Shown in pieces: positions 1 to 64,000 of a DNA stretch of 64,000 nucleotides. Both the position numbers and the translations under genes were made by a program. How positions within the stretch are numbered: the first letter of the stretch is position 1; every line of letters begins with the position of its first letter. Source of the DNA: Anatilimnocola aggregata (GTDB lineage: Bacteria > Planctomycetota > Planctomycetia > Pirellulales > Pirellulaceae); the NCBI RefSeq assembly GCF_007747655.1, contig NZ_CP036274.1, forward strand, positions 1,488,001 to 1,552,000, given 5' to 3'. The notes below the pieces were generated by a model. It made no database searches. It was not told the DNA's origin and saw only the letters and a program-made list of their open reading frames with translations.

Positions 1-106
1 CGTGGCTGTTGTTTGGCCAGTGCCCGCTATAATCGCGAGCAAGCAACGAATAACCCGGAAACTAATTTTCCCTTGATTGACAGCGTTCGACGAAGGAACT
101 GCCGCC

Positions 107-751
107 ATGAATTGCCCCTCTTGCCAAGCTGAGATGCCAGCCGACGCTCTGTTTTGTGCCAAGTGCGGGCAACGACTGAACGATTCGGTGCCAACCGGGG
201 CCACTGGTCCAGCGCCAACTCCTATGGATCGCCTTAAAGGGCGCGGTGCTGCGCCAGATGAGCCCGAAACACACCTGTGGGCTGGCGGGTTCTCCCCCAA
301 GGCGATGATCGGACATTGGCTGCTGGCGGCACTGGTGACGGTGGCCGGGATTATTGCAGGGGTACTCTTCGCCATTCCCACAGCCGGCGCCATCTGGCTG
401 TTTGTCGGGCTGGGGTCAGTTGCCTTGTGGGGCGGTCTGTTTCTCTACTATCTCTATCTGCGGTTTGGCATGAGTTACGAACTGACCAGCCAGCGGTTGG
501 TGCACAAAGTGGGGATTCTCAGCCAGTCGACAAACCGTATTGAAGTGATTGATGTCGACGACGTGTCTTACCATCAGACGTTTATCGAGCGGATGCTGGG
601 GGTGGGGACTATTAAGATTCTGTCGACTGATACATCGGACCCAAAGCTGGTGATCCGGGGCATCGACGAGGTGAAGCGGATTGCGAACATGATTGACAAC
701 GTGCGGCGCGACGAACGGCGGCGGCGGGGAATGTATATCGAGACGGTTTAA
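107..751 (+). CDS. Zinc-ribbon and PH-domain membrane protein
   Basis: Function unknown; most likely a membrane-anchored bacterial PH (bPH2/DUF304-like) protein. The N-terminus has a double CxxC zinc ribbon (CPSC near residues 3-6, CAKCG near 17-21). A Pro/Gly-rich linker follows, then two hydrophobic segments (about residues 67-90 and 94-118). The C-terminal soluble part from about residue 120 has the PH-like pattern 'YELTSQRLVHKVGIL...TIKILSTDT' and ends in a cluster of arginines. An in-frame TTG start exists at 77, but the ATG at 107 was chosen because an AAGGA ribosome-binding site sits 9 nt upstream. The gene stands alone; the 219 nt to the next gene show nothing clear. Confidence 0.8.
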   Translation: MNCPSCQAEMPADALFCAKCGQRLNDSVPTGATGPAPTPMDRLKGRGAAPDEPETHLWAGGFSPKAMIGHWLLAALVTVAGIIAGVLFAIPTAGAIWLFVGLGSVALWGGLFLYYLYLRFGMSYELTSQRLVHKVGILSQSTNRIEVIDVDDVSYHQTFIERMLGVGTIKILSTDTSDPKLVIRGIDEVKRIANMIDNVRRDERRRRGMYIETV

Positions 752-970
752 GGTTGGGGGTGAAGCGTTGGGAAGTGCTAGCGGCGCGGATCGCGAGATT
801 TGAGCCAGAGTGAGAAGCGAATCGAATGGTGCAAACGAGGGGCAAGTGCCGATAATCCGGACAACTTCACGCAAAGTTCATGGAAATGCAATTGCTAGGC
901 GTTTGACGAGCGTCCGCGAATAGTAGATACTCAGGAGCGGTGACCAGGCAGTTCTGGAGTTTAGGTTTCG

Positions 971-1405
971 ATGCAATCGCGGCACTTACGAGCAACGGCG
1001 TTTCTCTGTCTCGCCATTCTGGCGGCGGACACGATCGTTGCACAACTGCCGCATTCGCATGGTTCGCACGAGACCTGCACTCATCAAGCTTGCCAGCCTA
1101 AGTCGTGCACAGCGCATCAACACGAGCACAGTTGCGGGCACCATCAATGCAGCGATCGTGCTCCGGTCGAGAAGACCGCCGATGGAATGCCGGCTGATAC
1201 GAAAACAGGTCCGGTCGAGCCCAACGTACCCTGCGACCACTGCACACTCTGTCGCCATCAATCGCAAGCGGCACTGCCATGCACGTTGGTGCCGGCAGTC
1301 ACAATTCAATTGTTCTGTGCTCCCGTGTCAACTCGGCGCGAGTCGCAGATCGCTTCGCTTACACCGCGCGTCTATCAAGGGCGCGGTCCTCCCAGCAGGC
1401 TGTAA
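971..1405 (+). CDS. Small secreted His/Cys-rich protein
   Basis: I do not recognise the family. The 144-aa product starts with a signal-peptide-like segment (about residues 1-24, hydrophobic, ending near 'DTIVAQ'). It then has an unusually dense His/Cys region between about residues 28 and 95, including HxH, CGHHQC and a CxxCxxC-like 'CDHCTLC'. This composition is typical of exported proteins that bind transition metals, so periplasmic metal binding is the best inference. The C-terminal 45 residues are ordinary and basic. It lies 147 nt before a DUF1559 gene that carries an Asp/His/Glu-rich loop; the two may respond to the same metal. The reading frame could be chance, but the signal peptide followed by a metal-type composition argues that it is real. 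Confidence 0.6.
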   Translation: MQSRHLRATAFLCLAILAADTIVAQLPHSHGSHETCTHQACQPKSCTAHQHEHSCGHHQCSDRAPVEKTADGMPADTKTGPVEPNVPCDHCTLCRHQSQAALPCTLVPAVTIQLFCAPVSTRRESQIASLTPRVYQGRGPPSRL

Positions 1406-1552
1406 CCTCAGTCGAACCTTCGGCTCATCGATGGTCGTGCTTAAGGCGCGTCGATAGCCGGCACTGATTGTTCAGCCTTTTTCCAGCGACGCACCGACTT
1501 GGACTTTGTTCCAGTCGAGGAGTGAATCGCTTTTTGCCGGGAGTATGAGACG

Positions 1553-2485
1553 ATGTTGCGTCACCGTTTGCGCGGTTTCACACTGGTGGAACTGTTGGTC
1601 GTTATTGCCATTATTGGCGTCCTCATGGCGCTGCTGTTGCCTGCGGTTCAAGCCGCTCGCGAAGCAGCCCGTAGTGCCCAGTGCAAAAACAACGTTCGCC
1701 AGATCGGTCTGGCCTTGCACAACTACCACGATACTTACGACCGACTTCCCCCCGGTTGGATTGCCGATGCACCCGAAGGAACGCCCGGCTGGGGCTGGAC
1801 CGTGAGCATTCTGCCACAACTCGAACAGACGCCGCTGCAGAACCTGGTGAATCGCAATCTGCCGATCTCGCATGCCGCGAATCAGCAGGCGCGCGAGCAA
1901 GTGCTGAACCTGCTCCTCTGCCCATCTGACCCCAGTCCCAAGCGGTTCCTGCTTGGGTCGGGTGGCGACCATGACGATCACGACCATGACCATGATCACG
2001 AAGATGAAGAGCACGAAGACGAACACGAGGAGGATGGGGCCGTTCATCGGCACTCGATCGACGACGGCACGCCGTTGTTCTCGGTCTCGCGCTCGAACTA
2101 CATCGGCATGTTCGGCTCGAATGAAGTGGAAGACGATCCGGCAGCTGGCAACGGCGCGTTCGCTTTCCTCAGCCAAACCCGCTTTGCCAGCATCACCGAC
2201 GGCTTAAGCAACACGCTGCTTGTGGGTGAACGTCACGGCCGCTTTGGCGGCAGTATGTGGCAAGGCGTGGTGCCGACGGCCAACGAAGGAATGCTCCGCA
2301 TCGTCGGTGTAGCCGATCACACCCCGAATCACCACGACCATCACTTCGACGATTTCACTAGTTTCCATCCTGGCGGTACGCACTTTGTCATGGGCGATGG
2401 CTCGGTTCGCCGCATCGACGATCACATCGATCTGGGCGTCTATCAAGGCATGGCGACGATTGGCGGCGGCGAAATTTCGCAGTGA
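1553..2485 (+). CDS. DUF1559 prepilin-like protein with acidic/His-rich loop
   Basis: This is a member of the large planctomycete DUF1559 family, which has a type IV pilin-like N-terminus and unknown function. Residues 4-30 hold the prepilin peptidase site ([18 protein letters not shown]) with Glu at position 5 of the mature form. The DUF1559 signature '[25 protein letters not shown]' type follows at about 40-62, and a C-terminal '[16 protein letters not shown]' motif is present. Unusual for the family, about residues 136-168 form a loop made almost only of Asp, His and Glu, and a second His-rich stretch (HHDHH) lies near residue 262. Such loops usually bind divalent metals. The stop lies 9 nt from the convergent kinase gene. 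Confidence 0.9.
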
Positions 2486-2494
2486 GCCTGCACG

Positions 2495-3373
2495 TCACAC
2501 AGTATCCGAGTTCACCGGCTTCAGCGTCTTGACGATTACGTCGAACGAAACTGGCCGGGCATTGGGGTCCGCTTGAATGCACTGCATGATCGTGCGGGCC
2601 AGCGTGCGGTTTAGGTTGGGGACAAGCTCGAGAATCTCTTGCGGCGGCTTCGCATCGTGCTGCAGAGCACCCTTGCCCGTCGTGTCGCCCGAAGGCCAGG
2701 GGAACTCGCCGGCGCACAGTTGATAGGCGGTCACGCCGAATGAGAAGATGTCGACGCGATGGTCGGTTGTTTTGCGGCGAACAATCTCGGGGGCCATATA
2801 GAGCGGAGTCCCCGTGCGATTGCCAGGGAGCCAATACTCTTTCTGATTGGGCACCGTGAGTCCAAAGTCGATGAGCTTGAGCGATTTGCAGTCGGGCGCG
2901 ACGATAAAGTTGCGCGGGCAAATGTCGCGGTGAATGAAGCCCGCCTTGTGCACCGCATCGAGGGCTTCGGCCATCTCGCGCACCAATTCATGATGATGCC
3001 CCACGAGCTTCAATTCGCCCTGCTTAAGCAGTACGTTCATGCCGAGGCCGGGAACGAACTCCATCAGGATGTATTGCCGGCCATCTTTGGCGGTGCCGTG
3101 TTCGAACGTATCGACAATCCGCGGATGCTTCAGCTGCGCCGCGATCTTCCCTTCGCTGGGCTTGTTGAGACCCTTGAAGCGAGCTTCGAAGACAGCGGTC
3201 TTTTCGGTGTCGAGAATCTTGAGCCCCACCGTTTTGCCGGTGGTGTGATCGAGGGCCATGTGAAAATTCGACATGGTGCCGTTGATCGCTTCGCGCAAGA
3301 TCTGAAAGCGCTCGCCGATGTCGGTTCGCTTGTCCGCGAACATACCGCGGAGTGAATCGAAGATACTGGCCAT
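2495..3373 (-). CDS. Ser/Thr protein kinase (single domain)
   Basis: A compact 292-aa eukaryotic-like kinase without a transmembrane segment or C-terminal sensor, so probably cytoplasmic. Visible motifs are the ATP-anchoring lysine in 'VGLKIL', the catalytic loop 'HRDICPRN', the 'DFG' metal site and the 'APEIV' activation-segment end. The glycine-rich loop is degenerate ('AINGTMSNFHMAL' where GxGxxG is usual), but the HRD, N and DFG residues are intact, so activity is likely. The start at 3373 was chosen because the kinase fold begins shortly after it; an extension to 3505 would add 44 basic low-complexity residues. It runs convergent to the DUF1559 gene. Confidence 0.85.
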   Translation of the reverse strand: MASIFDSLRGMFADKRTDIGERFQILREAINGTMSNFHMALDHTTGKTVGLKILDTEKTAVFEARFKGLNKPSEGKIAAQLKHPRIVDTFEHGTAKDGRQYILMEFVPGLGMNVLLKQGELKLVGHHHELVREMAEALDAVHKAGFIHRDICPRNFIVAPDCKSLKLIDFGLTVPNQKEYWLPGNRTGTPLYMAPEIVRRKTTDHRVDIFSFGVTAYQLCAGEFPWPSGDTTGKGALQHDAKPPQEILELVPNLNRTLARTIMQCIQADPNARPVSFDVIVKTLKPVNSDTV

Positions 3374-3541
3374 AGAAGAGAGTGGTGCGCTTGCGCGCGA
3401 TAAGCGTTGCCTCTGTTGCCGGGCGAGCGTTCCGTTGGCAGTCGCTCGGCAAGCGTCCGTGCTATTCCTATCTTTCACTCTAGGCTGGCGCAGGCTGCTG
3501 AACAAGCGTGGTTCGCGCGCGGTATCTTCAACCAGTCTTCA

Positions 3542-4588
3542 TCACACCATCACCGCCCGGTGCGTCGTTTCATAGGTGCTGAGCACTGCTTCCGGTCGCT
3601 GGGTGAGGTTGATTTCGCGGAAGGCTTCGCTGCAGACGAGGAAGGCATCGACAATTTGCGGGTCGAAGTGGCGGCCCGCTTGTTCGCCGATCATCTGCAC
3701 CGCCTGCTCGTGCGGGAAGGCATCTTTATAGACTCGCTTGGTCGTCAGCGCGTCGTAGACATCGGCCACAGCCACAATGCGGCCGCAGAGGGGAATGTCT
3801 TTGCCGGCTAGCCCCTGAGGATAGCCGGTGCCATCGAACTTTTCGTGATGCGTGAGGGCAATATCGCGGGCCATGCGAAGGAATTTGGCACCGGGATACT
3901 TGTCGAGCGCTGCCTGCAGCGTGTCGGCCCCGATCTTTGTATGCCGCTTCATCACGTCGAACTCTTCCGGCGTGAAACGACCCGGCTTGAGGAGGATTGC
4001 GTCGGGAATGCCGACCTTACCAATATCGTGCAGCGGGCTGGTCTGCTGAATGAGGTGGATGAACTCGCGGTCGATCTCCACTTGGAACATCCCCTGCTGA
4101 TATAAATACCGCGCCAAGCAACCGCAGTACTTTTGCACGCGCTCGAGATGTTCGCCGGTATCGGTATCGCGACTTTCGGCAAGGCGGGCTAGCGCAAAGA
4201 TCGTGACGTCGCGGGTTTCTAATCCCAAGATTCGTTCGCCCGCGCGAACGCGCAGGATCAACTCCGGCGGATGAAACGGCTTGACGATAAAGTCGTCGGC
4301 CCCAGCCGCCAGTCCCTGAACGATCTCGTCGTTGCGACGGTGACTGGTGAGGAGCACGAAATAGATGTATTGCTCGAACTCGCCGCTGCGTACCGCGCGG
4401 CATAGTTCGAGGCCGGTCATGCCGGGCATATCCCAATCGCTGATGACGAGACGAACGGGATGCTGACGCAGGGTTTCGAGTGCTTCGCGACCATTGCTGG
4501 CCGTGATCACTTCGAACCCCGAACGCTTGAGCGTGTGCTCGAGCATCGCGAGTGCGATTTCGTCGTCGTCGACAATTAATGCAAGCAT
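3542..4588 (-). CDS. Response regulator with HD-GYP c-di-GMP phosphodiesterase domain
   Basis: RpfG-type regulator of 348 aa. Residues 1-120 are a receiver domain with the acidic pocket DDD (7-9), probable phosphoacceptor Asp51 in 'DWDMPG' and Lys103 in 'VKPF'. Residues about 125-330 are an HD-GYP domain with the HD pair at 187-188 (HDIGK), HHE at 247-249 and the 'DGTGYP' signature at 252-257, all needed for metal binding and c-di-GMP hydrolysis. It lies 38 nt downstream of the Amt-histidine kinase gene on the same strand and is its obvious partner: phosphotransfer from the kinase's HPt would set c-di-GMP turnover according to ammonium. Confidence 0.93.
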   Translation of the reverse strand: MLALIVDDDEIALAMLEHTLKRSGFEVITASNGREALETLRQHPVRLVISDWDMPGMTGLELCRAVRSGEFEQYIYFVLLTSHRRNDEIVQGLAAGADDFIVKPFHPPELILRVRAGERILGLETRDVTIFALARLAESRDTDTGEHLERVQKYCGCLARYLYQQGMFQVEIDREFIHLIQQTSPLHDIGKVGIPDAILLKPGRFTPEEFDVMKRHTKIGADTLQAALDKYPGAKFLRMARDIALTHHEKFDGTGYPQGLAGKDIPLCGRIVAVADVYDALTTKRVYKDAFPHEQAVQMIGEQAGRHFDPQIVDAFLVCSEAFREINLTQRPEAVLSTYETTHRAVMV

Positions 4589-4626
4589 ATCTGTCCTGCC
4601 CCAGATACTCTTCCGTAAAACAACAC

Positions 4627-7600
4627 TTAGGCAACGCCCGATTCAGTGACCAGGCTTCTCTGTAACTGTTCGAGCGCCGATTCCGTTTGCGTCGCCGCCT
4701 GTCGAAGTTCGACAAGCAGCGCCGGTAGCTCCGTGGTCTCGCGTCGCTTGGCGAGATCTTCCAACCCGCGGGCCACAATCAGCAATTGATGGGCTTCCAG
4801 GTTGGCTGACATCCCGGCGAGGGCGTGGGCCGCTCGCGAGAGTGCTTCGAAATCTGTCTGGTCCGCCGCGGCCACAATGCTCATGACATCGGCGGGAATC
4901 CGGACCAAAGCCTTACCAAGCACACGCTGCAAGAAGCTGTCGTCATGCATGCAACGGGCGCGAAGTGGAGGCACATCCACGACGGCAATCACCGGTGCCT
5001 GGCTGTCAGCTTCGGGAACTGCGGCCAAAGTCGCGGCGACTTCGACTTTTCCTTCAACCGCTCCTTCTGCTGGTCGATCGATTTGAGCTAGCAGGTTCTC
5101 AATCGCGTCAATCAGCGTGGTGGGATTGATCGGTTTCGTAACGTAGCCATCCATGCCCGCCGCGAGACAACGTTCACGATCGCCGGCAACTGCGTTGGCA
5201 GTTAGCGCGATGATCGGTAGCCGTTTTTGGTTGTCGTCTTTGGCTTCGTTTGTGCGGATGGCACGAGTCGTTTCAAACCCATCCATCTCCGGCATCTGGC
5301 AATCCATCAGCACCAGATCGAAAACTTGCTTCTGAACTTCATCGAAGGCCCAGCGGCCATTCGAGACGAGTTGGCAATCGAAGCCGGCCGCGGCCAGAAT
5401 CTCCGAGACCACTTGTTGATTCACTTCGTTGTCTTCGGCGACCAGGATCTTCGTATCCCGCTTTTTTGCCGGTTTACTTCGCACAGGGGCGTTGAGCGGC
5501 TTCGTACTACTTGCGCGTTGGGGGCCGAACATCTCGACCACGATATCGAACAGCTTCGATTGGCGAACTGGCTTCGGCAAGCAGGCCGAAAGGCCTGACC
5601 GAGCGAGCCGAGGATCGTCGAACAGCGTGCCCGAAGAGCTGAGCATCACCAGGCGCGCCGCTTCGTAGTCGGTATTCAGACGAATGGCTCGGGCTAACTC
5701 GAGTCCGTCCATGCCGGGCATGTTAAAGTCGAGCAGCACGAGTTGGAACGGACGATTTTGGCTCTTGCCCATCGCCAGTTTTTCGAGTGCTTCGCGGCCG
5801 CCGCAGACACTTTCGAGCGCGAGGCCCCAGCTGCCGAATTGTTCGTGTAGGAGCTCGCGATTGGTCTGGTTGTCGTCGACGGCCAGCACGCGAATGTTGG
5901 CCAGTTCTTGCGGCATGATCAGCCGGCGCTGTTGCTCTAGCGGTTGCTTCTTCAGCGGCAATGTGAACCAGAATTGCGAACCCTTGTTGAGCACGCTGTT
6001 GACGCCGATTTCGCCGCCAAAGAGTCCGACGAGTTCGCGGCAAATCGCCAGGCCGAGCCCGGTGCCGCCGTACTTGCGCGTCGTCGAAATATCGACTTGC
6101 GAGAACGAGCGGAACAATCGGTCAGTCCGATCGGCGGGAATGCCGATGCCGGTATCTTCGACACAGAAGCGAATCTGCACGTGCTCTTCGCCGCCATCTG
6201 GTTGCTTCTCATCGAGCGTGGCTCGCAGCACCACTTGCCCACGCGTCGTGAACTTGAGCGCGTTGTTGAGCAGGTTGACGACGATCTGCCTCAGCCGGTC
6301 GGGATCGCCATGCACACTGGCCGGCAACTCGGGACAGATGTGACAGACGAGCTCTAGCCCCTTGTCGGCGGCCCGTTCGGCGAACAGTTCGGCGGTGTCT
6401 TCGAGCAGAGCGTGCAGATCGAAATCGGTATGATCGAGTTCCAGCTTACCGGCTTCGATCTTTGAGAAATCGAGAATGTCGTTGACCAATGTCAGCAGCG
6501 TATCGGCCGAGTTCTTCGCCACGCGGGCATAGCGCTGCTGCTGCTGAGACATGTGCGTCCCTTGCAGCAGTTCGAGCATGCCGATCACACCATTGAGCGG
6601 CGTGCGAATCTCGTGGCTCATGCGGGCGAGGAATTCACTCTTCGCCGAGCTGGCGGCAAGCGCCGCTTCTTTCTGTTGAATCAGTTCCTGCCCTTGCTTC
6701 CGCTCGCTGATGTCTTCGACGGTGCCTTCGTAGTACTTCAGATTGCCCTGCGCATCGCGAATGACGCGGGCATTCTCCGAAATCCAAATCACCTTGCCAT
6801 CGGCGCGAAAGACTTGCGACTCGAAATTCCGCACCACACCTTCTGCTTTAATTTGATCGGCGAAGTCTTGCCGGCGCTTCGGGTCGACATACAACTGATG
6901 CTGAATATCGCGAATCGCCTTCTGCATATCGCCAACCGACTCGTAGCCATAGATCCGCGCGAGCGTGGGATTCGCACTCAAGTACTGACCATCGGGAGTC
7001 GTTTGAAAAATTCCTTCGACCGCGTTCTCGAAAATGCTGCGATACTTCTCTTCGGCCGTCCGCAGGGCTTGCATCACTTCTTCGCGACTCCGAATTTCAT
7101 CTTGAGCCCGCTCGACGACGCGATTGTATTGCAGGGCAATCTGCCCCACTTCAGTGTGCGGTTCTACTTCCACAGCCCGCGTGAAGTCTCCCGTCAAACG
7201 CTGATCTTCCATCTCGTGCAGCAGATCGACCAGCGGAGTCGACGCTTGATGTTCCGAGTGATTGAGTCCAGCCAACTCTTCGGCCGCTGTGACTCGCAAC
7301 CGCATCAGGCGATTCACGCCGAAGAGCACGACATAGCCAAATCCCAAACCCCAAGCGAGGCAGGTGAGCACACCGGCACTTTGAATCAGCAGTTGCCAAC
7401 CGCGCGAGCCACTCTCAAAGGTCGACACATCGCCGAACAGCGCCACGGCCAATGTGCCCCAAGCGCCGCAGAAGCCATGCACCGGCACAGCACCCACCGC
7501 ATCGTCAATTTTGAATCGTTCCAATTGCCACGCGACAAACACGCTCAGCGCTCCGCCGATGGCACCAATGGCCAAGGCCGCGGCAGGGTCCACGATATTG

Positions 7601-8436
7601 CAACTGGCAGTCACCGAAACTAATCCGGCGAGCACACCGTTCATCAGCAGAGGCACATCGGGCCGGCGCAGCATGGGCCAGGCAACCGCGAGTGCGGCAA
7701 TACCCCCCGTGGCAGCAGCCAGGTTTGTATTGAGCAGAATCGTCGGAATCGAGGCATTCACGGCGAACGTGCTGCCCCCGTTAAAGCCGAACCAACCGAA
7801 CCACAGCAAGAACACGCCGAGCGTTGTCAGCGGCAAATTGAAACCATGAATCGGCGGCTTGCCTGGCTCGAACTGTCCCTGCCGTTTACCCAGGACCAGG
7901 ATTGCAGCCAGCGACAACCAGCCACCCAGCGAGTGAACCACTGTTGAACCGGCAAAGTCGATGAAGCCGAGCTTCCGCAACCAACCGAAGCTGTCGGTTC
8001 CCGGCAATCCGCCCCAAGCCCAGTGGCCAAAGATCGGATAGAAGAGTCCGCTCACGAGGACGCTGATCACGACATAGGACGAGAACCGCATCCGTTCGGC
8101 AACCGCGCCGCTGATGATCGTGGTGCTCGTTCCGCAGAAGACCAACTGAAAGAAGAGGAACGACAGCAACCAATAGCCACTGCCGCTTTCCGGCAGAAAG
8201 TGATCGGTTCCAAACAGCCCGTAATAACTGGTGCCGAACATCAGGCCGAAGCCCACGGCCCAATACAGCAAACTGGCGATACAGAAGTCGAACAGATTTT
8301 TGATCGCGACGTTAATGCTGTTCTTGGCCCGGACCAAACCGGTTTCCAAGCAACAGAAGCCCGCTTGCATGAGCATCACCAGGCAAGCGCACAACAGCAT
8401 CCAGACGCAGTCGGCGAGTGATTCAGTGGCAGTCAT
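4627..8436 (-). CDS. Ammonium transporter-hybrid histidine kinase fusion (Amt-PAS-HK-REC-REC-HPt)
   Basis: A 1269-aa fusion. Residues 1-380 are an Amt/Mep/Rh channel with 11 or so membrane segments; the twin pore histidines are present (His168 in 'STVVHSLGG', His320 in '[10 protein letters not shown]') and so is Asp160. A linker with HAMP-like features (about 405-455) leads to PAS (460-580), HisKA with His608 (SHEIRTP), a HATPase with 'DTGIGIP' (761-767) and 'GGTGLGL' (790-796), REC1 with Asp903, REC2 with Asp1045, and HPt with His1204 ('HALAGMS'). All phosphorelay residues are therefore intact. Amt-kinase fusions are known from planctomycetes (Kuenenia Ks-Amt5), where the Amt part acts as an ammonium sensor. 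This copy has a full relay and sits with an HD-GYP regulator. No strong ribosome-binding site is seen before the ATG. Confidence 0.95.
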
Positions 8437-8767
8437 GGATATAGACCAAATCGTGAGGTGACGACCGGATCCCTACCGCCAAGTGGAATGCCGAGCCAAT
8501 AGTCGTTTAGGTAAAAGTCAACCAATTCTTCAAGGCGAAATCTTCAAGCTCGCAACCCTAGCTTGTGGATAGCCGCAAGGGTGGATTTTCTCCCAAAGCA
8601 GCCCCGACAAACGTGCGGTCGTAACGCCTGCAACGATTACTTCCCTCCCACCGGCTGATTGACCCAGCAATTGCAGCAGATATCGTGGGACATATTCCGT
8701 GGCCATGTCCGCGGTTTACTGCCCTGTTATGGTCCCCACCTCGGTTCCTCTCCTGGAGATGACTCGC

Positions 8768-9535
8768 ATGACTGTTTCGCGCCGCGCCCTATTATTGGCC
8801 CTGCTCTTCGCAGGCGCTCTACTCCCCGCTTCGCTCGTCGGCCAAGAAGCCAAGACTGAAGTTAAGGCCGAAGCGAAAGCTGAAGCCAAGCCCAACGACG
8901 CCGTCGTTCCCGTTCCCAAAGAAGGGGGCTGGATGATGCGCCACGAGAACTTCAATAAGCGAGTCAAGGAAGGGAAAGTCGACCTGCTGCTGATCGGCGA
9001 CTCCATCACCCAAGGCTGGGAAGGTGCCGGCAAGAAGGTGTGGGAAGAGTTCTATGCCAAGCGGAATGCCGTGAACCTCGGCATCGGTGGCGACCGCACC
9101 CAGCACGTCCTTTGGCGGCTCGACCACGGCAACATCGACGGCATCAAGCCGAAGGCAGCCGTCCTGATGATCGGCACCAATAACTCGGGCAGCAACAGCT
9201 CCGAACAAATTGCCGAAGGGGTGAAGGCCATTGTCGACAAGCTCAAGACCAAGCTTCCCGAGACCAAGATCCTCGTCCTGGCTGTCTTCCCGCGCGGTGC
9301 CAACAAAGACGACCCCCGCCGCAAGGTCAACACGGCTGCCAACGAGATCATCGCCAAGCTGGCCGACGACAAGCAGGTCTTCTTTCTCGACATCGGGCCC
9401 AAGTTCGTCGCCGAAGATGGCACCCTCAGCAAAGAAATCATGCCCGACCTGCTCCACCTCAACGAGAAGAGCTATCGCATCTGGGCCGATTCGATCGAAG
9501 GCAAGCTTGCCCAACTGATGGGCGAGAAGTCCTAG
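8768..9535 (+). CDS. Exported SGNH/GDSL-family esterase
   Basis: A 255-aa secreted hydrolase resembling the platelet-activating-factor acetylhydrolase-like GDSL group. A signal peptide occupies about residues 1-26 (RR followed by a hydrophobic run, cleavage near 'LVGQ'), and a Lys/Ala/Glu-rich linker follows (28-42). The catalytic blocks are visible: 'IGDSITQGW' with Ser79, 'NLGIGGDRTQ' (block II Gly), 'IGTNNSGSN' (block III Asn) and 'DLLHLN' near residues 238-243 (Asp/His). The ATG at 8768 was preferred over the ATGs at 8699 and 8759 because GGAG lies 9 nt upstream and the signal peptide then starts properly. The substrate is unknown; planctomycetes often use these on acylated or acetylated polysaccharides. 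A strong hairpin follows the stop. Confidence 0.88.
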   Translation: MTVSRRALLLALLFAGALLPASLVGQEAKTEVKAEAKAEAKPNDAVVPVPKEGGWMMRHENFNKRVKEGKVDLLLIGDSITQGWEGAGKKVWEEFYAKRNAVNLGIGGDRTQHVLWRLDHGNIDGIKPKAAVLMIGTNNSGSNSSEQIAEGVKAIVDKLKTKLPETKILVLAVFPRGANKDDPRRKVNTAANEIIAKLADDKQVFFLDIGPKFVAEDGTLSKEIMPDLLHLNEKSYRIWADSIEGKLAQLMGEKS

Positions 9536-9556
9536 TCATTCGCTGGCAATCCTTCG

Positions 9557-9580
9557 CCACCGCCCCTGCGGCGGTGGTTT
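9557..9580 (+). terminator. Hairpin terminator after the SGNH esterase gene
   Basis: A perfect 8-bp stem, CCACCGCC/GGCGGTGG, with a 5-nt loop begins 21 nt after the stop codon and is followed by a T-rich stretch (TTTATTGGCTTTT). This is a good intrinsic terminator for the gene to its left. Confidence 0.75.
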
Positions 9581-10183
9581 ATTGGCTTTTGCCCTACCCG
9601 GTGGCTTAGTGGCGACGAACCGTCCCTTGAGCCCGCACTCAATGCTCTGTGGGAACCGATCGCCCATCGCGCCACTCTCTCTTCGTTGCCGTCACTTTCT
9701 GGCCGAATAGTGCCTGAAATTTCGGAAATTCTCCCTTGTGGAAACTTTTGCGAATCACCAACCAGTTGCCCAGCATCGACTTGCGCGAATGCTGGCAGGA
9801 AATTTCCATAATTCTCGTTTTCGCGCATTCGACAATCCGTTACCAGCCTTTGACTTACGCACATTTGCAGCCGAAAAGTTTCAGATTCAATTTCCAGAAT
9901 GGCTCGTTTTGCACTCAGCCCCGCTGGTAACCTGGCTCAACTTCTGACCCATTCGCCAATCCCACAAGGCGAAACTCGACGCCATAGTCAACAGCCACTC
10001 ATTACTGACTTACGTCGAACTTTCGCCACCACAATACGCAATTTGTGTGCCATTCATCACAAAATTCTACCGAATTTTCAAAGATCTCCCGCTCTACTTA
10101 GATGCGCGACCAGGGACTAGTCTGGTCACTGTTACCAAGGTTTTGTAACCATTCACGCTGGCAAACCAGCTGCGGCGGGGTCG
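9581..10183. other. Gene-free stretch
   Basis: About 600 nt with no convincing reading frame. It is more AT-rich than its surroundings, and the frames that stay open for 60-70 codons have no ribosome-binding site and no recognisable protein sequence. It runs into the inverted-repeat area starting at 10184. Confidence 0.5.
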
Positions 10184-10245
10184 GGAGGTTTTTCGGGCCA
10201 GTTGACCCTGTCTTCAGCCGCCCGGCGACGGCCCGAAAATCCTCC
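10184..10245. repeat. Imperfect inverted repeat, 16-nt arms
   Basis: Arms 10184-10199 (GGAGGTTTTTCGGGCC) and 10230-10245 (GGCCCGAAAATCCTCC) pair with one mismatch around a 30-nt GC-rich centre. Pairing continues outward more weakly. It sits beside a second, larger inverted repeat, so the area 10184-10451 looks like a compact non-coding repeat element. Confidence 0.65.
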
Positions 10246-10275
10246 TGACGCCAAACGTGCGAATCCCGCAACTTT

Positions 10276-10451
10276 AGGAAACCCGAAGCGTCAGCGAGGA
10301 AAGCGAGCGGGAGGCCCGGAAGCCTATTTCTCTCGTGATTCGTTGAGATGACTCGCGCGGCACCATAGCGAGGGCAACAGCGAATGGTCTAACGATCGCG
10401 ACGGCTCTTCACCGCGATCAGCACGCGCCTCGCTCACGCTTCGGGTTTCCT
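10276..10451. repeat. Dispersed-type inverted repeat, 24-nt arms
   Basis: Arms 10276-10299 and 10428-10451 are reverse complements over 24 nt with a single mismatch; the core is ACCCGAAGCGT(C/G)AGCGAGG. The 128-nt interior has no reading frame. The core resembles short repeats that I recall as frequent between genes of Pirellula-like planctomycetes. A non-autonomous (MITE/REP-like) repeat is the likely nature. Confidence 0.65.
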
Positions 10452-10517
10452 AGCTCGCGATCACTGGCCAGGCTGGGTTAAGATGCCAGCAACACAACTG
10501 GCTCGCAGGCGACCCAC

Positions 10518-11660
10518 GTGAAACTGACGCTCCGCGATCTCTTCTGGCTGATCTTCCTCGCCGCCGTGGCCGTAAGCTGGGGCGTGCAGCACCACCGCGC
10601 TCAAGAGGAACTCGCGACGCAGCGGAATAATCACTGGTTCACCTTCGATCGAAACAAGGGACCAACTCCCGAATCGCTGCGGCGGCGTCAAATCCTCAAG
10701 GAGCTACGCGAGTTCAACGACCAGGATTTACTCGCGAGATTCAACAGGAGTCTTCAGCAAGACAGGACTGTTATCTACACAGACCAACCTGAGTATTCCT
10801 GCTGCCTGACGGAGATGGCCACGCGTGGCCTGTCAACCGAGTTGGAACTCCATCTGAAAGAAAAAACCTTAGTAGCGGGAAGCTGGGTTCCAGAGAACAC
10901 CACCGAGTTAACTGCCTTACGACGGGCACAAGGAAAACCGGACCCGCTCAAGATTACCGTTGGTCCCGGGGCCCAAGGCCCCGGTGGCTACGAACTGGCC
11001 AGTCACCGAATTGAAGTGTTGCTCCAGAATGTTGACGTCGACAATCAACTTGTGCATCACGTCCACTCCCAGGAGCGGAATTACGATCAGTTGTCGCAGT
11101 GGCGTGTGGAACTGAAAGATGTCCATGATCAACCAGTGCCGAATTCCAACTATGTGGATCTAGTACGCGGTGGAACATCTTACCGCAGCCACCTGCAGCG
11201 CGGCGAAACTGAGAAGTATCATTTCGACGTCCGCAAGTACGTAGCGCCACCCGCCACGGGACGTTACCGTTTGCAAGTAATCCTTGGGAGTGAACGTGAC
11301 TACATCGAATACGAACCGGACCTCACCGGGCTAATCGTCATTAGGTCGGAGCCAGTCTGGGTCGACGTGGTGAATCATGGTCATTGGGACGAGCGGTACT
11401 TGCTCGCTCCGCCGCTCGTTTTGCTCTCGGCGGCGAGCCTGTTCGTGGTGGCTACGACGGTCGCCGGGTTGTGGCGACGACGGTTGATTAAGACCGAAGA
11501 TCTGCCGCCGGCCAAGTTCGCCTGGCGCGACTGGCTGGGCTGGTCCCTCGCGATTATCCTCCTCGCCGGTTGGCTGATCGATGTGGGTTACCTCCGGACC
11601 CAACTCGCTGAGCGAGACGAACGAGAAGCCCACTGGACGATGAAACTGGCGAATCCTTAA
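10518..11660 (+). CDS. Hypothetical membrane protein with large exported domain
   Basis: I do not recognise this 380-aa protein. Residues 1-25 form a signal anchor of a style common in planctomycetes (MKLTLRDLFWLIFLAAVAVS), followed by a coiled, charged stretch and a long extracytoplasmic domain (about 30-285). Two further hydrophobic segments occur at about 295-315 and 340-362, with a short arginine/lysine-rich cytoplasmic loop between them. The GTG at 10518 is taken as start because the hydrophobic anchor begins immediately after it; only a weak AGG precedes it. The middle region 'GGYELASHRIEVLLQNVDV...' reads like a beta-sandwich, but I cannot assign it. Upstream lies the repeat area, downstream purK. 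Confidence 0.75.
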   Translation: MKLTLRDLFWLIFLAAVAVSWGVQHHRAQEELATQRNNHWFTFDRNKGPTPESLRRRQILKELREFNDQDLLARFNRSLQQDRTVIYTDQPEYSCCLTEMATRGLSTELELHLKEKTLVAGSWVPENTTELTALRRAQGKPDPLKITVGPGAQGPGGYELASHRIEVLLQNVDVDNQLVHHVHSQERNYDQLSQWRVELKDVHDQPVPNSNYVDLVRGGTSYRSHLQRGETEKYHFDVRKYVAPPATGRYRLQVILGSERDYIEYEPDLTGLIVIRSEPVWVDVVNHGHWDERYLLAPPLVLLSAASLFVVATTVAGLWRRRLIKTEDLPPAKFAWRDWLGWSLAIILLAGWLIDVGYLRTQLAERDEREAHWTMKLANP

Positions 11661-11789
11661 TCGCGGCCAAGCTAACGCAGTTCGCCACTGTCGCAAACGC
11701 ACCAAATAGGCCAGAATCTACGCTTCGTTTGCGCCCTGTTTTGGCCGCTGTTTCGTAGCTGTTCGTCGCTCTGTGATCGCACGTTCACC

Positions 11790-12926
11790 ATGTCCAAAGT
11801 CATTCAGCCCGGCAGTACGCTGGGGGTGTTAGGAAGCGGCCAATTGGGCCGGATGTTCACGATTGCCGCGCGGCGCATGGGCTATCGCGTCCACGTGCTG
11901 TCGCCCGACGACGACACCCCAACCGGCCAGGTGGCCGACGTCGAAATTCGGGCCAACTACGACGACCTCGATGCGATCGAGAAGTTTGCTCAAGGCGTCT
12001 CGGTGGTGACGTTCGAGTTCGAGAACGTTCCGTCTCCCACCACGACCGCCGCCGAGAAGTTCGCGCCGGTTCGTCCCGGTGGGCATGTGCTGCACGTGAC
12101 GCAGAATCGCCTGCGCGAGAAAGACTTTTTGCGTCAGCAGGGAATCGGCACCACTCCCTATCACGCGATTCACAACGAGCAGCAACTGCGCGACGCGCTG
12201 CCACACACGGGTTATCCCGCGGTGCTGAAAACGGCCGACTGGGGTTACGACGGCAAGGGACAAGCCAAAATTCAGCGGGCAGAAGAGATCAGCGGGCTCT
12301 GGCCGAAATTCGCCGGGCAAGAAAGCATTCTCGAAGCGTTCGTCGATTTCTCGTGCGAGATCTCCGTCGTCGGTGCCCGGGGCTGCGATGGCGACTTCGT
12401 GGCCTATGGCCCGATTCACAATTCGCACCGCAATCACATTCTCGATGTTTCGATCTGCCCCGCGCCGGTTTCCGAACGCGTGGCGAACGAGGCGATTGAA
12501 ATCACGCGCACGATCTTCGAGAAGCTTGACGTGGTCGGCGTGCTCTGCGTCGAGTTCTTCGTCACCCGCGACGATCGCCTGCTGGTGAACGAACTTGCTC
12601 CCCGGCCGCACAACAGCGGGCACTTTGGGATCGATGCCTGCGTCAGTTGCCAGTTCGAACAGCAGGTACGCGCGGTCTGCGGCCTGCCTCTCGGTTCGGT
12701 TCGTCAGCATCGCCCCGCTGCGATGGTCAATTTGCTCGGCGATGTCTGGCAGCCCAACTCTCCGCGCTGGGATCAGGCTCTGCGCCATCCCGATATCAAG
12801 CTGCACCTGTACGGCAAGGCCGAGCCCCGCCCCGGCCGCAAAATGGGGCATCTCACCGCCCTCGCCGATACTCCGCAGGCCGCGGCCGAACTGGCCCTTG
12901 AAGCCCGGGCCGCACTGCAGTCTTAA
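11790..12926 (+). CDS. purK: 5-(carboxyamino)imidazole ribonucleotide synthase
   Basis: ATP-dependent carboxylation of AIR to N5-CAIR in purine synthesis, cytoplasmic. The 378-aa length is typical. It starts with a Rossmann-type 'LGVLGSGQLGRMF' (residues 10-22), the PurK hallmark. The ATP-grasp core has 'YPAVLKTADWGYDGKGQ' near 140-156, 'ILEAFVDFSCEISVV' near 179-193 and the metal-binding 'ARPHNSGHFGIDAC' near 271-285. No purE is next to it in this window, so the pathway genes are scattered, as is usual in planctomycetes. The gene is transcribed alone and converges on the ThiF-family gene. Confidence 0.96.
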   Translation: MSKVIQPGSTLGVLGSGQLGRMFTIAARRMGYRVHVLSPDDDTPTGQVADVEIRANYDDLDAIEKFAQGVSVVTFEFENVPSPTTTAAEKFAPVRPGGHVLHVTQNRLREKDFLRQQGIGTTPYHAIHNEQQLRDALPHTGYPAVLKTADWGYDGKGQAKIQRAEEISGLWPKFAGQESILEAFVDFSCEISVVGARGCDGDFVAYGPIHNSHRNHILDVSICPAPVSERVANEAIEITRTIFEKLDVVGVLCVEFFVTRDDRLLVNELAPRPHNSGHFGIDACVSCQFEQQVRAVCGLPLGSVRQHRPAAMVNLLGDVWQPNSPRWDQALRHPDIKLHLYGKAEPRPGRKMGHLTALADTPQAAAELALEARAALQS

Positions 12927-13035
12927 GGTCGCCAGGTTAGCAACTTCCCGTCACTCTCCGCTTGCCAATCAGGCGGCTTTCCTGGCAGCCATCCACTTTC
13001 TTTATTTCGGGAAGTTATTTCGCGCGATCTCTCGA

Positions 13036-14097
13036 TTAGTTACCGATGTAGCGCGCGTAGAGAGATTTCGCTTCGGAGATCTCTTCGGTTCCGCCAATCA
13101 CGGCGCGACCATCAGGAAAAATGGTGAGCTGAAAACTCCCGATGGTCGCTCGCACGAGATAGCGGTTGCGAGTGACCGTGCCGAACGGCTGCAGCTTCGC
13201 TTCCATCTGCTCTAGCGACACGTTCTGTCGATCGGGAAAACTGAGTTGCACGGCATTGCGGCCGCACAGAACCGCCGTGTGGCTTCCCCGCTCGCCGTTG
13301 AGCCAGGGATATTCTTGGCCGCTGCAGGTGGGGCATTGCGCGCGGTCCATTTTGCCGAGATTGATCTGCCGAATCGTCGCATCCCATAAGTCGAAAATGG
13401 TCCATGTCCGGCTGATGGCTTCTGGATGCCCGCTAAGAATCTTCATTGCTTCGCAACATTGCCACGAAGCGACAATGTTGATGATCGGCGACAAGATGCC
13501 CGCGGTATCGCACGTCGGCGAACTTCCCGGCGGCGGAGTATCGGGCATCAAGCACCGCAGGCAAGGGGTTTCGCCAGGAAGGATAGTAAGCGTTTGACCT
13601 TCGGCCCCCAGGCAGCCCCCATAGACCCACGGAATGTTGAACTTCACTGCGGCATCGTTGAGCAGATAGCGCGTTTCGAAGTTGTCGGTTCCATCGAGCA
13701 ACAGATCGACACCCGCGATCAGCGTTTCGATATTCGTATGATCGAGGTCGGCGACGTGGGCTTCGATTTCGATTTGGGAATTGATTTTCGCCAACCTGTT
13801 CTTGGCGGCGATCGCTTTGGGCAATCCCGCCGCGACATCGTCTTCGTCGTAGAGGACTTGCCGCTGCAAGTTGTTCAGTTCCAAAAAGTCGCGATCGATG
13901 ATGCGCAACTGCCCGACCCCGGCGCGGGCCAGCGTATTCGCCTGCACGCTGCCCAGCGCGCCGCAGCCCACAATCAACACCCGGGCGGCAAGCAGCTTCC
14001 GCTGCCCCTCTTTGCCCAGGGGCGCAAACCGCCACTGGCGCGCATAGCGGGCCAGGTCGTCGGGAATTGTCGAATCGTCAGCAGGGTGTGCGGTCAT
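13036..14097 (-). CDS. ThiF/MoeB/HesA-family sulfur-carrier adenylyltransferase
   Basis: This family adenylates the C-terminal Gly-Gly of a ubiquitin-like sulfur carrier (ThiS, MoaD or relatives). The nucleotide-binding glycine motif 'GCGALGS' is near residues 44-50, followed by 'IIDRDFLELNNLQRQVLYDEDDV' with the catalytic Arg/Asn pattern, and 'LLDGTDNFETRYLLND' near 133-148. Two CxxC pairs (CLRC near 180, CPTC near 257) form the usual zinc site. The last 80 residues are an extra beta-rich domain, present in planctomycete members. Whether the carrier is ThiS or MoaD cannot be told from this window, because no thi or moa neighbours are present. Confidence 0.9.
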   Translation of the reverse strand: MTAHPADDSTIPDDLARYARQWRFAPLGKEGQRKLLAARVLIVGCGALGSVQANTLARAGVGQLRIIDRDFLELNNLQRQVLYDEDDVAAGLPKAIAAKNRLAKINSQIEIEAHVADLDHTNIETLIAGVDLLLDGTDNFETRYLLNDAAVKFNIPWVYGGCLGAEGQTLTILPGETPCLRCLMPDTPPPGSSPTCDTAGILSPIINIVASWQCCEAMKILSGHPEAISRTWTIFDLWDATIRQINLGKMDRAQCPTCSGQEYPWLNGERGSHTAVLCGRNAVQLSFPDRQNVSLEQMEAKLQPFGTVTRNRYLVRATIGSFQLTIFPDGRAVIGGTEEISEAKSLYARYIGN

Positions 14098-14230
14098 ACG
14101 AAAAGCGAAGCATTGCAGTGTGGAAGTGAATAGAATTCAGTTTAGCCCGGCAGGCGGGGAATAAAACGAGGGATGGCAGGCTCTTGAAATTAGTCTTCTC
14201 GCAACCTCCTCTTCATCTAGGGTTCGAGTT

Positions 14231-14899
14231 ATGCTCTCACGGCCACGGTTGATCTACGTTTTCAGTCTAGCGTTTGCCAGTTTGCTCGTTGCCGGTTGCG
14301 AGGCAATTCCCGTCGCGCAGCATCCGCTCTCGGATGAAGCGACGTCACAGATCGACGAAGAATTGCTCGGCATGTGGGATGTCATCGCTGAGCCTGAAGA
14401 GCCCAAAGAAAAAGCAGAGAAGCCCGCTGAACCTGCAGCCGACGAAGAACACCCGCCGCGGTTTGCCATTGGCCGGCTCGCGGGCAAAGAGCTGGTGCAT
14501 GAGATGGTGGCCTTGCAGTTGAACGATGGCGGTAGCATCGACGTGCAACGAATTTCATTTTATGGCACGCGCATCGGCGAGCAGCGGCTGGTGAGTATGA
14601 AAGTCGATCCCAATTCCGACGCGGCCGACTACCTCATTCTCCGCTACACCTTCGTCAACGCGAACCGTGTGCTGGTTCATGCGCTCGACCGCGACTTCAT
14701 CACTGCTGCGATCGGGCGCGGTGAATTGAAAGGTGTCGTCAAAAAAGCCGCCACCGCAGATCCCAACGTTGAACCGCGCAAGCAGTCGATTCGAATCACG
14801 GCCAGCGCGAAAGAGCTGCACGAGTTTCTCGTCAAGCACGAGAAGAAAGCTTTTCAGGTCAAAGCCTTCTATCGGCTGCAGCGCGCCGCAGGAAACTAA
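14231..14899 (+). CDS. Hypothetical lipoprotein
   Basis: The 222-aa protein has a lipoprotein signal: a hydrophobic stretch at residues 8-22 ending in the lipobox 'LLVAGC' with Cys23. After a Lys/Glu/Pro-rich linker (about 55-78) comes a single folded domain with no recognised family. It probably sits in the outer or cytoplasmic membrane facing the periplasm. Planctomycetes have many such single-domain lipoproteins. It is flanked by an oppositely oriented ThiF-type gene upstream and a convergent TPR gene downstream, so there is no operon context. Confidence 0.8.
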   Translation: MLSRPRLIYVFSLAFASLLVAGCEAIPVAQHPLSDEATSQIDEELLGMWDVIAEPEEPKEKAEKPAEPAADEEHPPRFAIGRLAGKELVHEMVALQLNDGGSIDVQRISFYGTRIGEQRLVSMKVDPNSDAADYLILRYTFVNANRVLVHALDRDFITAAIGRGELKGVVKKAATADPNVEPRKQSIRITASAKELHEFLVKHEKKAFQVKAFYRLQRAAGN

Positions 14900-14931
14900 C
14901 TCGCGGCAGGAAATTAGCGCCGCAAGAGAAG

Positions 14932-15594
14932 TTACTTTCCTTCGAGTGTCCGCTGCAGGTAATCGACCTGCGCCCGCACATCTTCCAGGTCGGGATTGAG
15001 CTTCACCGCGCGGCGAAAGCACTCGAGCGCGGCAAAGGGGTCATCCATTTCGAGATAGCAGTGCCCCATGCCGACGGCAGCGCCGAAGTGATAGGGATTG
15101 ATCTCAAGTGTTTGGTGACAATCGTTGGCGGCATCTTCCCACCGCTGCGTGGCGAAGTAACCGATGGCCCGTTGATTCCAGGCTTCGGCGAACCAGGCTG
15201 CCTCGTCGATCAACTGCCCGGCCGCTTCAATGGCTTCGGCATGATGCTGTGAATCGTTGAGGCGGCAGATCACTTGCAACGATTGCTGCTGCTGTTCGCT
15301 GCCGTCTCGCAGCCAAAGCGTGCGAATGCCGTTATCGGCGAGCAAACGAACGGCGCGATCGTGATCGTGCAGCGCGCGGCCGAGGGTCGCATTGTGCGAA
15401 TAGTCACCCAGAAAACTGATCGCGAGCACGGCCGCACGTCGCGAAACATGCTGACCGTAATTGGCTAGGCGTTCGAGAGTCGACAGCAGGTAATGTTCCG
15501 ACACTCCCTGAACAAAACCAGCTGATTCCTCGGTATCGAGATACCGATGGTACAACTGATCGAGTCGAGGTGCGCGGGTGGGAATTTTGGTCAC
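14932..15594 (-). CDS. TPR-repeat protein
   Basis: A 220-aa soluble protein. The N-terminal half (about 20-95) has HEAT-like helices ('VSRRAAVLAISFLGDYSHN'). The C-terminal half has two to three tetratricopeptide repeats, seen in 'AWNQRAIGYFATQRWEDAANDC', 'YHFGAAVGMGHCYLEMDD' and 'AALECFRRAVKLNPDLED'. These suggest a scaffold for protein contacts, without enzymatic motifs. The start is a GTG (complement of CAC at 15592-15594). The gene stands alone and ends 32 nt from the lipoprotein gene. The partner is unknown. Confidence 0.8.
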   Translation of the reverse strand: MTKIPTRAPRLDQLYHRYLDTEESAGFVQGVSEHYLLSTLERLANYGQHVSRRAAVLAISFLGDYSHNATLGRALHDHDRAVRLLADNGIRTLWLRDGSEQQQQSLQVICRLNDSQHHAEAIEAAGQLIDEAAWFAEAWNQRAIGYFATQRWEDAANDCHQTLEINPYHFGAAVGMGHCYLEMDDPFAALECFRRAVKLNPDLEDVRAQVDYLQRTLEGK

Positions 15595-15774
15595 GTCAGG
15601 CCATTCCGTCTCTCAGCAGCGGTCAAACTCAGCTCAATCGCAGTCGCGGTGAGGCCGTGCTTTGAGTCTAATTAGAGCGTCTGTGATCAACAACCGAAGG
15701 CCAGGGGCAATTGCGGCGAATTTCGTTCTCCGCGATGGCACGGTTGCCGCAAGATAGGAAAAGGAGGCAGAACT

Positions 15775-16944
15775 TTGTCACTTCAGCGCTCGCTTCGGGG
15801 TCGAATTTGGCGACTGCCGCACCTCGTTCTGCTGGTCGGTTTCACTACGTCGATCTGTGGCGGTTGGTTTGGCAGCGATTGCACCGATCGTGTGGCCCGC
15901 GCGGCCGACGTCGACTGGCGGATCGGTCTCGACTTTCGAAAGGCCCTGGAATTACCGCTCGGAATCAACTGGGGCGATAATCCCGCCCGCGAAGCGCTCA
16001 CGAATCTTTCGAACAATCAGCGCGTCGCTATCTGGCTCGATCGCCGCGTCGATCCCGGCAAGAAATTGCAATTCGAATCGCAAGATCTTCCGCTCGATGT
16101 CACGCTGGATAAACTGTGTGAGAAATACCGGCTCGGTCGCTCGGTCGTCGGACCAGTCGTCTATATCGGCCCGCCAGCAACGACAGAGAAGCTAGCCACG
16201 CTGGCAGCCGTCAAGCGCCAGCAGGTCGGAACTCAATCGGCACAAGAGCGGGCGAAGCGGGCTCGTTCCGCACCGCTCATCATTCCGGCCTTGGCCGAAC
16301 CCCGCGAACTCATGCGCGAACTCGCGCAGCAAGCTGGCGCCACGCTCGTCAATCCCGAAGCGATTCCGCACGACCTATGGCCCGCGAAGATGCTCCCGCC
16401 CCTCACGCTGGCCGATCGAATGACACTGATCCTGGCTGGTTTCGATCTCACGTTTGAAACAAGCGCCGATGGCAGCAGCCTGCGCATCGTGCCGGCGCCG
16501 GATAAGGTTGACTACGAAGAGAAGTACTCCTGGCGCAGCGCCAATGGCTCGCTGGCCTCGCAACTGATGAAGAAGTTCCCCGAGCTCAAGATTCGGCAAA
16601 CAACCGATGGCGTGGTCGTCATTGGCAAGTACGAAGATCACGAACTGATCGACCGCATGCTCAGTGGCGAGACGGTGCGAACTGCCAAAGTTGTTCCCGG
16701 TGACAAACGCTATTCGCTGCGGGTGGAGAATCAGCCAGCAGGTGCCATCGTCAAACGCATGGCCAAGGAACTTGGCAAAGAGATGGAATACGATCCCGCG
16801 CTCACTCCCAAGTTGCAGACCAAAGTGAGCTTCAATGTCAAAGATGTGACGATGGAAGATCTGCTCGCGGCCGCGCTCAAGCCCCTGGGCCTCGCGATTG
16901 AAATGAAAGAGGCTTCGCTGGTGGTTGTCCCCGCGAAGCCCTGA
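15775..16944 (+). CDS. Exported protein with STN/secretin-N-like domains
   Basis: The 389-aa protein begins at a TTG; the AAGGAGG ribosome-binding site at 15761-15767 lies 7 nt upstream and decides this start. A signal peptide covers about residues 1-43. Two regions, about 60-130 and 315-389, show the short beta-alpha-beta pattern of secretin/TonB short N-terminal (STN) domains: the second reads 'KVSFNVKDVTMEDLLAAALKPLGL'. The middle part (about 180-290) repeats similar spacing. Role unknown; secretin-like N-domains usually bind exported partners in the periplasm. It is convergent with the Pro/Gly/Arg-rich gene and far from the gspD in this window. Confidence 0.75.
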   Translation: MSLQRSLRGRIWRLPHLVLLVGFTTSICGGWFGSDCTDRVARAADVDWRIGLDFRKALELPLGINWGDNPAREALTNLSNNQRVAIWLDRRVDPGKKLQFESQDLPLDVTLDKLCEKYRLGRSVVGPVVYIGPPATTEKLATLAAVKRQQVGTQSAQERAKRARSAPLIIPALAEPRELMRELAQQAGATLVNPEAIPHDLWPAKMLPPLTLADRMTLILAGFDLTFETSADGSSLRIVPAPDKVDYEEKYSWRSANGSLASQLMKKFPELKIRQTTDGVVVIGKYEDHELIDRMLSGETVRTAKVVPGDKRYSLRVENQPAGAIVKRMAKELGKEMEYDPALTPKLQTKVSFNVKDVTMEDLLAAALKPLGLAIEMKEASLVVVPAKP

Positions 16945-16990
16945 TTTTCATCAAATTCCTCACGCCGTGCGCGAGGAGTAACTCTGCAGG

Positions 16991-17899
16991 TTAGAACGAG
17001 AGGGTTTCATCGTCGCGTGGCGGTGGTGGACGACGGCCACCTTCTTCGCGATCGCGCCCTTCGGGACGACGATCACCTTCACCACGTCCGGCATCGCCAC
17101 GGCCCGGTGGAGGACCACCGCGACCACGGGGCGGACCGGCATCGGGACCACGACGTTCATCATCGCGCCCTTCGGGACGACGATCACCTTCACCACGTCC
17201 GGCATCGCCACGTCCTGGCGGAGGACCACCGCGACCACGAGGCGGACCGGCATCGGGACCACGACGTTCAGCATCGGGACCACGACGTTCATCATCGCGC
17301 CCTTCGGGGCGTCGATCACCTTCACCACGTCCGGCATCGCCGCGGCCCGGTGGAGGACCACCAGGGCCACGTTGTGTCATGCGCGGTGGTGAGCGGAAAC
17401 CGCCGGGACCAAAGCCACCTGGGCCGCGACCGAAGTGGCTGGGTCCACGACCAAAACCACCGGGACCAAAACCACCCGGCCAACGGCCAAAGCTGCCGGG
17501 GCTTGGTCCGCGGAAACCTTGCGGGCCGCGAGCAGCACCCATCGGCGGCCGGAAACCCGGCGGGCCGGGACTGCGGCTTCGCTTCAGCTCGCGCAGTTCC
17601 TTTTCGAGTTCGTCAACTTTCTTTTCCAGGTCGGCAATCTTTCGATCCGCCGATGAGCCGGCGTGCGCAGAACCATGATCTCCACCACGACCGCGATGTT
17701 CTGGACCGCGATGTTCTGGACCGCGCCGGGGAGGGCCGCCCTGAAAGTTCGCGAAGCTCTTTTCATCGGTCGCTTCGCTGGTTTGAGCAGCCGCCGCCGA
17801 GTCCACTTCTTCCGCCTCATCAGCTGCTACCCAGCTTGCCGGAGCACTTGCTCCGAACAAGCATGCGAGCACCGCAGCTGTCCGCCAAAATCGTTGCAT
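16991..17899 (-). CDS. Exported Gly/Pro/Arg-rich repeat protein
   Basis: No family assigned. The 302-aa protein has a signal peptide (1-26), a short acidic region, a coiled-coil segment (about 83-110, 'DLEKKVDELEKELRELKR') and then about 190 residues of low-complexity Gly/Pro/Arg/Asp sequence. That tail contains three near-identical copies of a 37-residue unit (PPPGRGDAGRGEGDRRPEGR and continuation). Such tails are disordered and strongly cationic. It is last in a leftward cluster with an ECF sigma factor, a possible anti-sigma factor and a second Pro/Gly-rich exported protein, and is a candidate target of that sigma factor. The opposite strand is also open here, but only because of the repeats. 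Confidence 0.75.
   Translation of the reverse strand: MQRFWRTAAVLACLFGASAPASWVAADEAEEVDSAAAAQTSEATDEKSFANFQGGPPRRGPEHRGPEHRGRGGDHGSAHAGSSADRKIADLEKKVDELEKELRELKRSRSPGPPGFRPPMGAARGPQGFRGPSPGSFGRWPGGFGPGGFGRGPSHFGRGPGGFGPGGFRSPPRMTQRGPGGPPPGRGDAGRGEGDRRPEGRDDERRGPDAERRGPDAGPPRGRGGPPPGRGDAGRGEGDRRPEGRDDERRGPDAGPPRGRGGPPPGRGDAGRGEGDRRPEGRDREEGGRRPPPPRDDETLSF
17042..17375. repeat. Tandem coding repeats, 111-bp unit
   Basis: Three near-identical copies of a 111-bp unit lie in tandem within the Gly/Pro/Arg-rich gene. The block starting GCGCCCTTCGGG appears at 17054, 17165 and 17297; the last interval is 21 bp longer because of one extra short RRGPDA(E) unit. The near identity at the DNA level indicates recent duplication or slippage. 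Confidence 0.85.
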
Positions 17900-18056
17900 C
17901 GAACCTACTCCTTGCCTTTGTCAGTGCGCAGAACATTCCCGGCCGACGAGGTGATTGCACTTGGCAATCGCTGCCGGTTTACTACCAGAAGAAAACACAG
18001 AACGGATCACCTGCCCAAACAGTAAGGCAGGTGAAACTCAATCGTAACGAGCGAGC

Positions 18057-18791
18057 TTAGAAGTCTTGATCGCTGTCATCGCCAGTCAATTCGCCCAATC
18101 GCTTCCGCACAATCCCTTCGCGGGTTTCATTTCGCTTGGTGACGGCTTCGCGGAGCCTCTTCAGCTCTTCCTCCATCCGTTTGACCTGTAACTCACGGCG
18201 TTTCTGACGAACATCGAAGTGCTCGTTAAGAACTGTCGTCAATTCTTCTACCAATTTAACCCGCTGGTCGCGCGGAAGTTGCCGTATCTTGCGAGAGATT
18301 TCCAGACTTTTCTCCTCGTGTTCAACATCAGACTTCATCAGCGCGTACATCTCGGGGTCGTGCTGCTCCAGTCGTTGCCAATCCATACCAGGCCCCAGCA
18401 TGCCTGGACCACCTGGGCCGCCCATTCCAGGTCCTCCGGGGCCACGAAACGGACCGCCAGGGGGTGGAGGTGGACGATCGCCGGGGCCACCTTCGCGCGG
18501 CGGGGGGCGATCGCCGGGCTTCCCGTCTCGCGGCGGTGGATTGAACCCGCGCTCTCCCCCTGGGCCAAAGCGTGGACCTCCCGGACCCGGACCGGGGCCA
18601 CCAGGTCCACCGTCTTCAAATCGACGCGGCGGCGGCCCGCCTTCGCCCCGCGGTTGTGGAGCATCACCTTCACGAACCGAGCGCGGCGGAGCGGGCTGCT
18701 TCACATCCGACTTGGCGTCTTGCGCATCAGTCACAACGCTGCTGGCAACGAGCAGAGCGGCGCTCATCGCCAGGTAGTAAGAATGACGCAT
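18057..18791 (-). CDS. Exported Pro/Gly-rich protein with helical C-terminal domain
   Basis: A 244-aa protein with a signal peptide (1-24), then about 110 residues rich in Pro, Gly, Arg and Asp, and a helical domain at about 140-235. The helical part is highly charged ('KSLEISRKIRQLPRDQRVKLVEELTTVL' type) and resembles the all-helical periplasmic Spy/CpxP style only in general form. The ATG at 18791 was preferred over a start further upstream because GGAG lies 8 nt before it. It is 57 nt downstream of the putative anti-sigma gene on the same strand, so probably part of the same transcript and possibly a periplasmic sensor or effector of that system. Confidence 0.78.
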   Translation of the reverse strand: MRHSYYLAMSAALLVASSVVTDAQDAKSDVKQPAPPRSVREGDAPQPRGEGGPPPRRFEDGGPGGPGPGPGGPRFGPGGERGFNPPPRDGKPGDRPPPREGGPGDRPPPPPGGPFRGPGGPGMGGPGGPGMLGPGMDWQRLEQHDPEMYALMKSDVEHEEKSLEISRKIRQLPRDQRVKLVEELTTVLNEHFDVRQKRRELQVKRMEEELKRLREAVTKRNETREGIVRKRLGELTGDDSDQDF

Positions 18792-18848
18792 CGCAGGTTC
18801 TCCGAAATCGGACTTGTTCGAGGGTGAGGTGGGCAACACCAGCGGCGA

Positions 18849-19472
18849 TTAAAGTGACTCGCCGGCAATGTCGGCCGAGAGTCGTTTCAGTTGAGCGTCG
18901 AAGTCGGTCAGAGATTGATCGACGCCTGGGGACTGACTGCTCAATTCCTGCAGCGCAGTGTATGTCGTTTGAATCTCTGCGTCCAAATCGTCCCAAGACG
19001 AAGTGCCTGTCTCTGCAACCACTGGCGAATCGATCGCGGCAGGCTGCTGCCGCACAACCTGTGGCGAGTCGGGCCGGCTTCGCTCGCGATGGAGTTGAAT
19101 GGGCTGGCCAGACTTGGGTTGTTGCACCGTTTGCTCGACCGGATTTTTGGCCGATCGCTGGCTGATAGCACCGATGACGGTAGCGGCAATCAGCACGACC
19201 GCGGCGACTGTTACCGCACCCCACGACCAATCCATTTGCTCAGCAGGCAAATCAACAGGCGGTGTGGGAGCCTTAATGAGTTCCCCCTGCAACTTGGCCA
19301 GCAGAGCCTGCTCGTCCAAGCCGGTGCGGCCAACTTCTTCAAACGCTGCGCCGACAGCTAACCATGCCTGGCGTTCGGAAGTCAACTTGGCGTCGAGCGA
19401 AGCGATGCTTGGCAATTGCCGCGTCGTCGCAAGTTCCAGCCGGCGTTGATCGGTACTGAGATGATCGTTCAT
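18849..19472 (-). CDS. Putative anti-sigma factor (single-pass membrane protein)
   Basis: A 207-aa protein with a soluble N-terminal part (about 1-80), one transmembrane helix (about 83-106) and an exported C-terminal part. The topology, and a position 31 nt after an ECF sigma gene in the same direction, fit an anti-sigma factor that would hold the sigma factor at the membrane. The usual zinc anti-sigma motif (HxxxCxxC) is absent, so this call rests on context and topology. The exported part has a helical stretch ('DLDAEIQTTYTALQELSSQ'). An alternative TTG start at 19481 would add three residues. Confidence 0.6.
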   Translation of the reverse strand: MNDHLSTDQRRLELATTRQLPSIASLDAKLTSERQAWLAVGAAFEEVGRTGLDEQALLAKLQGELIKAPTPPVDLPAEQMDWSWGAVTVAAVVLIAATVIGAISQRSAKNPVEQTVQQPKSGQPIQLHRERSRPDSPQVVRQQPAAIDSPVVAETGTSSWDDLDAEIQTTYTALQELSSQSPGVDQSLTDFDAQLKRLSADIAGESL

Positions 19473-19503
19473 AGGAGACAACTAAAAGGTAAAAGTGCCG
19501 ACT

Positions 19504-20034
19504 TCAAGGTTGATGGTGCACCAGCAATCGCCGCAGCGCTTGCAAGCCGCGGCGACAATGACTGAGCGCGGTATTGAGCGGACAGGACATCTGCTCGGCA
19601 ATTTCGGCAAACTCCAGCCCACCGAAATATCGCATCAAGAGCACCCGCCGTTGACCGGCGGATAACTGCTCGAGCGCAACGGCCAGGTCTTGTTCTGCTT
19701 CACGCCACTCGGCAATGGAGACGGGGTCCGCTTCGTCAGCTGGCTCATGCCCTTGCCAGCCCGACTCGTCGAGATTGAGTTCCCAGCCCAGCTTGCGAGC
19801 CCGATCGCACACCAGATGATCCGCAATGCGAATCAAAAAGGCCCGATCCTGCCCCTGCTGCCGAAAACTATCCCGCACTTGCCAAGCGCGGCGAAAAACT
19901 TCCTGAAGCACGTCGTCGGCCACGTCGGGCCGTCGCACCAAGGCCAGCGCGTAGCCGCGCACAGCCGCAGAGTGCTCGCGCACCCAGCTCGCCAGCAGTT
20001 CGTCGGCTGTGAGAGGTTGGCTTAGGTTGTCCAT
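19504..20034 (-). CDS. ECF-type RNA polymerase sigma factor
   Basis: The 176-aa protein has the two ECF domains: region 2 ('VRGYALALVRRPDVADDVLQEVFRRAW', about residues 23-50) and region 4 ('LEQLSAGQRRVLLMRYFGGLEFAEIAEQM', about 116-145), with the helix-turn-helix continuing into 'NTALSHCRRGLQALRRLL'. It would direct transcription of a small stress or surface regulon, likely including the three downstream genes. The ATG at 20034 is preferred over an upstream GTG/ATG extension. The gene follows the thiolase by about 77 nt and probably has its own promoter there. Confidence 0.92.
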   Translation of the reverse strand: MDNLSQPLTADELLASWVREHSAAVRGYALALVRRPDVADDVLQEVFRRAWQVRDSFRQQGQDRAFLIRIADHLVCDRARKLGWELNLDESGWQGHEPADEADPVSIAEWREAEQDLAVALEQLSAGQRRVLLMRYFGGLEFAEIAEQMSCPLNTALSHCRRGLQALRRLLVHHQP

Positions 20035-20110
20035 CGCTGCCAACACTAACGCATGTCGGGCTCAGATATTGCGGCCCGGCGCAAAAATGCCACTGCGGAC
20101 TACCGCAGCG

Positions 20111-21280
20111 CTAACTTCGCTCGATCACGGTGGCGATTCCTTGTCCCATGCCAATGCACATGGCTGCCAGGCCCAACTCGCCGCCACTTAAATGCAGAGA
20201 GTGAATCAGGGAAATTATCAACCGCGCTCCGCTGGCACCCAACGGATGACCGATGGCGATGGCCCCGCCTCGGCCGTTGATGAGACTCGGATTCAACTTG
20301 GCCTGGCGAATACAGGCCAGCGTCTGAGCTGCGAAGGCTTCGTTCAGTTCAATCGTGCTGAGATCGCAGAGCGAAAGCTGGGCTTGGTGCAGTGCTTTGG
20401 CAATCGCGGGTACTGGCCCCAGACCCATTTCACTTGGACTGATGCCGACCACTGTCGTCGCGCGAACCCGGGCCAGTGCCTGGTATCCCAACGCGCGGGC
20501 CCGTTCGGCCGACATAACAAGCAGCGCCGCAGCGCCGTCATTGCGCGGGCTACTATTGCCGGCGGTGATCGTACCTTCCCGGGCCAAAAATGCTGGCGGC
20601 AATTTGGCGAGCGCGGCAAGACTCGTGTCGGCCCGCACTCCTTGATCGGTGGTCGCCATGAATGACGTTCCCGCTTCACTCAAAGCAGGTGTCGGCAGAA
20701 TCTCAGGCAATAGACCAGCGACCGGGTGAACTGCCGCAGCCAATTGATGACTCCTCAGCGCCCAGGCATCTTGTTCCGCGCGCGAGATTCGAAATCGCTG
20801 CGCCAGGAATTCCGCCGTCAGGCCCATCGAAAGCGCAGCGCGGGAAGTGACGGCGGAGAGTTGCGGATGAAAAACGGCCGGTGACGGGGGCAACTGCCCC
20901 GTCATTCGTTCCACTCCTGCAACGATTTGCACATCAGCAGCACCCGCTTCAATGGCATGCACAGCCTGGTGCAACGCCTGCAGACTGCTGCCGCACAAAC
21001 GATTGACCGTCACCGCCGGGCAAGTCACTGGCAGCCCGGCCAGTAGCGCGATTTGACGCGCGGCGTTTAGCGACAACTCGTCCAATTGCAAAGCGGCGCC
21101 GATGATGACATCGTCGACAAGTTGCGGATCGAGATTGTTGCGCGCGATTAGCGCGCGCAAGCAATGTGCAGCCAGTTCGTCCGCCCGCGTCGCGCGAAAG
21201 ACTCCCTTTTGCTCATGCGCGCGGCCGAAGGGAGTTCGAAGTCCGTCGACAATCACTGCTTGCCGGTTTGCCCCACTCAT
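20111..21280 (-). CDS. Thiolase (acetyl-CoA acyltransferase)
   Basis: Thiolytic cleavage of 3-ketoacyl-CoA (or the reverse condensation), cytoplasmic. The 389-aa length is normal. All active-site blocks are present: nucleophile Cys in 'VNRLCGSSLQAL' (near residue 93), His in 'GGAIAIGHPLGASG' (near 345) and Cys in 'LAAMCIGMGQG' (near 375). It starts 9 nt after the stop of the multifunctional hydratase/dehydrogenase gene, so the two form a beta-oxidation pair resembling fadJ-fadI/fadBA. Chain-length preference cannot be read from sequence. Confidence 0.95.
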   Translation of the reverse strand: MSGANRQAVIVDGLRTPFGRAHEQKGVFRATRADELAAHCLRALIARNNLDPQLVDDVIIGAALQLDELSLNAARQIALLAGLPVTCPAVTVNRLCGSSLQALHQAVHAIEAGAADVQIVAGVERMTGQLPPSPAVFHPQLSAVTSRAALSMGLTAEFLAQRFRISRAEQDAWALRSHQLAAAVHPVAGLLPEILPTPALSEAGTSFMATTDQGVRADTSLAALAKLPPAFLAREGTITAGNSSPRNDGAAALLVMSAERARALGYQALARVRATTVVGISPSEMGLGPVPAIAKALHQAQLSLCDLSTIELNEAFAAQTLACIRQAKLNPSLINGRGGAIAIGHPLGASGARLIISLIHSLHLSGGELGLAAMCIGMGQGIATVIERS

Positions 21281-21289
21281 GCATCAGCC

Positions 21290-23425
21290 TCAAGCGGTCA
21301 GCGTGCGTTTGCCAGCTGCCCAGTCGAGTAGCAACTGCGGCGGTTCATAACGCGCCCCGCGCTCGCGCCACGGTTCGATCTTGCGCATGATCTGATCGCC
21401 GCCGAGACTCTGAGCCCAGTGCAAAATTCCACCGCGAAAGGCCGGGAAGCCGAGGCCGAAGATTACGCCCAGGTCGATATCGCGGGCATCGCGCACCCGT
21501 CCTTCTTCTAAAATGCGGCAAGCTTCGAAGAGCATCACTAGCAGCAGGCGATCTTGAATCTGCGCAAGGGGGAGGCGGTTCTCGCTGCGGACATACCCGG
21601 CAAGAATCTCCGCAGCAGCGGGATCGTCTTGCGGTTCGGCCACTCCTTCGCGATAGGCAAAAAAGCCGGCGTTATTCTTGCGGCCTAGCCGTTTGCGTTT
21701 GATGAGAGCGGGCAAGATTGGCGAAGCCCGCACCCGGTCGGGAAACGCTTCATACATGGTGCGTCCGGCATAAAAGGCGGTATCGAGCCCCACGAGGTCG
21801 TACAGCGCGAGCGGGCCCAGCGGCATGCCATAGGCAACTGCAGCAGCATCGATCTCGCGCGGCGAGTGCCCATCGTGCAACAGTTCGATCGACTCGTTCA
21901 GATAGGGCGACAGCATGCGATTGACGAGAAAGCCCGGGCCATCGGTCACCACGACCGGCATCTTGCCGAGTTTGCGAGCGAGGGCAATCGCGGTGTTAAT
22001 GGTCTCGTCGCTCGTTTGTGTGCCGCGAATGACTTCGACCAGTTTCATCCGCTTGACCGGATTGAAAAAGTGCATTCCACAAAAACGATCGGGCCGCGCG
22101 AGCGCGCTGCCGAGTCGCGAAATGGGAATCGAGGAGGTGTTCGAGGCCAGAATCGCATGCGGCGGAACGAGCGATTCCAATTTCTGCAGCACACTGACTT
22201 TGATCTCGTAGTTTTCGATGATCGCTTCGATCAGTACATCGCTGGCAGCCAGTTCGGCATCGGTGGTCACGGTGCTGATGCGTGCGGCAAGTGCTATCGC
22301 CCGCTCCGGATCAACTTTCTTGATGGCCGGATCGAAGGCCGCTTCTTGCACGCTCTCGGCACTCGCGCCGGGAAGTCGCGATTCATCGGCATCGCCGAGG
22401 CGAACTTGCAAGCCAGCTCGCAGGGCAGCAGCAGCAATGCCGATGCCCATGATTCCCGCGCCGAGCACACTCACGCTTTGTGCTGGTCGGGCGACTGCTG
22501 TGGCGCTGGCCTGAGTGTGCTTGTTGTAGTCCTGCAAAAAGAAAACATGCACCAGCGCGCGACTGGCTGGCGAACCGAACAAGTGCCCAAAGGCGAGGGT
22601 TTCCGCAGTGAGGGCCGTGGTGAGATCGTCGTGAGCCGTAGCGACAATCAGGTTTAGGGCTGTCATTGCAGCCGGCTGGTGTTCGGCTTCAGCGGCCAAC
22701 TTGGCACTCGTGGTGAACTGCAGGAAGTCGAGTTCCGTTTGATTCATCAACACGCCCTGACGCAGGCGCGCGCGATCGGCCAGATAGGCTTTGGATGTTG
22801 CTTCGCGCTCAACCAGGTCAATTGCGGCGGCCAAGAGGCATTCGCTGGCAACGGCTTCACTCGCCAGCCCGGACTGCACAGCTGTTGCGGCAGAAACAGG
22901 CTGGCCGGTAGTAATCATTTCGACTGCGGCCGCCGGGCCGATAAGTCGAGGCAACCGCACACAACCGCCCCAGCCGGGAATGAGGCCAAGCTTGACTTCG
23001 GGCAATCCGAGTTGCGTCTTGGGGCCGGTTGTCACCAGCCGGCGATCGCAGGCCAGCGCGAGTTCTAATCCACCCCCCAGACAGACGCCGTCGATCGCGG
23101 CCACGGTGACTGCAGAGAGGTCGCTCAGTTGCCCCAGGAGTAAATGGCCGCGGCGGCAAAGTTCAGCCACCTGCTCGCCCGGTTGGTCCATCAGCCCCAC
23201 AAATTCTCGAATATCGGCCCCCGCGATGAAGGTTCCCGGCTTGCCGGAAGTTAAGATGACTCCGTGCAAGTCGCACATCGTACGCAACGCGTGCAGGTGC
23301 GACTCAAGCTCGACGACCACCTCCGTCGACAGCACGTTGGCCGATTTGCCTGGCAGATCGAAGCTGAGGAGCGCCACACCGGCTCGCGGGAACGACAGCG
23401 TTATCGAGCGGGAACCAGCAGTCAC
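21290..23425 (-). CDS. fadJ: Multifunctional enoyl-CoA hydratase/3-hydroxyacyl-CoA dehydrogenase
   Basis: Alpha subunit of the fatty-acid beta-oxidation complex, 711 aa as usual. The N-terminal crotonase part has the oxyanion-hole motif 'GTFIAGADIREF' (near 64-75), 'GVCLGGGLELALACD' (near 113-127) and the acid 'LPEVKLGLIPGWGG' (near 139-152). The dehydrogenase part starts with the NAD fold 'VLGAGIMGIGIAAAA' near residue 314, and has 'GMHFFNPVKRMKLVEVI' with the catalytic His, followed by two C-terminal helical domains. The GTG start has AAGGA about 10 nt upstream. It is co-oriented with, and 9 nt from, the thiolase. Confidence 0.95.
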   Translation of the reverse strand: MTAGSRSITLSFPRAGVALLSFDLPGKSANVLSTEVVVELESHLHALRTMCDLHGVILTSGKPGTFIAGADIREFVGLMDQPGEQVAELCRRGHLLLGQLSDLSAVTVAAIDGVCLGGGLELALACDRRLVTTGPKTQLGLPEVKLGLIPGWGGCVRLPRLIGPAAAVEMITTGQPVSAATAVQSGLASEAVASECLLAAAIDLVEREATSKAYLADRARLRQGVLMNQTELDFLQFTTSAKLAAEAEHQPAAMTALNLIVATAHDDLTTALTAETLAFGHLFGSPASRALVHVFFLQDYNKHTQASATAVARPAQSVSVLGAGIMGIGIAAAALRAGLQVRLGDADESRLPGASAESVQEAAFDPAIKKVDPERAIALAARISTVTTDAELAASDVLIEAIIENYEIKVSVLQKLESLVPPHAILASNTSSIPISRLGSALARPDRFCGMHFFNPVKRMKLVEVIRGTQTSDETINTAIALARKLGKMPVVVTDGPGFLVNRMLSPYLNESIELLHDGHSPREIDAAAVAYGMPLGPLALYDLVGLDTAFYAGRTMYEAFPDRVRASPILPALIKRKRLGRKNNAGFFAYREGVAEPQDDPAAAEILAGYVRSENRLPLAQIQDRLLLVMLFEACRILEEGRVRDARDIDLGVIFGLGFPAFRGGILHWAQSLGGDQIMRKIEPWRERGARYEPPQLLLDWAAGKRTLTA

Positions 23426-23546
23426 CAGCGTAGATCCTTATGTACCGAGAGAGTTTCGTCACTGGCAATCTAGCGACCCCCGTGGTGACGGGCGAGGGGC
23501 CGGGCGAATGCGAAGTGATGATTGCGGAATGCGGAGTGAAATCAAT

Positions 23547-23963
23547 ATGACCAATTCCATGTTATGGCGACGACTGTTCTTGGCTGCGGCTTGTGTATTC
23601 GCCGCCAACCTGGCGAGCGCTCAAGAACCGCCCAAAGACGGCGCGAGCGTCGAAAAGACCGTTCGATTGACGATTGACTATGGCGATGGGGTAAAGAAAG
23701 AATTCACCGCCATTCCGTGGAAGGAAAAGCTGACCGTGTTTGACGCGTTACAAGCGGCGGCCAAGCATCCACGCGGCGTGCAGTTCAAGCATCGAGGAAA
23801 GGATGCCACGGTGCTGGTGACTGCCATCGACGATCTGACGAATCAGTCGGGGGGCAAGAATTGGCTGTACGAGGTCAACGGCACGCTGGGGGACCGAAGT
23901 TGCGCCGTGTTCGAGGTGCAGCCCGGCGATACGCTCTTGTGGAAGTTTGCAAATAACCGCTAA
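23547..23963 (+). CDS. Exported DUF4430 (transcobalamin-like) domain protein
   Basis: A 138-aa protein with a signal peptide (about 1-25, ending 'LASAQE') and one DUF4430 domain: 'VRLTIDYGDGVKKEFTAIPW' then 'LTVFDALQAAAKH' and 'GGKNWLYEVNGTLGDRSCAVFEVQPGDTLLWKF'. This fold is the C-terminal half of vitamin B12 carriers (intrinsic factor/transcobalamin) and in bacteria often sits by vitamin or ECF-type transporters. The ATG at 23547 has GGAG about 11 nt upstream; the frame stays open far upstream but antisense to fadJ. The stop lies 77 nt before a DUF6580 membrane protein, which suggests a two-gene uptake unit. Confidence 0.85.
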   Translation: MTNSMLWRRLFLAAACVFAANLASAQEPPKDGASVEKTVRLTIDYGDGVKKEFTAIPWKEKLTVFDALQAAAKHPRGVQFKHRGKDATVLVTAIDDLTNQSGGKNWLYEVNGTLGDRSCAVFEVQPGDTLLWKFANNR

Positions 23964-24040
23964 AATCGCGAGGCTTGCTCATCAGTTCGCTCTGAATTGG
24001 GGGCTCGCATTTGAGGACGCCGCAAGGCGCGAGGCCAGTA

Positions 24041-24649
24041 ATGAAGAAAGCTGTGATGAATCGTTCTCTCGCCGTCGAACTCCTGATTTTGGCCGTGCTC
24101 GTCACGCTGGGTGCCGGTGTGCGAATCGTGCTCGGCCCGCATTATCCCAATTTTGCTCCGGTCGCTGCCATCTCGCTATTCGCTGGTTACTTTTTCAGCC
24201 GCACTTGGGTTGCCTTGCTCGCCCCCTGGCTCTCGATGACCATCAGCGACGCCGTCATCGGCGGGTACGAATGGCAAATGATGATCGTCGTCTATGCCAT
24301 GCTCATGCTGCCGATCGCCGCGAGCTATTGGCTTCGTCAATCGCTGCGAATCGAACGTTCGGCTGGTACCAAGAGCATCATTTACAGTGTGCTCGCGCTC
24401 ATTAGTGGCAGTTTGGTATCGTCAGTCCTGTTCTTTCTGGTGACGAACTTCGTGTGGCCCTGGTCGGACCTCTACCCGCACACTTTGGCCGGCCTAATGC
24501 ACTCCTATCAACAGGCCCTGCCATTCTTCCGCAACACGCTCTATGGCGACTTGTTCTTCGCCTGTCTGCTGTTCGGCAGCTATGCGTTTGCCGTCTCGGC
24601 CGGCTGGGTGCGTGAAACATCGGCCGAACGGGAATTGGTCCGAGCGTAG
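24041..24649 (+). CDS. DUF6580-family membrane protein (putative transporter S component)
   Basis: A 202-aa integral membrane protein with about five to six hydrophobic segments and the N-terminal pattern 'NFAPVAAISLFAGYFFSRTW', characteristic of the DUF6580/ECF S-component-like family. In that family the protein binds a small molecule in the membrane, often a vitamin, but no substrate is proven. The ATG at 24041 has GAGG 6 nt upstream and is preferred over the 24011 alternative. It follows the DUF4430 protein in the same direction; together they may take up a cofactor. No energising ATPase is nearby. Confidence 0.8.
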   Translation: MKKAVMNRSLAVELLILAVLVTLGAGVRIVLGPHYPNFAPVAAISLFAGYFFSRTWVALLAPWLSMTISDAVIGGYEWQMMIVVYAMLMLPIAASYWLRQSLRIERSAGTKSIIYSVLALISGSLVSSVLFFLVTNFVWPWSDLYPHTLAGLMHSYQQALPFFRNTLYGDLFFACLLFGSYAFAVSAGWVRETSAERELVRA

Positions 24650-24708
24650 CCCACGTTCTCGCGAACGACTGATCCAGCCAATTTGCCTGGCAAGATCTCA
24701 CCGGTCCC

Positions 24709-26784
24709 TCACTCCGCCACCAGCCAGTCTCCGCGGGGAGATGTGGGGGGGCGAAGTTCATAGCGCTTGATCTTGCGATCGAGTGTCGAGCGTTCGACGC
24801 CAAGAATGGAGGCGGTGCGGCTCTTGTTCCAGTTGGTGGCCGTTAGCGTGGCGAGAATATGCCGCTTCTCGATATCTTCGAGCGAGAGTGGTTCGAACAT
24901 CGCCTTCACGGCAGGCATTTCGTTCGAGTCTCCCGAAATCGTACCGAGGCTCGAGAGGTTCAAGTCCTCGACCTCAATCAGGTCGCTGCGCGAGAGGACA
25001 ACCGCGCGTTCGATTACGTTCTTCAGTTCGCGCACGTTGCCGGGCCAACGGTAGTTCTGCATCTGCTCGATGGCTTCGGGCGTGAAGCCCTGCAACTTGC
25101 GGCCGGTCTCGGAGTTGAACTTATCGAGGAAGTAGGCAGCCAATTCGAGAATGTCCTCGGGACGTTTGCGCAGCGGGGGAACATAGATCTCGACGACGCG
25201 CAGGCGAAAGTAAAGGTCGCGGCGAAATGTGCTGTCGGCGACGGCTCGTTCCAAGTCGCGATTGGTCGCGGCAATCACGCGGACATCGGTCTTAATTGGT
25301 TGAGCGCCCCCCACTCGCTCGAACGGATGCCCTTCGAGCACGCGCAAAAACTTCGCTTGAATTTGCGGGCTCATTTCGCCAATTTCGTCCAGCATCAGCG
25401 TGCCAGCGTGCGCCGCTTCGAACTTGCCGATCTTCCGCTCCGTCGCTCCGGTAAATGCTCCGCGCTCGTGGCCGAAGAGCTCACTTTCGAGCAACGATTC
25501 GGACAGCGCGGCGCAGTTCAAACAGACGAATGGGCCTTTCTTGCGCGGGCTGGCGTAGTGCATGGCCCGGGCGACCAGTTCTTTGCCGACGCCACTTTCG
25601 CCCCGAATCAATACCGTCGCGCGACTCGGTGCAGCTCGGGCAATTTGTTGCTGCACGCTGTTGAGCACCAGGCTGCTGCCGACGAGCTCACTCTCGGCTC
25701 CTAGCTGTTTGCGCAGCTGGACAATTTCGTTGCGCGTCTGATTCAGATTCTCGGCCAGCTCTTGTTGCCGCTGCAGATTTCGCAGCGCGAGCGCCATGTT
25801 CTCGGCAACCGCCAGCGTGAACTCGAGATCGTCCGGATCGGGCACCCGATGATCCTCGGTCGAATACAAGTGAATCAGTCCGATGACTCGCTTCTCCTGG
25901 CGAACGGGCGCGCACATCACACTCGTGGCGTGAAATTCCCCTTTGCTGTCGCGCAGCCCGAGTTGACTGTCACCTTCGATGTTGCGCGCCAGTACAGCTT
26001 CGCCATCGCGCAAAACAGTGGCCGCCAAAAAACTCGACGGGCGATGATAGACCGGTTCGTGATCGGTGCGCGAAGCGACCACTTGCAGGTCGGTAGGATT
26101 GGGCATCCCTTCGTAACCACGCGGCACCAGCAGCACGGCACCAGCGTCGACATGGGTTCCCTCGAATAGGCCGTTGAGCGCCAGATGCGCGACTGACGGA
26201 ATATCGGGCTGACTGGCCAGTTCAAAGGCCAGGCGACAAAGTTTGGCCGCTGCCTGGCCCACCCGCGGGATCGGTAAATCGGCGGCTGGTCCGGGACGCA
26301 GATAGCGCGTTTGATTACGGCGGTGAGTAATGTGGGTCGGTTCGTTAACTTCGTGGATGCTCGCTTCACCCACTTCGAGCACTTCTCCCGTATCGGCAAT
26401 CAGGGGCGCGCCGAGAACCGTTTCGTCTCCCAGTTGCGGCGGCACCGCCAGCACACTGGCATGATCGGGATCGGGAAATGCGTGCGTCAGGTCATGGACG
26501 TATCCCAATTGGCAGTTGGCAATCCGGACAATGTCGCCGGGAGAGAGGACATTATCGCCCCGCACCTGCTTGTTGTTGATAAACGTCCCGTTGCGGCTAT
26601 CGAGATCGCGGAGGGTCCACTCGCCCCGATTCAAGAAGACTTCTACGTGGTTCCGGCTGCAACGCTCGTCCTTAATGACGATTTGGTTGGTGCCGGCGCG
26701 GCCAATGGTCACAGTTCGACCGGGAACCAGACGAAAAACGTCGGTCCATTTCGACCCTTCGCGGATCACGAGATAAGCGAGCAT
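24709..26784 (-). CDS. FHA-GAF-AAA+ sigma-54-dependent transcription activator
   Basis: An enhancer-binding protein of 691 aa. Order: FHA domain (about 20-95, '[24 protein letters not shown]'), which binds phosphothreonine, then GAF (about 180-345), AAA+ (about 370-610) and a Fis-type HTH at the C-terminus ('[20 protein letters not shown]'). The AAA+ part has Walker A 'GESGVGKE' (near 394), the sigma-54 contact loop 'GAFTGA' (near 440) and Walker B 'LMLDEIG'. FHA input suggests control by a Ser/Thr kinase rather than by a receiver domain. The start at 26784 was chosen because the FHA fold begins there; upstream codons are not protein-like. Confidence 0.92.
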
Positions 26785-27077
26785 CGGCAGATTGAGTGAC
26801 GAGAACGGACGTGCGGAGAGAAAAGAACTGCAACGGCCATCACATGTTACGTTAACCCCGAACGGGGCCAGGAAGCAAGCAGATTCCAGGAGCAGCCGTA
26901 CTGGCAACGAATTGCTGGCAAGGATATTGTTGCGGGTTTCCGCAATCGCGATACCGCGCGAGTACTTCGGGGTTTGATGATTAGGAACCAGGGAACGCAA
27001 TTATCCGGGCGAGCCTCACTGTCGTGGCAAGTCGCCGATTTTGATCTTTTTTGAAACCCTTTCGGGAGTGGTGAGCG

Positions 27078-27803
27078 ATGAAGTTCCGCATTCAGGCAAT
27101 GGCGGTGTGCGTGGTGACGCTAATCGGAGCGTCGCAACTGGCGTTCGGGCAGCCAGGTGGCGGTCGTGGTCCTGGCGGACCGGGCGGCGGTGGTTTTGGC
27201 GGCGGCGGCTTTGGCGGCGGGATGACCCAGTTGCTGAGCGACGAAAAGGTGAAAGCTGAATTGGGAATTGTGCCCGATCAAGAGAAGCAGTTGGAAGAAG
27301 TCGCCGGCAAGATCCGGGACAGCATGCGCGAAGCGTTCCGCGATTTCCGCGATCTGTCGGAAGACGAGCGCCGCACCAAATTCGAGGAATTCCGCAAAAA
27401 CTCGGAAGCGCAGGTCGACGCAGTGCTGTTGCCCCAGCAGCGCGAACGGCTCAAGCAACTGATGATCCAAAGCTCGGCGCGGTTCAGTCGTAGCCCCGGT
27501 GGCATCAGCGACACGCTGGCAACCGAACTGGGCATCACCGATGCTCAGAAGGAAGAGCTCCGCAAGAAGGCCGAGGCCGTGCAAGCCGATCTCGACAAGA
27601 AGCTGGCCAAACTGCGCGACGAAGCCCGCGCTGAAATCCTCAGCGTGTTGACCGCCGATCAGCGCGCCAAGTTGGAAAAGTTGACCGGGTCGAAGTTCGA
27701 ATTCAGCGCCCCGCAGTTCGGCCAAGGTGGTCCTGGCGGTCGCGGTGGCCCAGGTGGCCGTGGCGGCGCTGCACCGCTGCAACGCCCTGCTGACGGTGAT
27801 TAA
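27078..27803 (+). CDS. Exported Spy-like helical protein with Gly-rich ends
   Basis: The 241-aa protein has a signal peptide (1-25) and a Gly-rich N-terminal linker (25-48). About 165 residues of charged amphipathic helices follow, with two repeats of the pattern 'ELGI(V/T)..Q(E/K)(K/E)(Q/E)L' (near 62-75 and 150-165), each followed by 'LT/LPxQR..L', and then a Gly/Arg-rich tail. The double LTxxQ-like spacing resembles periplasmic Spy/CpxP chaperones but I cannot prove homology. It has a ribosome-binding site (GGAG) and is followed by a strong terminator, so it is a single transcription unit between the FHA activator and the secretion operon. Confidence 0.78.
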   Translation: MKFRIQAMAVCVVTLIGASQLAFGQPGGGRGPGGPGGGGFGGGGFGGGMTQLLSDEKVKAELGIVPDQEKQLEEVAGKIRDSMREAFRDFRDLSEDERRTKFEEFRKNSEAQVDAVLLPQQRERLKQLMIQSSARFSRSPGGISDTLATELGITDAQKEELRKKAEAVQADLDKKLAKLRDEARAEILSVLTADQRAKLEKLTGSKFEFSAPQFGQGGPGGRGGPGGRGGAAPLQRPADGD

Positions 27804-27896
27804 TTGACCCAAACGTGGGCCTTGGCTCACGCAGTTTGCGGAAAACCACGTGGGCTAAGCCCAGGCAATTGAGACACTAACTTTGGTCTCCACGCA

Positions 27897-27941
27897 CCGG
27901 TTTTGGGTTGGTCTTAGGATCAGCCCAGAACCGGCTTTTTT
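27897..27941 (+). terminator. Intrinsic terminator before the secretion operon
   Basis: CCGGTTTTGGGTTG pairs with CAGCCCAGAACCGG (one bulge/mismatch) around a short loop, and TTTTTT follows. It separates the Spy-like gene from the gsp operon. Confidence 0.8.
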
Positions 27942-28014
27942 ATCAAAACTCACGCAGAGCAAGGCAGGTAAGAGCCTTCGCAGGTTAAGGTTCGGCGGCC
28001 GATTCTAACCGTCG

Positions 28015-28032
28015 TTGGCACATTCGTGCCAA
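28015..28032. promoter_or_regulatory. Palindrome upstream of gspE
   Basis: TTGGCAC-ATTC-GTGCCAA is a perfect 7+7 inverted repeat, 153 nt before the gspE start, within the only substantial non-coding stretch ahead of the operon. It looks like a dimeric-regulator operator; no promoter boxes can be named with confidence. The rest of 27942-28184 shows nothing else. Confidence 0.45.
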
Positions 28033-28184
28033 TAAAGGTGGCTCTCGATTCATCTTGGGTTTGCCAGATTGTCGGTTTATGATGGAAGTCTCGCCTCCTG
28101 CCGCCAACTCTTCCTCCATCCTGCGGGAAAAGTTGTGCTCCAAGTTCTCGTCCCACCCTTATACGCAGGCAGATCTAGGTAACG

Positions 28185-29909
28185 ATGGAAGCCGGTGAAA
28201 TTCTCCTCCGTCGCGGATTGATCGATCAGCGGCAACTCACGCAGACGCGTCAGCAGGCCAACGGTCACGGCGACGGCATCAAGTTGATCGAATCTGCGGT
28301 ACAGATGGGGTTTGTCACCGAAGAGGCAGCCCTCCGCGCTGTCGGCGACGAAGTGGGGATCGACTTCATCGACCTGACCTCCACCGATGTCGACCTGTCT
28401 CTGCTCAAATCGTTTCCTCAACGACTGATTCACCGGCAAACGCTCTTCCCGATTCGCCACGATCACGGGCAGTTGATCGTCGCTACCAGCAATCCGTTCG
28501 ACCTCTATCCGCTGGACGAAGTTTCAGCGGCCACCGGCTTCTCGGTGATGCCCATCCTGGCTTCGCGTGTCGAAATCGCCAAGCTGATCAAGCGGCATCT
28601 AGGCGTCGGTAGCGAAACGGTCGATGGCCTGGTGGCTCAGGCTGTTAAGGACGAAGAGGACGGCATCGAACTCCTCAGTGAGATCGAGACCGACGGCAGC
28701 GAACTCTCCGAGATGGCGCAAGAAGCCTCGGTGGTTCGGCTGGTGAACGAAATTCTGCTCGAAGCCATCGAATCGCGCGCGAGCGACGTCCACGTTGAGT
28801 CGCAGCCCTCCGGCGTCGTCATTCGTTACCGCATCGACGGCCTGCTGCAAACCCAGCCCGTGCCGCCAGAAATCAACCGTTTTCAATCGGCCATCATCAG
28901 CCGTTTGAAGATCATGGCGCGGCTGAACATCGCCGAAAAGCGACTACCGCAAGACGGCCGCATGAAGCTCAAGGTAAGTGGCCGCGAAATCGACATCCGC
29001 TTGTCGATCATCCCCATGATTCACGGCGAAGGCCTGGTCATGCGCGTGCTCGATAAGGGCTCGATGAAGTTCGATCTGCGGCAGATTGGTATGGAAGAGG
29101 ACACCTACCAGGCCTATCGCAAAATGATCGATATGCCGCACGGCATCATCCTGGTCACGGGGCCCACTGGTTCGGGCAAAACCACGACGCTCTACAGTTC
29201 ACTGATCGAGATCAATACGCCCGACGTGAAGATCATCACGACCGAAGACCCGGTCGAATATCAGCTCGAAGGAATTAATCAGATTCAGGTCCATCAGAAA
29301 ATCGGCCTGACGTTTGGTCATTCGCTCCGTTCGATTTTGCGTCACGATCCGGACATCGTCCTCGTCGGCGAAATTCGTGATCTCGAAACGGCCGAGAATG
29401 CGATTCAGGCTTCCCTCACCGGTCACTTGGTGTTCAGCACACTCCACACCAACGACGCCGCGAGTGCTTACACGCGACTCGTCGATATGGGTGTCGAACC
29501 GTTTCTCGTGGCCAGTACCGTCGAAGCGGTGATGGCCCAACGACTGTTGCGTCGACTGTGCGTTCACTGCAAGCAGCCCATTCAATTGGGACCTGAAGAT
29601 GCGCCGGCCGATTTTCCGTGGGAAAAGCTGCCGGGCAAGCAGATTTTTGGTCCTACCGGCTGCCGTGAATGCCGCCAAACCGGCTATCGCGGCCGGCTTG
29701 GCATCTACGAATTGCTGATCACCACCAACGACATTCGCCAACTAGCGCACGATCGAGTGAGCAGTTGGAAAATTGTGGAAGCTGCGATGGCCGACGGGAT
29801 GCTCAGCCTGCGGCAAGATGGCTGGCGTAAAGTACTGAGCGGCGTGTCGACTGTCGAAGAAGTCGTTCGTAACGCTAAGTCCGATTTTAGCATGCTGATT
29901 AAGAGGTGA
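28185..29909 (+). CDS. gspE: Type II secretion ATPase GspE
   Basis: Cytoplasmic hexameric ATPase that powers pseudopilus assembly. The 574-aa protein has an N-terminal N1E/MshEN region (about 1-150) and a catalytic core with Walker A 'GPTGSGKTTTLY' (near 325), an Asp box, Walker B 'DPDIVLVGEIRD' (near 388) and a His box ('HLVFSTLHTNDA'). A C-terminal zinc-finger pair (CVHC ... CREC) is present, as in GspE/PilB. The first gene of the gsp operon, it has a weak AGGT ribosome site. PilB is the alternative name, but gspK- and gspL-type genes downstream favour type II secretion. Confidence 0.94.
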   Translation: MEAGEILLRRGLIDQRQLTQTRQQANGHGDGIKLIESAVQMGFVTEEAALRAVGDEVGIDFIDLTSTDVDLSLLKSFPQRLIHRQTLFPIRHDHGQLIVATSNPFDLYPLDEVSAATGFSVMPILASRVEIAKLIKRHLGVGSETVDGLVAQAVKDEEDGIELLSEIETDGSELSEMAQEASVVRLVNEILLEAIESRASDVHVESQPSGVVIRYRIDGLLQTQPVPPEINRFQSAIISRLKIMARLNIAEKRLPQDGRMKLKVSGREIDIRLSIIPMIHGEGLVMRVLDKGSMKFDLRQIGMEEDTYQAYRKMIDMPHGIILVTGPTGSGKTTTLYSSLIEINTPDVKIITTEDPVEYQLEGINQIQVHQKIGLTFGHSLRSILRHDPDIVLVGEIRDLETAENAIQASLTGHLVFSTLHTNDAASAYTRLVDMGVEPFLVASTVEAVMAQRLLRRLCVHCKQPIQLGPEDAPADFPWEKLPGKQIFGPTGCRECRQTGYRGRLGIYELLITTNDIRQLAHDRVSSWKIVEAAMADGMLSLRQDGWRKVLSGVSTVEEVVRNAKSDFSMLIKR

Positions 29910-29957
29910 TTTGGGAGTTGGGAACTAGGAACTGGGGATGGGGAATTCTTCTCTTCC

Positions 29958-30128
29958 TCCCTCTCCTCGGTACTCCGGGGAGACGGCCGAGGTGAGGGGC
30001 CCGAACTACCGCAAAACCGACCACTCACTCCTGGCCGCTTGATTACGATGGAAAGAAGCAACCAATAGCAACCTCCAACCTAAAGACCCCTCACCCCAAC
30101 CCTCACTCCGGAGTACCGAGTAGAGGGA
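29958..30128. repeat. Imperfect inverted repeat between gspE and gspF
   Basis: Arms 29958-29999 and 30087-30128 are reverse complements at about 35 of 42 positions, with a fully matching 12-nt core around CGGTACTCCG. The 87-nt centre has no reading frame. It resembles repeats with 'CCGGAGTACCGG' cores that I recall as common in planctomycetes. It fills the unusually long 260-nt gap between two genes of an otherwise tight operon and could form a large RNA hairpin. Confidence 0.7.
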
Positions 30129-30169
30129 GTTCCCACTGACACCAGACCCCTGATTGCTGCTCCCGACCT

Positions 30170-31375
30170 ATGCCTGAATTCGCTTATACCGCTCGCACGA
30201 TGACTGGTCAGAAAGTGACTGGCACCATTGCTGCGCAGTCGGAGCGCGAAGCGATCTCGCTGTTGTCGGGCAAGACGTTGTTTCCGTTGCAAGTTGCAGT
30301 GAGCAAGGGCTATCTCGCGCCGGGTGCCAAGTTGTCTGTGAAGGGCAACACGATGGCGACCACCTACAACCAACTCGCTGCCTTGCTCCGCAGCGGTGTG
30401 CCACTGCTCCGTTCGCTCGCAGTGCTCCGCGACCAAACGTCAAACAAGAATCTCAAAGCCATCCTCGCCGAAGTTCACCATAAGGTCGAAGACGGCAACT
30501 CGATGGCGGACGTGATGCAACGCTTTCCTAAAGCGTTCAGCGAGATGGCCATTAACATGGTCCGCGCGGGGCAGGAAGGCGGCTTTCTCGAAGATGCACT
30601 TGAACGCGTCGCTTCGTTCACCGAGTTGCAGGAAGAAATGAAGGGGCGGACGATGAGCGCCATCGCCTACCCGGCCATTCTCGGCACGGTAGGTTCGATT
30701 GTGGTCATTGGCCTGATCGTGTTTTTCGTCCCCAAGTTCGCCATCATGTTCGAGCGTCTGCGCGAACGCGGCGAACTTCCGTGGATCACCGACGCGCTCC
30801 TTTCGCTCAGTGCTTTCTCGCGCCAGTGGGGCCTGGTGGCGGTTGGGGCGATGATCATTGCGATTGTCTTCATTCGCTTTCGCTTGCAAACCGAAGAAGG
30901 CCGCCAACTTAGCGACCGGCTAAAACTGAAAATGCCCATTGCCGGACCTATTTTTCAGGCGTTTGCCGTGGCCCGCTTCTGTCGCGTCCTCGGCACCCTG
31001 CTGCATAACGGCGTACCGATCCTGAAAGCACTCGAAATCAGCCGCGACGCGGCTGGCAACCGAGTGCTATCGAAGGCGATTGCCGCGGCTTCCGAAAACA
31101 TCTCCTCGGGCCAAACGCTGGCCCAACCGTTGGCCGCCAGTGGTCACTTTCCTAAGATGGTTGTGGAAATGATCGCCGTGGCCGAGGAATCGAACTCGCT
31201 CGACAAGGTGCTGGTGGACCTGGCCGATAGCCTGGAACGCCGTACCTCCCGCCAATTGGACCTCCTGGTTAGGCTGCTTGAACCCCTCATGCTAGTGGCA
31301 CTGGCGGCAATTATTTTGCTCGTCGTGATCGCTTTGCTCGTCCCGATCATCAAGATGAGTAGCGCTTTGGGGTAA
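30170..31375 (+). CDS. gspF: Type II secretion inner-membrane platform protein GspF
   Basis: The 401-aa polytopic platform protein onto which GspE docks. It has the two GspF cytoplasmic domains: the first with 'LAALLRSGVPLLRSLAVL' (about 68-85), the second with 'FCRVLGTLLHNGVPILKALEI' (about 268-288). Membrane helices lie near residues 165-190, 220-245 and 370-395. Length and pattern match PilC/GspF. It is preceded by a 260-nt gap containing an inverted repeat, and followed by a short AT-rich leader before gspG. Confidence 0.94.
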   Translation: MPEFAYTARTMTGQKVTGTIAAQSEREAISLLSGKTLFPLQVAVSKGYLAPGAKLSVKGNTMATTYNQLAALLRSGVPLLRSLAVLRDQTSNKNLKAILAEVHHKVEDGNSMADVMQRFPKAFSEMAINMVRAGQEGGFLEDALERVASFTELQEEMKGRTMSAIAYPAILGTVGSIVVIGLIVFFVPKFAIMFERLRERGELPWITDALLSLSAFSRQWGLVAVGAMIIAIVFIRFRLQTEEGRQLSDRLKLKMPIAGPIFQAFAVARFCRVLGTLLHNGVPILKALEISRDAAGNRVLSKAIAAASENISSGQTLAQPLAASGHFPKMVVEMIAVAEESNSLDKVLVDLADSLERRTSRQLDLLVRLLEPLMLVALAAIILLVVIALLVPIIKMSSALG

Positions 31376-31382
31376 AGCGGCA

Positions 31383-31406
31383 TTTGTCAAATAATTTTGT
31401 GACAAA
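31383..31406. promoter_or_regulatory. AT-rich inverted repeat upstream of gspG
   Basis: TTTGTCA and TGACAAA flank a 10-nt AT-rich centre directly after the gspF stop. A GC hairpin (CCGGC-GAGACT-GCCGG) follows around 31420. Together they look like a promoter/operator or mRNA-processing site that would raise gspG expression separately from the upstream genes. Confidence 0.4.
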
Positions 31407-31487
31407 ATTTTGCGGCTGACCGGCGAGACTGCCGGGGACTGCAAGGGTTAAATAGTTAGGTTTCAAGCTTTTAGTAAGGATGGGGTT

Positions 31488-31916
31488 ATGCGTTCCTCTC
31501 TTCGGATTTCCAATCGTCGTCAGTCAACTCGGCGTCGTGGTTTCACGCTGATGGAAGTGTTGCTCGTGCTCGCGATCCTGGTCATTCTGGGCTCGATCGT
31601 CACCGTTTCGGTCCTCAAGATGCAGGCCACCGCGTTCAAAGACGCTGCCCGGACTCAGTTGCGGTCGTTTGAAGACGCCATCAAGCTCTATCAATTGCAC
31701 GTCAATCAAGTTCCCTCGAACCTCGATTCGCTTGTCGAATTGCCCGCCGATCTGCCTAACCAGACCAAGTGGCAGGGGCCGTACATCGACAAGCAGATTC
31801 CGCTCGATCCTTGGGATCAACCGTATCAATACGAAGTGATTGACGACGAGCGCTATAACATCTTTAGTGCCGGCCCCGATCGAACTCCCAGTACCGACGA
31901 CGATATCACCCTCTAA
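31488..31916 (+). CDS. gspG: Major pseudopilin GspG
   Basis: The 142-aa major pseudopilin. The prepilin cleavage site is G|FTLMEVLLVLAILVILGS (Gly17), with Glu at mature position 5, followed by the N-terminal helix and the GspG C-terminal block 'LDPWDQPYQYEVIDD...AGPDRTPSTDDDI', which carries the calcium-binding aspartates typical of GspG. AAGGA precedes the ATG. It has its own leader region, which fits the high expression needed for a major pseudopilin. It is followed within 13 nt by the gspH-like gene. Confidence 0.95.
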   Translation: MRSSLRISNRRQSTRRRGFTLMEVLLVLAILVILGSIVTVSVLKMQATAFKDAARTQLRSFEDAIKLYQLHVNQVPSNLDSLVELPADLPNQTKWQGPYIDKQIPLDPWDQPYQYEVIDDERYNIFSAGPDRTPSTDDDITL

Positions 31917-31929
31917 TGTCCGGTGAGCA

Positions 31930-32610
31930 ATGCCAAGGGGCAGCGTGAAGCACCCGAAGAGTAGCGGGCAGCCTAAAACGAGCTGCCGGGCTCGCGGTGC
32001 GTTCTCGCTGATGGAATTGATGGTCGTGCTGGTCATCATGGTGCTGGCTGCAGCTGTCGCGATGCCTGCTCTGACTGGTTCGCTGCGGGCTCAAAGGCTG
32101 AAGAGCGCGTCGGAAACGATGCGCATCGAGTGGTCGCGGGCGCACGTTAAAGCAATGAAGAGCGGACGGATTCAAGTTTTCCGCTTCGAAGTCTCGGGCC
32201 GGAAGTTCACACTCCAGCCTTGGCTGGCTGCGGACGAAGCCACCGAAGGAAATCCGATCGACAGCGTGGCCAGTTTCGGTACAGCTCCGGAAACGGCGTT
32301 GGATGATTGCGAGACAAAAGAACTTCCCGAGGGAATTACGTTCGCCGGTGGCGATGCGAAGTTCGATACGCGGGCTTATGAAGTTGAAGACTTCATGATG
32401 CAAAACAATACTTCCGCCGAGCAATGGTCTCGACCGATCTTGTTTTATCCCGATGGCTCGGCAACCGATTCCTATGTGATTGTCGCCGACGAAAAGCAAG
32501 CAGCGATTCGCGTTCAACTGCGCGGGCTGACTGGCACGAGTGCCGTCGGCGAGCAGGCGCTGCTCGAAGATTTGCTGGCCGCGATTCGCCCGGGTGAGGT
32601 GCTGCCATGA
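31930..32610 (+). CDS. gspH: GspH-like minor pseudopilin
   Basis: A 226-aa prepilin-like protein with a long 23-residue basic leader, cleavage before 'FSLMELMVVLVIMVLAAAVAMPAL', and Glu at mature position 5. The residue before the cleavage site is Ala instead of the normal Gly (RGA|FSLMEL), which may slow processing or place the cut one residue earlier. The C-terminal globular part ends in 'PIL FYPDGSATD'-type sequence, as in GspH. The stop overlaps the gspI start by 4 nt (ATGA), indicating translational coupling. Confidence 0.85.
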   Translation: MPRGSVKHPKSSGQPKTSCRARGAFSLMELMVVLVIMVLAAAVAMPALTGSLRAQRLKSASETMRIEWSRAHVKAMKSGRIQVFRFEVSGRKFTLQPWLAADEATEGNPIDSVASFGTAPETALDDCETKELPEGITFAGGDAKFDTRAYEVEDFMMQNNTSAEQWSRPILFYPDGSATDSYVIVADEKQAAIRVQLRGLTGTSAVGEQALLEDLLAAIRPGEVLP

Positions 32611-33401
32611 TTCGCAACAAGAACAGAGCACTCCGGGGTCTCTCGTTGCTGGAAGTGATGCTCGCCCTGGCAATCTTGGGGGGCTCGATGGCCGTCCTTG
32701 GCCAACTGGTGCGCATTGGTTCGATCTCGGCTGCCACAGCCCGCGATTCGACCACCGCCCAGTTGCTGGCCGAGAGCAAGATGGCTGAAATCGCCAGCGG
32801 CATCGCCCTTCCCGATACGATTTTTCAACAGCCGGCCGACGACGAAGGAGAATGGCTCTACTCGGTAGAGTCACAACAAATCGATCAGCAGGGCCTGCTC
32901 ACGATTCTGGTCACAGTCGAGCAAGATCCACAAACGCACACGCGCCCTGTCCTCTTCAGCCTGACTCGCTGGATCGTCGATCCCACCGTGGAAGAAGCAG
33001 CCCGTCTCGCCGCTGAAGAGAAAAAGTCAGCCGCTGCGACTGCCAGTCAAGGACAAGCGGGGACAACGCAATCGGCCGCTTCCAGCCTAGGGGGAGCCGG
33101 TGCTGGTGGTGGTTTCCCTGGCGGTGGTGCTGGTGGTGGAAATAACGGCGGCGGCAACAACGGTGATGGCCAAGGTGGCGGTCCTGGTGGTGGCGGCGGT
33201 GGATTCGTAGGTGGTGGCGGCGGTGGATTCCCAGGTGGTGGCGGCGGTGGATTCCCAGGTGGTGGTGGCGGTATCGGACCAGGCGGCGGCGGTGGACAAG
33301 GCCCCGGTGGCGGGCCGCGTGGTGGTGGCCAAGGTGGCCCACGTGGTGGCGGAACTCGGGGCGGCGGTGGTGCACCGCGCGGAGGCTTCGGTGGCCGCTA
33401 A
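32607..33401 (+). CDS. gspI: GspI-like minor pseudopilin with Gly-rich tail
   Basis: The prepilin motif 'RG|LSLLEVMLALAILGGSM' near residue 10 and the following short globular domain match GspI. From about residue 135 to the end (264) the protein is an extra low-complexity tail of Gly with Gln, Asn and Arg, including GGGGGFPGG repeats. Usual GspI proteins are about 120-130 aa, so this tail doubles the length. The tail's last codons also contain the ribosome-binding site of gspJ (GGAGG at 33381), and the genes overlap by 11 nt. Confidence 0.82.
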   Translation: MIRNKNRALRGLSLLEVMLALAILGGSMAVLGQLVRIGSISAATARDSTTAQLLAESKMAEIASGIALPDTIFQQPADDEGEWLYSVESQQIDQQGLLTILVTVEQDPQTHTRPVLFSLTRWIVDPTVEEAARLAAEEKKSAAATASQGQAGTTQSAASSLGGAGAGGGFPGGGAGGGNNGGGNNGDGQGGGPGGGGGGFVGGGGGGFPGGGGGGFPGGGGGIGPGGGGGQGPGGGPRGGGQGGPRGGGTRGGGGAPRGGFGGR

Positions 33402-34980
33402 ATCCAACAATACAATCGCCGTTCTTTCGCCGCACGCCGCGCGGTTCGCGGTTTCTGCGCGCGGCGTGACATTGCTCGAACTGATTCTCGCCCTCAGCCT
33501 GACGACCATCGTCATGGGTCTGATTGCGATGGCCATCGATCTCAATTTCCGGATGTACGACACGCGTCGCACGCATGTCGAAGAGACACAACTCGCCCGT
33601 TCGATTCTTCGTCATATTGCCGATGACATTCGCGCTGCTGTGCAACATATGCCGCCCGACTTAAGTGGCTTGGAAACAGTCGCCGGCAATAGCCAGAACG
33701 CCAGCGCGATGCTCGGCGGCGCAGGCATGGGCGCTTTGGGTGGTGCGACGGGCGGTCAAGGAGGAACTGGTGGCGCGGGCGCGAATCAGGGCGCAAGTGG
33801 ACAGAACTCGAATTCGACCGGTGGGCAGGGTGGCCAAGGCCAAGGTGGTACGGGCAACACCGGTGGCGGGACTGGAAACGGCGGCAATTCTCAAAATACG
33901 CTCGGCAGCACGGACTTGAACGTCAACCCGCAAACGGAGCAAGCCACTTCAACCTACGGCGAGCAATCGGCTGGCGGTGTAGTCGGGCTCTATGGCAGCG
34001 GCACTGAATTGCAACTCGATGTCAGCCGGTTGCCGCGAGTTGACCAATATCAGGCAGAACTCTCGGCCGATGCCCTACAAAGCGTCGTCGATATTCCCAG
34101 CGACATGAAGACGGTCTCTTACTTCCTCCGTTCCGAAGAAGCAGCCCTTTCGTCTGGGATGGGAATTGCTCCCAGTTCGCAAGTCACCGCCAGTTTGGAT
34201 GGTCGCGGTCGGGGCTTGATGCGCCGCGTCCTCGATCGCGCTGTTTCGATCTGGTCGGAAGAGAACGGCAACACGAACGGCACGCTGGGCAACACTGAAC
34301 TGCTGGCCGAAGAAGTGGTCGGGCTGCAGTTCATGTATTTCGATGGTGCCAGTTGGACCAGCGAATGGGACTCGGTCGCCAGTCAAGGGCTGCCCGTAGC
34401 GATTGAAATCACGCTCGTTTTGTCGCCACCTGGTGATGGGGCCAAAACTTCGCTCAATCCGCTCGCCGAGGTTTCGACTGCGACCGAAGAACCGGAAGAG
34501 CGCGTCTATACGCTCACCGTGAGTTTGCCCACAGCCAGCTCGATCGACGAAAAACCGCAGGCTTCGACTGAAGACACTGCCCTGTCGCAAACCGGCAATC
34601 TCGATCTCTCCGGCGATGCCGCGGCGGCAGCTGGTGGTGGTGGTGGCATGGGTGGCGGGTTCCCTGGACAAAACGGTGGCCAAGGTGGCGGTCAGGGAAA
34701 TGGACAGAATAGCGGCCAAGGTGGGTTCGGTGGCTTCCCCGGTCAAGGTGGCGGCGGACAGGGCGGCTTCCCGGGACAGGGAGGTGGTCAAGGGGGACCA
34801 CGCGGCGGTGGTGGCGGCCAATCAGGAGGCGGTCAAGGTGGGCCGCGCGGCGGTGGTGGACAGGGACAAGGTGGGCCACGCGGAGGCGGCGGCTTTGGTG
34901 GCGGCATGAGCGGCGGTGGTATGGGCGGATTTGGCGGTGGCTTTGGTGGCATGGGCGGCGGAGGTGGCCGTGGTCGCTAA
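33391..34980 (+). CDS. gspJ: GspJ-like minor pseudopilin with two Gly-rich inserts
   Basis: The 529-aa protein starts at GTG 33391; GGAGG lies 5 nt upstream and the prepilin motif 'RG|VTLLELILALSLTTIVMG' (Gly25) then begins at a normal distance. The core domain matches GspJ ('RSILRHIADDIRAAV', 'VVGLQFMYFDGASWTSEWDS', 'LPVAIEITLVL'). It is interrupted by a Gly/Asn/Gln-rich insert (about 110-175) and ends with a 120-residue Gly-rich tail (about 410-529). Normal GspJ is about 200 aa. The last codons hold the ribosome-binding site of gspK and the two genes overlap by 11 nt. An earlier in-frame start at 33211 would lie inside gspI and is not supported. Confidence 0.85.
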   Translation: MAAKSNNTIAVLSPHAARFAVSARGVTLLELILALSLTTIVMGLIAMAIDLNFRMYDTRRTHVEETQLARSILRHIADDIRAAVQHMPPDLSGLETVAGNSQNASAMLGGAGMGALGGATGGQGGTGGAGANQGASGQNSNSTGGQGGQGQGGTGNTGGGTGNGGNSQNTLGSTDLNVNPQTEQATSTYGEQSAGGVVGLYGSGTELQLDVSRLPRVDQYQAELSADALQSVVDIPSDMKTVSYFLRSEEAALSSGMGIAPSSQVTASLDGRGRGLMRRVLDRAVSIWSEENGNTNGTLGNTELLAEEVVGLQFMYFDGASWTSEWDSVASQGLPVAIEITLVLSPPGDGAKTSLNPLAEVSTATEEPEERVYTLTVSLPTASSIDEKPQASTEDTALSQTGNLDLSGDAAAAAGGGGGMGGGFPGQNGGQGGGQGNGQNSGQGGFGGFPGQGGGGQGGFPGQGGGQGGPRGGGGGQSGGGQGGPRGGGGQGQGGPRGGGGFGGGMSGGGMGGFGGGFGGMGGGGGRGR

Positions 34981-36562
34981 GCGCTCGCCTGTTTCGCCTG
35001 CTCAGCGGGGTATGATCCTCATCATCGTGCTGATTGTGGTCATGTTCCTCGCGCTCGGTGCTTACTCGTTCACCGACTTGATGCTGACCCATCAAGAGTC
35101 GGCTCAACTCACCGGTCGCCAGGTGCAAACTCGGCTGCTCGTCGATTCGGGGGTCGAAGCCACGCGGCTCTTTCTTTCGCAAAGCAAACTGGCCCGACTC
35201 GAAGCGGGGGGCGTCTTCAACAACCCCGGCCGCTTCAAAGGGTTGACCATCGTTCCCGACGAAGACCCACGCGAACGAGCCAGCGTGGCGATCTTGTCGC
35301 CGAACTTGAGTGACGAAGGGACTCTCGCCGGCCTGCGTAACGGGCTGGAAGATGAATCCACTCGCTTGAACTTGAATACGCTGCTGGTATTGGAAGCGCA
35401 GCAAGAGGGCTCAGCCACTCAGTTGCTCATGGGCTTGCCCGGCATGACCGAAGAAGCCGCGGATGCAATTCTCGATTGGATTGATCCAGACGATGAATCT
35501 CGCCCGCTCGGCGCTGAGGTCGATCATTATTCAGGACTGAATCCTGCGTATCGCCCCAAGAATGGCCCGCTCGATACGGTCGAGGAGTTGCTCCTGGTGC
35601 GCGGCATCACCCCACAATTGCTCTTTGGGGCCGATGTGAATCGCAATGGAACGCTCGATCCGCATGAGGGAGGGAGCGAAGATTCGTCCGGCGCTTCCGA
35701 TCGTGGCTGGTCGGCCTACTTCACGTTGCACAGTCTCGAAAACAACTTGCAAGAAAACGGCGAACCGCGCGTCTATCTCAACGGCAACGATGTCAACTTG
35801 TTGTATGAGAGTCTGAATGCTGCGGGACTGCCGCAGGACTGGGTGAACTTCATCATTGCTTATCGGCAGAATGGACCCAACGCAGCAGCGGGCCAAGCCA
35901 GTGTGCCGGCCAGCAACTTAACGCTCGACCTGTCGAAGCCCGTTCGCGTTCCGCTAGTGCAATTGCTCGACCTGTGCGATGCCCGCCTGCGGGTGACGAA
36001 CGCCGGCCAGTCGCAAGTGATTGCCTCCCCATTCACCAGCGGACTCGGTGGCGGTATGGGTTTGTGGCTGCCGAAATTGATGGACACTTGCACGATCAAC
36101 CCCGCAACAACTATTCCGGGGCGCATCAACATCAATCAAGCGCCGGCTCACATCTTGCGCGGCATTCCGGGAATGAACGACGATATCATTACCGAGATTC
36201 TTTCGCGGCGGTCGTACGAAGCGGCTGCCGACGATGCCAACAAGCGGCACGAAACCTGGATTATGGCGGAGGGAATTGTCACCCTCGCCGAGATGCGCAC
36301 GCTGATGCCGTTCGTTTGTGCGGGGGGTGACGTTTATCGGGCGCAGATCGTCGGCTATTACCAGAGTGGCGAAGCGTCGGCTCGGGCCGAGGTGATATTC
36401 GATGCTTCCTCCTCCCCGGCACGCGTATTATTCTGGAGAGACCTGAGTCATCTGGGTCGTGGCTATGCCGTCGAGACGCTCGGGGTCGATTTTCTCGAAG
36501 GTGGCTTGGGTGGCGCACCAATTCCCGGTGCAATGTCGACACCAGGCTCTGGCGGTTATTAG
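34970..36562 (+). CDS. gspK: GspK minor pseudopilin
   Basis: The 530-aa tip pseudopilin. It starts at GTG 34970 with GGAGG 5 nt upstream, inside the gspJ end. The prepilin-like motif is 'QRG|MILIIVLIVVMFLALGAYS' without Glu at position 5, as is normal for GspK. The large alpha-helical insert has the SAM-like 'LLMGLPGMTEEAADAILDWIDPDDESR' and a second helix-hairpin-helix 'INQAPAHILRGIPGMNDDIITEILSRR', both GspK hallmarks. It would cap the pseudopilus with GspI and GspJ. Confidence 0.92.
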   Translation: MVAKRSPVSPAQRGMILIIVLIVVMFLALGAYSFTDLMLTHQESAQLTGRQVQTRLLVDSGVEATRLFLSQSKLARLEAGGVFNNPGRFKGLTIVPDEDPRERASVAILSPNLSDEGTLAGLRNGLEDESTRLNLNTLLVLEAQQEGSATQLLMGLPGMTEEAADAILDWIDPDDESRPLGAEVDHYSGLNPAYRPKNGPLDTVEELLLVRGITPQLLFGADVNRNGTLDPHEGGSEDSSGASDRGWSAYFTLHSLENNLQENGEPRVYLNGNDVNLLYESLNAAGLPQDWVNFIIAYRQNGPNAAAGQASVPASNLTLDLSKPVRVPLVQLLDLCDARLRVTNAGQSQVIASPFTSGLGGGMGLWLPKLMDTCTINPATTIPGRININQAPAHILRGIPGMNDDIITEILSRRSYEAAADDANKRHETWIMAEGIVTLAEMRTLMPFVCAGGDVYRAQIVGYYQSGEASARAEVIFDASSSPARVLFWRDLSHLGRGYAVETLGVDFLEGGLGGAPIPGAMSTPGSGGY

Positions 36563-36624
36563 GCAGACAGTTATTGCTTCTGGTTCGCAGCCCATCAATT
36601 GCTGCGACGGATTGAGTTCACATC

Positions 36625-38145
36625 ATGCAGCGTTTGGTCGCCTTCGAATGGGATAGCAAAGAGTTCCGCGTCGCGATTGCGCAGCAGCGGGGCAAGAACG
36701 CGATTATTGAAGAAGCGTTCGCCATTCCGTTTCTCACTCGCGAACAACCGATCACGCCCGCGGAAATCGGTACGCTGCTCGGCAAAGAGTTGCAGCAACG
36801 TGGCATTTCCAAAGGGGACGCGCTGATCGCCGTCGGTCGCGCGAACTTGGAACTCCGCTTCCTGAATACTCCGCCCGCTCCGGCCGATGAACTTCCCGAC
36901 CTCGTACGCTTTCAAGCAATGCGGCAGTTCGCCACCCTGGGGGATGATTGGCCGCTCGACTTTTCCCCGCTCGGCAGCACCGCCGATGGTGGCTCTAGCG
37001 TACTCGCGACTGCAGTCTCGCCCGAAATCGTGGCGCAGATTCGCGGCGTCTGTGCCGCGGCAGGACTTACGGCCTCGCACCTGGTGCTGCGTCCCTTCGC
37101 GGCAGCTTCGCTGTTGCGGGCGACGACACAAGACGATCGCTGCCGGATGACGGTCGACATGCTGGGGGACGATGCCGACCTGGCCGTGCTGATTGGTCCG
37201 AATGTCGTCTATCCCCGTACGGTTCGCTTGCCCAGCAGCGAAGCTCCGCCGGAAGTTCGCTCCAAGGCGCTGCTCGGCGAAGTGCGGCGCACAATTGTCG
37301 CCGCGCAGAATCAACTCGGTGGTCGCCGCGTCGATGAGATCGTCATCTTTGGCGATGAACGCAAGCTGCCCGAATTACAGGCCGCGTGGAGGACCGATCT
37401 GCAGATGGATCTGCGCGTGGTCGATCCCTTCTCCGTCGTTGAAGTCTCCGATTCGCTGCAGCGTACGCGACCGGCATTTCCGGGCGCATTTGCGCCGCTG
37501 CTGGGCTTGCTCGTTGATGAAGCAGCCAATCGTCCGCATACCATCGACTTCCTGCATCCACGCCGGCGTCCGCCACCGGTCAATCACAACCGCATCTATA
37601 CCGTCGTTGGCGGCGCTCTCGCCGCGAGTCTGCTGGTGCTTGCCGCGCTCGGCTGGTGGAATTTGCGGACGATGGACGCCCGCATCGCCGACCTGAACCG
37701 AGACCTGAAATCGCAAACCAAGGTCGTCGATCAAGGTAAGGCCACCCGAACCAAAGTCCTGGAACTCGACAAGTTCGCAGCTGCGGATGTGAATTGGCTC
37801 GATGAACTCGAACGGCTCTCGCAGCGATTTCCCCCTGCAGAACAAGCTCGTGTTGAGGATCTGCTGGCGCTCTCGAAGTCCAACACTGGCGGCGGCAATC
37901 TCGTCGTGCAAGGTGTGGCCGATCAGCCCGACACCATCAGCGAAATGGAAACGGCCCTTCGCGACAAAGACCGCACCGTGATCGGCAGCGGTAGCAAGCG
38001 CGATCCTCGCGCTGGTGCGCTGGCCTGGCGCTATCGTGAGGAAGTCATGGTGCATGGGCCGAATGGTCCGCTACAAACCAAGACCGGGCGAGCTTCGCGT
38101 CCTGCTCCTACTGCCACGCGTGGTGCAGCGGGAGGTGCGAAATGA
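36625..38145 (+). CDS. gspL: GspL / PilM-PilN-like assembly platform protein
   Basis: The 506-aa protein combines an actin-like cytoplasmic domain (about 1-310, 'VAFEWDSKEFRVAIAQQRG', as in PilM and the GspL cytoplasmic part), one transmembrane helix (about 325-345) and a periplasmic PilN/GspL-like domain with a short coiled coil (about 350-480). The tail is basic. It links the ATPase to the periplasmic side of the apparatus. It overlaps the next gene by 4 nt (ATGA), so the two are translationally coupled. Confidence 0.85.
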   Translation: MQRLVAFEWDSKEFRVAIAQQRGKNAIIEEAFAIPFLTREQPITPAEIGTLLGKELQQRGISKGDALIAVGRANLELRFLNTPPAPADELPDLVRFQAMRQFATLGDDWPLDFSPLGSTADGGSSVLATAVSPEIVAQIRGVCAAAGLTASHLVLRPFAAASLLRATTQDDRCRMTVDMLGDDADLAVLIGPNVVYPRTVRLPSSEAPPEVRSKALLGEVRRTIVAAQNQLGGRRVDEIVIFGDERKLPELQAAWRTDLQMDLRVVDPFSVVEVSDSLQRTRPAFPGAFAPLLGLLVDEAANRPHTIDFLHPRRRPPPVNHNRIYTVVGGALAASLLVLAALGWWNLRTMDARIADLNRDLKSQTKVVDQGKATRTKVLELDKFAAADVNWLDELERLSQRFPPAEQARVEDLLALSKSNTGGGNLVVQGVADQPDTISEMETALRDKDRTVIGSGSKRDPRAGALAWRYREEVMVHGPNGPLQTKTGRASRPAPTATRGAAGGAK

Positions 38146-39584
38146 CCGACCGTGAACGAACGCTCGCCATTGTCGTCGGAGTCTGCGTGGCCATCGTCAC
38201 GCTGTGGTTTATCAGCGGCTACTACACCAGCGCCGTGTCGTATCGAACGGGGCAGATTTCCTCGCTCGACTCGCAGCTGAAAAAGCAACGCCTGGCAGTT
38301 ACCGAAACAATGAAGGCGGCAAAGAAGCTTAGCGAGTATGAAGCCCGCTCGTTGCCACCGGATACAGCCCTCGCTCGCTCGGCCTATCAACATTGGCTGC
38401 TGACCAAATTGGAAGACGCCGGCCTGCGCGATCAAGTCGTCAGCCCCAGCGGCCAGCGCCCGACGGGCGACATCTTTGTGCAACAGACTTTCACCGTTAA
38501 CGGCAAGGGTCGTTATGAGCAAATCGTCAAGTTGTTGTACGATATCTACCGCGTCGATTTGCTCCACCGCGTTTCGCGGGTCAGCATCAAGCCGATCAAA
38601 GACTCGAAAGAACTCGACCTGCAACTGACGCTCGATGCGCTGTCGCTGCGGAGCGCCGCACCAGCCAACGACTTAACCGAACGCCCCTCGCAGCGTTTAA
38701 AGCTGGCCAAGCTGGAGGACTATCAGAACTCCATCGTAGGCCGGAACATCTTCGCCCCGCCGAACACCGTGCCGCGCTTGAGCGGGCTCGGTCGCCAGCG
38801 AGGGACGACAAACCGCTCGTTGGAGATCTCGGCCAAAGCTACCGATCCCGATCCGCTCGATGTGGTTAACTTCGAATTGATCAAGTCTGCCTCGAAAGAT
38901 GCCCGGCTCGATGCGAATGGCCGCTTTAGTTGGACGCCGCGCAAGGCTGGTGAATACGAATTTGAAATTGCGGTGCGCGACGACAATTTCCCGCCGCGCA
39001 TTTCCACCGAAAAACTGATCGTGACCGTGACCGATCCTCCGCCGCCCCCGCGCGAGGTGCCGCGGCCGCCGCCACCGCCAGTCGACGATGAACCCAAGCT
39101 GGCCTTCGATAACGCGAAGCATACGGTGCTAAGTGCCATCATTTCTGTCGGCGCCGAAGGTGAAATCTGGCTGTATGTGCGTCCCACCGCGCAGCTGTTG
39201 AAGTTGCACGAAGGAGAAGCATTTGAGATTGGTTCGGTGAAGGGGACGGTCCGCGAGATTCTCGACAACGAGTTTGTCTACGAATCGAACAACAAGAAGA
39301 CCAAGGGGAAACATCTGCGCGTGTCCAAGGGCGAAAACCTGGAACAGGCGACGGTCATGCCTGTTGCCGCCGCGATTGAAGTGCCAGCGGCAATTCCGCC
39401 AGCCAACTCAGTGCCGGACAACTCTCTGCCAGCAGTTCCGACATCCGAAGGTACCAGTGGGCCGGATCAAAAGTCCGAAGTCAAAGCAGACTTGCCCGCC
39501 GAGGAGTCAGCCAGCGATGCTGTCCCAGCAGTGAAGGCTGAGGCTAATCCGCCGGAAGTTCCGGAAACTGAAGAGACTAAGTAA
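38142..39584 (+). CDS. GspM/PilO-like protein fused to Ig-like and GspC/PilP-like domains
   Basis: A 480-aa single-pass protein. It has an N-terminal TM helix (about 5-28) and a coiled coil with a PilO/GspM-type domain (about 35-185). A cadherin/He-PIG-like beta domain follows (about 222-300, 'ISAKATDPDPLDVVNFELI...FSWTPRKAGEYEFEIAV'), then a Pro-rich linker. The next domain, about residues 320-405, has the GspC/PilP homology pattern ('HTVLSAIISVGAEGEIWLYV...FEIGSVKGTVREI'), which normally contacts the secretin. The last 75 residues are Pro/Glu-rich. No separate gspC is in the operon, so this fusion may do both jobs. Confidence 0.75.
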   Translation: MTDRERTLAIVVGVCVAIVTLWFISGYYTSAVSYRTGQISSLDSQLKKQRLAVTETMKAAKKLSEYEARSLPPDTALARSAYQHWLLTKLEDAGLRDQVVSPSGQRPTGDIFVQQTFTVNGKGRYEQIVKLLYDIYRVDLLHRVSRVSIKPIKDSKELDLQLTLDALSLRSAAPANDLTERPSQRLKLAKLEDYQNSIVGRNIFAPPNTVPRLSGLGRQRGTTNRSLEISAKATDPDPLDVVNFELIKSASKDARLDANGRFSWTPRKAGEYEFEIAVRDDNFPPRISTEKLIVTVTDPPPPPREVPRPPPPPVDDEPKLAFDNAKHTVLSAIISVGAEGEIWLYVRPTAQLLKLHEGEAFEIGSVKGTVREILDNEFVYESNNKKTKGKHLRVSKGENLEQATVMPVAAAIEVPAAIPPANSVPDNSLPAVPTSEGTSGPDQKSEVKADLPAEESASDAVPAVKAEANPPEVPETEETK

Positions 39585-39833
39585 GCTGTAGACGACTTCT
39601 GGCGAGATGTTTCTGCAGCTAGCGGTTGCCAGCAAGACTATCAATCGACCACGGCTTAGTTCGCTAACGTATTGTCTGGCAAGGCTTTGTTGCGGGTCGC
39701 CAAGATTCGGTTTTCCAGCAACATAGGTTCACGGCCCTGGTAAGATTTGCCGATTATTCCGTGTACGCAGACTGTTCCGGCAGTGTGCGCGCATTTGGTT
39801 TGGATTGCGAAACCACACGGAAGTGCTCCCCCC

Positions 39834-42800
39834 ATGTTTGCTTCACGCTCACCGGCATCCACGCATAGCGACTGGCTGCTGCCGACGTTCTGGCGCCGTC
39901 AGGCCCACGCGTGGCTGCTGTCTGCCGCCGCAGTGACTGTCACGTGCACCTCTGCTTGGGCTCAAGCTGAAGTCGCCACGACAATCAAAGCCTATCCGGT
40001 CCCTGCAGCTAATTTGCAGACGGTGGCGGCTGACTTGAAGACATCGCTGGCCGCGCGGCGCGAAGTGCGGATTGTCGTCGATACCCGCGCCAATCAATTG
40101 CTGGTCGTCGGCCCGGTCGATGTCCATCAAGCCGTCAGCGACCGCCTGAGCGGCAAACCGACTGTCTCGGCTGCTAATCCCAACTTGCACACGTTGCGCA
40201 ATGTTTCGTGGAAGGATTTCGAAGGCCAATTGCGACGCGTCGGCTTCGTGCCCGATGTGGCGGGCACGAACAGCGGCGCGGCCCGCTATAAGCTGAAATT
40301 GGGAACGGGCGAAGAAGCCAAGTTAACCATCGTGCGCAACGAAGGGACCGTCCAGATCCAAGCTTCGCAGGAAGCTGCGCCAGCGCTGCGCAAATTGGCA
40401 ATCTCGCTCGATCGCCCTGCTGCTCGCGCGGGTGAAGCATCGGAGCTGGTTGCCTTCAATCGCGCGGAACCAGCTTCCGTGCAAAAACTGCTCACTTGGA
40501 TGCAAGCTGCCACGCGTCCCACCAGCCCCGCTTCCGGCCAACATCAACACATTGGCGAGTATGTCTCCATGTTGTTTCAGCCGGGCGAACCGCCAGCGGC
40601 GGGACCGCCAGTGGCACCTGGACCGGGTGGCGAAGCTCCCGCTGGAGATGACATTCCCGAAGGGGGCCTGGGCGATTTTGGCCGCATCGGCAATGTGCGA
40701 ATCGATTACATCGAAGGGCTAGATGTGATGGTTCTCACCGGCCGCAAATCGGACGTTGAGAAAGTGATGCGCCTGATCGAACAGATTGAAACACAAAGTT
40801 TAGAGACCAAGCCCGAAGTAGAGGTCTTTCATTTGCGGCACGTCGATGGCCGCGCTCTGAACGATGTCATCTCGCAGATTTACGACCAGGTCTTCTCCGC
40901 CCGTGGTGGTCGAGTCACCATTGTCCCACTGGTGAAGCCGAATGCCTTGCTTCTGATTGGCCGTAAAGAGAACTTGCCGCCGCTACGGGAGTTGATCGAA
41001 CAGCTCGATAAGCCCGTTGCGCCCGATACGCAATTGCAAGTCTTTCCGCTGCGGCGGATCTCAGCCGCCAATGCCGAAACGACCGTCGAAACGTTCTTCA
41101 CCGAACCTGGTGCCACAGGCGGTGCCACCGGTCAGCGCGCCGGACTGGGTACGCGGGTGAACATTGTGTCCGACGCCCGAACCAACAGCCTGATCGTGCA
41201 AGCTTCGCCGCGCGACCTGGAAGAAGTCGCCAAGCTGCTCGAGAAGCTCGATAGCGAACAAACGGGCGTCGTCGATGAAGTTCGCATCTTCAAACTGCGC
41301 AATTCTCTCGCCGATGAACTGGTCCCCGTCCTCGAAGCGGCCATTAGTGGCCAAGGGGGAACAACCACCGGCAACCAAACGACTCTGCCTGGCGCACAGC
41401 AAGGTGGCGGTGGCACCAACAATCAATCCGGCACCAGCGCTCGTCCATCAGGTGCGCTGCAATTGCTGCAGGTCGACGGCAAGGGCATGATCGAAAGCGG
41501 AATCCTCGCCGACATGCAACTGACCAGCGACCCGCGCGGCAACTCGATCATCGTCACTGGTCCCGCCAAGAACATGGCGCTCATCGAAGCCCTCATTCGC
41601 CAACTCGATGAATTGCCCGCGACCGAAGCGCAGATCAAGGTCTTTACCATCGTCAACGGCGATGCCACCCAGCTGGCCGAGTTGTTGCGACAGTTGTTCG
41701 GTCAGGCCGCACAAGGTGGCGGAGCTGGCGGCAATCAAGGTTTGCAAGCGCTGCTGCAATCGGCCACCGGCGGTGGCGATAGCGCCCTGGTGCCACTGCG
41801 GTTCTCGGTCGACGTGCGTACCAACAGCATCGTCGCCTCGGGTTCGACCGGCGACCTCAACGTAGTTTACAAAGTCCTCGTGCGGCTGGACGAAGGGAAT
41901 ATTCGCGAACGGATCACGACGGTCTATCGTTTGCGGAATGCCCCCGCGCTCGAAGTGGCCAACTCGCTGACGCAACTGCGGACGCAGCAACAGCAGCTGA
42001 ATCAGATCGCGCCGAACTTGAACAGTGCTCCGCAAACGCTCGAGCGCGAAGTGATTGTGGTTCCCGAGCAGGTGAGCAATAGCCTGATCGTCTCGGCAAC
42101 GCCACGTTACTTCGACGAAATTCGCCGTGTGGTCGAAGAACTCGATCGGCGCCCGAACATGGTCATCATTCAAGTGCTGCTGGCCGAAGTGAGCCTCAAC
42201 GACCTGAATGAATTCGGCGTCGAACTTGGTCTGCAAGACTCGCTGCTGTTCGATCGCGGTGTGGCGGGTGTCGCCGGCCTGGGACGCATTGGTTATCCGT
42301 TCAACCAGGCAGGCATTGGCAACGACAACACGCCCGCTTCGCTGGCCACGCGCGAAAATGTCGCTGCCCAGGCACTCTCGAACTTGTCGGTGGGACGAAC
42401 GAACGCCTCCGCTGGCTTCGGCGGGCTGGTACTCTCGGCCGGCAATGAATCGGTGAACGTGCTCATTCGCGCGCTGCAGCAATCGCAGCGAATGCAGGTC
42501 CTTAGCCGGCCGCAAGTGCAAACACTCGACAATCAGCCTGCCTACGTGCAGGTCGGTCAGCAGGTACCTTACATCACCAGCTCGAATCAGACGCAGTTCG
42601 GCATTCAAAATCAAACGACCTTTCAAGACGTCGGTGTGATTCTCGGTGTTACGCCGCGAACCAGCCCCGATGGCATGATCGTGATGGAAATTGACGCGGT
42701 GAAATCGGACCTGGGACCAGAAGCGGAAGGGATCGCGATCTCGGTCAGTGCCGACGGGACTGCAATTCGCCAGCCGATCATCAACGTCACGCGCGCTCAG

Positions 42801-43634
42801 ACCACGGTCAGTGCCCGCAGCGGACAGACGGTGATTCTCGGCGGTTTGATCACCAAGAACCAAAGCGAAACCACTCGCCGCGTCCCTTACCTGGGCGACA
42901 TTCCGGTGCTGGGCCGCTTGTTCCGCTTCGACTCGGTCGATGTTCAGCGTACGGAATTGCTAATCATTATGACGCCCTACGTCATGCGAACAGACGAGCA
43001 CGTGGCCTGGCTCAACATGCGTGAATCGGAGCGGATGCACTGGTGTCTGGCCGATGTGGGGAACATCCACGGCCAGGCTCAGCACTTCACTTCGTCGGCC
43101 GATAGCGGCATCAGCACGCCGACGATTTTTCCCGATGAAACCCCAGCTCCGGAAGGCTTGATCGCCCCCGAGAATCTGGGACCGGGGTCTGCTCAGCCGA
43201 ACAACTTCGATCGGGCACCAGGAAGTCCTAACTATGTGCCGGGCGTAATTCCCGGCAGCATGGTTCCTGGCCCTAACTCGCTGCCATTCCCTCCAGCGGT
43301 GCCGGGGCAATCGAGCCGGCGACCATTGCAACCCACGCCGGCCATGCCGCAGTCGCAACCTGATCAGTTGAGCCAGAACGGCGGCTATCAAGCTCTGCAA
43401 CCAGTGACGCCGCTGCAGGCCCTGCCGCCAATACCGCAAGGACCGACGCAATTTCAGCAGCAGCCGCCGTTCCAACCGGTCGCTCAGCCGCAAGTGCAAT
43501 ATGGACCGCAGCCGGCGCAGTTTCAATTTCAATCGCCCAACATGCAACCTGCTGGCATGCAGCCGGGCACGGTCGCTCCCGCTGCCTACGTGCCGCAGGG
43601 ACCAAACCCGAACTTCACACCACTGGCTCGGTAA
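39834..43634 (+). CDS. gspD: Type II secretion outer-membrane secretin GspD
   Basis: Outer-membrane channel of the system, 1266 aa (typical GspD about 650-750). A long signal peptide ends near residue 44. Repeated secretin N-domains (N0/N1-like units with 'NALLLIGRKENLPPLRELIEQLD'-type sequence) occupy about 45-760; there are more copies than usual, with Gly/Asn-rich inserts. The secretin core (about 800-1050) ends in 'VILGGLITKNQSETTRRVPYLGDIPVLGRLF' type sequence, and a 200-residue Pro/Gln-rich tail follows. The first ATG at 39834 was chosen; a TTG at 39747 has no support. No pilotin gene is recognised beside it. Confidence 0.93.
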   Translation: MFASRSPASTHSDWLLPTFWRRQAHAWLLSAAAVTVTCTSAWAQAEVATTIKAYPVPAANLQTVAADLKTSLAARREVRIVVDTRANQLLVVGPVDVHQAVSDRLSGKPTVSAANPNLHTLRNVSWKDFEGQLRRVGFVPDVAGTNSGAARYKLKLGTGEEAKLTIVRNEGTVQIQASQEAAPALRKLAISLDRPAARAGEASELVAFNRAEPASVQKLLTWMQAATRPTSPASGQHQHIGEYVSMLFQPGEPPAAGPPVAPGPGGEAPAGDDIPEGGLGDFGRIGNVRIDYIEGLDVMVLTGRKSDVEKVMRLIEQIETQSLETKPEVEVFHLRHVDGRALNDVISQIYDQVFSARGGRVTIVPLVKPNALLLIGRKENLPPLRELIEQLDKPVAPDTQLQVFPLRRISAANAETTVETFFTEPGATGGATGQRAGLGTRVNIVSDARTNSLIVQASPRDLEEVAKLLEKLDSEQTGVVDEVRIFKLRNSLADELVPVLEAAISGQGGTTTGNQTTLPGAQQGGGGTNNQSGTSARPSGALQLLQVDGKGMIESGILADMQLTSDPRGNSIIVTGPAKNMALIEALIRQLDELPATEAQIKVFTIVNGDATQLAELLRQLFGQAAQGGGAGGNQGLQALLQSATGGGDSALVPLRFSVDVRTNSIVASGSTGDLNVVYKVLVRLDEGNIRERITTVYRLRNAPALEVANSLTQLRTQQQQLNQIAPNLNSAPQTLEREVIVVPEQVSNSLIVSATPRYFDEIRRVVEELDRRPNMVIIQVLLAEVSLNDLNEFGVELGLQDSLLFDRGVAGVAGLGRIGYPFNQAGIGNDNTPASLATRENVAAQALSNLSVGRTNASAGFGGLVLSAGNESVNVLIRALQQSQRMQVLSRPQVQTLDNQPAYVQVGQQVPYITSSNQTQFGIQNQTTFQDVGVILGVTPRTSPDGMIVMEIDAVKSDLGPEAEGIAISVSADGTAIRQPIINVTRAQTTVSARSGQTVILGGLITKNQSETTRRVPYLGDIPVLGRLFRFDSVDVQRTELLIIMTPYVMRTDEHVAWLNMRESERMHWCLADVGNIHGQAQHFTSSADSGISTPTIFPDETPAPEGLIAPENLGPGSAQPNNFDRAPGSPNYVPGVIPGSMVPGPNSLPFPPAVPGQSSRRPLQPTPAMPQSQPDQLSQNGGYQALQPVTPLQALPPIPQGPTQFQQQPPFQPVAQPQVQYGPQPAQFQFQSPNMQPAGMQPGTVAPAAYVPQGPNPNFTPLAR

Positions 43635-43687
43635 CTCGCACCACTGGGCCGATCCATCGATTCGCAGCGAATTCAGTCGACTCACGG

Positions 43688-44911
43688 ATGAGTACTATGA
43701 ACCTAGCCCTTCGCAGCTTGCCGCTTCTCTTGATCGTGATGGCCACGACGGGTTGCCAGACGTTCTCTCCCGATTGGTCGCTGGGCAAGTCTTGGAACAA
43801 GCTGTGGAATCCTGATCCCAAAGAGATCAAGACGCAGTTCCAAACTCCGGCCCGACTCGTTGCGCTGTGGGCACCGGCGATGTACAACACCCCCGGCAAA
43901 CCAGCCACGCGCGGCTTCGGCGGACGCCTGTACTTTTACAATCACAAGGACGAGCCCATTCCGATCGAAGGGCAAATGGTCGTCTACGCCTACAACGATT
44001 CCGCGCAGCAAGTCGACGGCCGCAAACCGGATCGCAAGTTCGTCTTTACGAGTGCACAACTCAGCACGCACTTCAGCCCGGCGGAACTCGGCGCGTCGTA
44101 CAGCATCTGGATTCCGTGGGATGCCGTCGGCGGCCAGCAGTTAGAAATCAGCTTGCTGCCGGTCTTCACCGCCAGCAGTGGGCAAGTGATCGTGGGTGAG
44201 CAGTCGCGCAACCTGCTGCCGGGCACTACGGCACCAACGCCCAATGCCCAAATACAGCAGAGCCAGGTCCAGCCGATCATAATCGATCATCGGGTAGCGC
44301 CGGCCAGCTTTCAGTCGCCGACCGATTTAGGTGTTCAGCCGCAGCAAATGCCGGGAGTGAGTGGGCAACAGAGCTTCTTTACCCACGCCACGCAGCCCGC
44401 GCCCAGCGAGAACATTCGGACAACGTCGATTCAGCTGACGCGTGGCATTGCCGAACGCTTAGGTCAAGAGCGGCGGCAAGAAGCGGCGGCCCAGCCAGCA
44501 GGATCTCCGCCCGGTTTGTTGCCCGGAGCAAACTTGCCACCGACAACCACCTATCCATTACCTGCGGGCAGCATGCCCGCAAACATGACGGGCCAGCCAG
44601 TGCCCGGCAATTTGCAGCCCAACGCCCAGTCGTCGTTTAACGTTCCAACGGGCGACTCACGGTCTTGGGGGCCGACGGTGCAACGGACTCACGCGCCGGT
44701 ACCTCAGTCGACGATTGGGCAATCACCAACTCGTTACGCACCTGGTTCACTTCCGGTTCCAGCGAAAGCAGGTCTTCAGCCAGCTTCCGGTCAGCAGCTG
44801 TCGCTACCTGGCCCCGCAGCACCACAACATCTCCCTCCATCGTCGCCTCAATCGAACCTCTACCCTTCAACGCAGGCAAGTTGGCAAACCGGGTCTGCAA
44901 ACGGGTATTAA
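43688..44911 (+). CDS. Hypothetical lipoprotein downstream of gspD
   Basis: I do not recognise the family. The 407-aa protein has a lipoprotein-type signal (Cys23 in 'VMATTGC'). It then has a folded domain with 'LVALWAPAMYNTPGKPATRGFGGRLYFY' and 'GASYSIWIPWDAVGG' (about 55-185), followed by a Pro/Gln/Ser-rich C-terminal half. It follows gspD by 53 nt, so may work with the secretin at the outer membrane, for example as a pilotin-like or assembly protein. The last 91 codons overlap the convergent BON-domain gene; the tail there continues the same composition but could be fortuitous. ATG 43697 is an alternative start. Confidence 0.7.
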   Translation: MSTMNLALRSLPLLLIVMATTGCQTFSPDWSLGKSWNKLWNPDPKEIKTQFQTPARLVALWAPAMYNTPGKPATRGFGGRLYFYNHKDEPIPIEGQMVVYAYNDSAQQVDGRKPDRKFVFTSAQLSTHFSPAELGASYSIWIPWDAVGGQQLEISLLPVFTASSGQVIVGEQSRNLLPGTTAPTPNAQIQQSQVQPIIIDHRVAPASFQSPTDLGVQPQQMPGVSGQQSFFTHATQPAPSENIRTTSIQLTRGIAERLGQERRQEAAAQPAGSPPGLLPGANLPPTTTYPLPAGSMPANMTGQPVPGNLQPNAQSSFNVPTGDSRSWGPTVQRTHAPVPQSTIGQSPTRYAPGSLPVPAKAGLQPASGQQLSLPGPAAPQHLPPSSPQSNLYPSTQASWQTGSANGY

Positions 44912-45455
44912 CCACCGAGGTCGCCACGGGAGTAGTCGTAAAACCAACGCTGAACGGCGTGCGGAGCGAGACCTTCCCCTTCTGCTGCGTCTGGTTTTGC
45001 GTGCGACTTTGATTTTGCTGTTGGCGGAACGCCTGCATCATCATTTGATTCCCCATCGCGCCGCCACCAAGGCTACCCATGCCTCCAAGACCACCGGCGG
45101 CACCACCCGCTTGTTGGCTGTAAGCATTCGAGGCATCGCCCGAGTCGGCACCCACAAATGCGCCGTTGCGATTGCCACGGATGAACCTCTCGGAACCACC
45201 AATGGTCGCTGCGCCGGTGGCGGTGCCGGCACCACTGCCGATGCCCGAAACACTCGAATTGCCAACCGAGCTGTTCGAGGCCCCCGTCGAGCGGCCGGTG
45301 CGGTTGCTGCTGGTGCTGCCCCCGAGCGAACGAGTACCGAAAGCACTGGTACTAGTGCCGCCGAACTGGGCCGAAGCGGAGAGTTGGGTCAGCAGGAAAG
45401 CGGCGCAAGAACAACCGACCAAGACGATTTGCGACCAGCGAATTCGGATCAACAT
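44637..45455 (-). CDS. Exported BON-domain protein
   Basis: A 272-aa protein with a signal peptide (about 1-30) and a Gly/Ser/Asn/Met-rich low-complexity region (about 35-150). The C-terminal BON domain (about 172-245) reads 'VNTRLQTRFANLPALKGRGS' and 'GDVVVLRGQVATAADRKLAEDLLSLEPEVNQVRNEL'. BON domains in exported proteins bind lipids or assemble surface structures. The ATG at 45455 is preferred over a GTG at 45458 because GGAG lies at a good distance. The BON domain lies almost fully in the 275-nt overlap with the preceding plus-strand gene; it is recognisable, so this strand is surely coding. Confidence 0.85.
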   Translation of the reverse strand: MLIRIRWSQIVLVGCSCAAFLLTQLSASAQFGGTSTSAFGTRSLGGSTSSNRTGRSTGASNSSVGNSSVSGIGSGAGTATGAATIGGSERFIRGNRNGAFVGADSGDASNAYSQQAGGAAGGLGGMGSLGGGAMGNQMMMQAFRQQQNQSRTQNQTQQKGKVSLRTPFSVGFTTTPVATSVVNTRLQTRFANLPALKGRGSIEATMEGDVVVLRGQVATAADRKLAEDLLSLEPEVNQVRNELVIAQSSTEVPARESVAPSAPKTVSRPLER

Positions 45456-45748
45456 CACATTCTCCGTCTGCTTCGTCAGTCGAGCTTGGCAGCACTCGCG
45501 CGGTGAAACACATCGTTAGAAATCGACAACGGACAGCTCCAGAAAAACCCGGAGCCTCGCAGTCGCCGCACTTCCTTCGATTATCCAGCCCGTTCTAACG
45601 TTTGACAAGACTTTAACGCCCCGCTGCCCACAAACGGCTGATCTTTCTGCTGCCTCTCGTTCGTTCGGGCGCGAAGTGGTTCTCGTGCTTGGGAAGACTT
45701 ACGTCGCGAGGTCTTGCAGTGTGCGGACAAAAACCAGACCAACTTGTT

Positions 45749-45836
45749 CAACTATCCGGCGATAGTTGGACACACATGCGCGCCGTTCCCGAGAGATACG
45801 ACATGCACTGTCCAACAATGCACCCCATTGTTGGAC
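45749..45836. repeat. Cluster of perfect hairpins in an intergenic gap
   Basis: Two perfect inverted repeats: CAACTATC-CGGC-GATAGTTG (45749-45768), and 45810-45836 with 11-bp arms GTCCAACAATG/CATTGTTGGAC around a 5-nt loop. Both share the unit GTTGGACAC just after the hairpin. A third, weaker one (GTAAGTC/GACTTAC) lies at 45872-45892. The gap 45456-46077 has no gene; the role of the hairpins is unknown. Confidence 0.65.
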
Positions 45837-45997
45837 ACCACCCAATTAGACTAATCGCGATTTTGCTCGTCGTAAGTCTCTTTAGGACTTACCGAGAGGA
45901 CTTGTCGAGATCCGCTCTGCGGACCGGCAGCTGGGTGGCCGTTCGACCACGCCATTCCACAAGCTCATAGTTCGCCAAACGGACGTTATTCAAGGTT

Positions 45998-46012
45998 CGG
46001 CACAGAACGTGC
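45998..46012 (+). promoter_or_regulatory. Sigma-54-type promoter candidate upstream of DUF3309 gene
   Basis: CGGCAC-N5-GTGC matches the -24/-12 consensus TGGCAC-N5-TTGC with the invariant GG (45999-46000) and GC (46011-46012) at the right distance and two other mismatches. It lies 66 nt before the DUF3309 start and close to the sigma-54 regulator gene. Moderate support only. Confidence 0.45.
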
Positions 46013-46077
46013 ATTCGATGATGGCAACGCAAGCATTTCGCTTGGCTGTACGCCACCACGACTACGAGGCATCTGCC

Positions 46078-46239
46078 ATGTCCCTTCCCGGCCTTATCCT
46101 TTTAATCCTGCTCATCATGCTGCTGATGGGTTCATTCCCAACGTGGTCACACAGTCGCTCTTGGGGATATGGCCCTAGCGGTGGCTTGGGCCTGATCCTC
46201 GTGATTGTGCTGGTGCTCGTGCTACTGCGGGCGATATAA
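46078..46239 (+). CDS. DUF3309-family small membrane protein
   Basis: A 53-aa protein with two hydrophobic helices around the conserved central 'FPTWSHSRSWGYGPSGGLG', the DUF3309 signature. The function of the family is unknown; it often occurs among stress-response genes. The ATG at 46078 has GAGG about 10 nt upstream and gives the usual family length; an upstream ATG at 46009 would add unrelated residues. A sigma-54-type promoter candidate lies upstream and the NtrC-family regulator is convergent immediately downstream. Confidence 0.85.
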   Translation: MSLPGLILLILLIMLLMGSFPTWSHSRSWGYGPSGGLGLILVIVLVLVLLRAI

Positions 46240-46276
46240 CCGCTAGCGTTGGAACATCGCGTCAATTTGGGGCGGA

Positions 46277-47743
46277 CTATTCGTCGTCCCCTGCATCGCC
46301 AGCGTCGTCTTGCGAGACCACCTGGTCGATCTTCAAGCCAATGGTTTGCGTCTTACTACGCAGGCTGCCGCGGGTAATCCCCAGCATCTTGGCCGCCTTC
46401 GATTGGTTCCCACCAGCCGTCTTCAGCACTTTGGTGACGACATAGCGATTCATAAAATCGATCGCTTCCGCGTAAATATCTTCCGAGTTGGCCGCTAAGC
46501 GACCATCGAGGAAGCGTCCCAGATCACGACTCTCGTCGCTAATGCCGCCATTCGAATCGTGAGATTCACGCCGCGGTTCGCGGACTTCTTCGGGCAGAAA
46601 ATCGGGAACGAGCACGGGCCCGGTGAGATTCAGCAGGGCCTTGCGAATCACACTTTGCAACTCGCGAATATTCCCCGGCCAGTTGTATTCGAGCAGGATC
46701 TTGAGCGCATCGGGCGAGACACGCTGCAACGGCTTGTTCAATTCACGCGAGAAGCGAAACAGGAACGCTTCGACGAGCAGCAGCAGGTCGTCGCCCCGAT
46801 CGCGCAGCGGCGGCAACTTGATGGCAAAGCCGTTCAAACGGTAATACAAGTCCGGGCGAAAAGTGCCCGCTTCGGTCATCGATTCCAAGTTGCGATTCGT
46901 GGCGGTGATGATCCGCACGTCGGTTTGAATCGTCTCGTTGCCACCGACACGCTCGAACCGTTGTTCTTGCAGCAAGCGGAGCAACTTGGCCTGCACCAGC
47001 GGGGCCATGTCACCGACTTCGTCCAGAAAAATCGTGCCGCCGTTGCACTGTTCGAACTTACCGATGCGTCGATGATCGGCACCCGTGAACGAGCCCTTTT
47101 CGTGGCCGAACAGTTCACTCTCGAGCAGTGCGTCGGGCAAAGCGGCGCAATTGACCGCCAGGAAGGGCTTTCCCTTCCGCAGGCTGTGTTGATAGATGGC
47201 GCGGGCGATTAGTTCCTTGCCGGTGCCACTTTCACCACGAATCAGCACCGTTACCGTTTGGGGGGCCACGCGACCAATCGACTTATAGACTTCGAGCATC
47301 TGCGGGCTGCGACCGATGAGCGCTTGATCGCTCTTGGCCGAAGCGGTGATTTCCGGCACTTCGACCGGGATGGCGGTCAGTCGGCGAATCTCGAGCGCTT
47401 GTTCGACCAGGTGCTTAACCTTGGCCACATCCAAAGGTTTGAGCAGGAAGTCGAAGGCACCCAACTTCATTGCCTCAATGGCCGTATCGCTCTCCCCCGA
47501 GGCGGTGATGAAGATCACCGGCAAATTGGCGTCGATCTCCCGAACCTCTTCGAATAGCTTCAGACCGGTCGTATTGGGCAGCAGGATATCGAGGAGCAGA
47601 GCGTCGGGCTTGCCGGAACGGAGCAATTTCAGCCCCTCTTCGGCCGTGGCAGCCGCGAGCACTTCGATATCCTGCCCCTTGAAGGCGCTCCGGATGAAGT
47701 GCACTACGGTACGGTCGTCGTCAATCACTAGGACGCTGGGCAT
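46277..47743 (-). CDS. NtrC-family sigma-54-dependent response regulator
   Basis: A 488-aa regulator with a receiver domain (about 1-120, acidic DDD at 8-10, phosphoacceptor Asp52 in 'LLLDILLP', Lys near 103), an AAA+ domain with Walker A 'GESGTGKE' (near 168) and Walker B 'IFLDEVG', and a Fis-type HTH at the C-terminus ('NQSKAAKMLGITRGSLRSKT'). The sigma-54 contact loop is GSFTGA where GAFTGA is usual, a tolerated variant. It would activate sigma-54 promoters; two candidates lie on either side, before the DUF3309 and DUF1328 genes. No histidine kinase partner is next to it. Confidence 0.93.
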   Translation of the reverse strand: MPSVLVIDDDRTVVHFIRSAFKGQDIEVLAAATAEEGLKLLRSGKPDALLLDILLPNTTGLKLFEEVREIDANLPVIFITASGESDTAIEAMKLGAFDFLLKPLDVAKVKHLVEQALEIRRLTAIPVEVPEITASAKSDQALIGRSPQMLEVYKSIGRVAPQTVTVLIRGESGTGKELIARAIYQHSLRKGKPFLAVNCAALPDALLESELFGHEKGSFTGADHRRIGKFEQCNGGTIFLDEVGDMAPLVQAKLLRLLQEQRFERVGGNETIQTDVRIITATNRNLESMTEAGTFRPDLYYRLNGFAIKLPPLRDRGDDLLLLVEAFLFRFSRELNKPLQRVSPDALKILLEYNWPGNIRELQSVIRKALLNLTGPVLVPDFLPEEVREPRRESHDSNGGISDESRDLGRFLDGRLAANSEDIYAEAIDFMNRYVVTKVLKTAGGNQSKAAKMLGITRGSLRSKTQTIGLKIDQVVSQDDAGDAGDDE

Positions 47744-48146
47744 TCAGAACTCCCGGGGAACCATTCTGGTTATGGAGTGTGCGTTGAAAGGATGGGCAGG
47801 GCGAGGGGTCAACCGACGAGAGACATTCCGCCTACCGACGTCTTAAACAGCGCCATGCAAGTTGAATATCCACTCATTGTGTCACTTGGTCAACCGAACG
47901 CAAGCCTACGGGGTGTACCACTTTCGGTACTGGAAACAGTGTCAGGCAGGGCAGAGTGGCAGCTCGACTGCACAAAGTTGGACGCTTTTCGTTCAAGGCG
48001 GGTAGTCCGCAGACAACCCCCTTTTGCCTGGCAGGAGCAAAAGCGCGAATGCTTTGTTCTAAAGCGGGACAGAGTATTTCGCAAATCATTGGCAGTTCTT
48101 TGGTTGCGGTGCCGCGCAAAGTTTATTACCGCCCCTGTAGCCCGCT
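47744..48146. other. Gene-free stretch upstream of the stress genes
   Basis: No convincing gene. It holds the start region of the NtrC-family gene (leftward) and leads into the sigma-54 promoter at 48147. Frames open here lack ribosome-binding sites and domain features. It should contain the enhancer sites of the regulator, but I could not single out a clear dyad. Confidence 0.45.
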
Positions 48147-48161
48147 TGGCACCTTGTTTGC
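48147..48161 (+). promoter_or_regulatory. Sigma-54 (-24/-12) promoter
   Basis: TGGCAC-CTTGT-TTGC is a perfect match to the TGGCAC-N5-TTGC core consensus, followed by T as is common. GG is at 48148-48149 and GC at 48160-48161, so transcription would start near 48173, about 90 nt before the DUF1328 gene. The adjacent NtrC-family gene is the obvious activator. Confidence 0.82.
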
Positions 48162-48262
48162 TTTCCCTTGTAGCAGCGAGTGCTACTGAAAGCTCAGCCG
48201 CACTTGCCAATGGATCGTGAAATAACGGAATAAATACAGAGAACTTTTTGAGGAGAATCGTC

Positions 48263-48433
48263 ATGTTGCAATGGGCATTAACTTTTTTGGTGTTGGCACT
48301 GATTGCCGCCCTACTCGGCTTTGGCGGGCTGGCCGGCACGATGGCCTGGATTGGGCAAGTCCTGTTCGTGGTCTTCCTGGTCCTGTTCGTTGTCAGCTTG
48401 ATCACTGGTGGCGTTCGTCGCCCCATTCCATAA
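48263..48433 (+). CDS. DUF1328-family small membrane protein (YtjA-like)
   Basis: A 56-aa protein with two hydrophobic helices and the DUF1328 pattern '[24 protein letters not shown]...[15 protein letters not shown]'. These are small inner-membrane proteins of unknown function, often induced with CsbD under stress. The ATG at 48263 has AGGAG 7 nt upstream, which decides the start. First gene after the sigma-54 promoter, probably co-transcribed with csbD-like and PRC-barrel genes. Confidence 0.9.
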
Positions 48434-48501
48434 CTTCGGCCATGTAACCGCCGGCCGTTTTGGTCGGCGGTGAGACCTGCACCGGATTAGGAGTACACGC
48501 A

Positions 48502-48705
48502 ATGAATTGGGACCAAATCGCCGGTAAATGGACCGAGATGAAAGGCTTCGCCAAACAGAAGTGGGGCGAGCTGACCGACGATGAACTCGACCAACTGAGC
48601 GGCAAGCGCGACCAACTGGCGGGCCTGATTCAACAGAAGTACGGTCTGGCGAAAGAAGAGACCGAGCGACAAATCAAGGAGTTCGAGACGTCGTGCAAGT
48701 GTTAG
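48502..48705 (+). CDS. CsbD-family stress protein
   Basis: A 67-aa soluble helical protein with the CsbD signature '[29 protein letters not shown]'. CsbD-like proteins are small, abundant general-stress proteins of unknown mechanism. AGGAG precedes the ATG at 48502. It lies 68 nt downstream of the DUF1328 gene, the common pairing. A hairpin (GGCGAG/CTCGCC) around 48729-48760 after the stop may act as an attenuator before the next gene. Confidence 0.92.
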
Positions 48706-48805
48706 GCGGCTAATACCGGAATTAATCCGGCGAGAGGCTGCTTCGCCTGCGTCACTCGCCTTTACGTTTCACCCTAGTCCTTCCCTGTTTTCCAGGAGTT
48801 TTGTC

Positions 48806-49312
48806 ATGAGATCGCTCTGGTTATCTCTCGCAGCCGTATCCCTGTTGGCCGTGTCGGCCAACGCACAAGTCCGTGTCGATGTCGGCAATGGCGGAGTGCA
48901 AGTCGACGCCCCCGGTGTTCGCGCGAATGCCGCCGCTCCCACCGCAGCCGCCCATCGTGGCAGCAAGTTGATGGGCTTGGCTGTGAAGAATCGCGATAAC
49001 GAAGACCTCGGTAAGATCGAAGATCTTGTCATCGATGAACGGGGCCACGTTCGGTACGCAGCTGTGTCGTACGGTGGTTTCCTCGGTTTCAACAACAAGT
49101 TGTTCGCTGTGCCGTGGAAAGCCCTGACGCTTAAGCACGACACCTCGAACAATTACTGGGTCGAACTGAACGTCAGCAAGAAGTACATCGAATCCGCCGA
49201 AGGCTTCGACAAGGAAAAGTGGCCGACGTTTGCCGATCCCGAAGTGAACGCGAAGATCGACGCCTTCTATCTCCGCGACACTACGAACCCGAACAACACC
49301 ATCAAGCCTTAA
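48806..49312 (+). CDS. Exported PRC-barrel domain protein
   Basis: A 168-aa protein with a signal peptide (1-20), an Ala-rich linker and a PRC-barrel domain at about 52-120 ('KLMGLAVKNRDNEDLGKIEDLVIDERGHVRYAAVSYGG', 'FAVPWKALTL'). PRC-barrel proteins outside photosynthesis and ribosome maturation are often stress-linked surface or periplasmic proteins. AGGAG lies 8 nt before the ATG. It follows the CsbD gene and precedes a strong terminator, so it is probably the last gene of the sigma-54-controlled unit. Confidence 0.9.
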   Translation: MRSLWLSLAAVSLLAVSANAQVRVDVGNGGVQVDAPGVRANAAAPTAAAHRGSKLMGLAVKNRDNEDLGKIEDLVIDERGHVRYAAVSYGGFLGFNNKLFAVPWKALTLKHDTSNNYWVELNVSKKYIESAEGFDKEKWPTFADPEVNAKIDAFYLRDTTNPNNTIKP

Positions 49313-49554
49313 GCTTCGGACCCATCCGCCGAAGTGAAGCAGATAACGAACATAGGCGGGGGCAGATAAGCCCCTGCTGAAGACTTTCGAGCCAGTTCCC
49401 GCATGTTGCGGCCAAGTCACTCCACAGGAAAGCGCGGCGTTCTTCTGACGAAGAACATTGTTCACGGCTACTGACCGACCCCCGCAAGCAGCTTGAACTT
49501 ACCGCCACGGTGCTACTGCCCAACTAAAACTGCGAACTTTGCTCGATCCTCGAG

Positions 49555-49603
49555 AAGACGACTTTTGCGGAGAAGTAATTCTTTGCAGAGGTCGTCTTTT
49601 TTT
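49555..49603 (+). terminator. Strong terminator between PRC-barrel and Dps genes
   Basis: AAGACGAC pairs with GTCGTCTT, with further weaker pairing inside, and a run of seven T follows. It closes the transcript coming from the DUF1328-CsbD-PRC genes. The remaining gap 49313-49671 shows no gene. Confidence 0.82.
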
Positions 49604-49671
49604 CGTGCGCGCTCTAGAATGTGGTCCGCAAAAAATCCCTCGCTATATCACAACCTCGGAGCCTCCCTGCA

Positions 49672-50145
49672 ATGGCTGACACCCGCAACGATCTCGCCAA
49701 GGCGAAACGGACCAAACTCTGCACTCTCCTCAACGAACGCCTGCGCGATAGCATCAAACTGGGGCTGTGCGCCAAGCAAGCTCACTGGAACGTGAAGGGA
49801 GAAAACTTCATCGCTCTGCACAAACTGTTCGACGAGGTCTATGGCGAAGTTGAAGACTATGTCGACAACATCGCCGAACGAATCACCGCGCTCGGTGGCA
49901 TCGCCGATGGCAGCGTGGGCGCACTCGCGAAGTCCGAAATTCCCGACCATCCGGTGAACAAGAGCAACTGGAAAGCGCACGTCACTGCCCTCTCCGATGA
50001 ACTGGCCGCTTACGGGAAACTAGTCCGCAAAGACATCGACACCACCGACGAACTCGGCGACAAGGGAACAGCTGACCTGTTCACCGGCATCAGCCGCGGC
50101 GTCGACAAGTATCTCTGGTTCGTCGAATCGCACTTGCAAGACTAG
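49672..50145 (+). CDS. dps: Dps-family ferritin-like protein
   Basis: A 157-aa Dps/ferritin-like protein that stores iron and detoxifies peroxide, forming a dodecamer. The ferroxidase motif is present: 'KQAHWNVKG' (His), then 'LFDEVYGEVEDYVDNIAER' (Asp, Glu). The N-terminus has several Lys/Arg, compatible with DNA binding. The ATG at 49672 has GGAG about 11 nt upstream. It lies after the stress genes but behind a terminator, so has its own control. A second, different Dps lies at 59297-59848. Confidence 0.93.
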   Translation: MADTRNDLAKAKRTKLCTLLNERLRDSIKLGLCAKQAHWNVKGENFIALHKLFDEVYGEVEDYVDNIAERITALGGIADGSVGALAKSEIPDHPVNKSNWKAHVTALSDELAAYGKLVRKDIDTTDELGDKGTADLFTGISRGVDKYLWFVESHLQD

Positions 50146-50262
50146 CGAGTGGGGCGGGCACTGTTGTTTGGGGTTTGCCTGCTCTGAATTCCGCGTAACG
50201 ATTCACGTTCGCCTTCAGCAGGTGGCCCGCTGCGTGACGCGCCGGGCTACTGGAGAGAGGGA

Positions 50263-51294
50263 TTACGGCACTAAGCGTTTGTCGGCCATTTGCTGGGCCG
50301 AGGGCAAACGCAAATTCCAGGCAAGCCCGCAGAATTCCATCGCCCGAATGACGAGCCAGCTGCAATCGAACTGCCACCAGCGCAGGCCGTGACGGGCAGA
50401 AGTGGGGAAGGCGTGGTGATTGTTATGCCACCCTTCGCCGAACGAGAGGATTCCACAGACCCAGTTGTTGCGCGAATGATCGCCTGAAGCGTACTCTCGT
50501 TGCCCCATCAGGTGACAGATTGAATTGATCGACCAGGTGACGTGGTGCGTGACGAACACCCGCACAAAGCCACCCCAGAGGAGCCCGAGCGCGGCACCTT
50601 CGATGGTGCCGGTAACCAGCCCGCCAATGGCTGTGGGAATGATGAAGCTCAGCAGGATCCAGACGAAATAGAGGCGGTCGAGTTTCACTAGCACCGGATC
50701 GGCGAGTAGATCGGGAATGTAACGCTGCATTTCGGGATGGCTCCAAATGCCCGTGAAGAGCCAACCACTGTGCGAATGCCACAGCCCGCGCCACCAGGCC
50801 AACCAGCCATCGCCAGCCAGATGGGGCGAATGCGGATCGCCCTGTTGATCGCTGTACTGGTGATGCCGCCGATGCACCGCGCACCAGACGAGGGGTGAAC
50901 CTTCGACCGATAGCGCGCCAATCAGCATCCAAGTGGCCCGCACCCAGCGATAAGTATCGAACGAGCGGTGCGTGAGCAAGCGATGGAAACCAACGGTGAT
51001 TCCCAGGCCCGTCAGCGCCCAACCGACGAGCAGCATCGCCAGGTACAACCAGCCCATGAAGCCGCGTTGCCAGAGCAGGACAATTCCTAAAATGACCGCG
51101 GCGAAGGGCAAAGTTACTGCGAGCAACATCGCCACTTTCTGTGGCCAAGGTGCTTCGACCGGAAAATCGCGCTCGCGGGAAACGCCCGGCACCGGAGCAT
51201 TCGCCAGGTGCAGGTGCGTCGGCTCCGTTGTGCCTGCGGGATGCAAAGAGTCGTGATCGGGTTGCAACGACGGCGCCGCAGCAGAACTTTCCAT
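50263..51294 (-). CDS. Acyl-lipid/acyl-CoA delta-9-type fatty-acid desaturase
   Basis: A 343-aa membrane di-iron desaturase introducing a double bond in fatty-acyl chains. The three histidine boxes are all present: 'HRLLTH' (104-109), 'HRRHH' (141-145) and 'HNNHH' (near 288-292). Four membrane segments lie around 55-100 and 190-240. It would adjust membrane fluidity, which fits a stress neighbourhood. It is monocistronic and divergent from a region with a strong sigma-70-type promoter that points the other way. Confidence 0.94.
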   Translation of the reverse strand: MESSAAAPSLQPDHDSLHPAGTTEPTHLHLANAPVPGVSRERDFPVEAPWPQKVAMLLAVTLPFAAVILGIVLLWQRGFMGWLYLAMLLVGWALTGLGITVGFHRLLTHRSFDTYRWVRATWMLIGALSVEGSPLVWCAVHRRHHQYSDQQGDPHSPHLAGDGWLAWWRGLWHSHSGWLFTGIWSHPEMQRYIPDLLADPVLVKLDRLYFVWILLSFIIPTAIGGLVTGTIEGAALGLLWGGFVRVFVTHHVTWSINSICHLMGQREYASGDHSRNNWVCGILSFGEGWHNNHHAFPTSARHGLRWWQFDCSWLVIRAMEFCGLAWNLRLPSAQQMADKRLVP

Positions 51295-51481
51295 TACCGG
51301 CCGACCTCAATGATTCCAGGAGTCAAGGTGCGAAAATCGGTGAGTCAAGCGATCCGGTTACTATAGCAATTCGCCCAGTCACCCCCGTACCTTACTGCGT
51401 GAAAAAGTCGTCGCGGCCGCGTAAAAGTCGTGTTAGAAACGCAGGTGCCAGAATCGCCAAGCAAATCTCGTTTGTATGTAC

Positions 51482-51510
51482 TTGACAAGTAGGCAATAAA
51501 TGCTGATAAT
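51482..51510 (+). promoter_or_regulatory. Near-consensus sigma-70-type promoter
   Basis: TTGACA (51482-51487), a 17-nt spacer, then GATAAT (51505-51510). Transcription would start near 51517 on the plus strand. The next recognised gene on this strand starts 445 nt later, so it could drive a small RNA or tiny gene in 51517-51670. Confidence 0.65.
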
Positions 51511-51545
51511 TTTATCGACTGTTTTGGCAACCTGGCGAAAGGAAC

Positions 51546-51668
51546 GTGGACGCGCGGCAGGATCTGTTCGCGCTGTTACGAGGGGCTGTTTCTTGGCTTC
51601 TCTGGAAAATCACCACCGGCGGCAAGATACGCCTCTCACGTTCAGAGGCGGGGTTTATCAACAAATAG
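51546..51668 (+). other. Possible small RNA or 40-aa gene
   Basis: Downstream of the near-consensus promoter lies a 41-codon frame from GTG 51546 (ribosome site AAGGA very close) that encodes a protein beginning 'VDARQDLFALLRGAVSW'. The same stretch contains a perfect hairpin CGCCTCT-CACGTTC-AGAGGCG (51630-51650) followed by GGGGTTTAT, which could end a transcript of about 140 nt. I cannot decide between a peptide and a regulatory RNA; either could be chance. The rest of 51669-51962 shows nothing. Confidence 0.3.
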
Positions 51669-51962
51669 GATGATTTCAGAACTAGAAAGTTAGCCGCAAT
51701 GCGTTGCCGCGAAACAGCTTGCAAGTGATTCTCGCAAAAGGGGGGTGTTGATTAACCTCGCGGTACCAGCACCCGTTGGGTTGTCCGGCTGACGACCTAT
51801 TCGGAATGCGGATTGAGGAACTTTCCGTATTCGTTTTCGATGCAGGTCCAGCGGCACTCCCTGCAGCATATCGCTCGGGTTTCTATTAAACTAAGTTCGC
51901 CCTCAGAATCCCTCCCGCTTGCATCCCTCCACGACTTTCCTGCCTTTCGGAGCTTGCCGCCG

Positions 51963-53237
51963 ATGATCCGCTGGTACCTGCTTGCCTTGGTCGGTTGTCT
52001 GCTTACTCCTCTCGCCCTCCTGCAGGCTGAGGATTGGCCGCAGTTTCGTGGCATCAACGGGGATGGGATTTCGCTCGAGAAGAACTTGCCCTCGGAGTGG
52101 GGAGCCGAGGTTGACGGCAAGCAGCAGAACGTTGCCTGGAAACTGGAAATTGCCGGCAAGGGTTGGTCGTCGCCGAGCTACTCGCGCGGCAAGGTTTATC
52201 TGACCACCGCCGCACCCAAGGAGGGTGCCGAACCCGATAGCAACGACCTTTCGCTGCGGGCTTTGTGCATCGATGCCAAGTCGGGCAAAGTGGTGTGGGA
52301 TCACGAAATCTTCGTGCAGGACGGTAAGACCTCGCCCAAGATCCACAATAAGAATAGTCACGCCAGCCCAACGCCGCTCGTCGACAGCAATCGCCTATTC
52401 GTCCACTTCGGCCATCAGGGAACTGCCTGTCTCGATCTTGAGGGCAAAGTTCTGTGGTCGACTCGCGAGTTGAGCTACGCGCCGGTTCACGGCAACGGCT
52501 GCTCGCCGATTCTGGTCGATGGGGGGCTGATCTTCAGTTGCGACGGCGGCAAGACGCCATTCGTAGCCGCCCTGGAAGCAGACACCGGCAAGGTGAAGTG
52601 GAAGTTCAATCGCACCGGCGAATCGGGCAAGAAGTTCGCCTTCTGCACGCCGACAGTGATTAGCGTCAATGGCAAGCAGCAGATCGTCAGCGTCGGAGCT
52701 GGTGTGGTGAATTCGCTTGACCCGGCCACTGGCGAAAGCATCTGGCATGTAAAGCACGAGGGCTACTCGGTTATTCCCAAGCCAATTTTCGGCCACGGGC
52801 TGGTTTACATCAGCACCAGTTACGACAGTGCGCAGGTCATGGCCATTCGTCCGGACGGCACCGGCGACGTCACCGATACGCACGTCGAGTGGACTTTGAA
52901 GAAGGGCGCGCCGCACACTCCTTCGCTGCTGCTGTTGGGAAATGACTTGTACATGGTCGCCGACAAAGGGGTGGCAACTTGCGTGAACGCACTGACCGGC
53001 GAAACGTACTGGCAAGAGCGAATCGGTGGCAATTACTCTTCTTCGCTCCTGTATGCAGACGACAAGATCTACATTCAAAGTGAAGAAGGAAAGGCGCTCG
53101 TCCTGAAACCAGGAACGACGTTCGAAAAGCCAATCGAAACCGGCTTCAACGGCGAACGAACCCTCGCCTCGTATGGTGCCGGTGATGGCGCGCTCTTCAT
53201 TCGAACTGAGAAGAACTTGTATCGCGTGCAAAAGTAA
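51963..53237 (+). CDS. Exported PQQ-type beta-propeller protein
   Basis: A 424-aa protein with a signal peptide (about 1-22, ending 'LLQAEDWPQFRG') and a seven- or eight-bladed propeller of PQQ-like repeats, each with a 'GKVxW' or 'GKxxW' type strand ('KSGKVVWDHEI', 'DTGKVKWKFNRTG', 'ATGESIWHVKHEG', 'LTGETYWQERIGG'). The 'DWPQFRG' start is typical of planctomycete members. No enzyme cofactor ligands can be identified, so it is probably a binding or scaffolding protein. The ATG at 51963 gives the proper signal peptide; codons upstream are not conserved-looking. Confidence 0.9.
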   Translation: MIRWYLLALVGCLLTPLALLQAEDWPQFRGINGDGISLEKNLPSEWGAEVDGKQQNVAWKLEIAGKGWSSPSYSRGKVYLTTAAPKEGAEPDSNDLSLRALCIDAKSGKVVWDHEIFVQDGKTSPKIHNKNSHASPTPLVDSNRLFVHFGHQGTACLDLEGKVLWSTRELSYAPVHGNGCSPILVDGGLIFSCDGGKTPFVAALEADTGKVKWKFNRTGESGKKFAFCTPTVISVNGKQQIVSVGAGVVNSLDPATGESIWHVKHEGYSVIPKPIFGHGLVYISTSYDSAQVMAIRPDGTGDVTDTHVEWTLKKGAPHTPSLLLLGNDLYMVADKGVATCVNALTGETYWQERIGGNYSSSLLYADDKIYIQSEEGKALVLKPGTTFEKPIETGFNGERTLASYGAGDGALFIRTEKNLYRVQK

Positions 53238-53282
53238 TAAACGGTTTCACTGGTTGGTTGAAGTTCAACAAAGGCTTGATTG

Positions 53283-54293
53283 ATGTCGAAAGTCTCTTAT
53301 CGCTCCCTGGGCCGCAGTGGCTGCAAGGTCTCGAATCTGTGCCTCGGCACGATGATGTTTGGCGGGCCGACCAGCGAAGCCGACTCGCACCGCATCATGC
53401 ACAAGGCGCTGGACCTTGGCATCAACTTCATCGATACGGCGAACATGTATTCGACGGGGGGCTCAGAGATTGTCGTTGGCAAGGGACTGGCCGGCAAACG
53501 CGACCGCGTAATCCTGGCGACCAAGGGTCGCAACAAGATGGGGGACGGCCCCAACGACCAGGGTGCCAGTCGCGTTCACTTGATGCACGAGTTGAATGCC
53601 AGCCTGAAGCGGTTGGGAACCGACTACGTCGACCTCTATTACGTCCATGCGCCCGACAGCAGTACCCCCATCGAAGAGACCCTGCGCGCCTGCGACGACA
53701 TGGTCCGCAGTGGCAAGGTCCACTATCTGGCTTGCTCCAATTTTCGCGCGTGGCAAGTCAGCGAAGCGCTGGGGACCAGCGATAAGTTGAACCTCAATAA
53801 ATTCGCCTGCGTTCAGCCCCTCTATAACATCGTCAACCGTGATGTCGAGGTCGAACTGCTGCCGCTCTGCAAGGAGCGTGGACTTGGCGTTGTGACTTAC
53901 AGTCCGCTGGCCCGCGGCATTCTCAGTGGCAAGTATGAGCCCGGCAAGCCATTCCCCGAAGGGAGCCGCGCTGCCCGCAACGATGTGCGCATGCGCCAGG
54001 CCGAATTGCGAGACGAAAGTCTCGAGGTGGCTCAAGCCTTAACCGGCTATTGCCAAAAAAAGGGTGTCGCCACTTCGCACTTCGCGCTGGCCTGGTGCCT
54101 GGCAAACCCAATTCTCACTTCCATCATTCTCGGCCCGCGAACGATGGAGCAGTTCGACGACAACTTGGGCTGCCTGAATGTGGAAGTCACAGCCGAGGAC
54201 GAACTGTTCATCGATAGCCTGGTGCCCAAGGGCGAACACTCGGGCAAGGGCTATCAAGACCCGCTCTATCCCGTGACAGGCCGAGGTAAGTAG
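53283..54293 (+). CDS. Aldo/keto reductase
   Basis: A 336-aa NADPH-dependent oxidoreductase of the AKR superfamily. The catalytic tetrad is visible: Asp and Tyr in 'FIDTANMYS' (near 50-58), Lys in 'VILATKG' (near 82) and His in 'DLYYVHAPD' (near 122). The cofactor region has 'TSIILGPRTMEQFDDNLG'. Substrates cannot be predicted; the 'YRSLGRSGCKVSNLCLGTMMFGG' N-terminus is that of broad-specificity members. It lies 45 nt after the PQQ-propeller gene and could be co-transcribed. ATG 53283 has AAGG 8 nt upstream. Confidence 0.93.
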   Translation: MSKVSYRSLGRSGCKVSNLCLGTMMFGGPTSEADSHRIMHKALDLGINFIDTANMYSTGGSEIVVGKGLAGKRDRVILATKGRNKMGDGPNDQGASRVHLMHELNASLKRLGTDYVDLYYVHAPDSSTPIEETLRACDDMVRSGKVHYLACSNFRAWQVSEALGTSDKLNLNKFACVQPLYNIVNRDVEVELLPLCKERGLGVVTYSPLARGILSGKYEPGKPFPEGSRAARNDVRMRQAELRDESLEVAQALTGYCQKKGVATSHFALAWCLANPILTSIILGPRTMEQFDDNLGCLNVEVTAEDELFIDSLVPKGEHSGKGYQDPLYPVTGRGK

Positions 54294-54469
54294 CTTCGAC
54301 TATTGTTTATCCCAATGGGGAAACCGTGGGCCAAGCAAAAACATTCGAACCAACTTCCCTCGGCATCCGTACAATTCGAAGCGCCCTTTCGCAATTCAGT
54401 TGCGATTGCTAACGTGCAGTGAGTAGTGCCGGGACGCTCCCTCATTGATGCACCAACGCGGCAACGGAC

Positions 54470-55150
54470 ATGCTCGAACTCAAAAATGTCGGCAAATCCT
54501 ACGATGAGCCAGGGGGCACCAAATTGCCGATCCTGGACATTCCGCACTTCCGTGTCGAAACGGGTGAGCAGCTTGTGTTGGTCGGCCGCAGCGGTTGCGG
54601 CAAGACCACGTTGCTCCATACGATTGCCGGCATCAGCCGGGCAGATCGGGGCGAAATCTGGCTCGATAAGATCAATCTCGCTTCGTTGTCGGAAGCAGGT
54701 GTCGACAAAGTTCGGGCTGCTAAAATCGGCTACGTTTTCCAAACGTTCAACTTACTCCCCGGCTTCACCGCCTACGAAAACGTGCTGCTCGGCATGACCT
54801 TCGCTCAGGGTCGCAAGGATCCGCCTCGCGCGCGGCACTTGCTCAAACGTGTGGGCCTCGAACATCGCAGCACGCACAAACCGAGCGCCCTGTCGGTTGG
54901 TGAGCAGCAGCGGGTTGCGGTCGCCCGAGCTTTGGCCAACAAGCCCAGCTTGCTGTTGGCCGACGAGCCGACGGCGAATATCGACCCGCGCAATCAGCAG
55001 ATGATTATCGATTTGATTCGCGAGACTTGCCGCGAAGAAAACATCTCGCTCTTAATCGTAACGCACTCGCCGGAAGTTGCCCGCCAGTTCGACCGTGTCG
55101 TCAAACTGGAAGAAGTTAATTTGGCCAATCGCGAGGCGCTAAGTACATGA
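54470..55150 (+). CDS. ABC transporter ATP-binding protein, LolD/MacB-like
   Basis: A 226-aa ATPase. Walker A 'GRSGCGKTT' (near 39-47), Q-loop in 'YVFQTFNLLPGFTAYENV', the signature 'LSVGEQQRVAVA' (Val in place of the usual Gly in LSGGQ), Walker B 'LLLADEPTANID' and the His switch 'LLIVTHS' are all present. It overlaps the permease gene by 4 nt (ATGA). LolD/MacB-type transporters extract lipoproteins or export peptides, or act mechanically in the FtsX style. Confidence 0.94.
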   Translation: MLELKNVGKSYDEPGGTKLPILDIPHFRVETGEQLVLVGRSGCGKTTLLHTIAGISRADRGEIWLDKINLASLSEAGVDKVRAAKIGYVFQTFNLLPGFTAYENVLLGMTFAQGRKDPPRARHLLKRVGLEHRSTHKPSALSVGEQQRVAVARALANKPSLLLADEPTANIDPRNQQMIIDLIRETCREENISLLIVTHSPEVARQFDRVVKLEEVNLANREALST

Positions 55151-56772
55151 GCCTCTTCACCATCGCGTGGCGCAGCATTCAGCAACGGGGCGTCGCTTCG
55201 GCCCTGACCATGATCTCGATGGCCTTGGGCGTGATGCTCGTCGTTGCCGTGCTGACCGTGCATGGCGTGCTGTCGCGTTCGTTCGAGAGCAACGCCAGCC
55301 TTGGCTACAACATGATTGTCGGGGCGAAAGGCGGCCAAGAGCAATTGGTGCTCAACACGGTCTACTATCTCAGCCGACCGGTCGAGAACATTTCGTACGA
55401 CTACTACCTGGAGTTTCACAAGCGCGACGCACGCGCGCTGATGCTGAAGGATTCGCTCCGCCTGCGCGGCCACAAGCAACTGTTCGAGACCGCCGAACTT
55501 GCCAACTTTGCGACCAGCAGCGGACTCGATGCACTTGCCTTGCAAGCGGCCTTCGCCAGTGAACAGCAGGTCGCCGCGCGGTGGACCGACCTCGAACGCA
55601 ACGGCAAGTATGGGCCGCAGATCGACCTGGCGATTCCCGTCTGCCTGGGCGATTACTTTGGCAAGTTTCGCGTCGTCGGCACCACGCCGCAGTTCTTGGA
55701 TGAATTGGTTTTTGATATCGAGCGCAATCGCAAATACGAGTTCGCCCAAGGGCGCAACTTTCAGCAGCGCAGTGCAGAGAACGGATATTTCGAAGCGGTT
55801 GTGGGCGCGAAGGTCGCTCGTGAAATGGACGTTCATCTAGGCGACAAAATTTCACCAGCGCATGGCGATCCGGAAGGGCATTTGCATGAGCGGAAGTTCA
55901 CCGTCGTCGGCATTTTGAAATCGAGCGGCACACCCAACGACAGCGCGGTCTTCGTCAACATCGAAGGCTTCTACTTGATGGAAGACCACGCCAAGAGTGT
56001 CGAAGACACGCGTTCGGAGGAAACAAAGGCCGCCGAGAAAGTGCCGCTGACCGAAGAACAGATGAAGGAAGAGTTCCGCCGCCGGCAACAGCAAAAGCAA
56101 CTGATTGAGCGCGAGGCTGATCCCGACCCACTGCCCGTCGAGCAACGAGAAGTGACTGCCATCTTGCTGAAGATGGACCCCAAGCAAGGAATTTTTGTGG
56201 AAGGGGCTGTCAACAAAGACAAGCTCAACGGCGCTCAAGCCGTTGCCCCGATCGCGGTGATCGTCGGCATGTTTGAAGGAATCGTCAAACCGATTCAGTG
56301 GACCCTGTTGATTTTGACTTCGATCATTTGCATTGTCTCTGGCATCAGCATTCTGGTGAGCATTTACAACTCGATGAGCGAGCGGCGGCATGAGATTGCC
56401 GTCATGCGCGCACTGGGCGCGGGGCGCGGCAAAGTGATGGCGATCATCCTGCTCGAAGCCACGTTGCTCTCGCTAGGCGGCTGCGCGATTGGCTGGGCGC
56501 TCGGGCACTTTGCTTGTTACTGGGCGAGCCCGACGATCGAAGAGCGAACCGGGGTCTTCATCGGCATGAACCTTTGGGGAGACCCGTTTTTCCACCCACT
56601 CGAATGGCTCTCCAGCGACTTCGCCAGCCGGAACGAACAACTCAACCAAAGCTTCAAACTCCCGGTCGAGCTGCTCATCGTCCCGGCGCTGGTTCTTCTC
56701 GCCATGTTGGTCGGCCTTTGGCCCGCCCTGAGTGCCTACCGCACCGACGTTGCTCGCTCTCTCGGCAAGTAG
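55147..56772 (+). CDS. ABC transporter permease, FtsX/MacB-like
   Basis: A 541-aa permease. One N-terminal membrane helix (about 18-40) precedes a large periplasmic domain (about 45-375) of MacB-PCD type, with a charged Glu/Lys/Gln-rich insert near 290-330. Three C-terminal helices follow (about 378-402, 430-460 and 510-535), with the FtsX-like 'SIYNSMSERRHEIAVMRALGAGRGKVMAI'. This is the partner of the ATPase gene before it. The substrate is unknown; the periplasmic-domain size fits the MacB/LolE group. Confidence 0.93.
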   Translation: MSLFTIAWRSIQQRGVASALTMISMALGVMLVVAVLTVHGVLSRSFESNASLGYNMIVGAKGGQEQLVLNTVYYLSRPVENISYDYYLEFHKRDARALMLKDSLRLRGHKQLFETAELANFATSSGLDALALQAAFASEQQVAARWTDLERNGKYGPQIDLAIPVCLGDYFGKFRVVGTTPQFLDELVFDIERNRKYEFAQGRNFQQRSAENGYFEAVVGAKVAREMDVHLGDKISPAHGDPEGHLHERKFTVVGILKSSGTPNDSAVFVNIEGFYLMEDHAKSVEDTRSEETKAAEKVPLTEEQMKEEFRRRQQQKQLIEREADPDPLPVEQREVTAILLKMDPKQGIFVEGAVNKDKLNGAQAVAPIAVIVGMFEGIVKPIQWTLLILTSIICIVSGISILVSIYNSMSERRHEIAVMRALGAGRGKVMAIILLEATLLSLGGCAIGWALGHFACYWASPTIEERTGVFIGMNLWGDPFFHPLEWLSSDFASRNEQLNQSFKLPVELLIVPALVLLAMLVGLWPALSAYRTDVARSLGK

Positions 56773-56971
56773 CGTTTTTGTTCTGTCCGCGTTCTCGGCT
56801 TCGGCCGATTTTTCGCCCATTTAGCTCGAAACGCGTGGCAGGCCATCGTCATCCGCAGCTGGCGACCCATTCTGCCTCGGGCAGCCACTCAAAACTCGCT
56901 CCCAGGAATGTGGCTTCAGGGCTTCCGAGATCGGAAACTGGTGATTAGAATTACGCGTCTCGCAGCTTCCT

Positions 56972-57044
56972 GGTCAGGTAGCTCAGTTGGTAGAGCAATG
57001 GACTGAAAATCCATGTGTCGCCGGTTCAACTCCGGCCCTGACCA
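56972..57044 (+). tRNA. tRNA-Phe (anticodon GAA)
   Basis: A full cloverleaf: acceptor GGTCAGG/CCTGACC with discriminator A57044, D arm GCTC/GAGC, anticodon stem ATGGA/TCCAT with loop CTGAAAA (anticodon 57005-57007), and T arm GCCGG/CCGGC with loop TTCAACT. The CCA end is not encoded. It is the attachment-type neighbour of an integrase remnant starting 115 nt downstream. Confidence 0.97.
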
Positions 57045-57158
57045 CTTACACAGTAACGACTTACGACGATTCCGAAATCGCTCAAAAGGCTTGTACCACC
57101 GATAACACAACCGCACCGACAGTAACCTATCTTCGGACTGTCATTCGGAGTTGTGGAA

Positions 57159-57479
57159 ATGTCGAAAGTGCGACCGGACAAGCCTTACCCGGAATTCCTT
57201 CTTTCCGCGCATCCTCGCGGCACATGGTGTACGAAGCTTCGTGGGCGGCTGCCCTACTTCGACCCGTGGGTTGATTGGCAAGCGGAGCTCATTCTCTATC
57301 TTGAACAGCGCGACGACGTGCACGCCGGCAGGAACCCCAAACACATTAAGGGCGGGGTGACGCGGCGCTATGACCTCGACCACTTCCTATCGAGCAAGAA
57401 GAACGCCCACGCCACGGGCGAGTTGTCGGAATGGTCATTCCTTGAAGCGTGTTCCCCTCGAACTCGACAAGCCGGATAA
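57159..57479 (+). pseudogene. Truncated tyrosine recombinase (integrase) N-terminus
   Basis: The first about 90 residues match the N-terminal part of planctomycete phage-type integrases: 'RPDKPYPEFLLSAHPRGTW' followed by 'LRGRLPYFDPWVDWQAELILYLEQRDDVHAGRNP', and then the start of the core-binding domain ('LDHFLSSKKNAHATGELSEWSFLEAC'). After this the sequence diverges and stops; the catalytic domain with R-H-R-Y is missing. GGAG lies 9 nt before the ATG. Its position right behind tRNA-Phe marks an old integration site. Confidence 0.75.
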
Positions 57480-57720
57480 AATCTGCCTTGCTTAGCAGCA
57501 GTTCGTCGCCGCCATCAGCGGCAGGAATCCACCGTTGCCCGTTTTCGGCAACATGCTTGAGGGCGTCGAACAGCTTCCCGTCTTTCTTATCCTTGATGCG
57601 TGGCGCCCGCTGGCGACAATAGCTTGCCGTTTAGCGTCCGTATCGAGCGCCGGCAGTCCAAGGCGGTCACACTGGGGCGGCAACGTCATGTTCAACAGCG
57701 AGTCAAGGAAAGGAGGGCCT
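57436..57720 (-). pseudogene. Degraded gene fragment of mobile-element type
   Basis: On the minus strand two adjoining frames read as protein. The first, from about 57720 down to 57605, contains 'LPPQCDRLGLPALDTDAKRQ'. The second, from about 57620 down to 57440, contains 'RIKDKKDGKLFDALKHVAEN' and 'ADFIRLVEFEGNTLQG'. They would join through one frameshift near 57605, and the second ends where the integrase fragment begins. I do not recognise the family. It is probably a cargo gene of the decayed element. Confidence 0.45.
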
Positions 57721-57814
57721 CATTTTCTAACCCCTTCTCAAAACTACCCTCCGCCACAAGTTCGCCGGGGCTGAATGGTTCCATTTGGGCGTAGGCCATT
57801 CGAGTAGTTGCTGC

Positions 57815-57838
57815 GGCCCGACCCTTTCACGTCGGGCC
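57815..57838. terminator. Hairpin, possible bidirectional terminator
   Basis: GGCCCGAC-CCTTTCAC-GTCGGGCC is a perfect 8-bp stem with an 8-nt loop, followed on the plus strand by ATTTCTC. It lies in the gene-free remnant region 57721-58051. Confidence 0.5.
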
Positions 57839-57955
57839 ATTTCTCACATGTGAACCGCGATTGTTGTCTCGCGTCGGCGCATCGGCTGAGCGCGAGTGAC
57901 CGCTGAGAAGCGGCCAGGCGGGTACTTTTGCCGAAACACAAACGCCAAGAAGGTC

Positions 57956-57991
57956 GTGTGTCAGGTGACCTGCTACGGCGACCTGACACAC
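57956..57991. repeat. Perfect inverted repeat, 11-nt arms
   Basis: GTGTGTCAGGT (57956-57966) and ACCTGACACAC (57981-57991) flank a 14-nt centre that itself repeats GACCTG. It lies between the remnant region and the oxalate decarboxylase gene and may be a REP-type element or an end of the decayed mobile element. Otherwise 57721-58051 is empty. Confidence 0.6.
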
Positions 57992-58051
57992 AACCATTCA
58001 AAATTACGCTGACTTGGCGACGCTCTGCGGCGGGGAACTGAATACGCGAAA

Positions 58052-59228
58052 TTACTTGTCAGGCCCATTCACACCGGCGACGAAGACGTCGCGATTGGGA
58101 AACTTATCGAACAGCGAGGCCGGCTTCGAAAAGTTTGTCGCCAAGATGTCGGTAGGGTTGCCGGCGATCCACTGAGTCAGATCGATGGTCTGATAGATGC
58201 CGGTGTTGAACCCAATCAGAATGCGGCAGGGGGTGCTGCCGACGTTTTCGATGGAGTGGCCATAGCCTTTGGGGAATGTAGCCCACATCTCCCTGTTCGA
58301 GAGTTTCGGTGCGGTAGCGGCCGTGCGAGCCGAACATGGTCACGCTGATGTTGCCGGTGATGACGTAGTGCCATTCATCGGCCGTCGGATGCCAGTGCAA
58401 TTCGCGCAGGGCGCCTGGTTCAAGCTCAAGAATCACGCCGGAGATCGTGGTGGAGATGGGGAACGACGTCGAATCGACCGTCCATTCGCGGCCACCAGCG
58501 AACACGCGATGCGGAGGTTGCTTCATCATGGCGTACTTGTGGGTGAGCTTTGGCTTCTTCCAGCCCTGCAGCGGAACGGTCTGCTCGGTTGGTGGAACTT
58601 CGCCCTGGGCGAAATAAACCTCTTCCTGGGGCAGCCCTTCAAAGGCAGATTCAGGCAGGCCAAAATTCTTCGCGAGCAGTGCCTTTGGCGTATGTCCCAA
58701 CCAATCCGTGATGCTGAAGGTGCCGAATTCGGAGAAGTAGCCGTTATCGAAAATCAGAATGAAGTGGCACGGCTTGTTTCCCAGGCATTCGAGCACGTGG
58801 CCATGTCCGCGAGGAAAGTACCACACATCGCCCGGCTCGAAATCGTTCGTCTCCGACGTGCCATCGGGGGCGATCACGGTTGTGCGGACCTGCCCTTCAA
58901 GCACAAAGGCCCACTCGGCAGCGGTCGCGTGCCAATGCAGTTCACGCATGGCTCCCGGTTCCAGTTGCATCGACACGCCGGCCAGCCCCTTCGAAATGGG
59001 CAGTTGCGTGACCGTCGCTTCTTTGCCGTAGCAGTTGCCAATGACTTTTCCCGTCGATTTATCCAGAGCGAACTTGAAGGTGGGGAGTTCCGGACCCGCG
59101 GTCACCGGATCGGGCACATTGTTCATGAAGCTGGTATCACCACCATCGCCATGCGGGGCGATGATTGGAGAAGCAAAGTCCAGCATGGTGACGCCCTCAG
59201 AAAACTCATGGTTTTGAAGTTGCGACAT
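58052..59228 (-). pseudogene. oxdC: Oxalate decarboxylase (bicupin), frameshifted
   Basis: Mn-dependent bicupin converting oxalate to formate and CO2. Cupin 1 has 'ELHWHATAAEWAFVLEGQ' with metal ligands His/His/Glu and 'PRGHGHVLE', and a lid loop 'FSEFGTF' that keeps the catalytic Glu of the SENST loop. Cupin 2 has 'ELHWHPTADEWHYVITG'. After 'EQGDVGYIP' the frame is lost; the expected continuation 'KGYGHSIENVGSTPCRILIG' is found in the next frame to the stop at 58052. One extra base in a GGGG run at 58271-58274 (plus strand) explains this. The ATG at 59228 has GGAG 8 nt upstream. It may be a true pseudogene or a base-calling error. Confidence 0.85.
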
Positions 59229-59296
59229 GGAAACACTCCGGCATGAAGGGGAAATTGGTTTAGGCTCTTTTGACGTTTGCTTACCGCTGTTCGACG

Positions 59297-59848
59297 CTAC
59301 TCTTCGTTGCTCGAATTCACGTACGACATGGGTCCGGCCGATTCGAACAGGAACCACGTCCGACGTTCGGTCTCATCGATCCAGTTCTCGATCAAGCTGG
59401 CGGTCGCTACATCGTTGTGTTCATCGCAAACGGCGTGAGCGCTGCGGAGCAAACGCGTGAGGAGTTGGTTATCAGCTGTCAATTCGGCCAGCATGTCGCG
59501 CGGGGCGACAAAGTCCTCGTTGTTGTCGGGCAGCCGTCGGCTTCGCGCGATGTCGCCAATCGACCGCAGGGTGGTGCCGCCGATTTTGCGAGCCCGCTCG
59601 GCGATGTCGTCGGTCATCGCGAAGATCTGGTCCGACTGTTCATCGAGCAGCAAGTGATAGTCGCGGAAGTGCGAACCGCTCATGTGCCAATGAAAGTTCT
59701 TGGTCTTCACATAGAGCGTGAAGACGTCTGCGAGCAGCACGCGCAATTCGGCGGCGACCGCGGCGACTCCTTCCGGTGTGAGATCGGACGGTGTCGCCAG
59801 GGGCGATTTCGGTCGGTGGTTGGTGACTTCGGATTGTTTGGTAATCAT
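59297..59848 (-). CDS. dps: Dps-family ferritin-like protein (second copy)
   Basis: A 183-aa Dps/ferritin-like protein distinct from the one at 49672. The ferroxidase motif reads 'NFHWHMSGSHF' and 'LLLDEQSDQIFAMTDDIAERARKIGG'. The N-terminus is longer and contains Lys/Arg/Pro, possibly for DNA binding. It lies between the HSL-type hydrolase (61 nt upstream) and the oxalate decarboxylase gene (68 nt downstream), all leftward, so a three-gene operon is plausible. It would protect against iron/peroxide stress. Confidence 0.92.
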   Translation of the reverse strand: MITKQSEVTNHRPKSPLATPSDLTPEGVAAVAAELRVLLADVFTLYVKTKNFHWHMSGSHFRDYHLLLDEQSDQIFAMTDDIAERARKIGGTTLRSIGDIARSRRLPDNNEDFVAPRDMLAELTADNQLLTRLLRSAHAVCDEHNDVATASLIENWIDETERRTWFLFESAGPMSYVNSSNEE

Positions 59849-59909
59849 TGCGATTCCCCTTCATACTTTGGGTTTGAACATCGGGACCAATTTCAACTTG
59901 CGAGGTTGC

Positions 59910-60881
59910 TCAACGCAGCCTTCGCTTGAGTTCATCCGCCACTTGCAGCAGCGAAGCACGTGTGGCCGGCGTTTGGCTGAGGGGGTTCAACAGTCCCCAG
60001 TCGTGAATCATGCCGCTGTAGCGGACGGCAATCACGTCGACTCCCGCGACGTCGAGTTTGCGGGCATATTCTTCGCCTTCGTCGCGGAGCACGTCGTTGC
60101 CGGCCGTTTGAATGAGCGCCGGAGGCAGTCCGCGCAGTTCGTCAGTCGTGGCTCGCAGCGGCGAGGCATAGATCTCAGAGCGCTCGACGGGGTCGGTCGT
60201 ATAGCTGTCCCAGAACCACTTCATCATGTTGCTGGTCAAGAAGCGGTCGTTGCCGTACTTGTGATAAGACGAGGTCTCGAAGTAGGCATCGGTGACCGGC
60301 CACATCAGGGCCTGGAAGCAAATTTCAGGGCCGCCGCGGTCCTTAGCCATGAGTGCGACAACCGCGGCCATGTTGCCTCCGACGCTGTTGCCAACCACGG
60401 CGAGGCGGCTGCCGTCGACATGGATCGTGTGCCCGAACTCGGCCACCCACTTGGTTGCCGCGTATGCTTGCTCGATGGCCACGGGATATCGAGCTTCGGG
60501 CGAGCGCGTGTAGTTCACAAACACCGCTGCAGCGCCCGAAGATGCGACCAGGTCGCGAACGAATCGCTCGTGCGTAGGAAAGTCCCCGAGCACCCAGCCG
60601 CCGCCATGAAAGAACATAAAAGCCGGCACCGTCTTCTCGGAGCCGGCCGGTCGCACGATGGTCAAATCGAGCGGCTGACCGTCGTGGTGAATCGTCACCG
60701 ACGAAACCCGTGCGGGTGGCAGGTCGAGAGGCAACGAAGTTTGCAGAGTGGTGAGCACCTGCCGAGCTTCGTGCGGCGAAAGCTCTTCCATCGGCGGGCC
60801 GCCGGCAGCGTTCACCTGTTTCAAAAAGGCTCGAACCCGATGGTCAATCGCTTCGTCAAAGGCTGGATCGATGGCTTGCAT
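59910..60881 (-). CDS. Alpha/beta hydrolase, HSL/acetyl-esterase family
   Basis: A 323-aa carboxylesterase of the hormone-sensitive-lipase group. It has the oxyanion motif 'FFHGGGWVLGDF' (near 95-106), the nucleophile elbow 'GNSVGGNMA' (Ser near 166), and the C-terminal His in 'YSGMIHDWGL' (near 295), with Asp before it. Soluble, no signal peptide. The ATG at 60881 is preferred over 60896 because AAGG lies 8 nt upstream. Probably first gene of the leftward hydrolase-Dps-OxdC unit; the substrate is unknown. Confidence 0.92.
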   Translation of the reverse strand: MQAIDPAFDEAIDHRVRAFLKQVNAAGGPPMEELSPHEARQVLTTLQTSLPLDLPPARVSSVTIHHDGQPLDLTIVRPAGSEKTVPAFMFFHGGGWVLGDFPTHERFVRDLVASSGAAAVFVNYTRSPEARYPVAIEQAYAATKWVAEFGHTIHVDGSRLAVVGNSVGGNMAAVVALMAKDRGGPEICFQALMWPVTDAYFETSSYHKYGNDRFLTSNMMKWFWDSYTTDPVERSEIYASPLRATTDELRGLPPALIQTAGNDVLRDEGEEYARKLDVAGVDVIAVRYSGMIHDWGLLNPLSQTPATRASLLQVADELKRRLR

Positions 60882-61089
60882 GACGATACCTTTCATTTCG
60901 GACTAAGGAGTGTTTATCGCTCTGCCTAGACTGAGCGTGAGTGGTGGACAGGCTTGAAACGTTTGCTGCCGTAGCTGGCCGGGAATGAAAATGGGGAGTG
61001 GGTAGTTCATTTCTCGCCACAACCGGTCTTGCCGTGTCCGACTCGCACGGGCGAAGATAGGGAGGAAGATAAAACTAGGAACTCGCGTG

Positions 61090-61716
61090 ATGAATGAAGG
61101 CTGCACCACCATCGCCGTCCAGCGCTATTTGGGCGAGCTTGCTCGCCTAGACGGCTGCGAGCCAGCGGATCCGGTCATCCGAGCCCTGCTGGATAGCTCG
61201 GTTTCGAGATTGCACTTGCTCTGCAAATCGCTCTTGCTCCGCAGCTACCCTCGGCTGGCCCGGCCGCCTCTCAACCTCAATTCCGAGGAGATGCTGAGTA
61301 CCGTGGTGGATCGACTCATGCGGGCGATGCGTGAAGTTCGGCCGACTTCCGTCCGCCAGTTCTTCGCATTGGCCAATCAACACATGCGGTGGGAGCTCAA
61401 CGACCTAGCGCGTCGGTTGGACAGCCGCACGCCCGCGATCGAATATCAGGACGCGTTTGTGCCGGCAGGGGACATGAGCGAGTCTCAACTGACTCCCAAC
61501 ACGTTACGCATGCTGGAGGCAATCGAAGCGTTGCCTGAAGAAGAACGCGAGGTGTTCAGCCTGGTTCGCGTTCAGGGTATGACGCACGAGGATGTAGCCG
61601 ATCTCTTAGAAGTATCGACGAAAACGGTTCAACGCCGGTTGAATCGCGGCCTGATGATTCTGGCGGACAGTCTGAACGACTTGAATCCCAGCCCGTCACC
61701 AAACGATACACCTTAA
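61090..61716 (+). CDS. ECF-like sigma factor of the planctomycete kinase-linked type
   Basis: A 208-aa protein with a divergent sigma region 2 ('MLSTVVDRLMRAMREV...QFFALANQHMRWELNDLARR', about 70-120) and a clear region 4 ('LEAIEALPEEEREVFSLVRVQGMTHEDVADLLEVSTKTVQRRL', about 140-185). Such sigma factors occur in planctomycetes next to Ser/Thr kinases with C-terminal repeats, as here (19 nt apart). This suggests control by phosphorylation in place of an anti-sigma factor. The ATG at 61090 is used; a GTG directly before it is an alternative. Confidence 0.88.
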   Translation: MNEGCTTIAVQRYLGELARLDGCEPADPVIRALLDSSVSRLHLLCKSLLLRSYPRLARPPLNLNSEEMLSTVVDRLMRAMREVRPTSVRQFFALANQHMRWELNDLARRLDSRTPAIEYQDAFVPAGDMSESQLTPNTLRMLEAIEALPEEEREVFSLVRVQGMTHEDVADLLEVSTKTVQRRLNRGLMILADSLNDLNPSPSPNDTP

Positions 61717-61735
61717 ACTTTCGCCAAAGTTCTTC

Positions 61736-64000
61736 ATGGTTCACGACGAGCGTATCGACGAGCTGGTTGAGGAAATCCTCGATTCGGACCGGACCCCTGA
61801 AGAGGTCTGTGCGGAGCTGCCGGAACTACTGCAGCAAGTTCACGACCGCTTGCGAAAAGTAAAAGCCGTTGCTGCCCAGGTCGACTCCATCTTTCCGTCG
61901 ACGACCGCGCGCCTGAAGGCGATTTTCAAGTCGGAGTCGACCAAAGAGGTTTCCCTGCCGACCATTCCTGGATACGAAGTGCAGGCAGTGCTGGGACGCG
62001 GTGGCATGGGCATCGTCTATAAGGCGCGACACCTTAAGCTGAACCGCGTCGTGGCCCTGAAGATGTTGCTGACGGGATCGTACGCCAGTCCCACCCAACT
62101 TCTGCGTTTTGAACGGGAAGCTGAGTCGGTTGCGGCACTTCGACATGCGAATATTGTCCAGGTCTTTGACATCGGCGAATTTGAAGGGCTTCCGTACTTC
62201 ACAATGGAGTACGTCGGTGGCGGAACTCTCTCGGAGCGGCTGAATGGCGTCATCCAGCCCGCGCGCGAGTCGGCGAAAGTGGTGCGCGATTTGGCCCGGG
62301 CCGTTCAAGTGGCGCACGACTGCGGAATCGTCCATCGCGATCTGAAGCCGGCGAATATTCTGCTGGCCGAGGGGGATGCACCCACAATCACCGATTTTGG
62401 GTTAGCCCGCTGGCTGGAACGAGACAGCGGCCTGACCAATACCGGCGCGCGGATGGGGACCCCCAGCTACATGGCTCCGGAGCAAATGACCGGCGCATCC
62501 AACTCGGCAGCTCCCGCCGTCGACATCTTTTCGCTCGGTGCTATCCTCTACGAAATGCTCACCGGCCGCCCGCCATTTCGAGGCGAGAACTTGTCGGATA
62601 CGGAGCGCCGACTGACGACGGAGGAAGCGGTTTCGCCGGGACGCTTCAATCCGATGTTGCCGCGCGATCTTGTGACGATTTGCCTCAAATGTCTCGAGAA
62701 GGATCCGCGCTCTCGGTACTCTTCCGCGCAAGCGTTGGCGGACGATCTGGATCGGCTCTTGCGGCACGAGCCGATTCTGGCCCGCCCTGTCGCCCCCTTG
62801 GAACGCGGGGTTCGTTGGATTCGACGCAACCCCTTTCCCGCCGCGTTGGCATTCGCCTCGTTTTTAATGGTGGGTTTGATCAGCGGTCAGGCGATGCGGG
62901 AAATGGCGCAGGGCGCCGCCGACCGCGCTGAAAAGGCACGATTAACTTCTCGTTTCGAGTCGGGTATCGACCTGGCCGACTCGGGACGATTTGCCGAGGC
63001 CCGAGCGATTCTCGGCAAGCTGGGGGACGGCGGATTCACCGATCTGAGACAGCGAATCGATCGCGCTCGGAGTGATATGGAATTGGCCGAAAAGCTGGAA
63101 GCCATCGGCATCAAACGCTCCATGTCCCTTGTTGCTCCTGACTCGACCTGGCAACCCCATCGGCAAGCGGCCGCGGCCTATGAAGAGCTGTTTGCCCAAT
63201 CGGGCCTCGGGAAGGTTGGCGACTCGCCAACGACGATTGCCGCGCATATCGGCATGTCAGATATCGAGCCCCCGCTCATTGCTGCGCTCGATGATTGGGC
63301 CGTGTGTGAGGCCGATGTTGCTCGCCGAAATTGGATCCTGCAAGTTCTGCAGCATGCCGATCCCGCCGGGCGAAGCGACTGGGAACGCCGCTGCCGTGAT
63401 CCCGCCACGTGGAGCGATGGCGAAACGCTCGGTCGCTTGGCCGAGTCCGCCATTTCTGCTCGGCCGTCCGTGCAGCAACTGCGAGCCCTCGGAGATCGCT
63501 TGTCGGCCGCCAGTCTCGATGCGACCGCCTTTCGTTTACGTGTGCAGCAGCAGCATGTGGATGACTTTCTCGCCAATTTGTCATTGGCCGACGCGATTCG
63601 CCCCACCGACCCCAGGGAATCGATTCGCTACTATCAAGCTGCTCTCGCCATCCGTCCTGCATCGGCCACGGTACATAACAACCTGGCAGTCGCGTTGACG
63701 AACTTGGGCCGCTCCGAAGAGGCACGCCTGCAATACGAAGAATCGCTGCGGCTCGATCCAAATTCTGTGGCGTCTAGGGTCAATTTGGGTCTCGCACTGG
63801 CGAAGGAACGGCCGCAGGAGGCCATTCAGCTTCTGCAGCAGGCTATCAAACTGGACGGAAAACTCGCGCCTGCTCATCGGGTACTAGGAGAGATCTTTCT
63901 GCAGGAACAGCGCTTCTCGGAAGCGAAGGCCTCGCTGCAGACGTGCCTTTCGCTGCTAGAAGACAGCACCCAACGCGAGGAAATCGCCGAACTCCTCCAA
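61736..64000 (+). CDS. Ser/Thr protein kinase with TPR domain (runs off the window end)
   Basis: The reading frame is open from ATG 61736 to the last base, 755 codons, with no stop, so the gene is truncated by the window. An N-terminal helical region (1-80) precedes a full kinase domain (about 85-345): glycine loop 'LGRGGMGIVYKA', Lys in 'VALKML', 'IVHRDLKPANIL', 'DFGLA' and 'GTPSYMAPEQM'. A membrane helix lies near 362-385. A long exported helical region follows, then TPR units ('ASATVHNNLAVALTNLGRSEE', 'VASRVNLGLALAKERPQEA'). It is translated 19 nt after the ECF sigma gene and is probably the regulator of that factor. Confidence 0.92.
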   Translation, partial: MVHDERIDELVEEILDSDRTPEEVCAELPELLQQVHDRLRKVKAVAAQVDSIFPSTTARLKAIFKSESTKEVSLPTIPGYEVQAVLGRGGMGIVYKARHLKLNRVVALKMLLTGSYASPTQLLRFEREAESVAALRHANIVQVFDIGEFEGLPYFTMEYVGGGTLSERLNGVIQPARESAKVVRDLARAVQVAHDCGIVHRDLKPANILLAEGDAPTITDFGLARWLERDSGLTNTGARMGTPSYMAPEQMTGASNSAAPAVDIFSLGAILYEMLTGRPPFRGENLSDTERRLTTEEAVSPGRFNPMLPRDLVTICLKCLEKDPRSRYSSAQALADDLDRLLRHEPILARPVAPLERGVRWIRRNPFPAALAFASFLMVGLISGQAMREMAQGAADRAEKARLTSRFESGIDLADSGRFAEARAILGKLGDGGFTDLRQRIDRARSDMELAEKLEAIGIKRSMSLVAPDSTWQPHRQAAAAYEELFAQSGLGKVGDSPTTIAAHIGMSDIEPPLIAALDDWAVCEADVARRNWILQVLQHADPAGRSDWERRCRDPATWSDGETLGRLAESAISARPSVQQLRALGDRLSAASLDATAFRLRVQQQHVDDFLANLSLADAIRPTDPRESIRYYQAALAIRPASATVHNNLAVALTNLGRSEEARLQYEESLRLDPNSVASRVNLGLALAKERPQEAIQLLQQAIKLDGKLAPAHRVLGEIFLQEQRFSEAKASLQTCLSLLEDSTQREEIAELLQ

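Follow-up and report, generated by a model that had tools for sequence, protein, structure and literature searches.

A planctomycete Amt hybrid kinase adjoining an HD-GYP regulator: a probable phosphorelay from an ammonium sensor to c-di-GMP turnover

Two adjacent genes in the stretch of 64,000 nucleotides analysed here (the window), from Anatilimnocola aggregata, probably form a phosphorelay, anchored in the membrane and headed by an ammonium sensor, that acts on c-di-GMP turnover. The first gene encodes a hybrid kinase with an Amt domain and a C-terminal HPt domain; the second encodes a REC-HD-GYP protein, and the pairing is conserved among planctomycetes.

In the proposed mechanism, the Amt domain would have turned into a receptor, and ammonium binding would alter the HAMP-like linker and the PAS domain, and so kinase activity. 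H608 would pass its phosphate to a receiver aspartate, D1045 being the likeliest, and from there it would go to H1204 of the HPt domain and on to D51 of the neighbouring REC-HD-GYP protein. This protein would in turn hydrolyse c-di-GMP. As to the sign of the response, phosphorylation turns the phosphodiesterase RpfG on, and a rise of ammonium from zero increases phosphorylation of Ks-Amt5; by these two analogies c-di-GMP would fall in the presence of ammonium, a guess that is only slightly favoured.

Organization of the gene pair

Both open reading frames are encoded by the minus strand, where the kinase gene lies upstream of the regulator gene with a gap of 38 nt between them. Their features are the following.

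4627 to 8436, minus strand: Amt-HAMP-like-PAS-HisKA-HATPase-REC-REC-HPt hybrid sensor kinase gene (1269 aa, ATG start; open reading frame list and Pfam)
7240 to 8406, minus strand: putative Amt sensor domain, residues 11-399 (Pfam Ammonium_transp, 2.6e-115; residues mapped to Ks-Amt5)
7096 to 7248, minus strand: HAMP-like linker, about residues 397-447 (weak Pfam HAMP match)
6697 to 7050, minus strand: PAS domain, residues 463-580 (Pfam PAS match over 463-576)
5950 to 6645, minus strand: HisKA, residues 598-663, with phospho-acceptor H608, and HATPase_c, residues 710-829 (Pfam; H608 in 31 of 31 hybrids)
5527 to 5889, minus strand: receiver 1, about residues 850-970 (D903, Asp in 26 of 31 hybrids)
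5098 to 5448, minus strand: receiver 2, residues 997-1113 (Pfam; D1045 in 31 of 31 hybrids)
4681 to 4905, minus strand: HPt domain, residues 1178-1252 (Pfam Hpt, 5.8e-7; H1204 in 31 of 31 hybrids)
3542 to 4588, minus strand: REC-HD-GYP response regulator gene (348 aa, ATG start; open reading frame list and Pfam)
4247 to 4579, minus strand: receiver domain of the REC-HD-GYP protein, residues 4-114, with D51 (Pfam Response_reg)
3653 to 4183, minus strand: HD-GYP domain, residues 136-312 (Pfam HD_5, 1.7e-30; H187 D188, H216, H247 H248, GYP 255-257, D276)

This organization agrees with an earlier note on the same DNA, which had read Amt, PAS, kinase, two receivers and HPt in the first gene and, 38 nt away, REC-HD-GYP in the next. 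Pfam finds these domains in both frames, including two Response_reg stretches in the hybrid kinase, and alignment places the pore histidines named there, H168 and H320, opposite H171 and H326 of Ks-Amt5 and confirms Asp51 as the receiver aspartate of the HD-GYP protein. Pfam was run on the window proteins and on sets of ten Amt proteins, of six and of nine proteins; other architectures come from custom profiles. Alignment of the 31 distinct hybrids described below shows the three relay residues, H608, D1045 and H1204, to be invariant. HPt position 1207 is alanine in the window and lysine in the other 30 hybrids, a difference that counts against the proposed sensor relay.

The HAMP-like linker was absent from the list of domains drawn up earlier. 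Its Pfam HAMP match (E 0.0044; 17.8 bits for a cut-off of 25) lies under the cut-off, which counts against the proposal. Three of five homologous linkers match Pfam HAMP, the best at 8.6e-5, and the linker resembles those of an Amt-GGDEF, an Amt-MCP and an Amt-PAS-GGDEF-EAL protein.

Conservation of the pairing

Among 31 distinct Amt...HPt hybrids from planctomycete genomes, 27, that of the window included, are directly followed on the same strand by a REC-HD-GYP gene. Two are followed by a REC-PAS-GGDEF-EAL gene with intact GGDEF, EAL and DDFGTG motifs, one by neither, and one lies at a contig edge. The count leaves aside L014 (the same match as L124, G112), the loci L003, L094-L123, L174 and L175 (longer flanks refetched) and the fragments L165, L166 and L173, which are truncated where their contigs stop. 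The earlier note had proposed a conserved neighbourhood as a check, and the answer is strongly positive; an accidental gene pair is rejected, since 27 plus 2 of the 31 hybrids conserve the pairing. L178, the same hybrid without an adjoining regulator, counts against the sensor relay.

The offsets between hybrid and REC-HD-GYP gene range from -218 to +54 nt and equal exactly -4 (a 4-nt overlap) in eight cases; they use the first possible start codon, so that long overlaps are upper limits. Distances between kinase parts agree with those between partners (Mantel r 0.876, with 0 of 2000 shuffles as high). Within the order, the hybrids are found in the family codes f1, f2, f13 and f20, and outside it in f21 and f70. 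On the other hand, the partners of Amt hybrids do not form one clade in the HD-GYP tree (computed without L130 and L131), where the label needs seven changes and the partners of L140 and L145 are placed at a great distance; this counts against the proposal. The 9.0-Mb genome has three HD_5 matches and 71 HATPase_c matches (70 above cut-off), and only the HD_5 of the window is found within 50 kb of a HATPase_c, at 1.8 kb, the other two being at 53 and 67 kb. This rarity, together with the recurrence in 27 of the 31 hybrids, indicates that the pairing is more than chance.

The extent of the unit was considered as well. Neither the downstream Ser/Thr kinase gene (2495-3505) nor the upstream SGNH gene is retained as a member, each being found at 0 of the 30 other hybrid loci at E 1e-3, a threshold at which the REC-HD-GYP protein, as positive control, was matched at all 30. 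Neither gene is present at the G001 locus discussed below. For positions 3480-3560 of the window, which take in the gap beyond the HD-GYP gene, the predicted RNA fold is no better than that of shuffles. Scans gave 12 terminators for 7.3 expected and 3 promoters for 2.0 expected. In a plasmid search with the whole hybrid, none of the 5000 best-scoring records covers 80% of it; the ten plasmid records listed match its PAS/kinase part.

The Amt domain as a candidate ammonium sensor

The Amt domain belongs to the Amt/Mep/Rh family (PF00909; 385.8 bits for a cut-off of 23.2). It keeps the twin pore histidines, the filter residues W141 and S222 and the Phe gate (F100, F218). The second ammonium site of Ks-Amt5 (Q24, E31, N47, D50, T51, T109, T112) reads Q, E, N, D, F, T, S here, Q24, E31, N47 and D50 being the same while T106 and S109 stand for T109 and T112. 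At each of the positions W141, S222, H168, H320, Q24, E31, N47, D50, T106 and S109, between 28 and 31 of the 31 hybrids have the same residue. However, about two thirds of 29 stand-alone Amts share the site (E31 in 20, N47 and D50 in 19, including L010 of the same genome). This counts against a sensor-specific site, and these residues alone were rejected as proof of a sensor.

A tree of Amt domains was built from 112 of 128 rows, 16 near-copies being left out. A clade of 78 rows (SH-aLRT 97, quick tree), in which the window Amt stands, takes in 74 of the 75 Amts whose output domain could be assigned, whereas both other Amts of the window genome (L009, L010) fall outside it; the window Amt thus groups with Amts joined to signalling outputs. 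Its nearest solved chains are an Amt+GGDEF protein (8qj3, 8e-117) and Ks-Amt5 (6eu6, 3e-107), the E. coli-type ammonia channel being far weaker (6e-38).

It may nevertheless be imagined that the domain is still a transporter, a transceptor whose flux is read by the kinase (a mode suggested for yeast Mep2), and not a static binder like Ks-Amt5. We consider this rather unlikely, while ranking it first among the alternatives. The kept twin histidines and filter would suit it. Moreover, F27 alone remains of the bulky residues by which the Ks-Amt5 pore is blocked, Y30 and F34 being L30 and L34 here, so that transport may persist. In the other direction, the window Amt stands in the fused-Amt clade, apart from both stand-alone Amts of its own genome; F27 is retained, a residue also present in 20 of the 29 stand-alone Amts; and position 30 is leucine in 30 of the 31 hybrids, against valine or phenylalanine in 26 of the 29 stand-alone Amts.

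A relay chassis with and without Amt

The relay also exists without Amt. In G001, of the same genus, the orthologous pair is kept but at most 84 residues with one hydrophobic segment replace the Amt domain, which counts against the proposed sensor relay; linker and PAS domain are retained (74% identity from residue 399 on). An Amt-less pair is likewise found in G037, beside G073 of one family. Outside Amt hybrids, an HPt lies directly upstream of 24 of 31 homologous REC-HD-GYP genes, within a hybrid kinase in 8 and as an HPt-matching open reading frame in 16 (31 of 32 full-length rows were examined, G029:777182 being left out). Thus, the HPt/HD-GYP relay would be a conserved chassis with Amt as a plug-in sensor, and ammonium would be one of several inputs.

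The main signal could then be something other than ammonium, sensed through the PAS domain, the linker or the membrane state, with Amt as a leftover or an anchor. The Amt-less pairs of G001 and of G037, as well as the PAS domain set between sensor and kinase in the window, are in its favour. Yet filter, pore histidines and ammonium-site residues are kept at each position in nearly all hybrids, and these hybrids are spread over all six family codes; a decayed anchor should drift, and we regard this possibility as unlikely.

It is tempting to imagine a broader scheme, to which we give an even chance: Planctomycetota would possess a general HPt and REC-HD-GYP chassis whose sensors are swapped by domain exchange, ammonium being a principal input. 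Sensor Amts would have become connected with c-di-GMP enzymes several times and in several ways: through a relay ending in HD-GYP or in GGDEF-EAL, through direct HD-GYP fusion and, in other phyla, by being fused directly with GGDEF or GGDEF-EAL. Within one genus, a pair would later have given up its Amt. Amt-GGDEF, Amt-PAS-GGDEF-EAL and Amt-HD-GYP fusions were indeed found, among them L168 of a related genome, where Amt is fused straight to HD-GYP with both motifs present. If the scheme holds, external ammonium would act on c-di-GMP directly and not by way of PII/GlnK. Because one genus has both an Amt-bearing and an Amt-less form of the pair, it offers a natural sensor-swap experiment that would part the role of Amt from that of the relay, and would render this question testable.

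The HD-GYP partner and its output

By its motifs, the partner is a predicted c-di-GMP phosphodiesterase. The receiver residues D51, T81 and K103 and the HD, HHE and GYP motifs are intact in all 27 REC-HD-GYP partners, the window included, as are the HD pair, the metal ligands and HHExxxGxGYP. Position 143 is aspartate in the window and in 12 of the 27 in all, and glutamate in 15; the other 20 checked metal, HD, GYP and receiver positions are invariant except D9 (25) and D252 (22). A single-sequence AlphaFold model of the protein (P0002) has a mean pLDDT of 41 and is of no use. The genome has ten GGDEF matches in eight frames (nine in seven above cut-off), so that a c-di-GMP system exists; the single, marginal PilZ match of the genome counts against the proposed relay.

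That the protein instead cleaves another cyclic dinucleotide, or binds GGDEF proteins, seems distinctly doubtful. One solved match, 5z7c, is an HD-GYP relative named 3'3'-cGAMP-specific, position 143 varies, and parts of one account describe RpfG as acting also via complexes with GGDEF proteins (PMC3749722). Nevertheless, the other positions are nearly invariant, and the swap for REC-PAS-GGDEF-EAL in 2 of the 31 hybrids and the Amt-GGDEF fusions point to c-di-GMP. Least probable is that the HPt mainly serves a distant regulator, the adjacent HD-GYP being a side branch: L178 would fit, but a c-di-GMP regulator adjoins 29 of the 31 hybrids, kinase and partner trees agree, and the HPt stays upstream of REC-HD-GYP even as a separate frame (16 of 31).

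Comparison with known systems

The closest wiring to that proposed for the window pair is RpfC/RpfG of Xanthomonas, in which, according to the relevant parts of the source, a hybrid kinase with REC and HPt relays phosphate to a REC-HD-GYP c-di-GMP phosphodiesterase encoded in the same operon (PMC3749722). The window pair shares the membrane hybrid kinase, in which REC is joined by an HPt at the C terminus, the adjoining REC-HD-GYP gene and the complete relay residues. It differs in having two receivers and a PAS domain, in the kinase gene coming first, and in a sensor that is an Amt and not the DSF-sensing input region of RpfC. Because of this input domain, the unit is not classed with RpfC/RpfG, although it would work in the same way.

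In Ks-Amt5 of Kuenenia stuttgartiensis (PDB 6eu6), an Amt serves as ammonium receptor for a HisKA kinase; passages of the source give it 679 aa, ending after the kinase, with no PAS or HAMP, and present the response regulator of this type example of Amt-kinases as yet to be identified (PMC5764959). The window protein has the same fusion to a HisKA kinase and the same filter, twin histidines and Q24, E31, N47 and D50. Unlike Ks-Amt5, it continues past the kinase, carries a PAS domain and a HAMP-like linker, and differs at two of the three pore-blocking residues. Compared with Ks-Amt5, the Amt...HPt family supplies an adjoining, conserved candidate regulator and a candidate second messenger.

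The nearest solved relative of the window Amt, PDB 8qj3/8qj4/8qpf, is by sequence a single chain of Amt and GGDEF, so that its output also lies in c-di-GMP metabolism. We take it to be Sd-Amt1 of Shewanella denitrificans, with a HAMP linker, reportedly described by Pflueger et al. in Sci Adv in 2024. Unlike the window pair, it is one protein with a synthesis domain and no phosphorelay. The earlier note had taken a direct link from an Amt sensor, by a complete phosphorelay, to c-di-GMP breakdown to be undescribed as far as its author knew. The 8qj3 chain and the fusions Amt-GGDEF, Amt-PAS-GGDEF-EAL and Amt-HD-GYP already join Amt to c-di-GMP enzymes by sequence, and the wiring is that of RpfC/RpfG. 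An Amt link to c-di-GMP is therefore not categorically new; the novelty of the window pair is the version in which a phosphorelay leads from the Amt to c-di-GMP breakdown.

A conserved two-gene unit

The window, positions 1488001-1552000 of C1 in a 9.0-Mb genome of the Planctomycetota, holds a hybrid sensor kinase that opens with an Amt domain and ends with an HPt domain, followed by a REC-HD-GYP response regulator (residue numbers are those of each protein):

4627-8436, minus: hybrid kinase ORF, 1269 aa (Amt 11-399; PAS 463-580; HisKA 598-663; HATPase_c 710-829; two receivers; HPt 1178-1252)
3542-4588, minus: REC-HD-GYP ORF, 348 aa, 38 nt downstream of the hybrid ORF

The ORFs, their common strand and their spacing agree with the domain reading of the earlier note, and residue mapping bears out its H168 and H320 in the hybrid and Asp51 in the HD-GYP protein. 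The genome has three HD_5 and 71 HATPase_c matches, and the sole pair of them less than 50 kb apart is that of the window. It also has ten GGDEF matches in eight frames (nine in seven frames above cut-off) and a single marginal PilZ match. A Ser/Thr protein kinase gene (2495-3505, minus) lies 36 nt past the HD-GYP gene on the same strand.

Amt searches covered three overlapping sets: 60 relatives including the genome itself; the order, with 396 genomes searched at E 1e-115 and four candidates scored in each; and the phylum, with 392 genomes at E 1e-135. The full hybrid occurs in at least 26 of the 396 order genomes. These 26, one from genome G020 in the 60-relative search and four from the phylum search give 31 distinct hybrids, window counted. 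The adjacency on which the earlier note wanted a check is indeed conserved: directly downstream on the same strand stands a REC-HD-GYP gene in 27 of the 31, and a REC-PAS-GGDEF-EAL gene in two loci of one genus (hybrids L162, 8746-15006, plus, and L163, 8611-14849, plus). One hybrid (L178) has no adjacent regulator, the next ORF being convergent and without such domains, and one (L198) meets the contig end. At none of the 30 other hybrid loci is there a match to the window's flanking Ser/Thr kinase or SGNH gene, whereas the REC-HD-GYP protein matches at all 30. Thus, the conserved unit comprises two genes.

The genes overlap in 15 of 29 hybrid-to-regulator offsets, the longer overlaps depending on the choice of the first possible start codon. 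The overlap is exactly 4 nt in eight, resembling translational coupling. Tree distances of the partner follow those of the kinase part (r=0.876) and of the Amt part (r=0.684), neither value being reached in 2000 shuffles.

Relay and catalytic residues

H608, D1045 and H1204 are kept in 31/31 hybrids, against 26/31 for D903 of receiver 1; receiver 2 is therefore likely to carry the relay. HPt position 1207 is A in the window and K in all 30 other hybrids. In the 27 HD-GYP partners, D7, D8, D51, T81, K103, H147, H187, D188, K191, H216, H247, H248, E249, G253, G255, Y256, P257, D276 and R285 are invariant. Variable positions are D9 (D in 25/27), D252 (D in 22/27) and 143 (E in 15, D in 12 including the window). 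Among solved structures, 4r8z and 4mcw come closest to the HD-GYP domain.

The Amt domain

The solved chains nearest to the Amt domain are 8qj3/8qpf (8e-117) and 6eu6 (3e-107), the Amt-histidine kinase Ks-Amt5 of Kuenenia stuttgartiensis; more distant are Af-Amt1 (2b2f, 4e-57) and, further off, 2nmr (6e-38), an ammonia channel. The 8qj3 protein bears a GGDEF domain, its residues 9-628 aligning with an Amt-GGDEF query. A quick-method tree covering 112 Amt domains places 74 of the 75 Amts with an assigned output domain in one clade of 78 rows (SH-aLRT 97), the exception being an Amt-MCP protein of Orenia (L090). The remaining four rows of this clade comprise one protein truncated at a contig end and three long ones to which no output was assigned. 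The two other Amts of the window's genome fall outside.

The ammonium-site residues and the blocking residues F27, Y30 and F34 are described for Ks-Amt5 (PMC5764959). The window Amt keeps Q24, E31, N47, D50 and T106 of the site, with S109 for T112 and F51 for T51; the blockers become F27, L30 and L34. Since Q24, E31, N47 or D50 also occur in 18-20 of 29 stand-alone Amts, these residues characterise a broader branch of Amts. At position 30, 30/31 hybrids have L and 26/29 stand-alone Amts have V or F. The Amt-to-PAS stretch can be aligned with its counterparts in one Amt-GGDEF, one Amt-MCP and one Amt-PAS-GGDEF-EAL protein. The linker has a weak HAMP resemblance (E 0.0044 in the window, below cut-off; 8.6e-5 for the best of five linkers).

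Other arrangements of Amt and HD-GYP

The neighbourhood of Amt-kinases lacking HPt differs from that of the HPt-bearing hybrids. HD-GYP lies within 3 kb in 5 of 39. Three of the 39 (L016, L144, L200) sit so close to a contig end that hardly any flank is left. REC-HD-GYP directly follows two Amt-HK genes (L137, L196). An HD-GYP ORF lies 254 nt downstream of L160 and 1511 nt downstream of L161. For the Amt-PASx3-HK protein L147, HD-GYP is called on both sides, one call being doubtful with a very long branch in the HD-GYP tree.

Locus L168 (7976-10087, plus) encodes a single 703-aa protein in which Amt is fused to HD-GYP, with HDVGK and HHERFDGKGYP intact; a search of 43 genomes from its family gave no further full-length match. 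Fusions of Amt to a SpoIIE-type phosphatase occur in Pelagibacteraceae, called by Pfam for L050 and by an own-built profile for L053, L054, L058 and L059; a SpoIIE-like call was also obtained in L143, from the window's order. In genome G022, two Amt genes of equal score lie 7 kb apart (C12:193611 and 200756), possibly a recent duplication.

The window's genome has a second Amt/c-di-GMP neighbourhood (L009, G000:C1:5526000-5534000, 3025-7890), where an AmtB-like gene precedes an ORF that is presumably GlnK-like, with an HD-GYP and a GGDEF gene beside, divergent.

The predicted relay without Amt

The REC-HD-GYP query matches 49/60 relatives at 1e-30, many over the HD-GYP part alone; the match spans receiver and HD-GYP in 27/60, and the Amt hybrid is found in 5/60. 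Among 31 fetched non-Amt homologues, eight directly follow an HPt-bearing hybrid kinase without Amt, 16 follow an HPt-matching ORF (Pfam-checked in one, L249) and seven follow neither. In five of the 16 (L248, L249, L252, L254, L256), a very long HK-REC ORF of about 1780-2080 aa, in some cases cut by the stretch, adjoins the HPt ORF and REC-HD-GYP. These loci possibly carry this relay in split form.

G001, a genome of the window's genus, has the pair without Amt:

L239 (G001:C1:4463000-4478000), 6559-10554, minus: orthologue of the pair, without Amt

The HD-GYP proteins are 89% identical. The kinases share 74% identity over everything after residue 398, from the linker and PAS through the kinase domains and receivers to the HPt, all of which are retained; residues 1-398 are substituted by at most 84 residues bearing one hydrophobic segment. 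No Amt match was obtained in 15 kb around the locus (tblastn, 1e-4), and the tested neighbouring window genes are absent from it. An ORF close to the pair is, we presume, FliM-like.

In the HD-GYP tree, whose bootstrap is not fully settled, window and G001 are sisters (100/99) in a clade otherwise Amt-paired (95/88). A second sister pair (100/96) joins G037, which lacks Amt, to the Amt-bearing G073. The Amt label requires seven changes, at least four forced by starred branches, so the Amt-paired regulators do not form one clade. The simplest reading is that G001 lost its Amt, although other lineages may instead have gained theirs.

Proposed mechanism and known systems

By analogy with the families concerned, ammonium would change the Amt domain, and this change would pass through linker and PAS to H608. 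Phosphate would then travel from H608 to D1045, H1204 and D51 of the HD-GYP protein, whose HD-GYP domain would lower c-di-GMP. The sign is a guess, drawn from two observations: phosphorylation is reported to activate RpfG (PMC3749722), and that of Ks-Amt5 to rise steeply at low ammonium and drop again at high (PMC5764959).

The earlier note held such a link, as far as it knew, to be undescribed. Among the open-access titles and abstract openings listed, none reports an Amt sensor acting on the breakdown of c-di-GMP. The wiring equals that of the Xanthomonas pair RpfC/RpfG, and the sensor principle that of Ks-Amt5. The 8qj3 protein has an equal sensor, but a c-di-GMP synthesis domain as output. 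In Azospirillum, PII is reported to convey nitrogen status to c-di-GMP (PMC7646526). The predicted Amt relay to HD-GYP would thus be a version of a known circuit type, well supported by comparative genomics.
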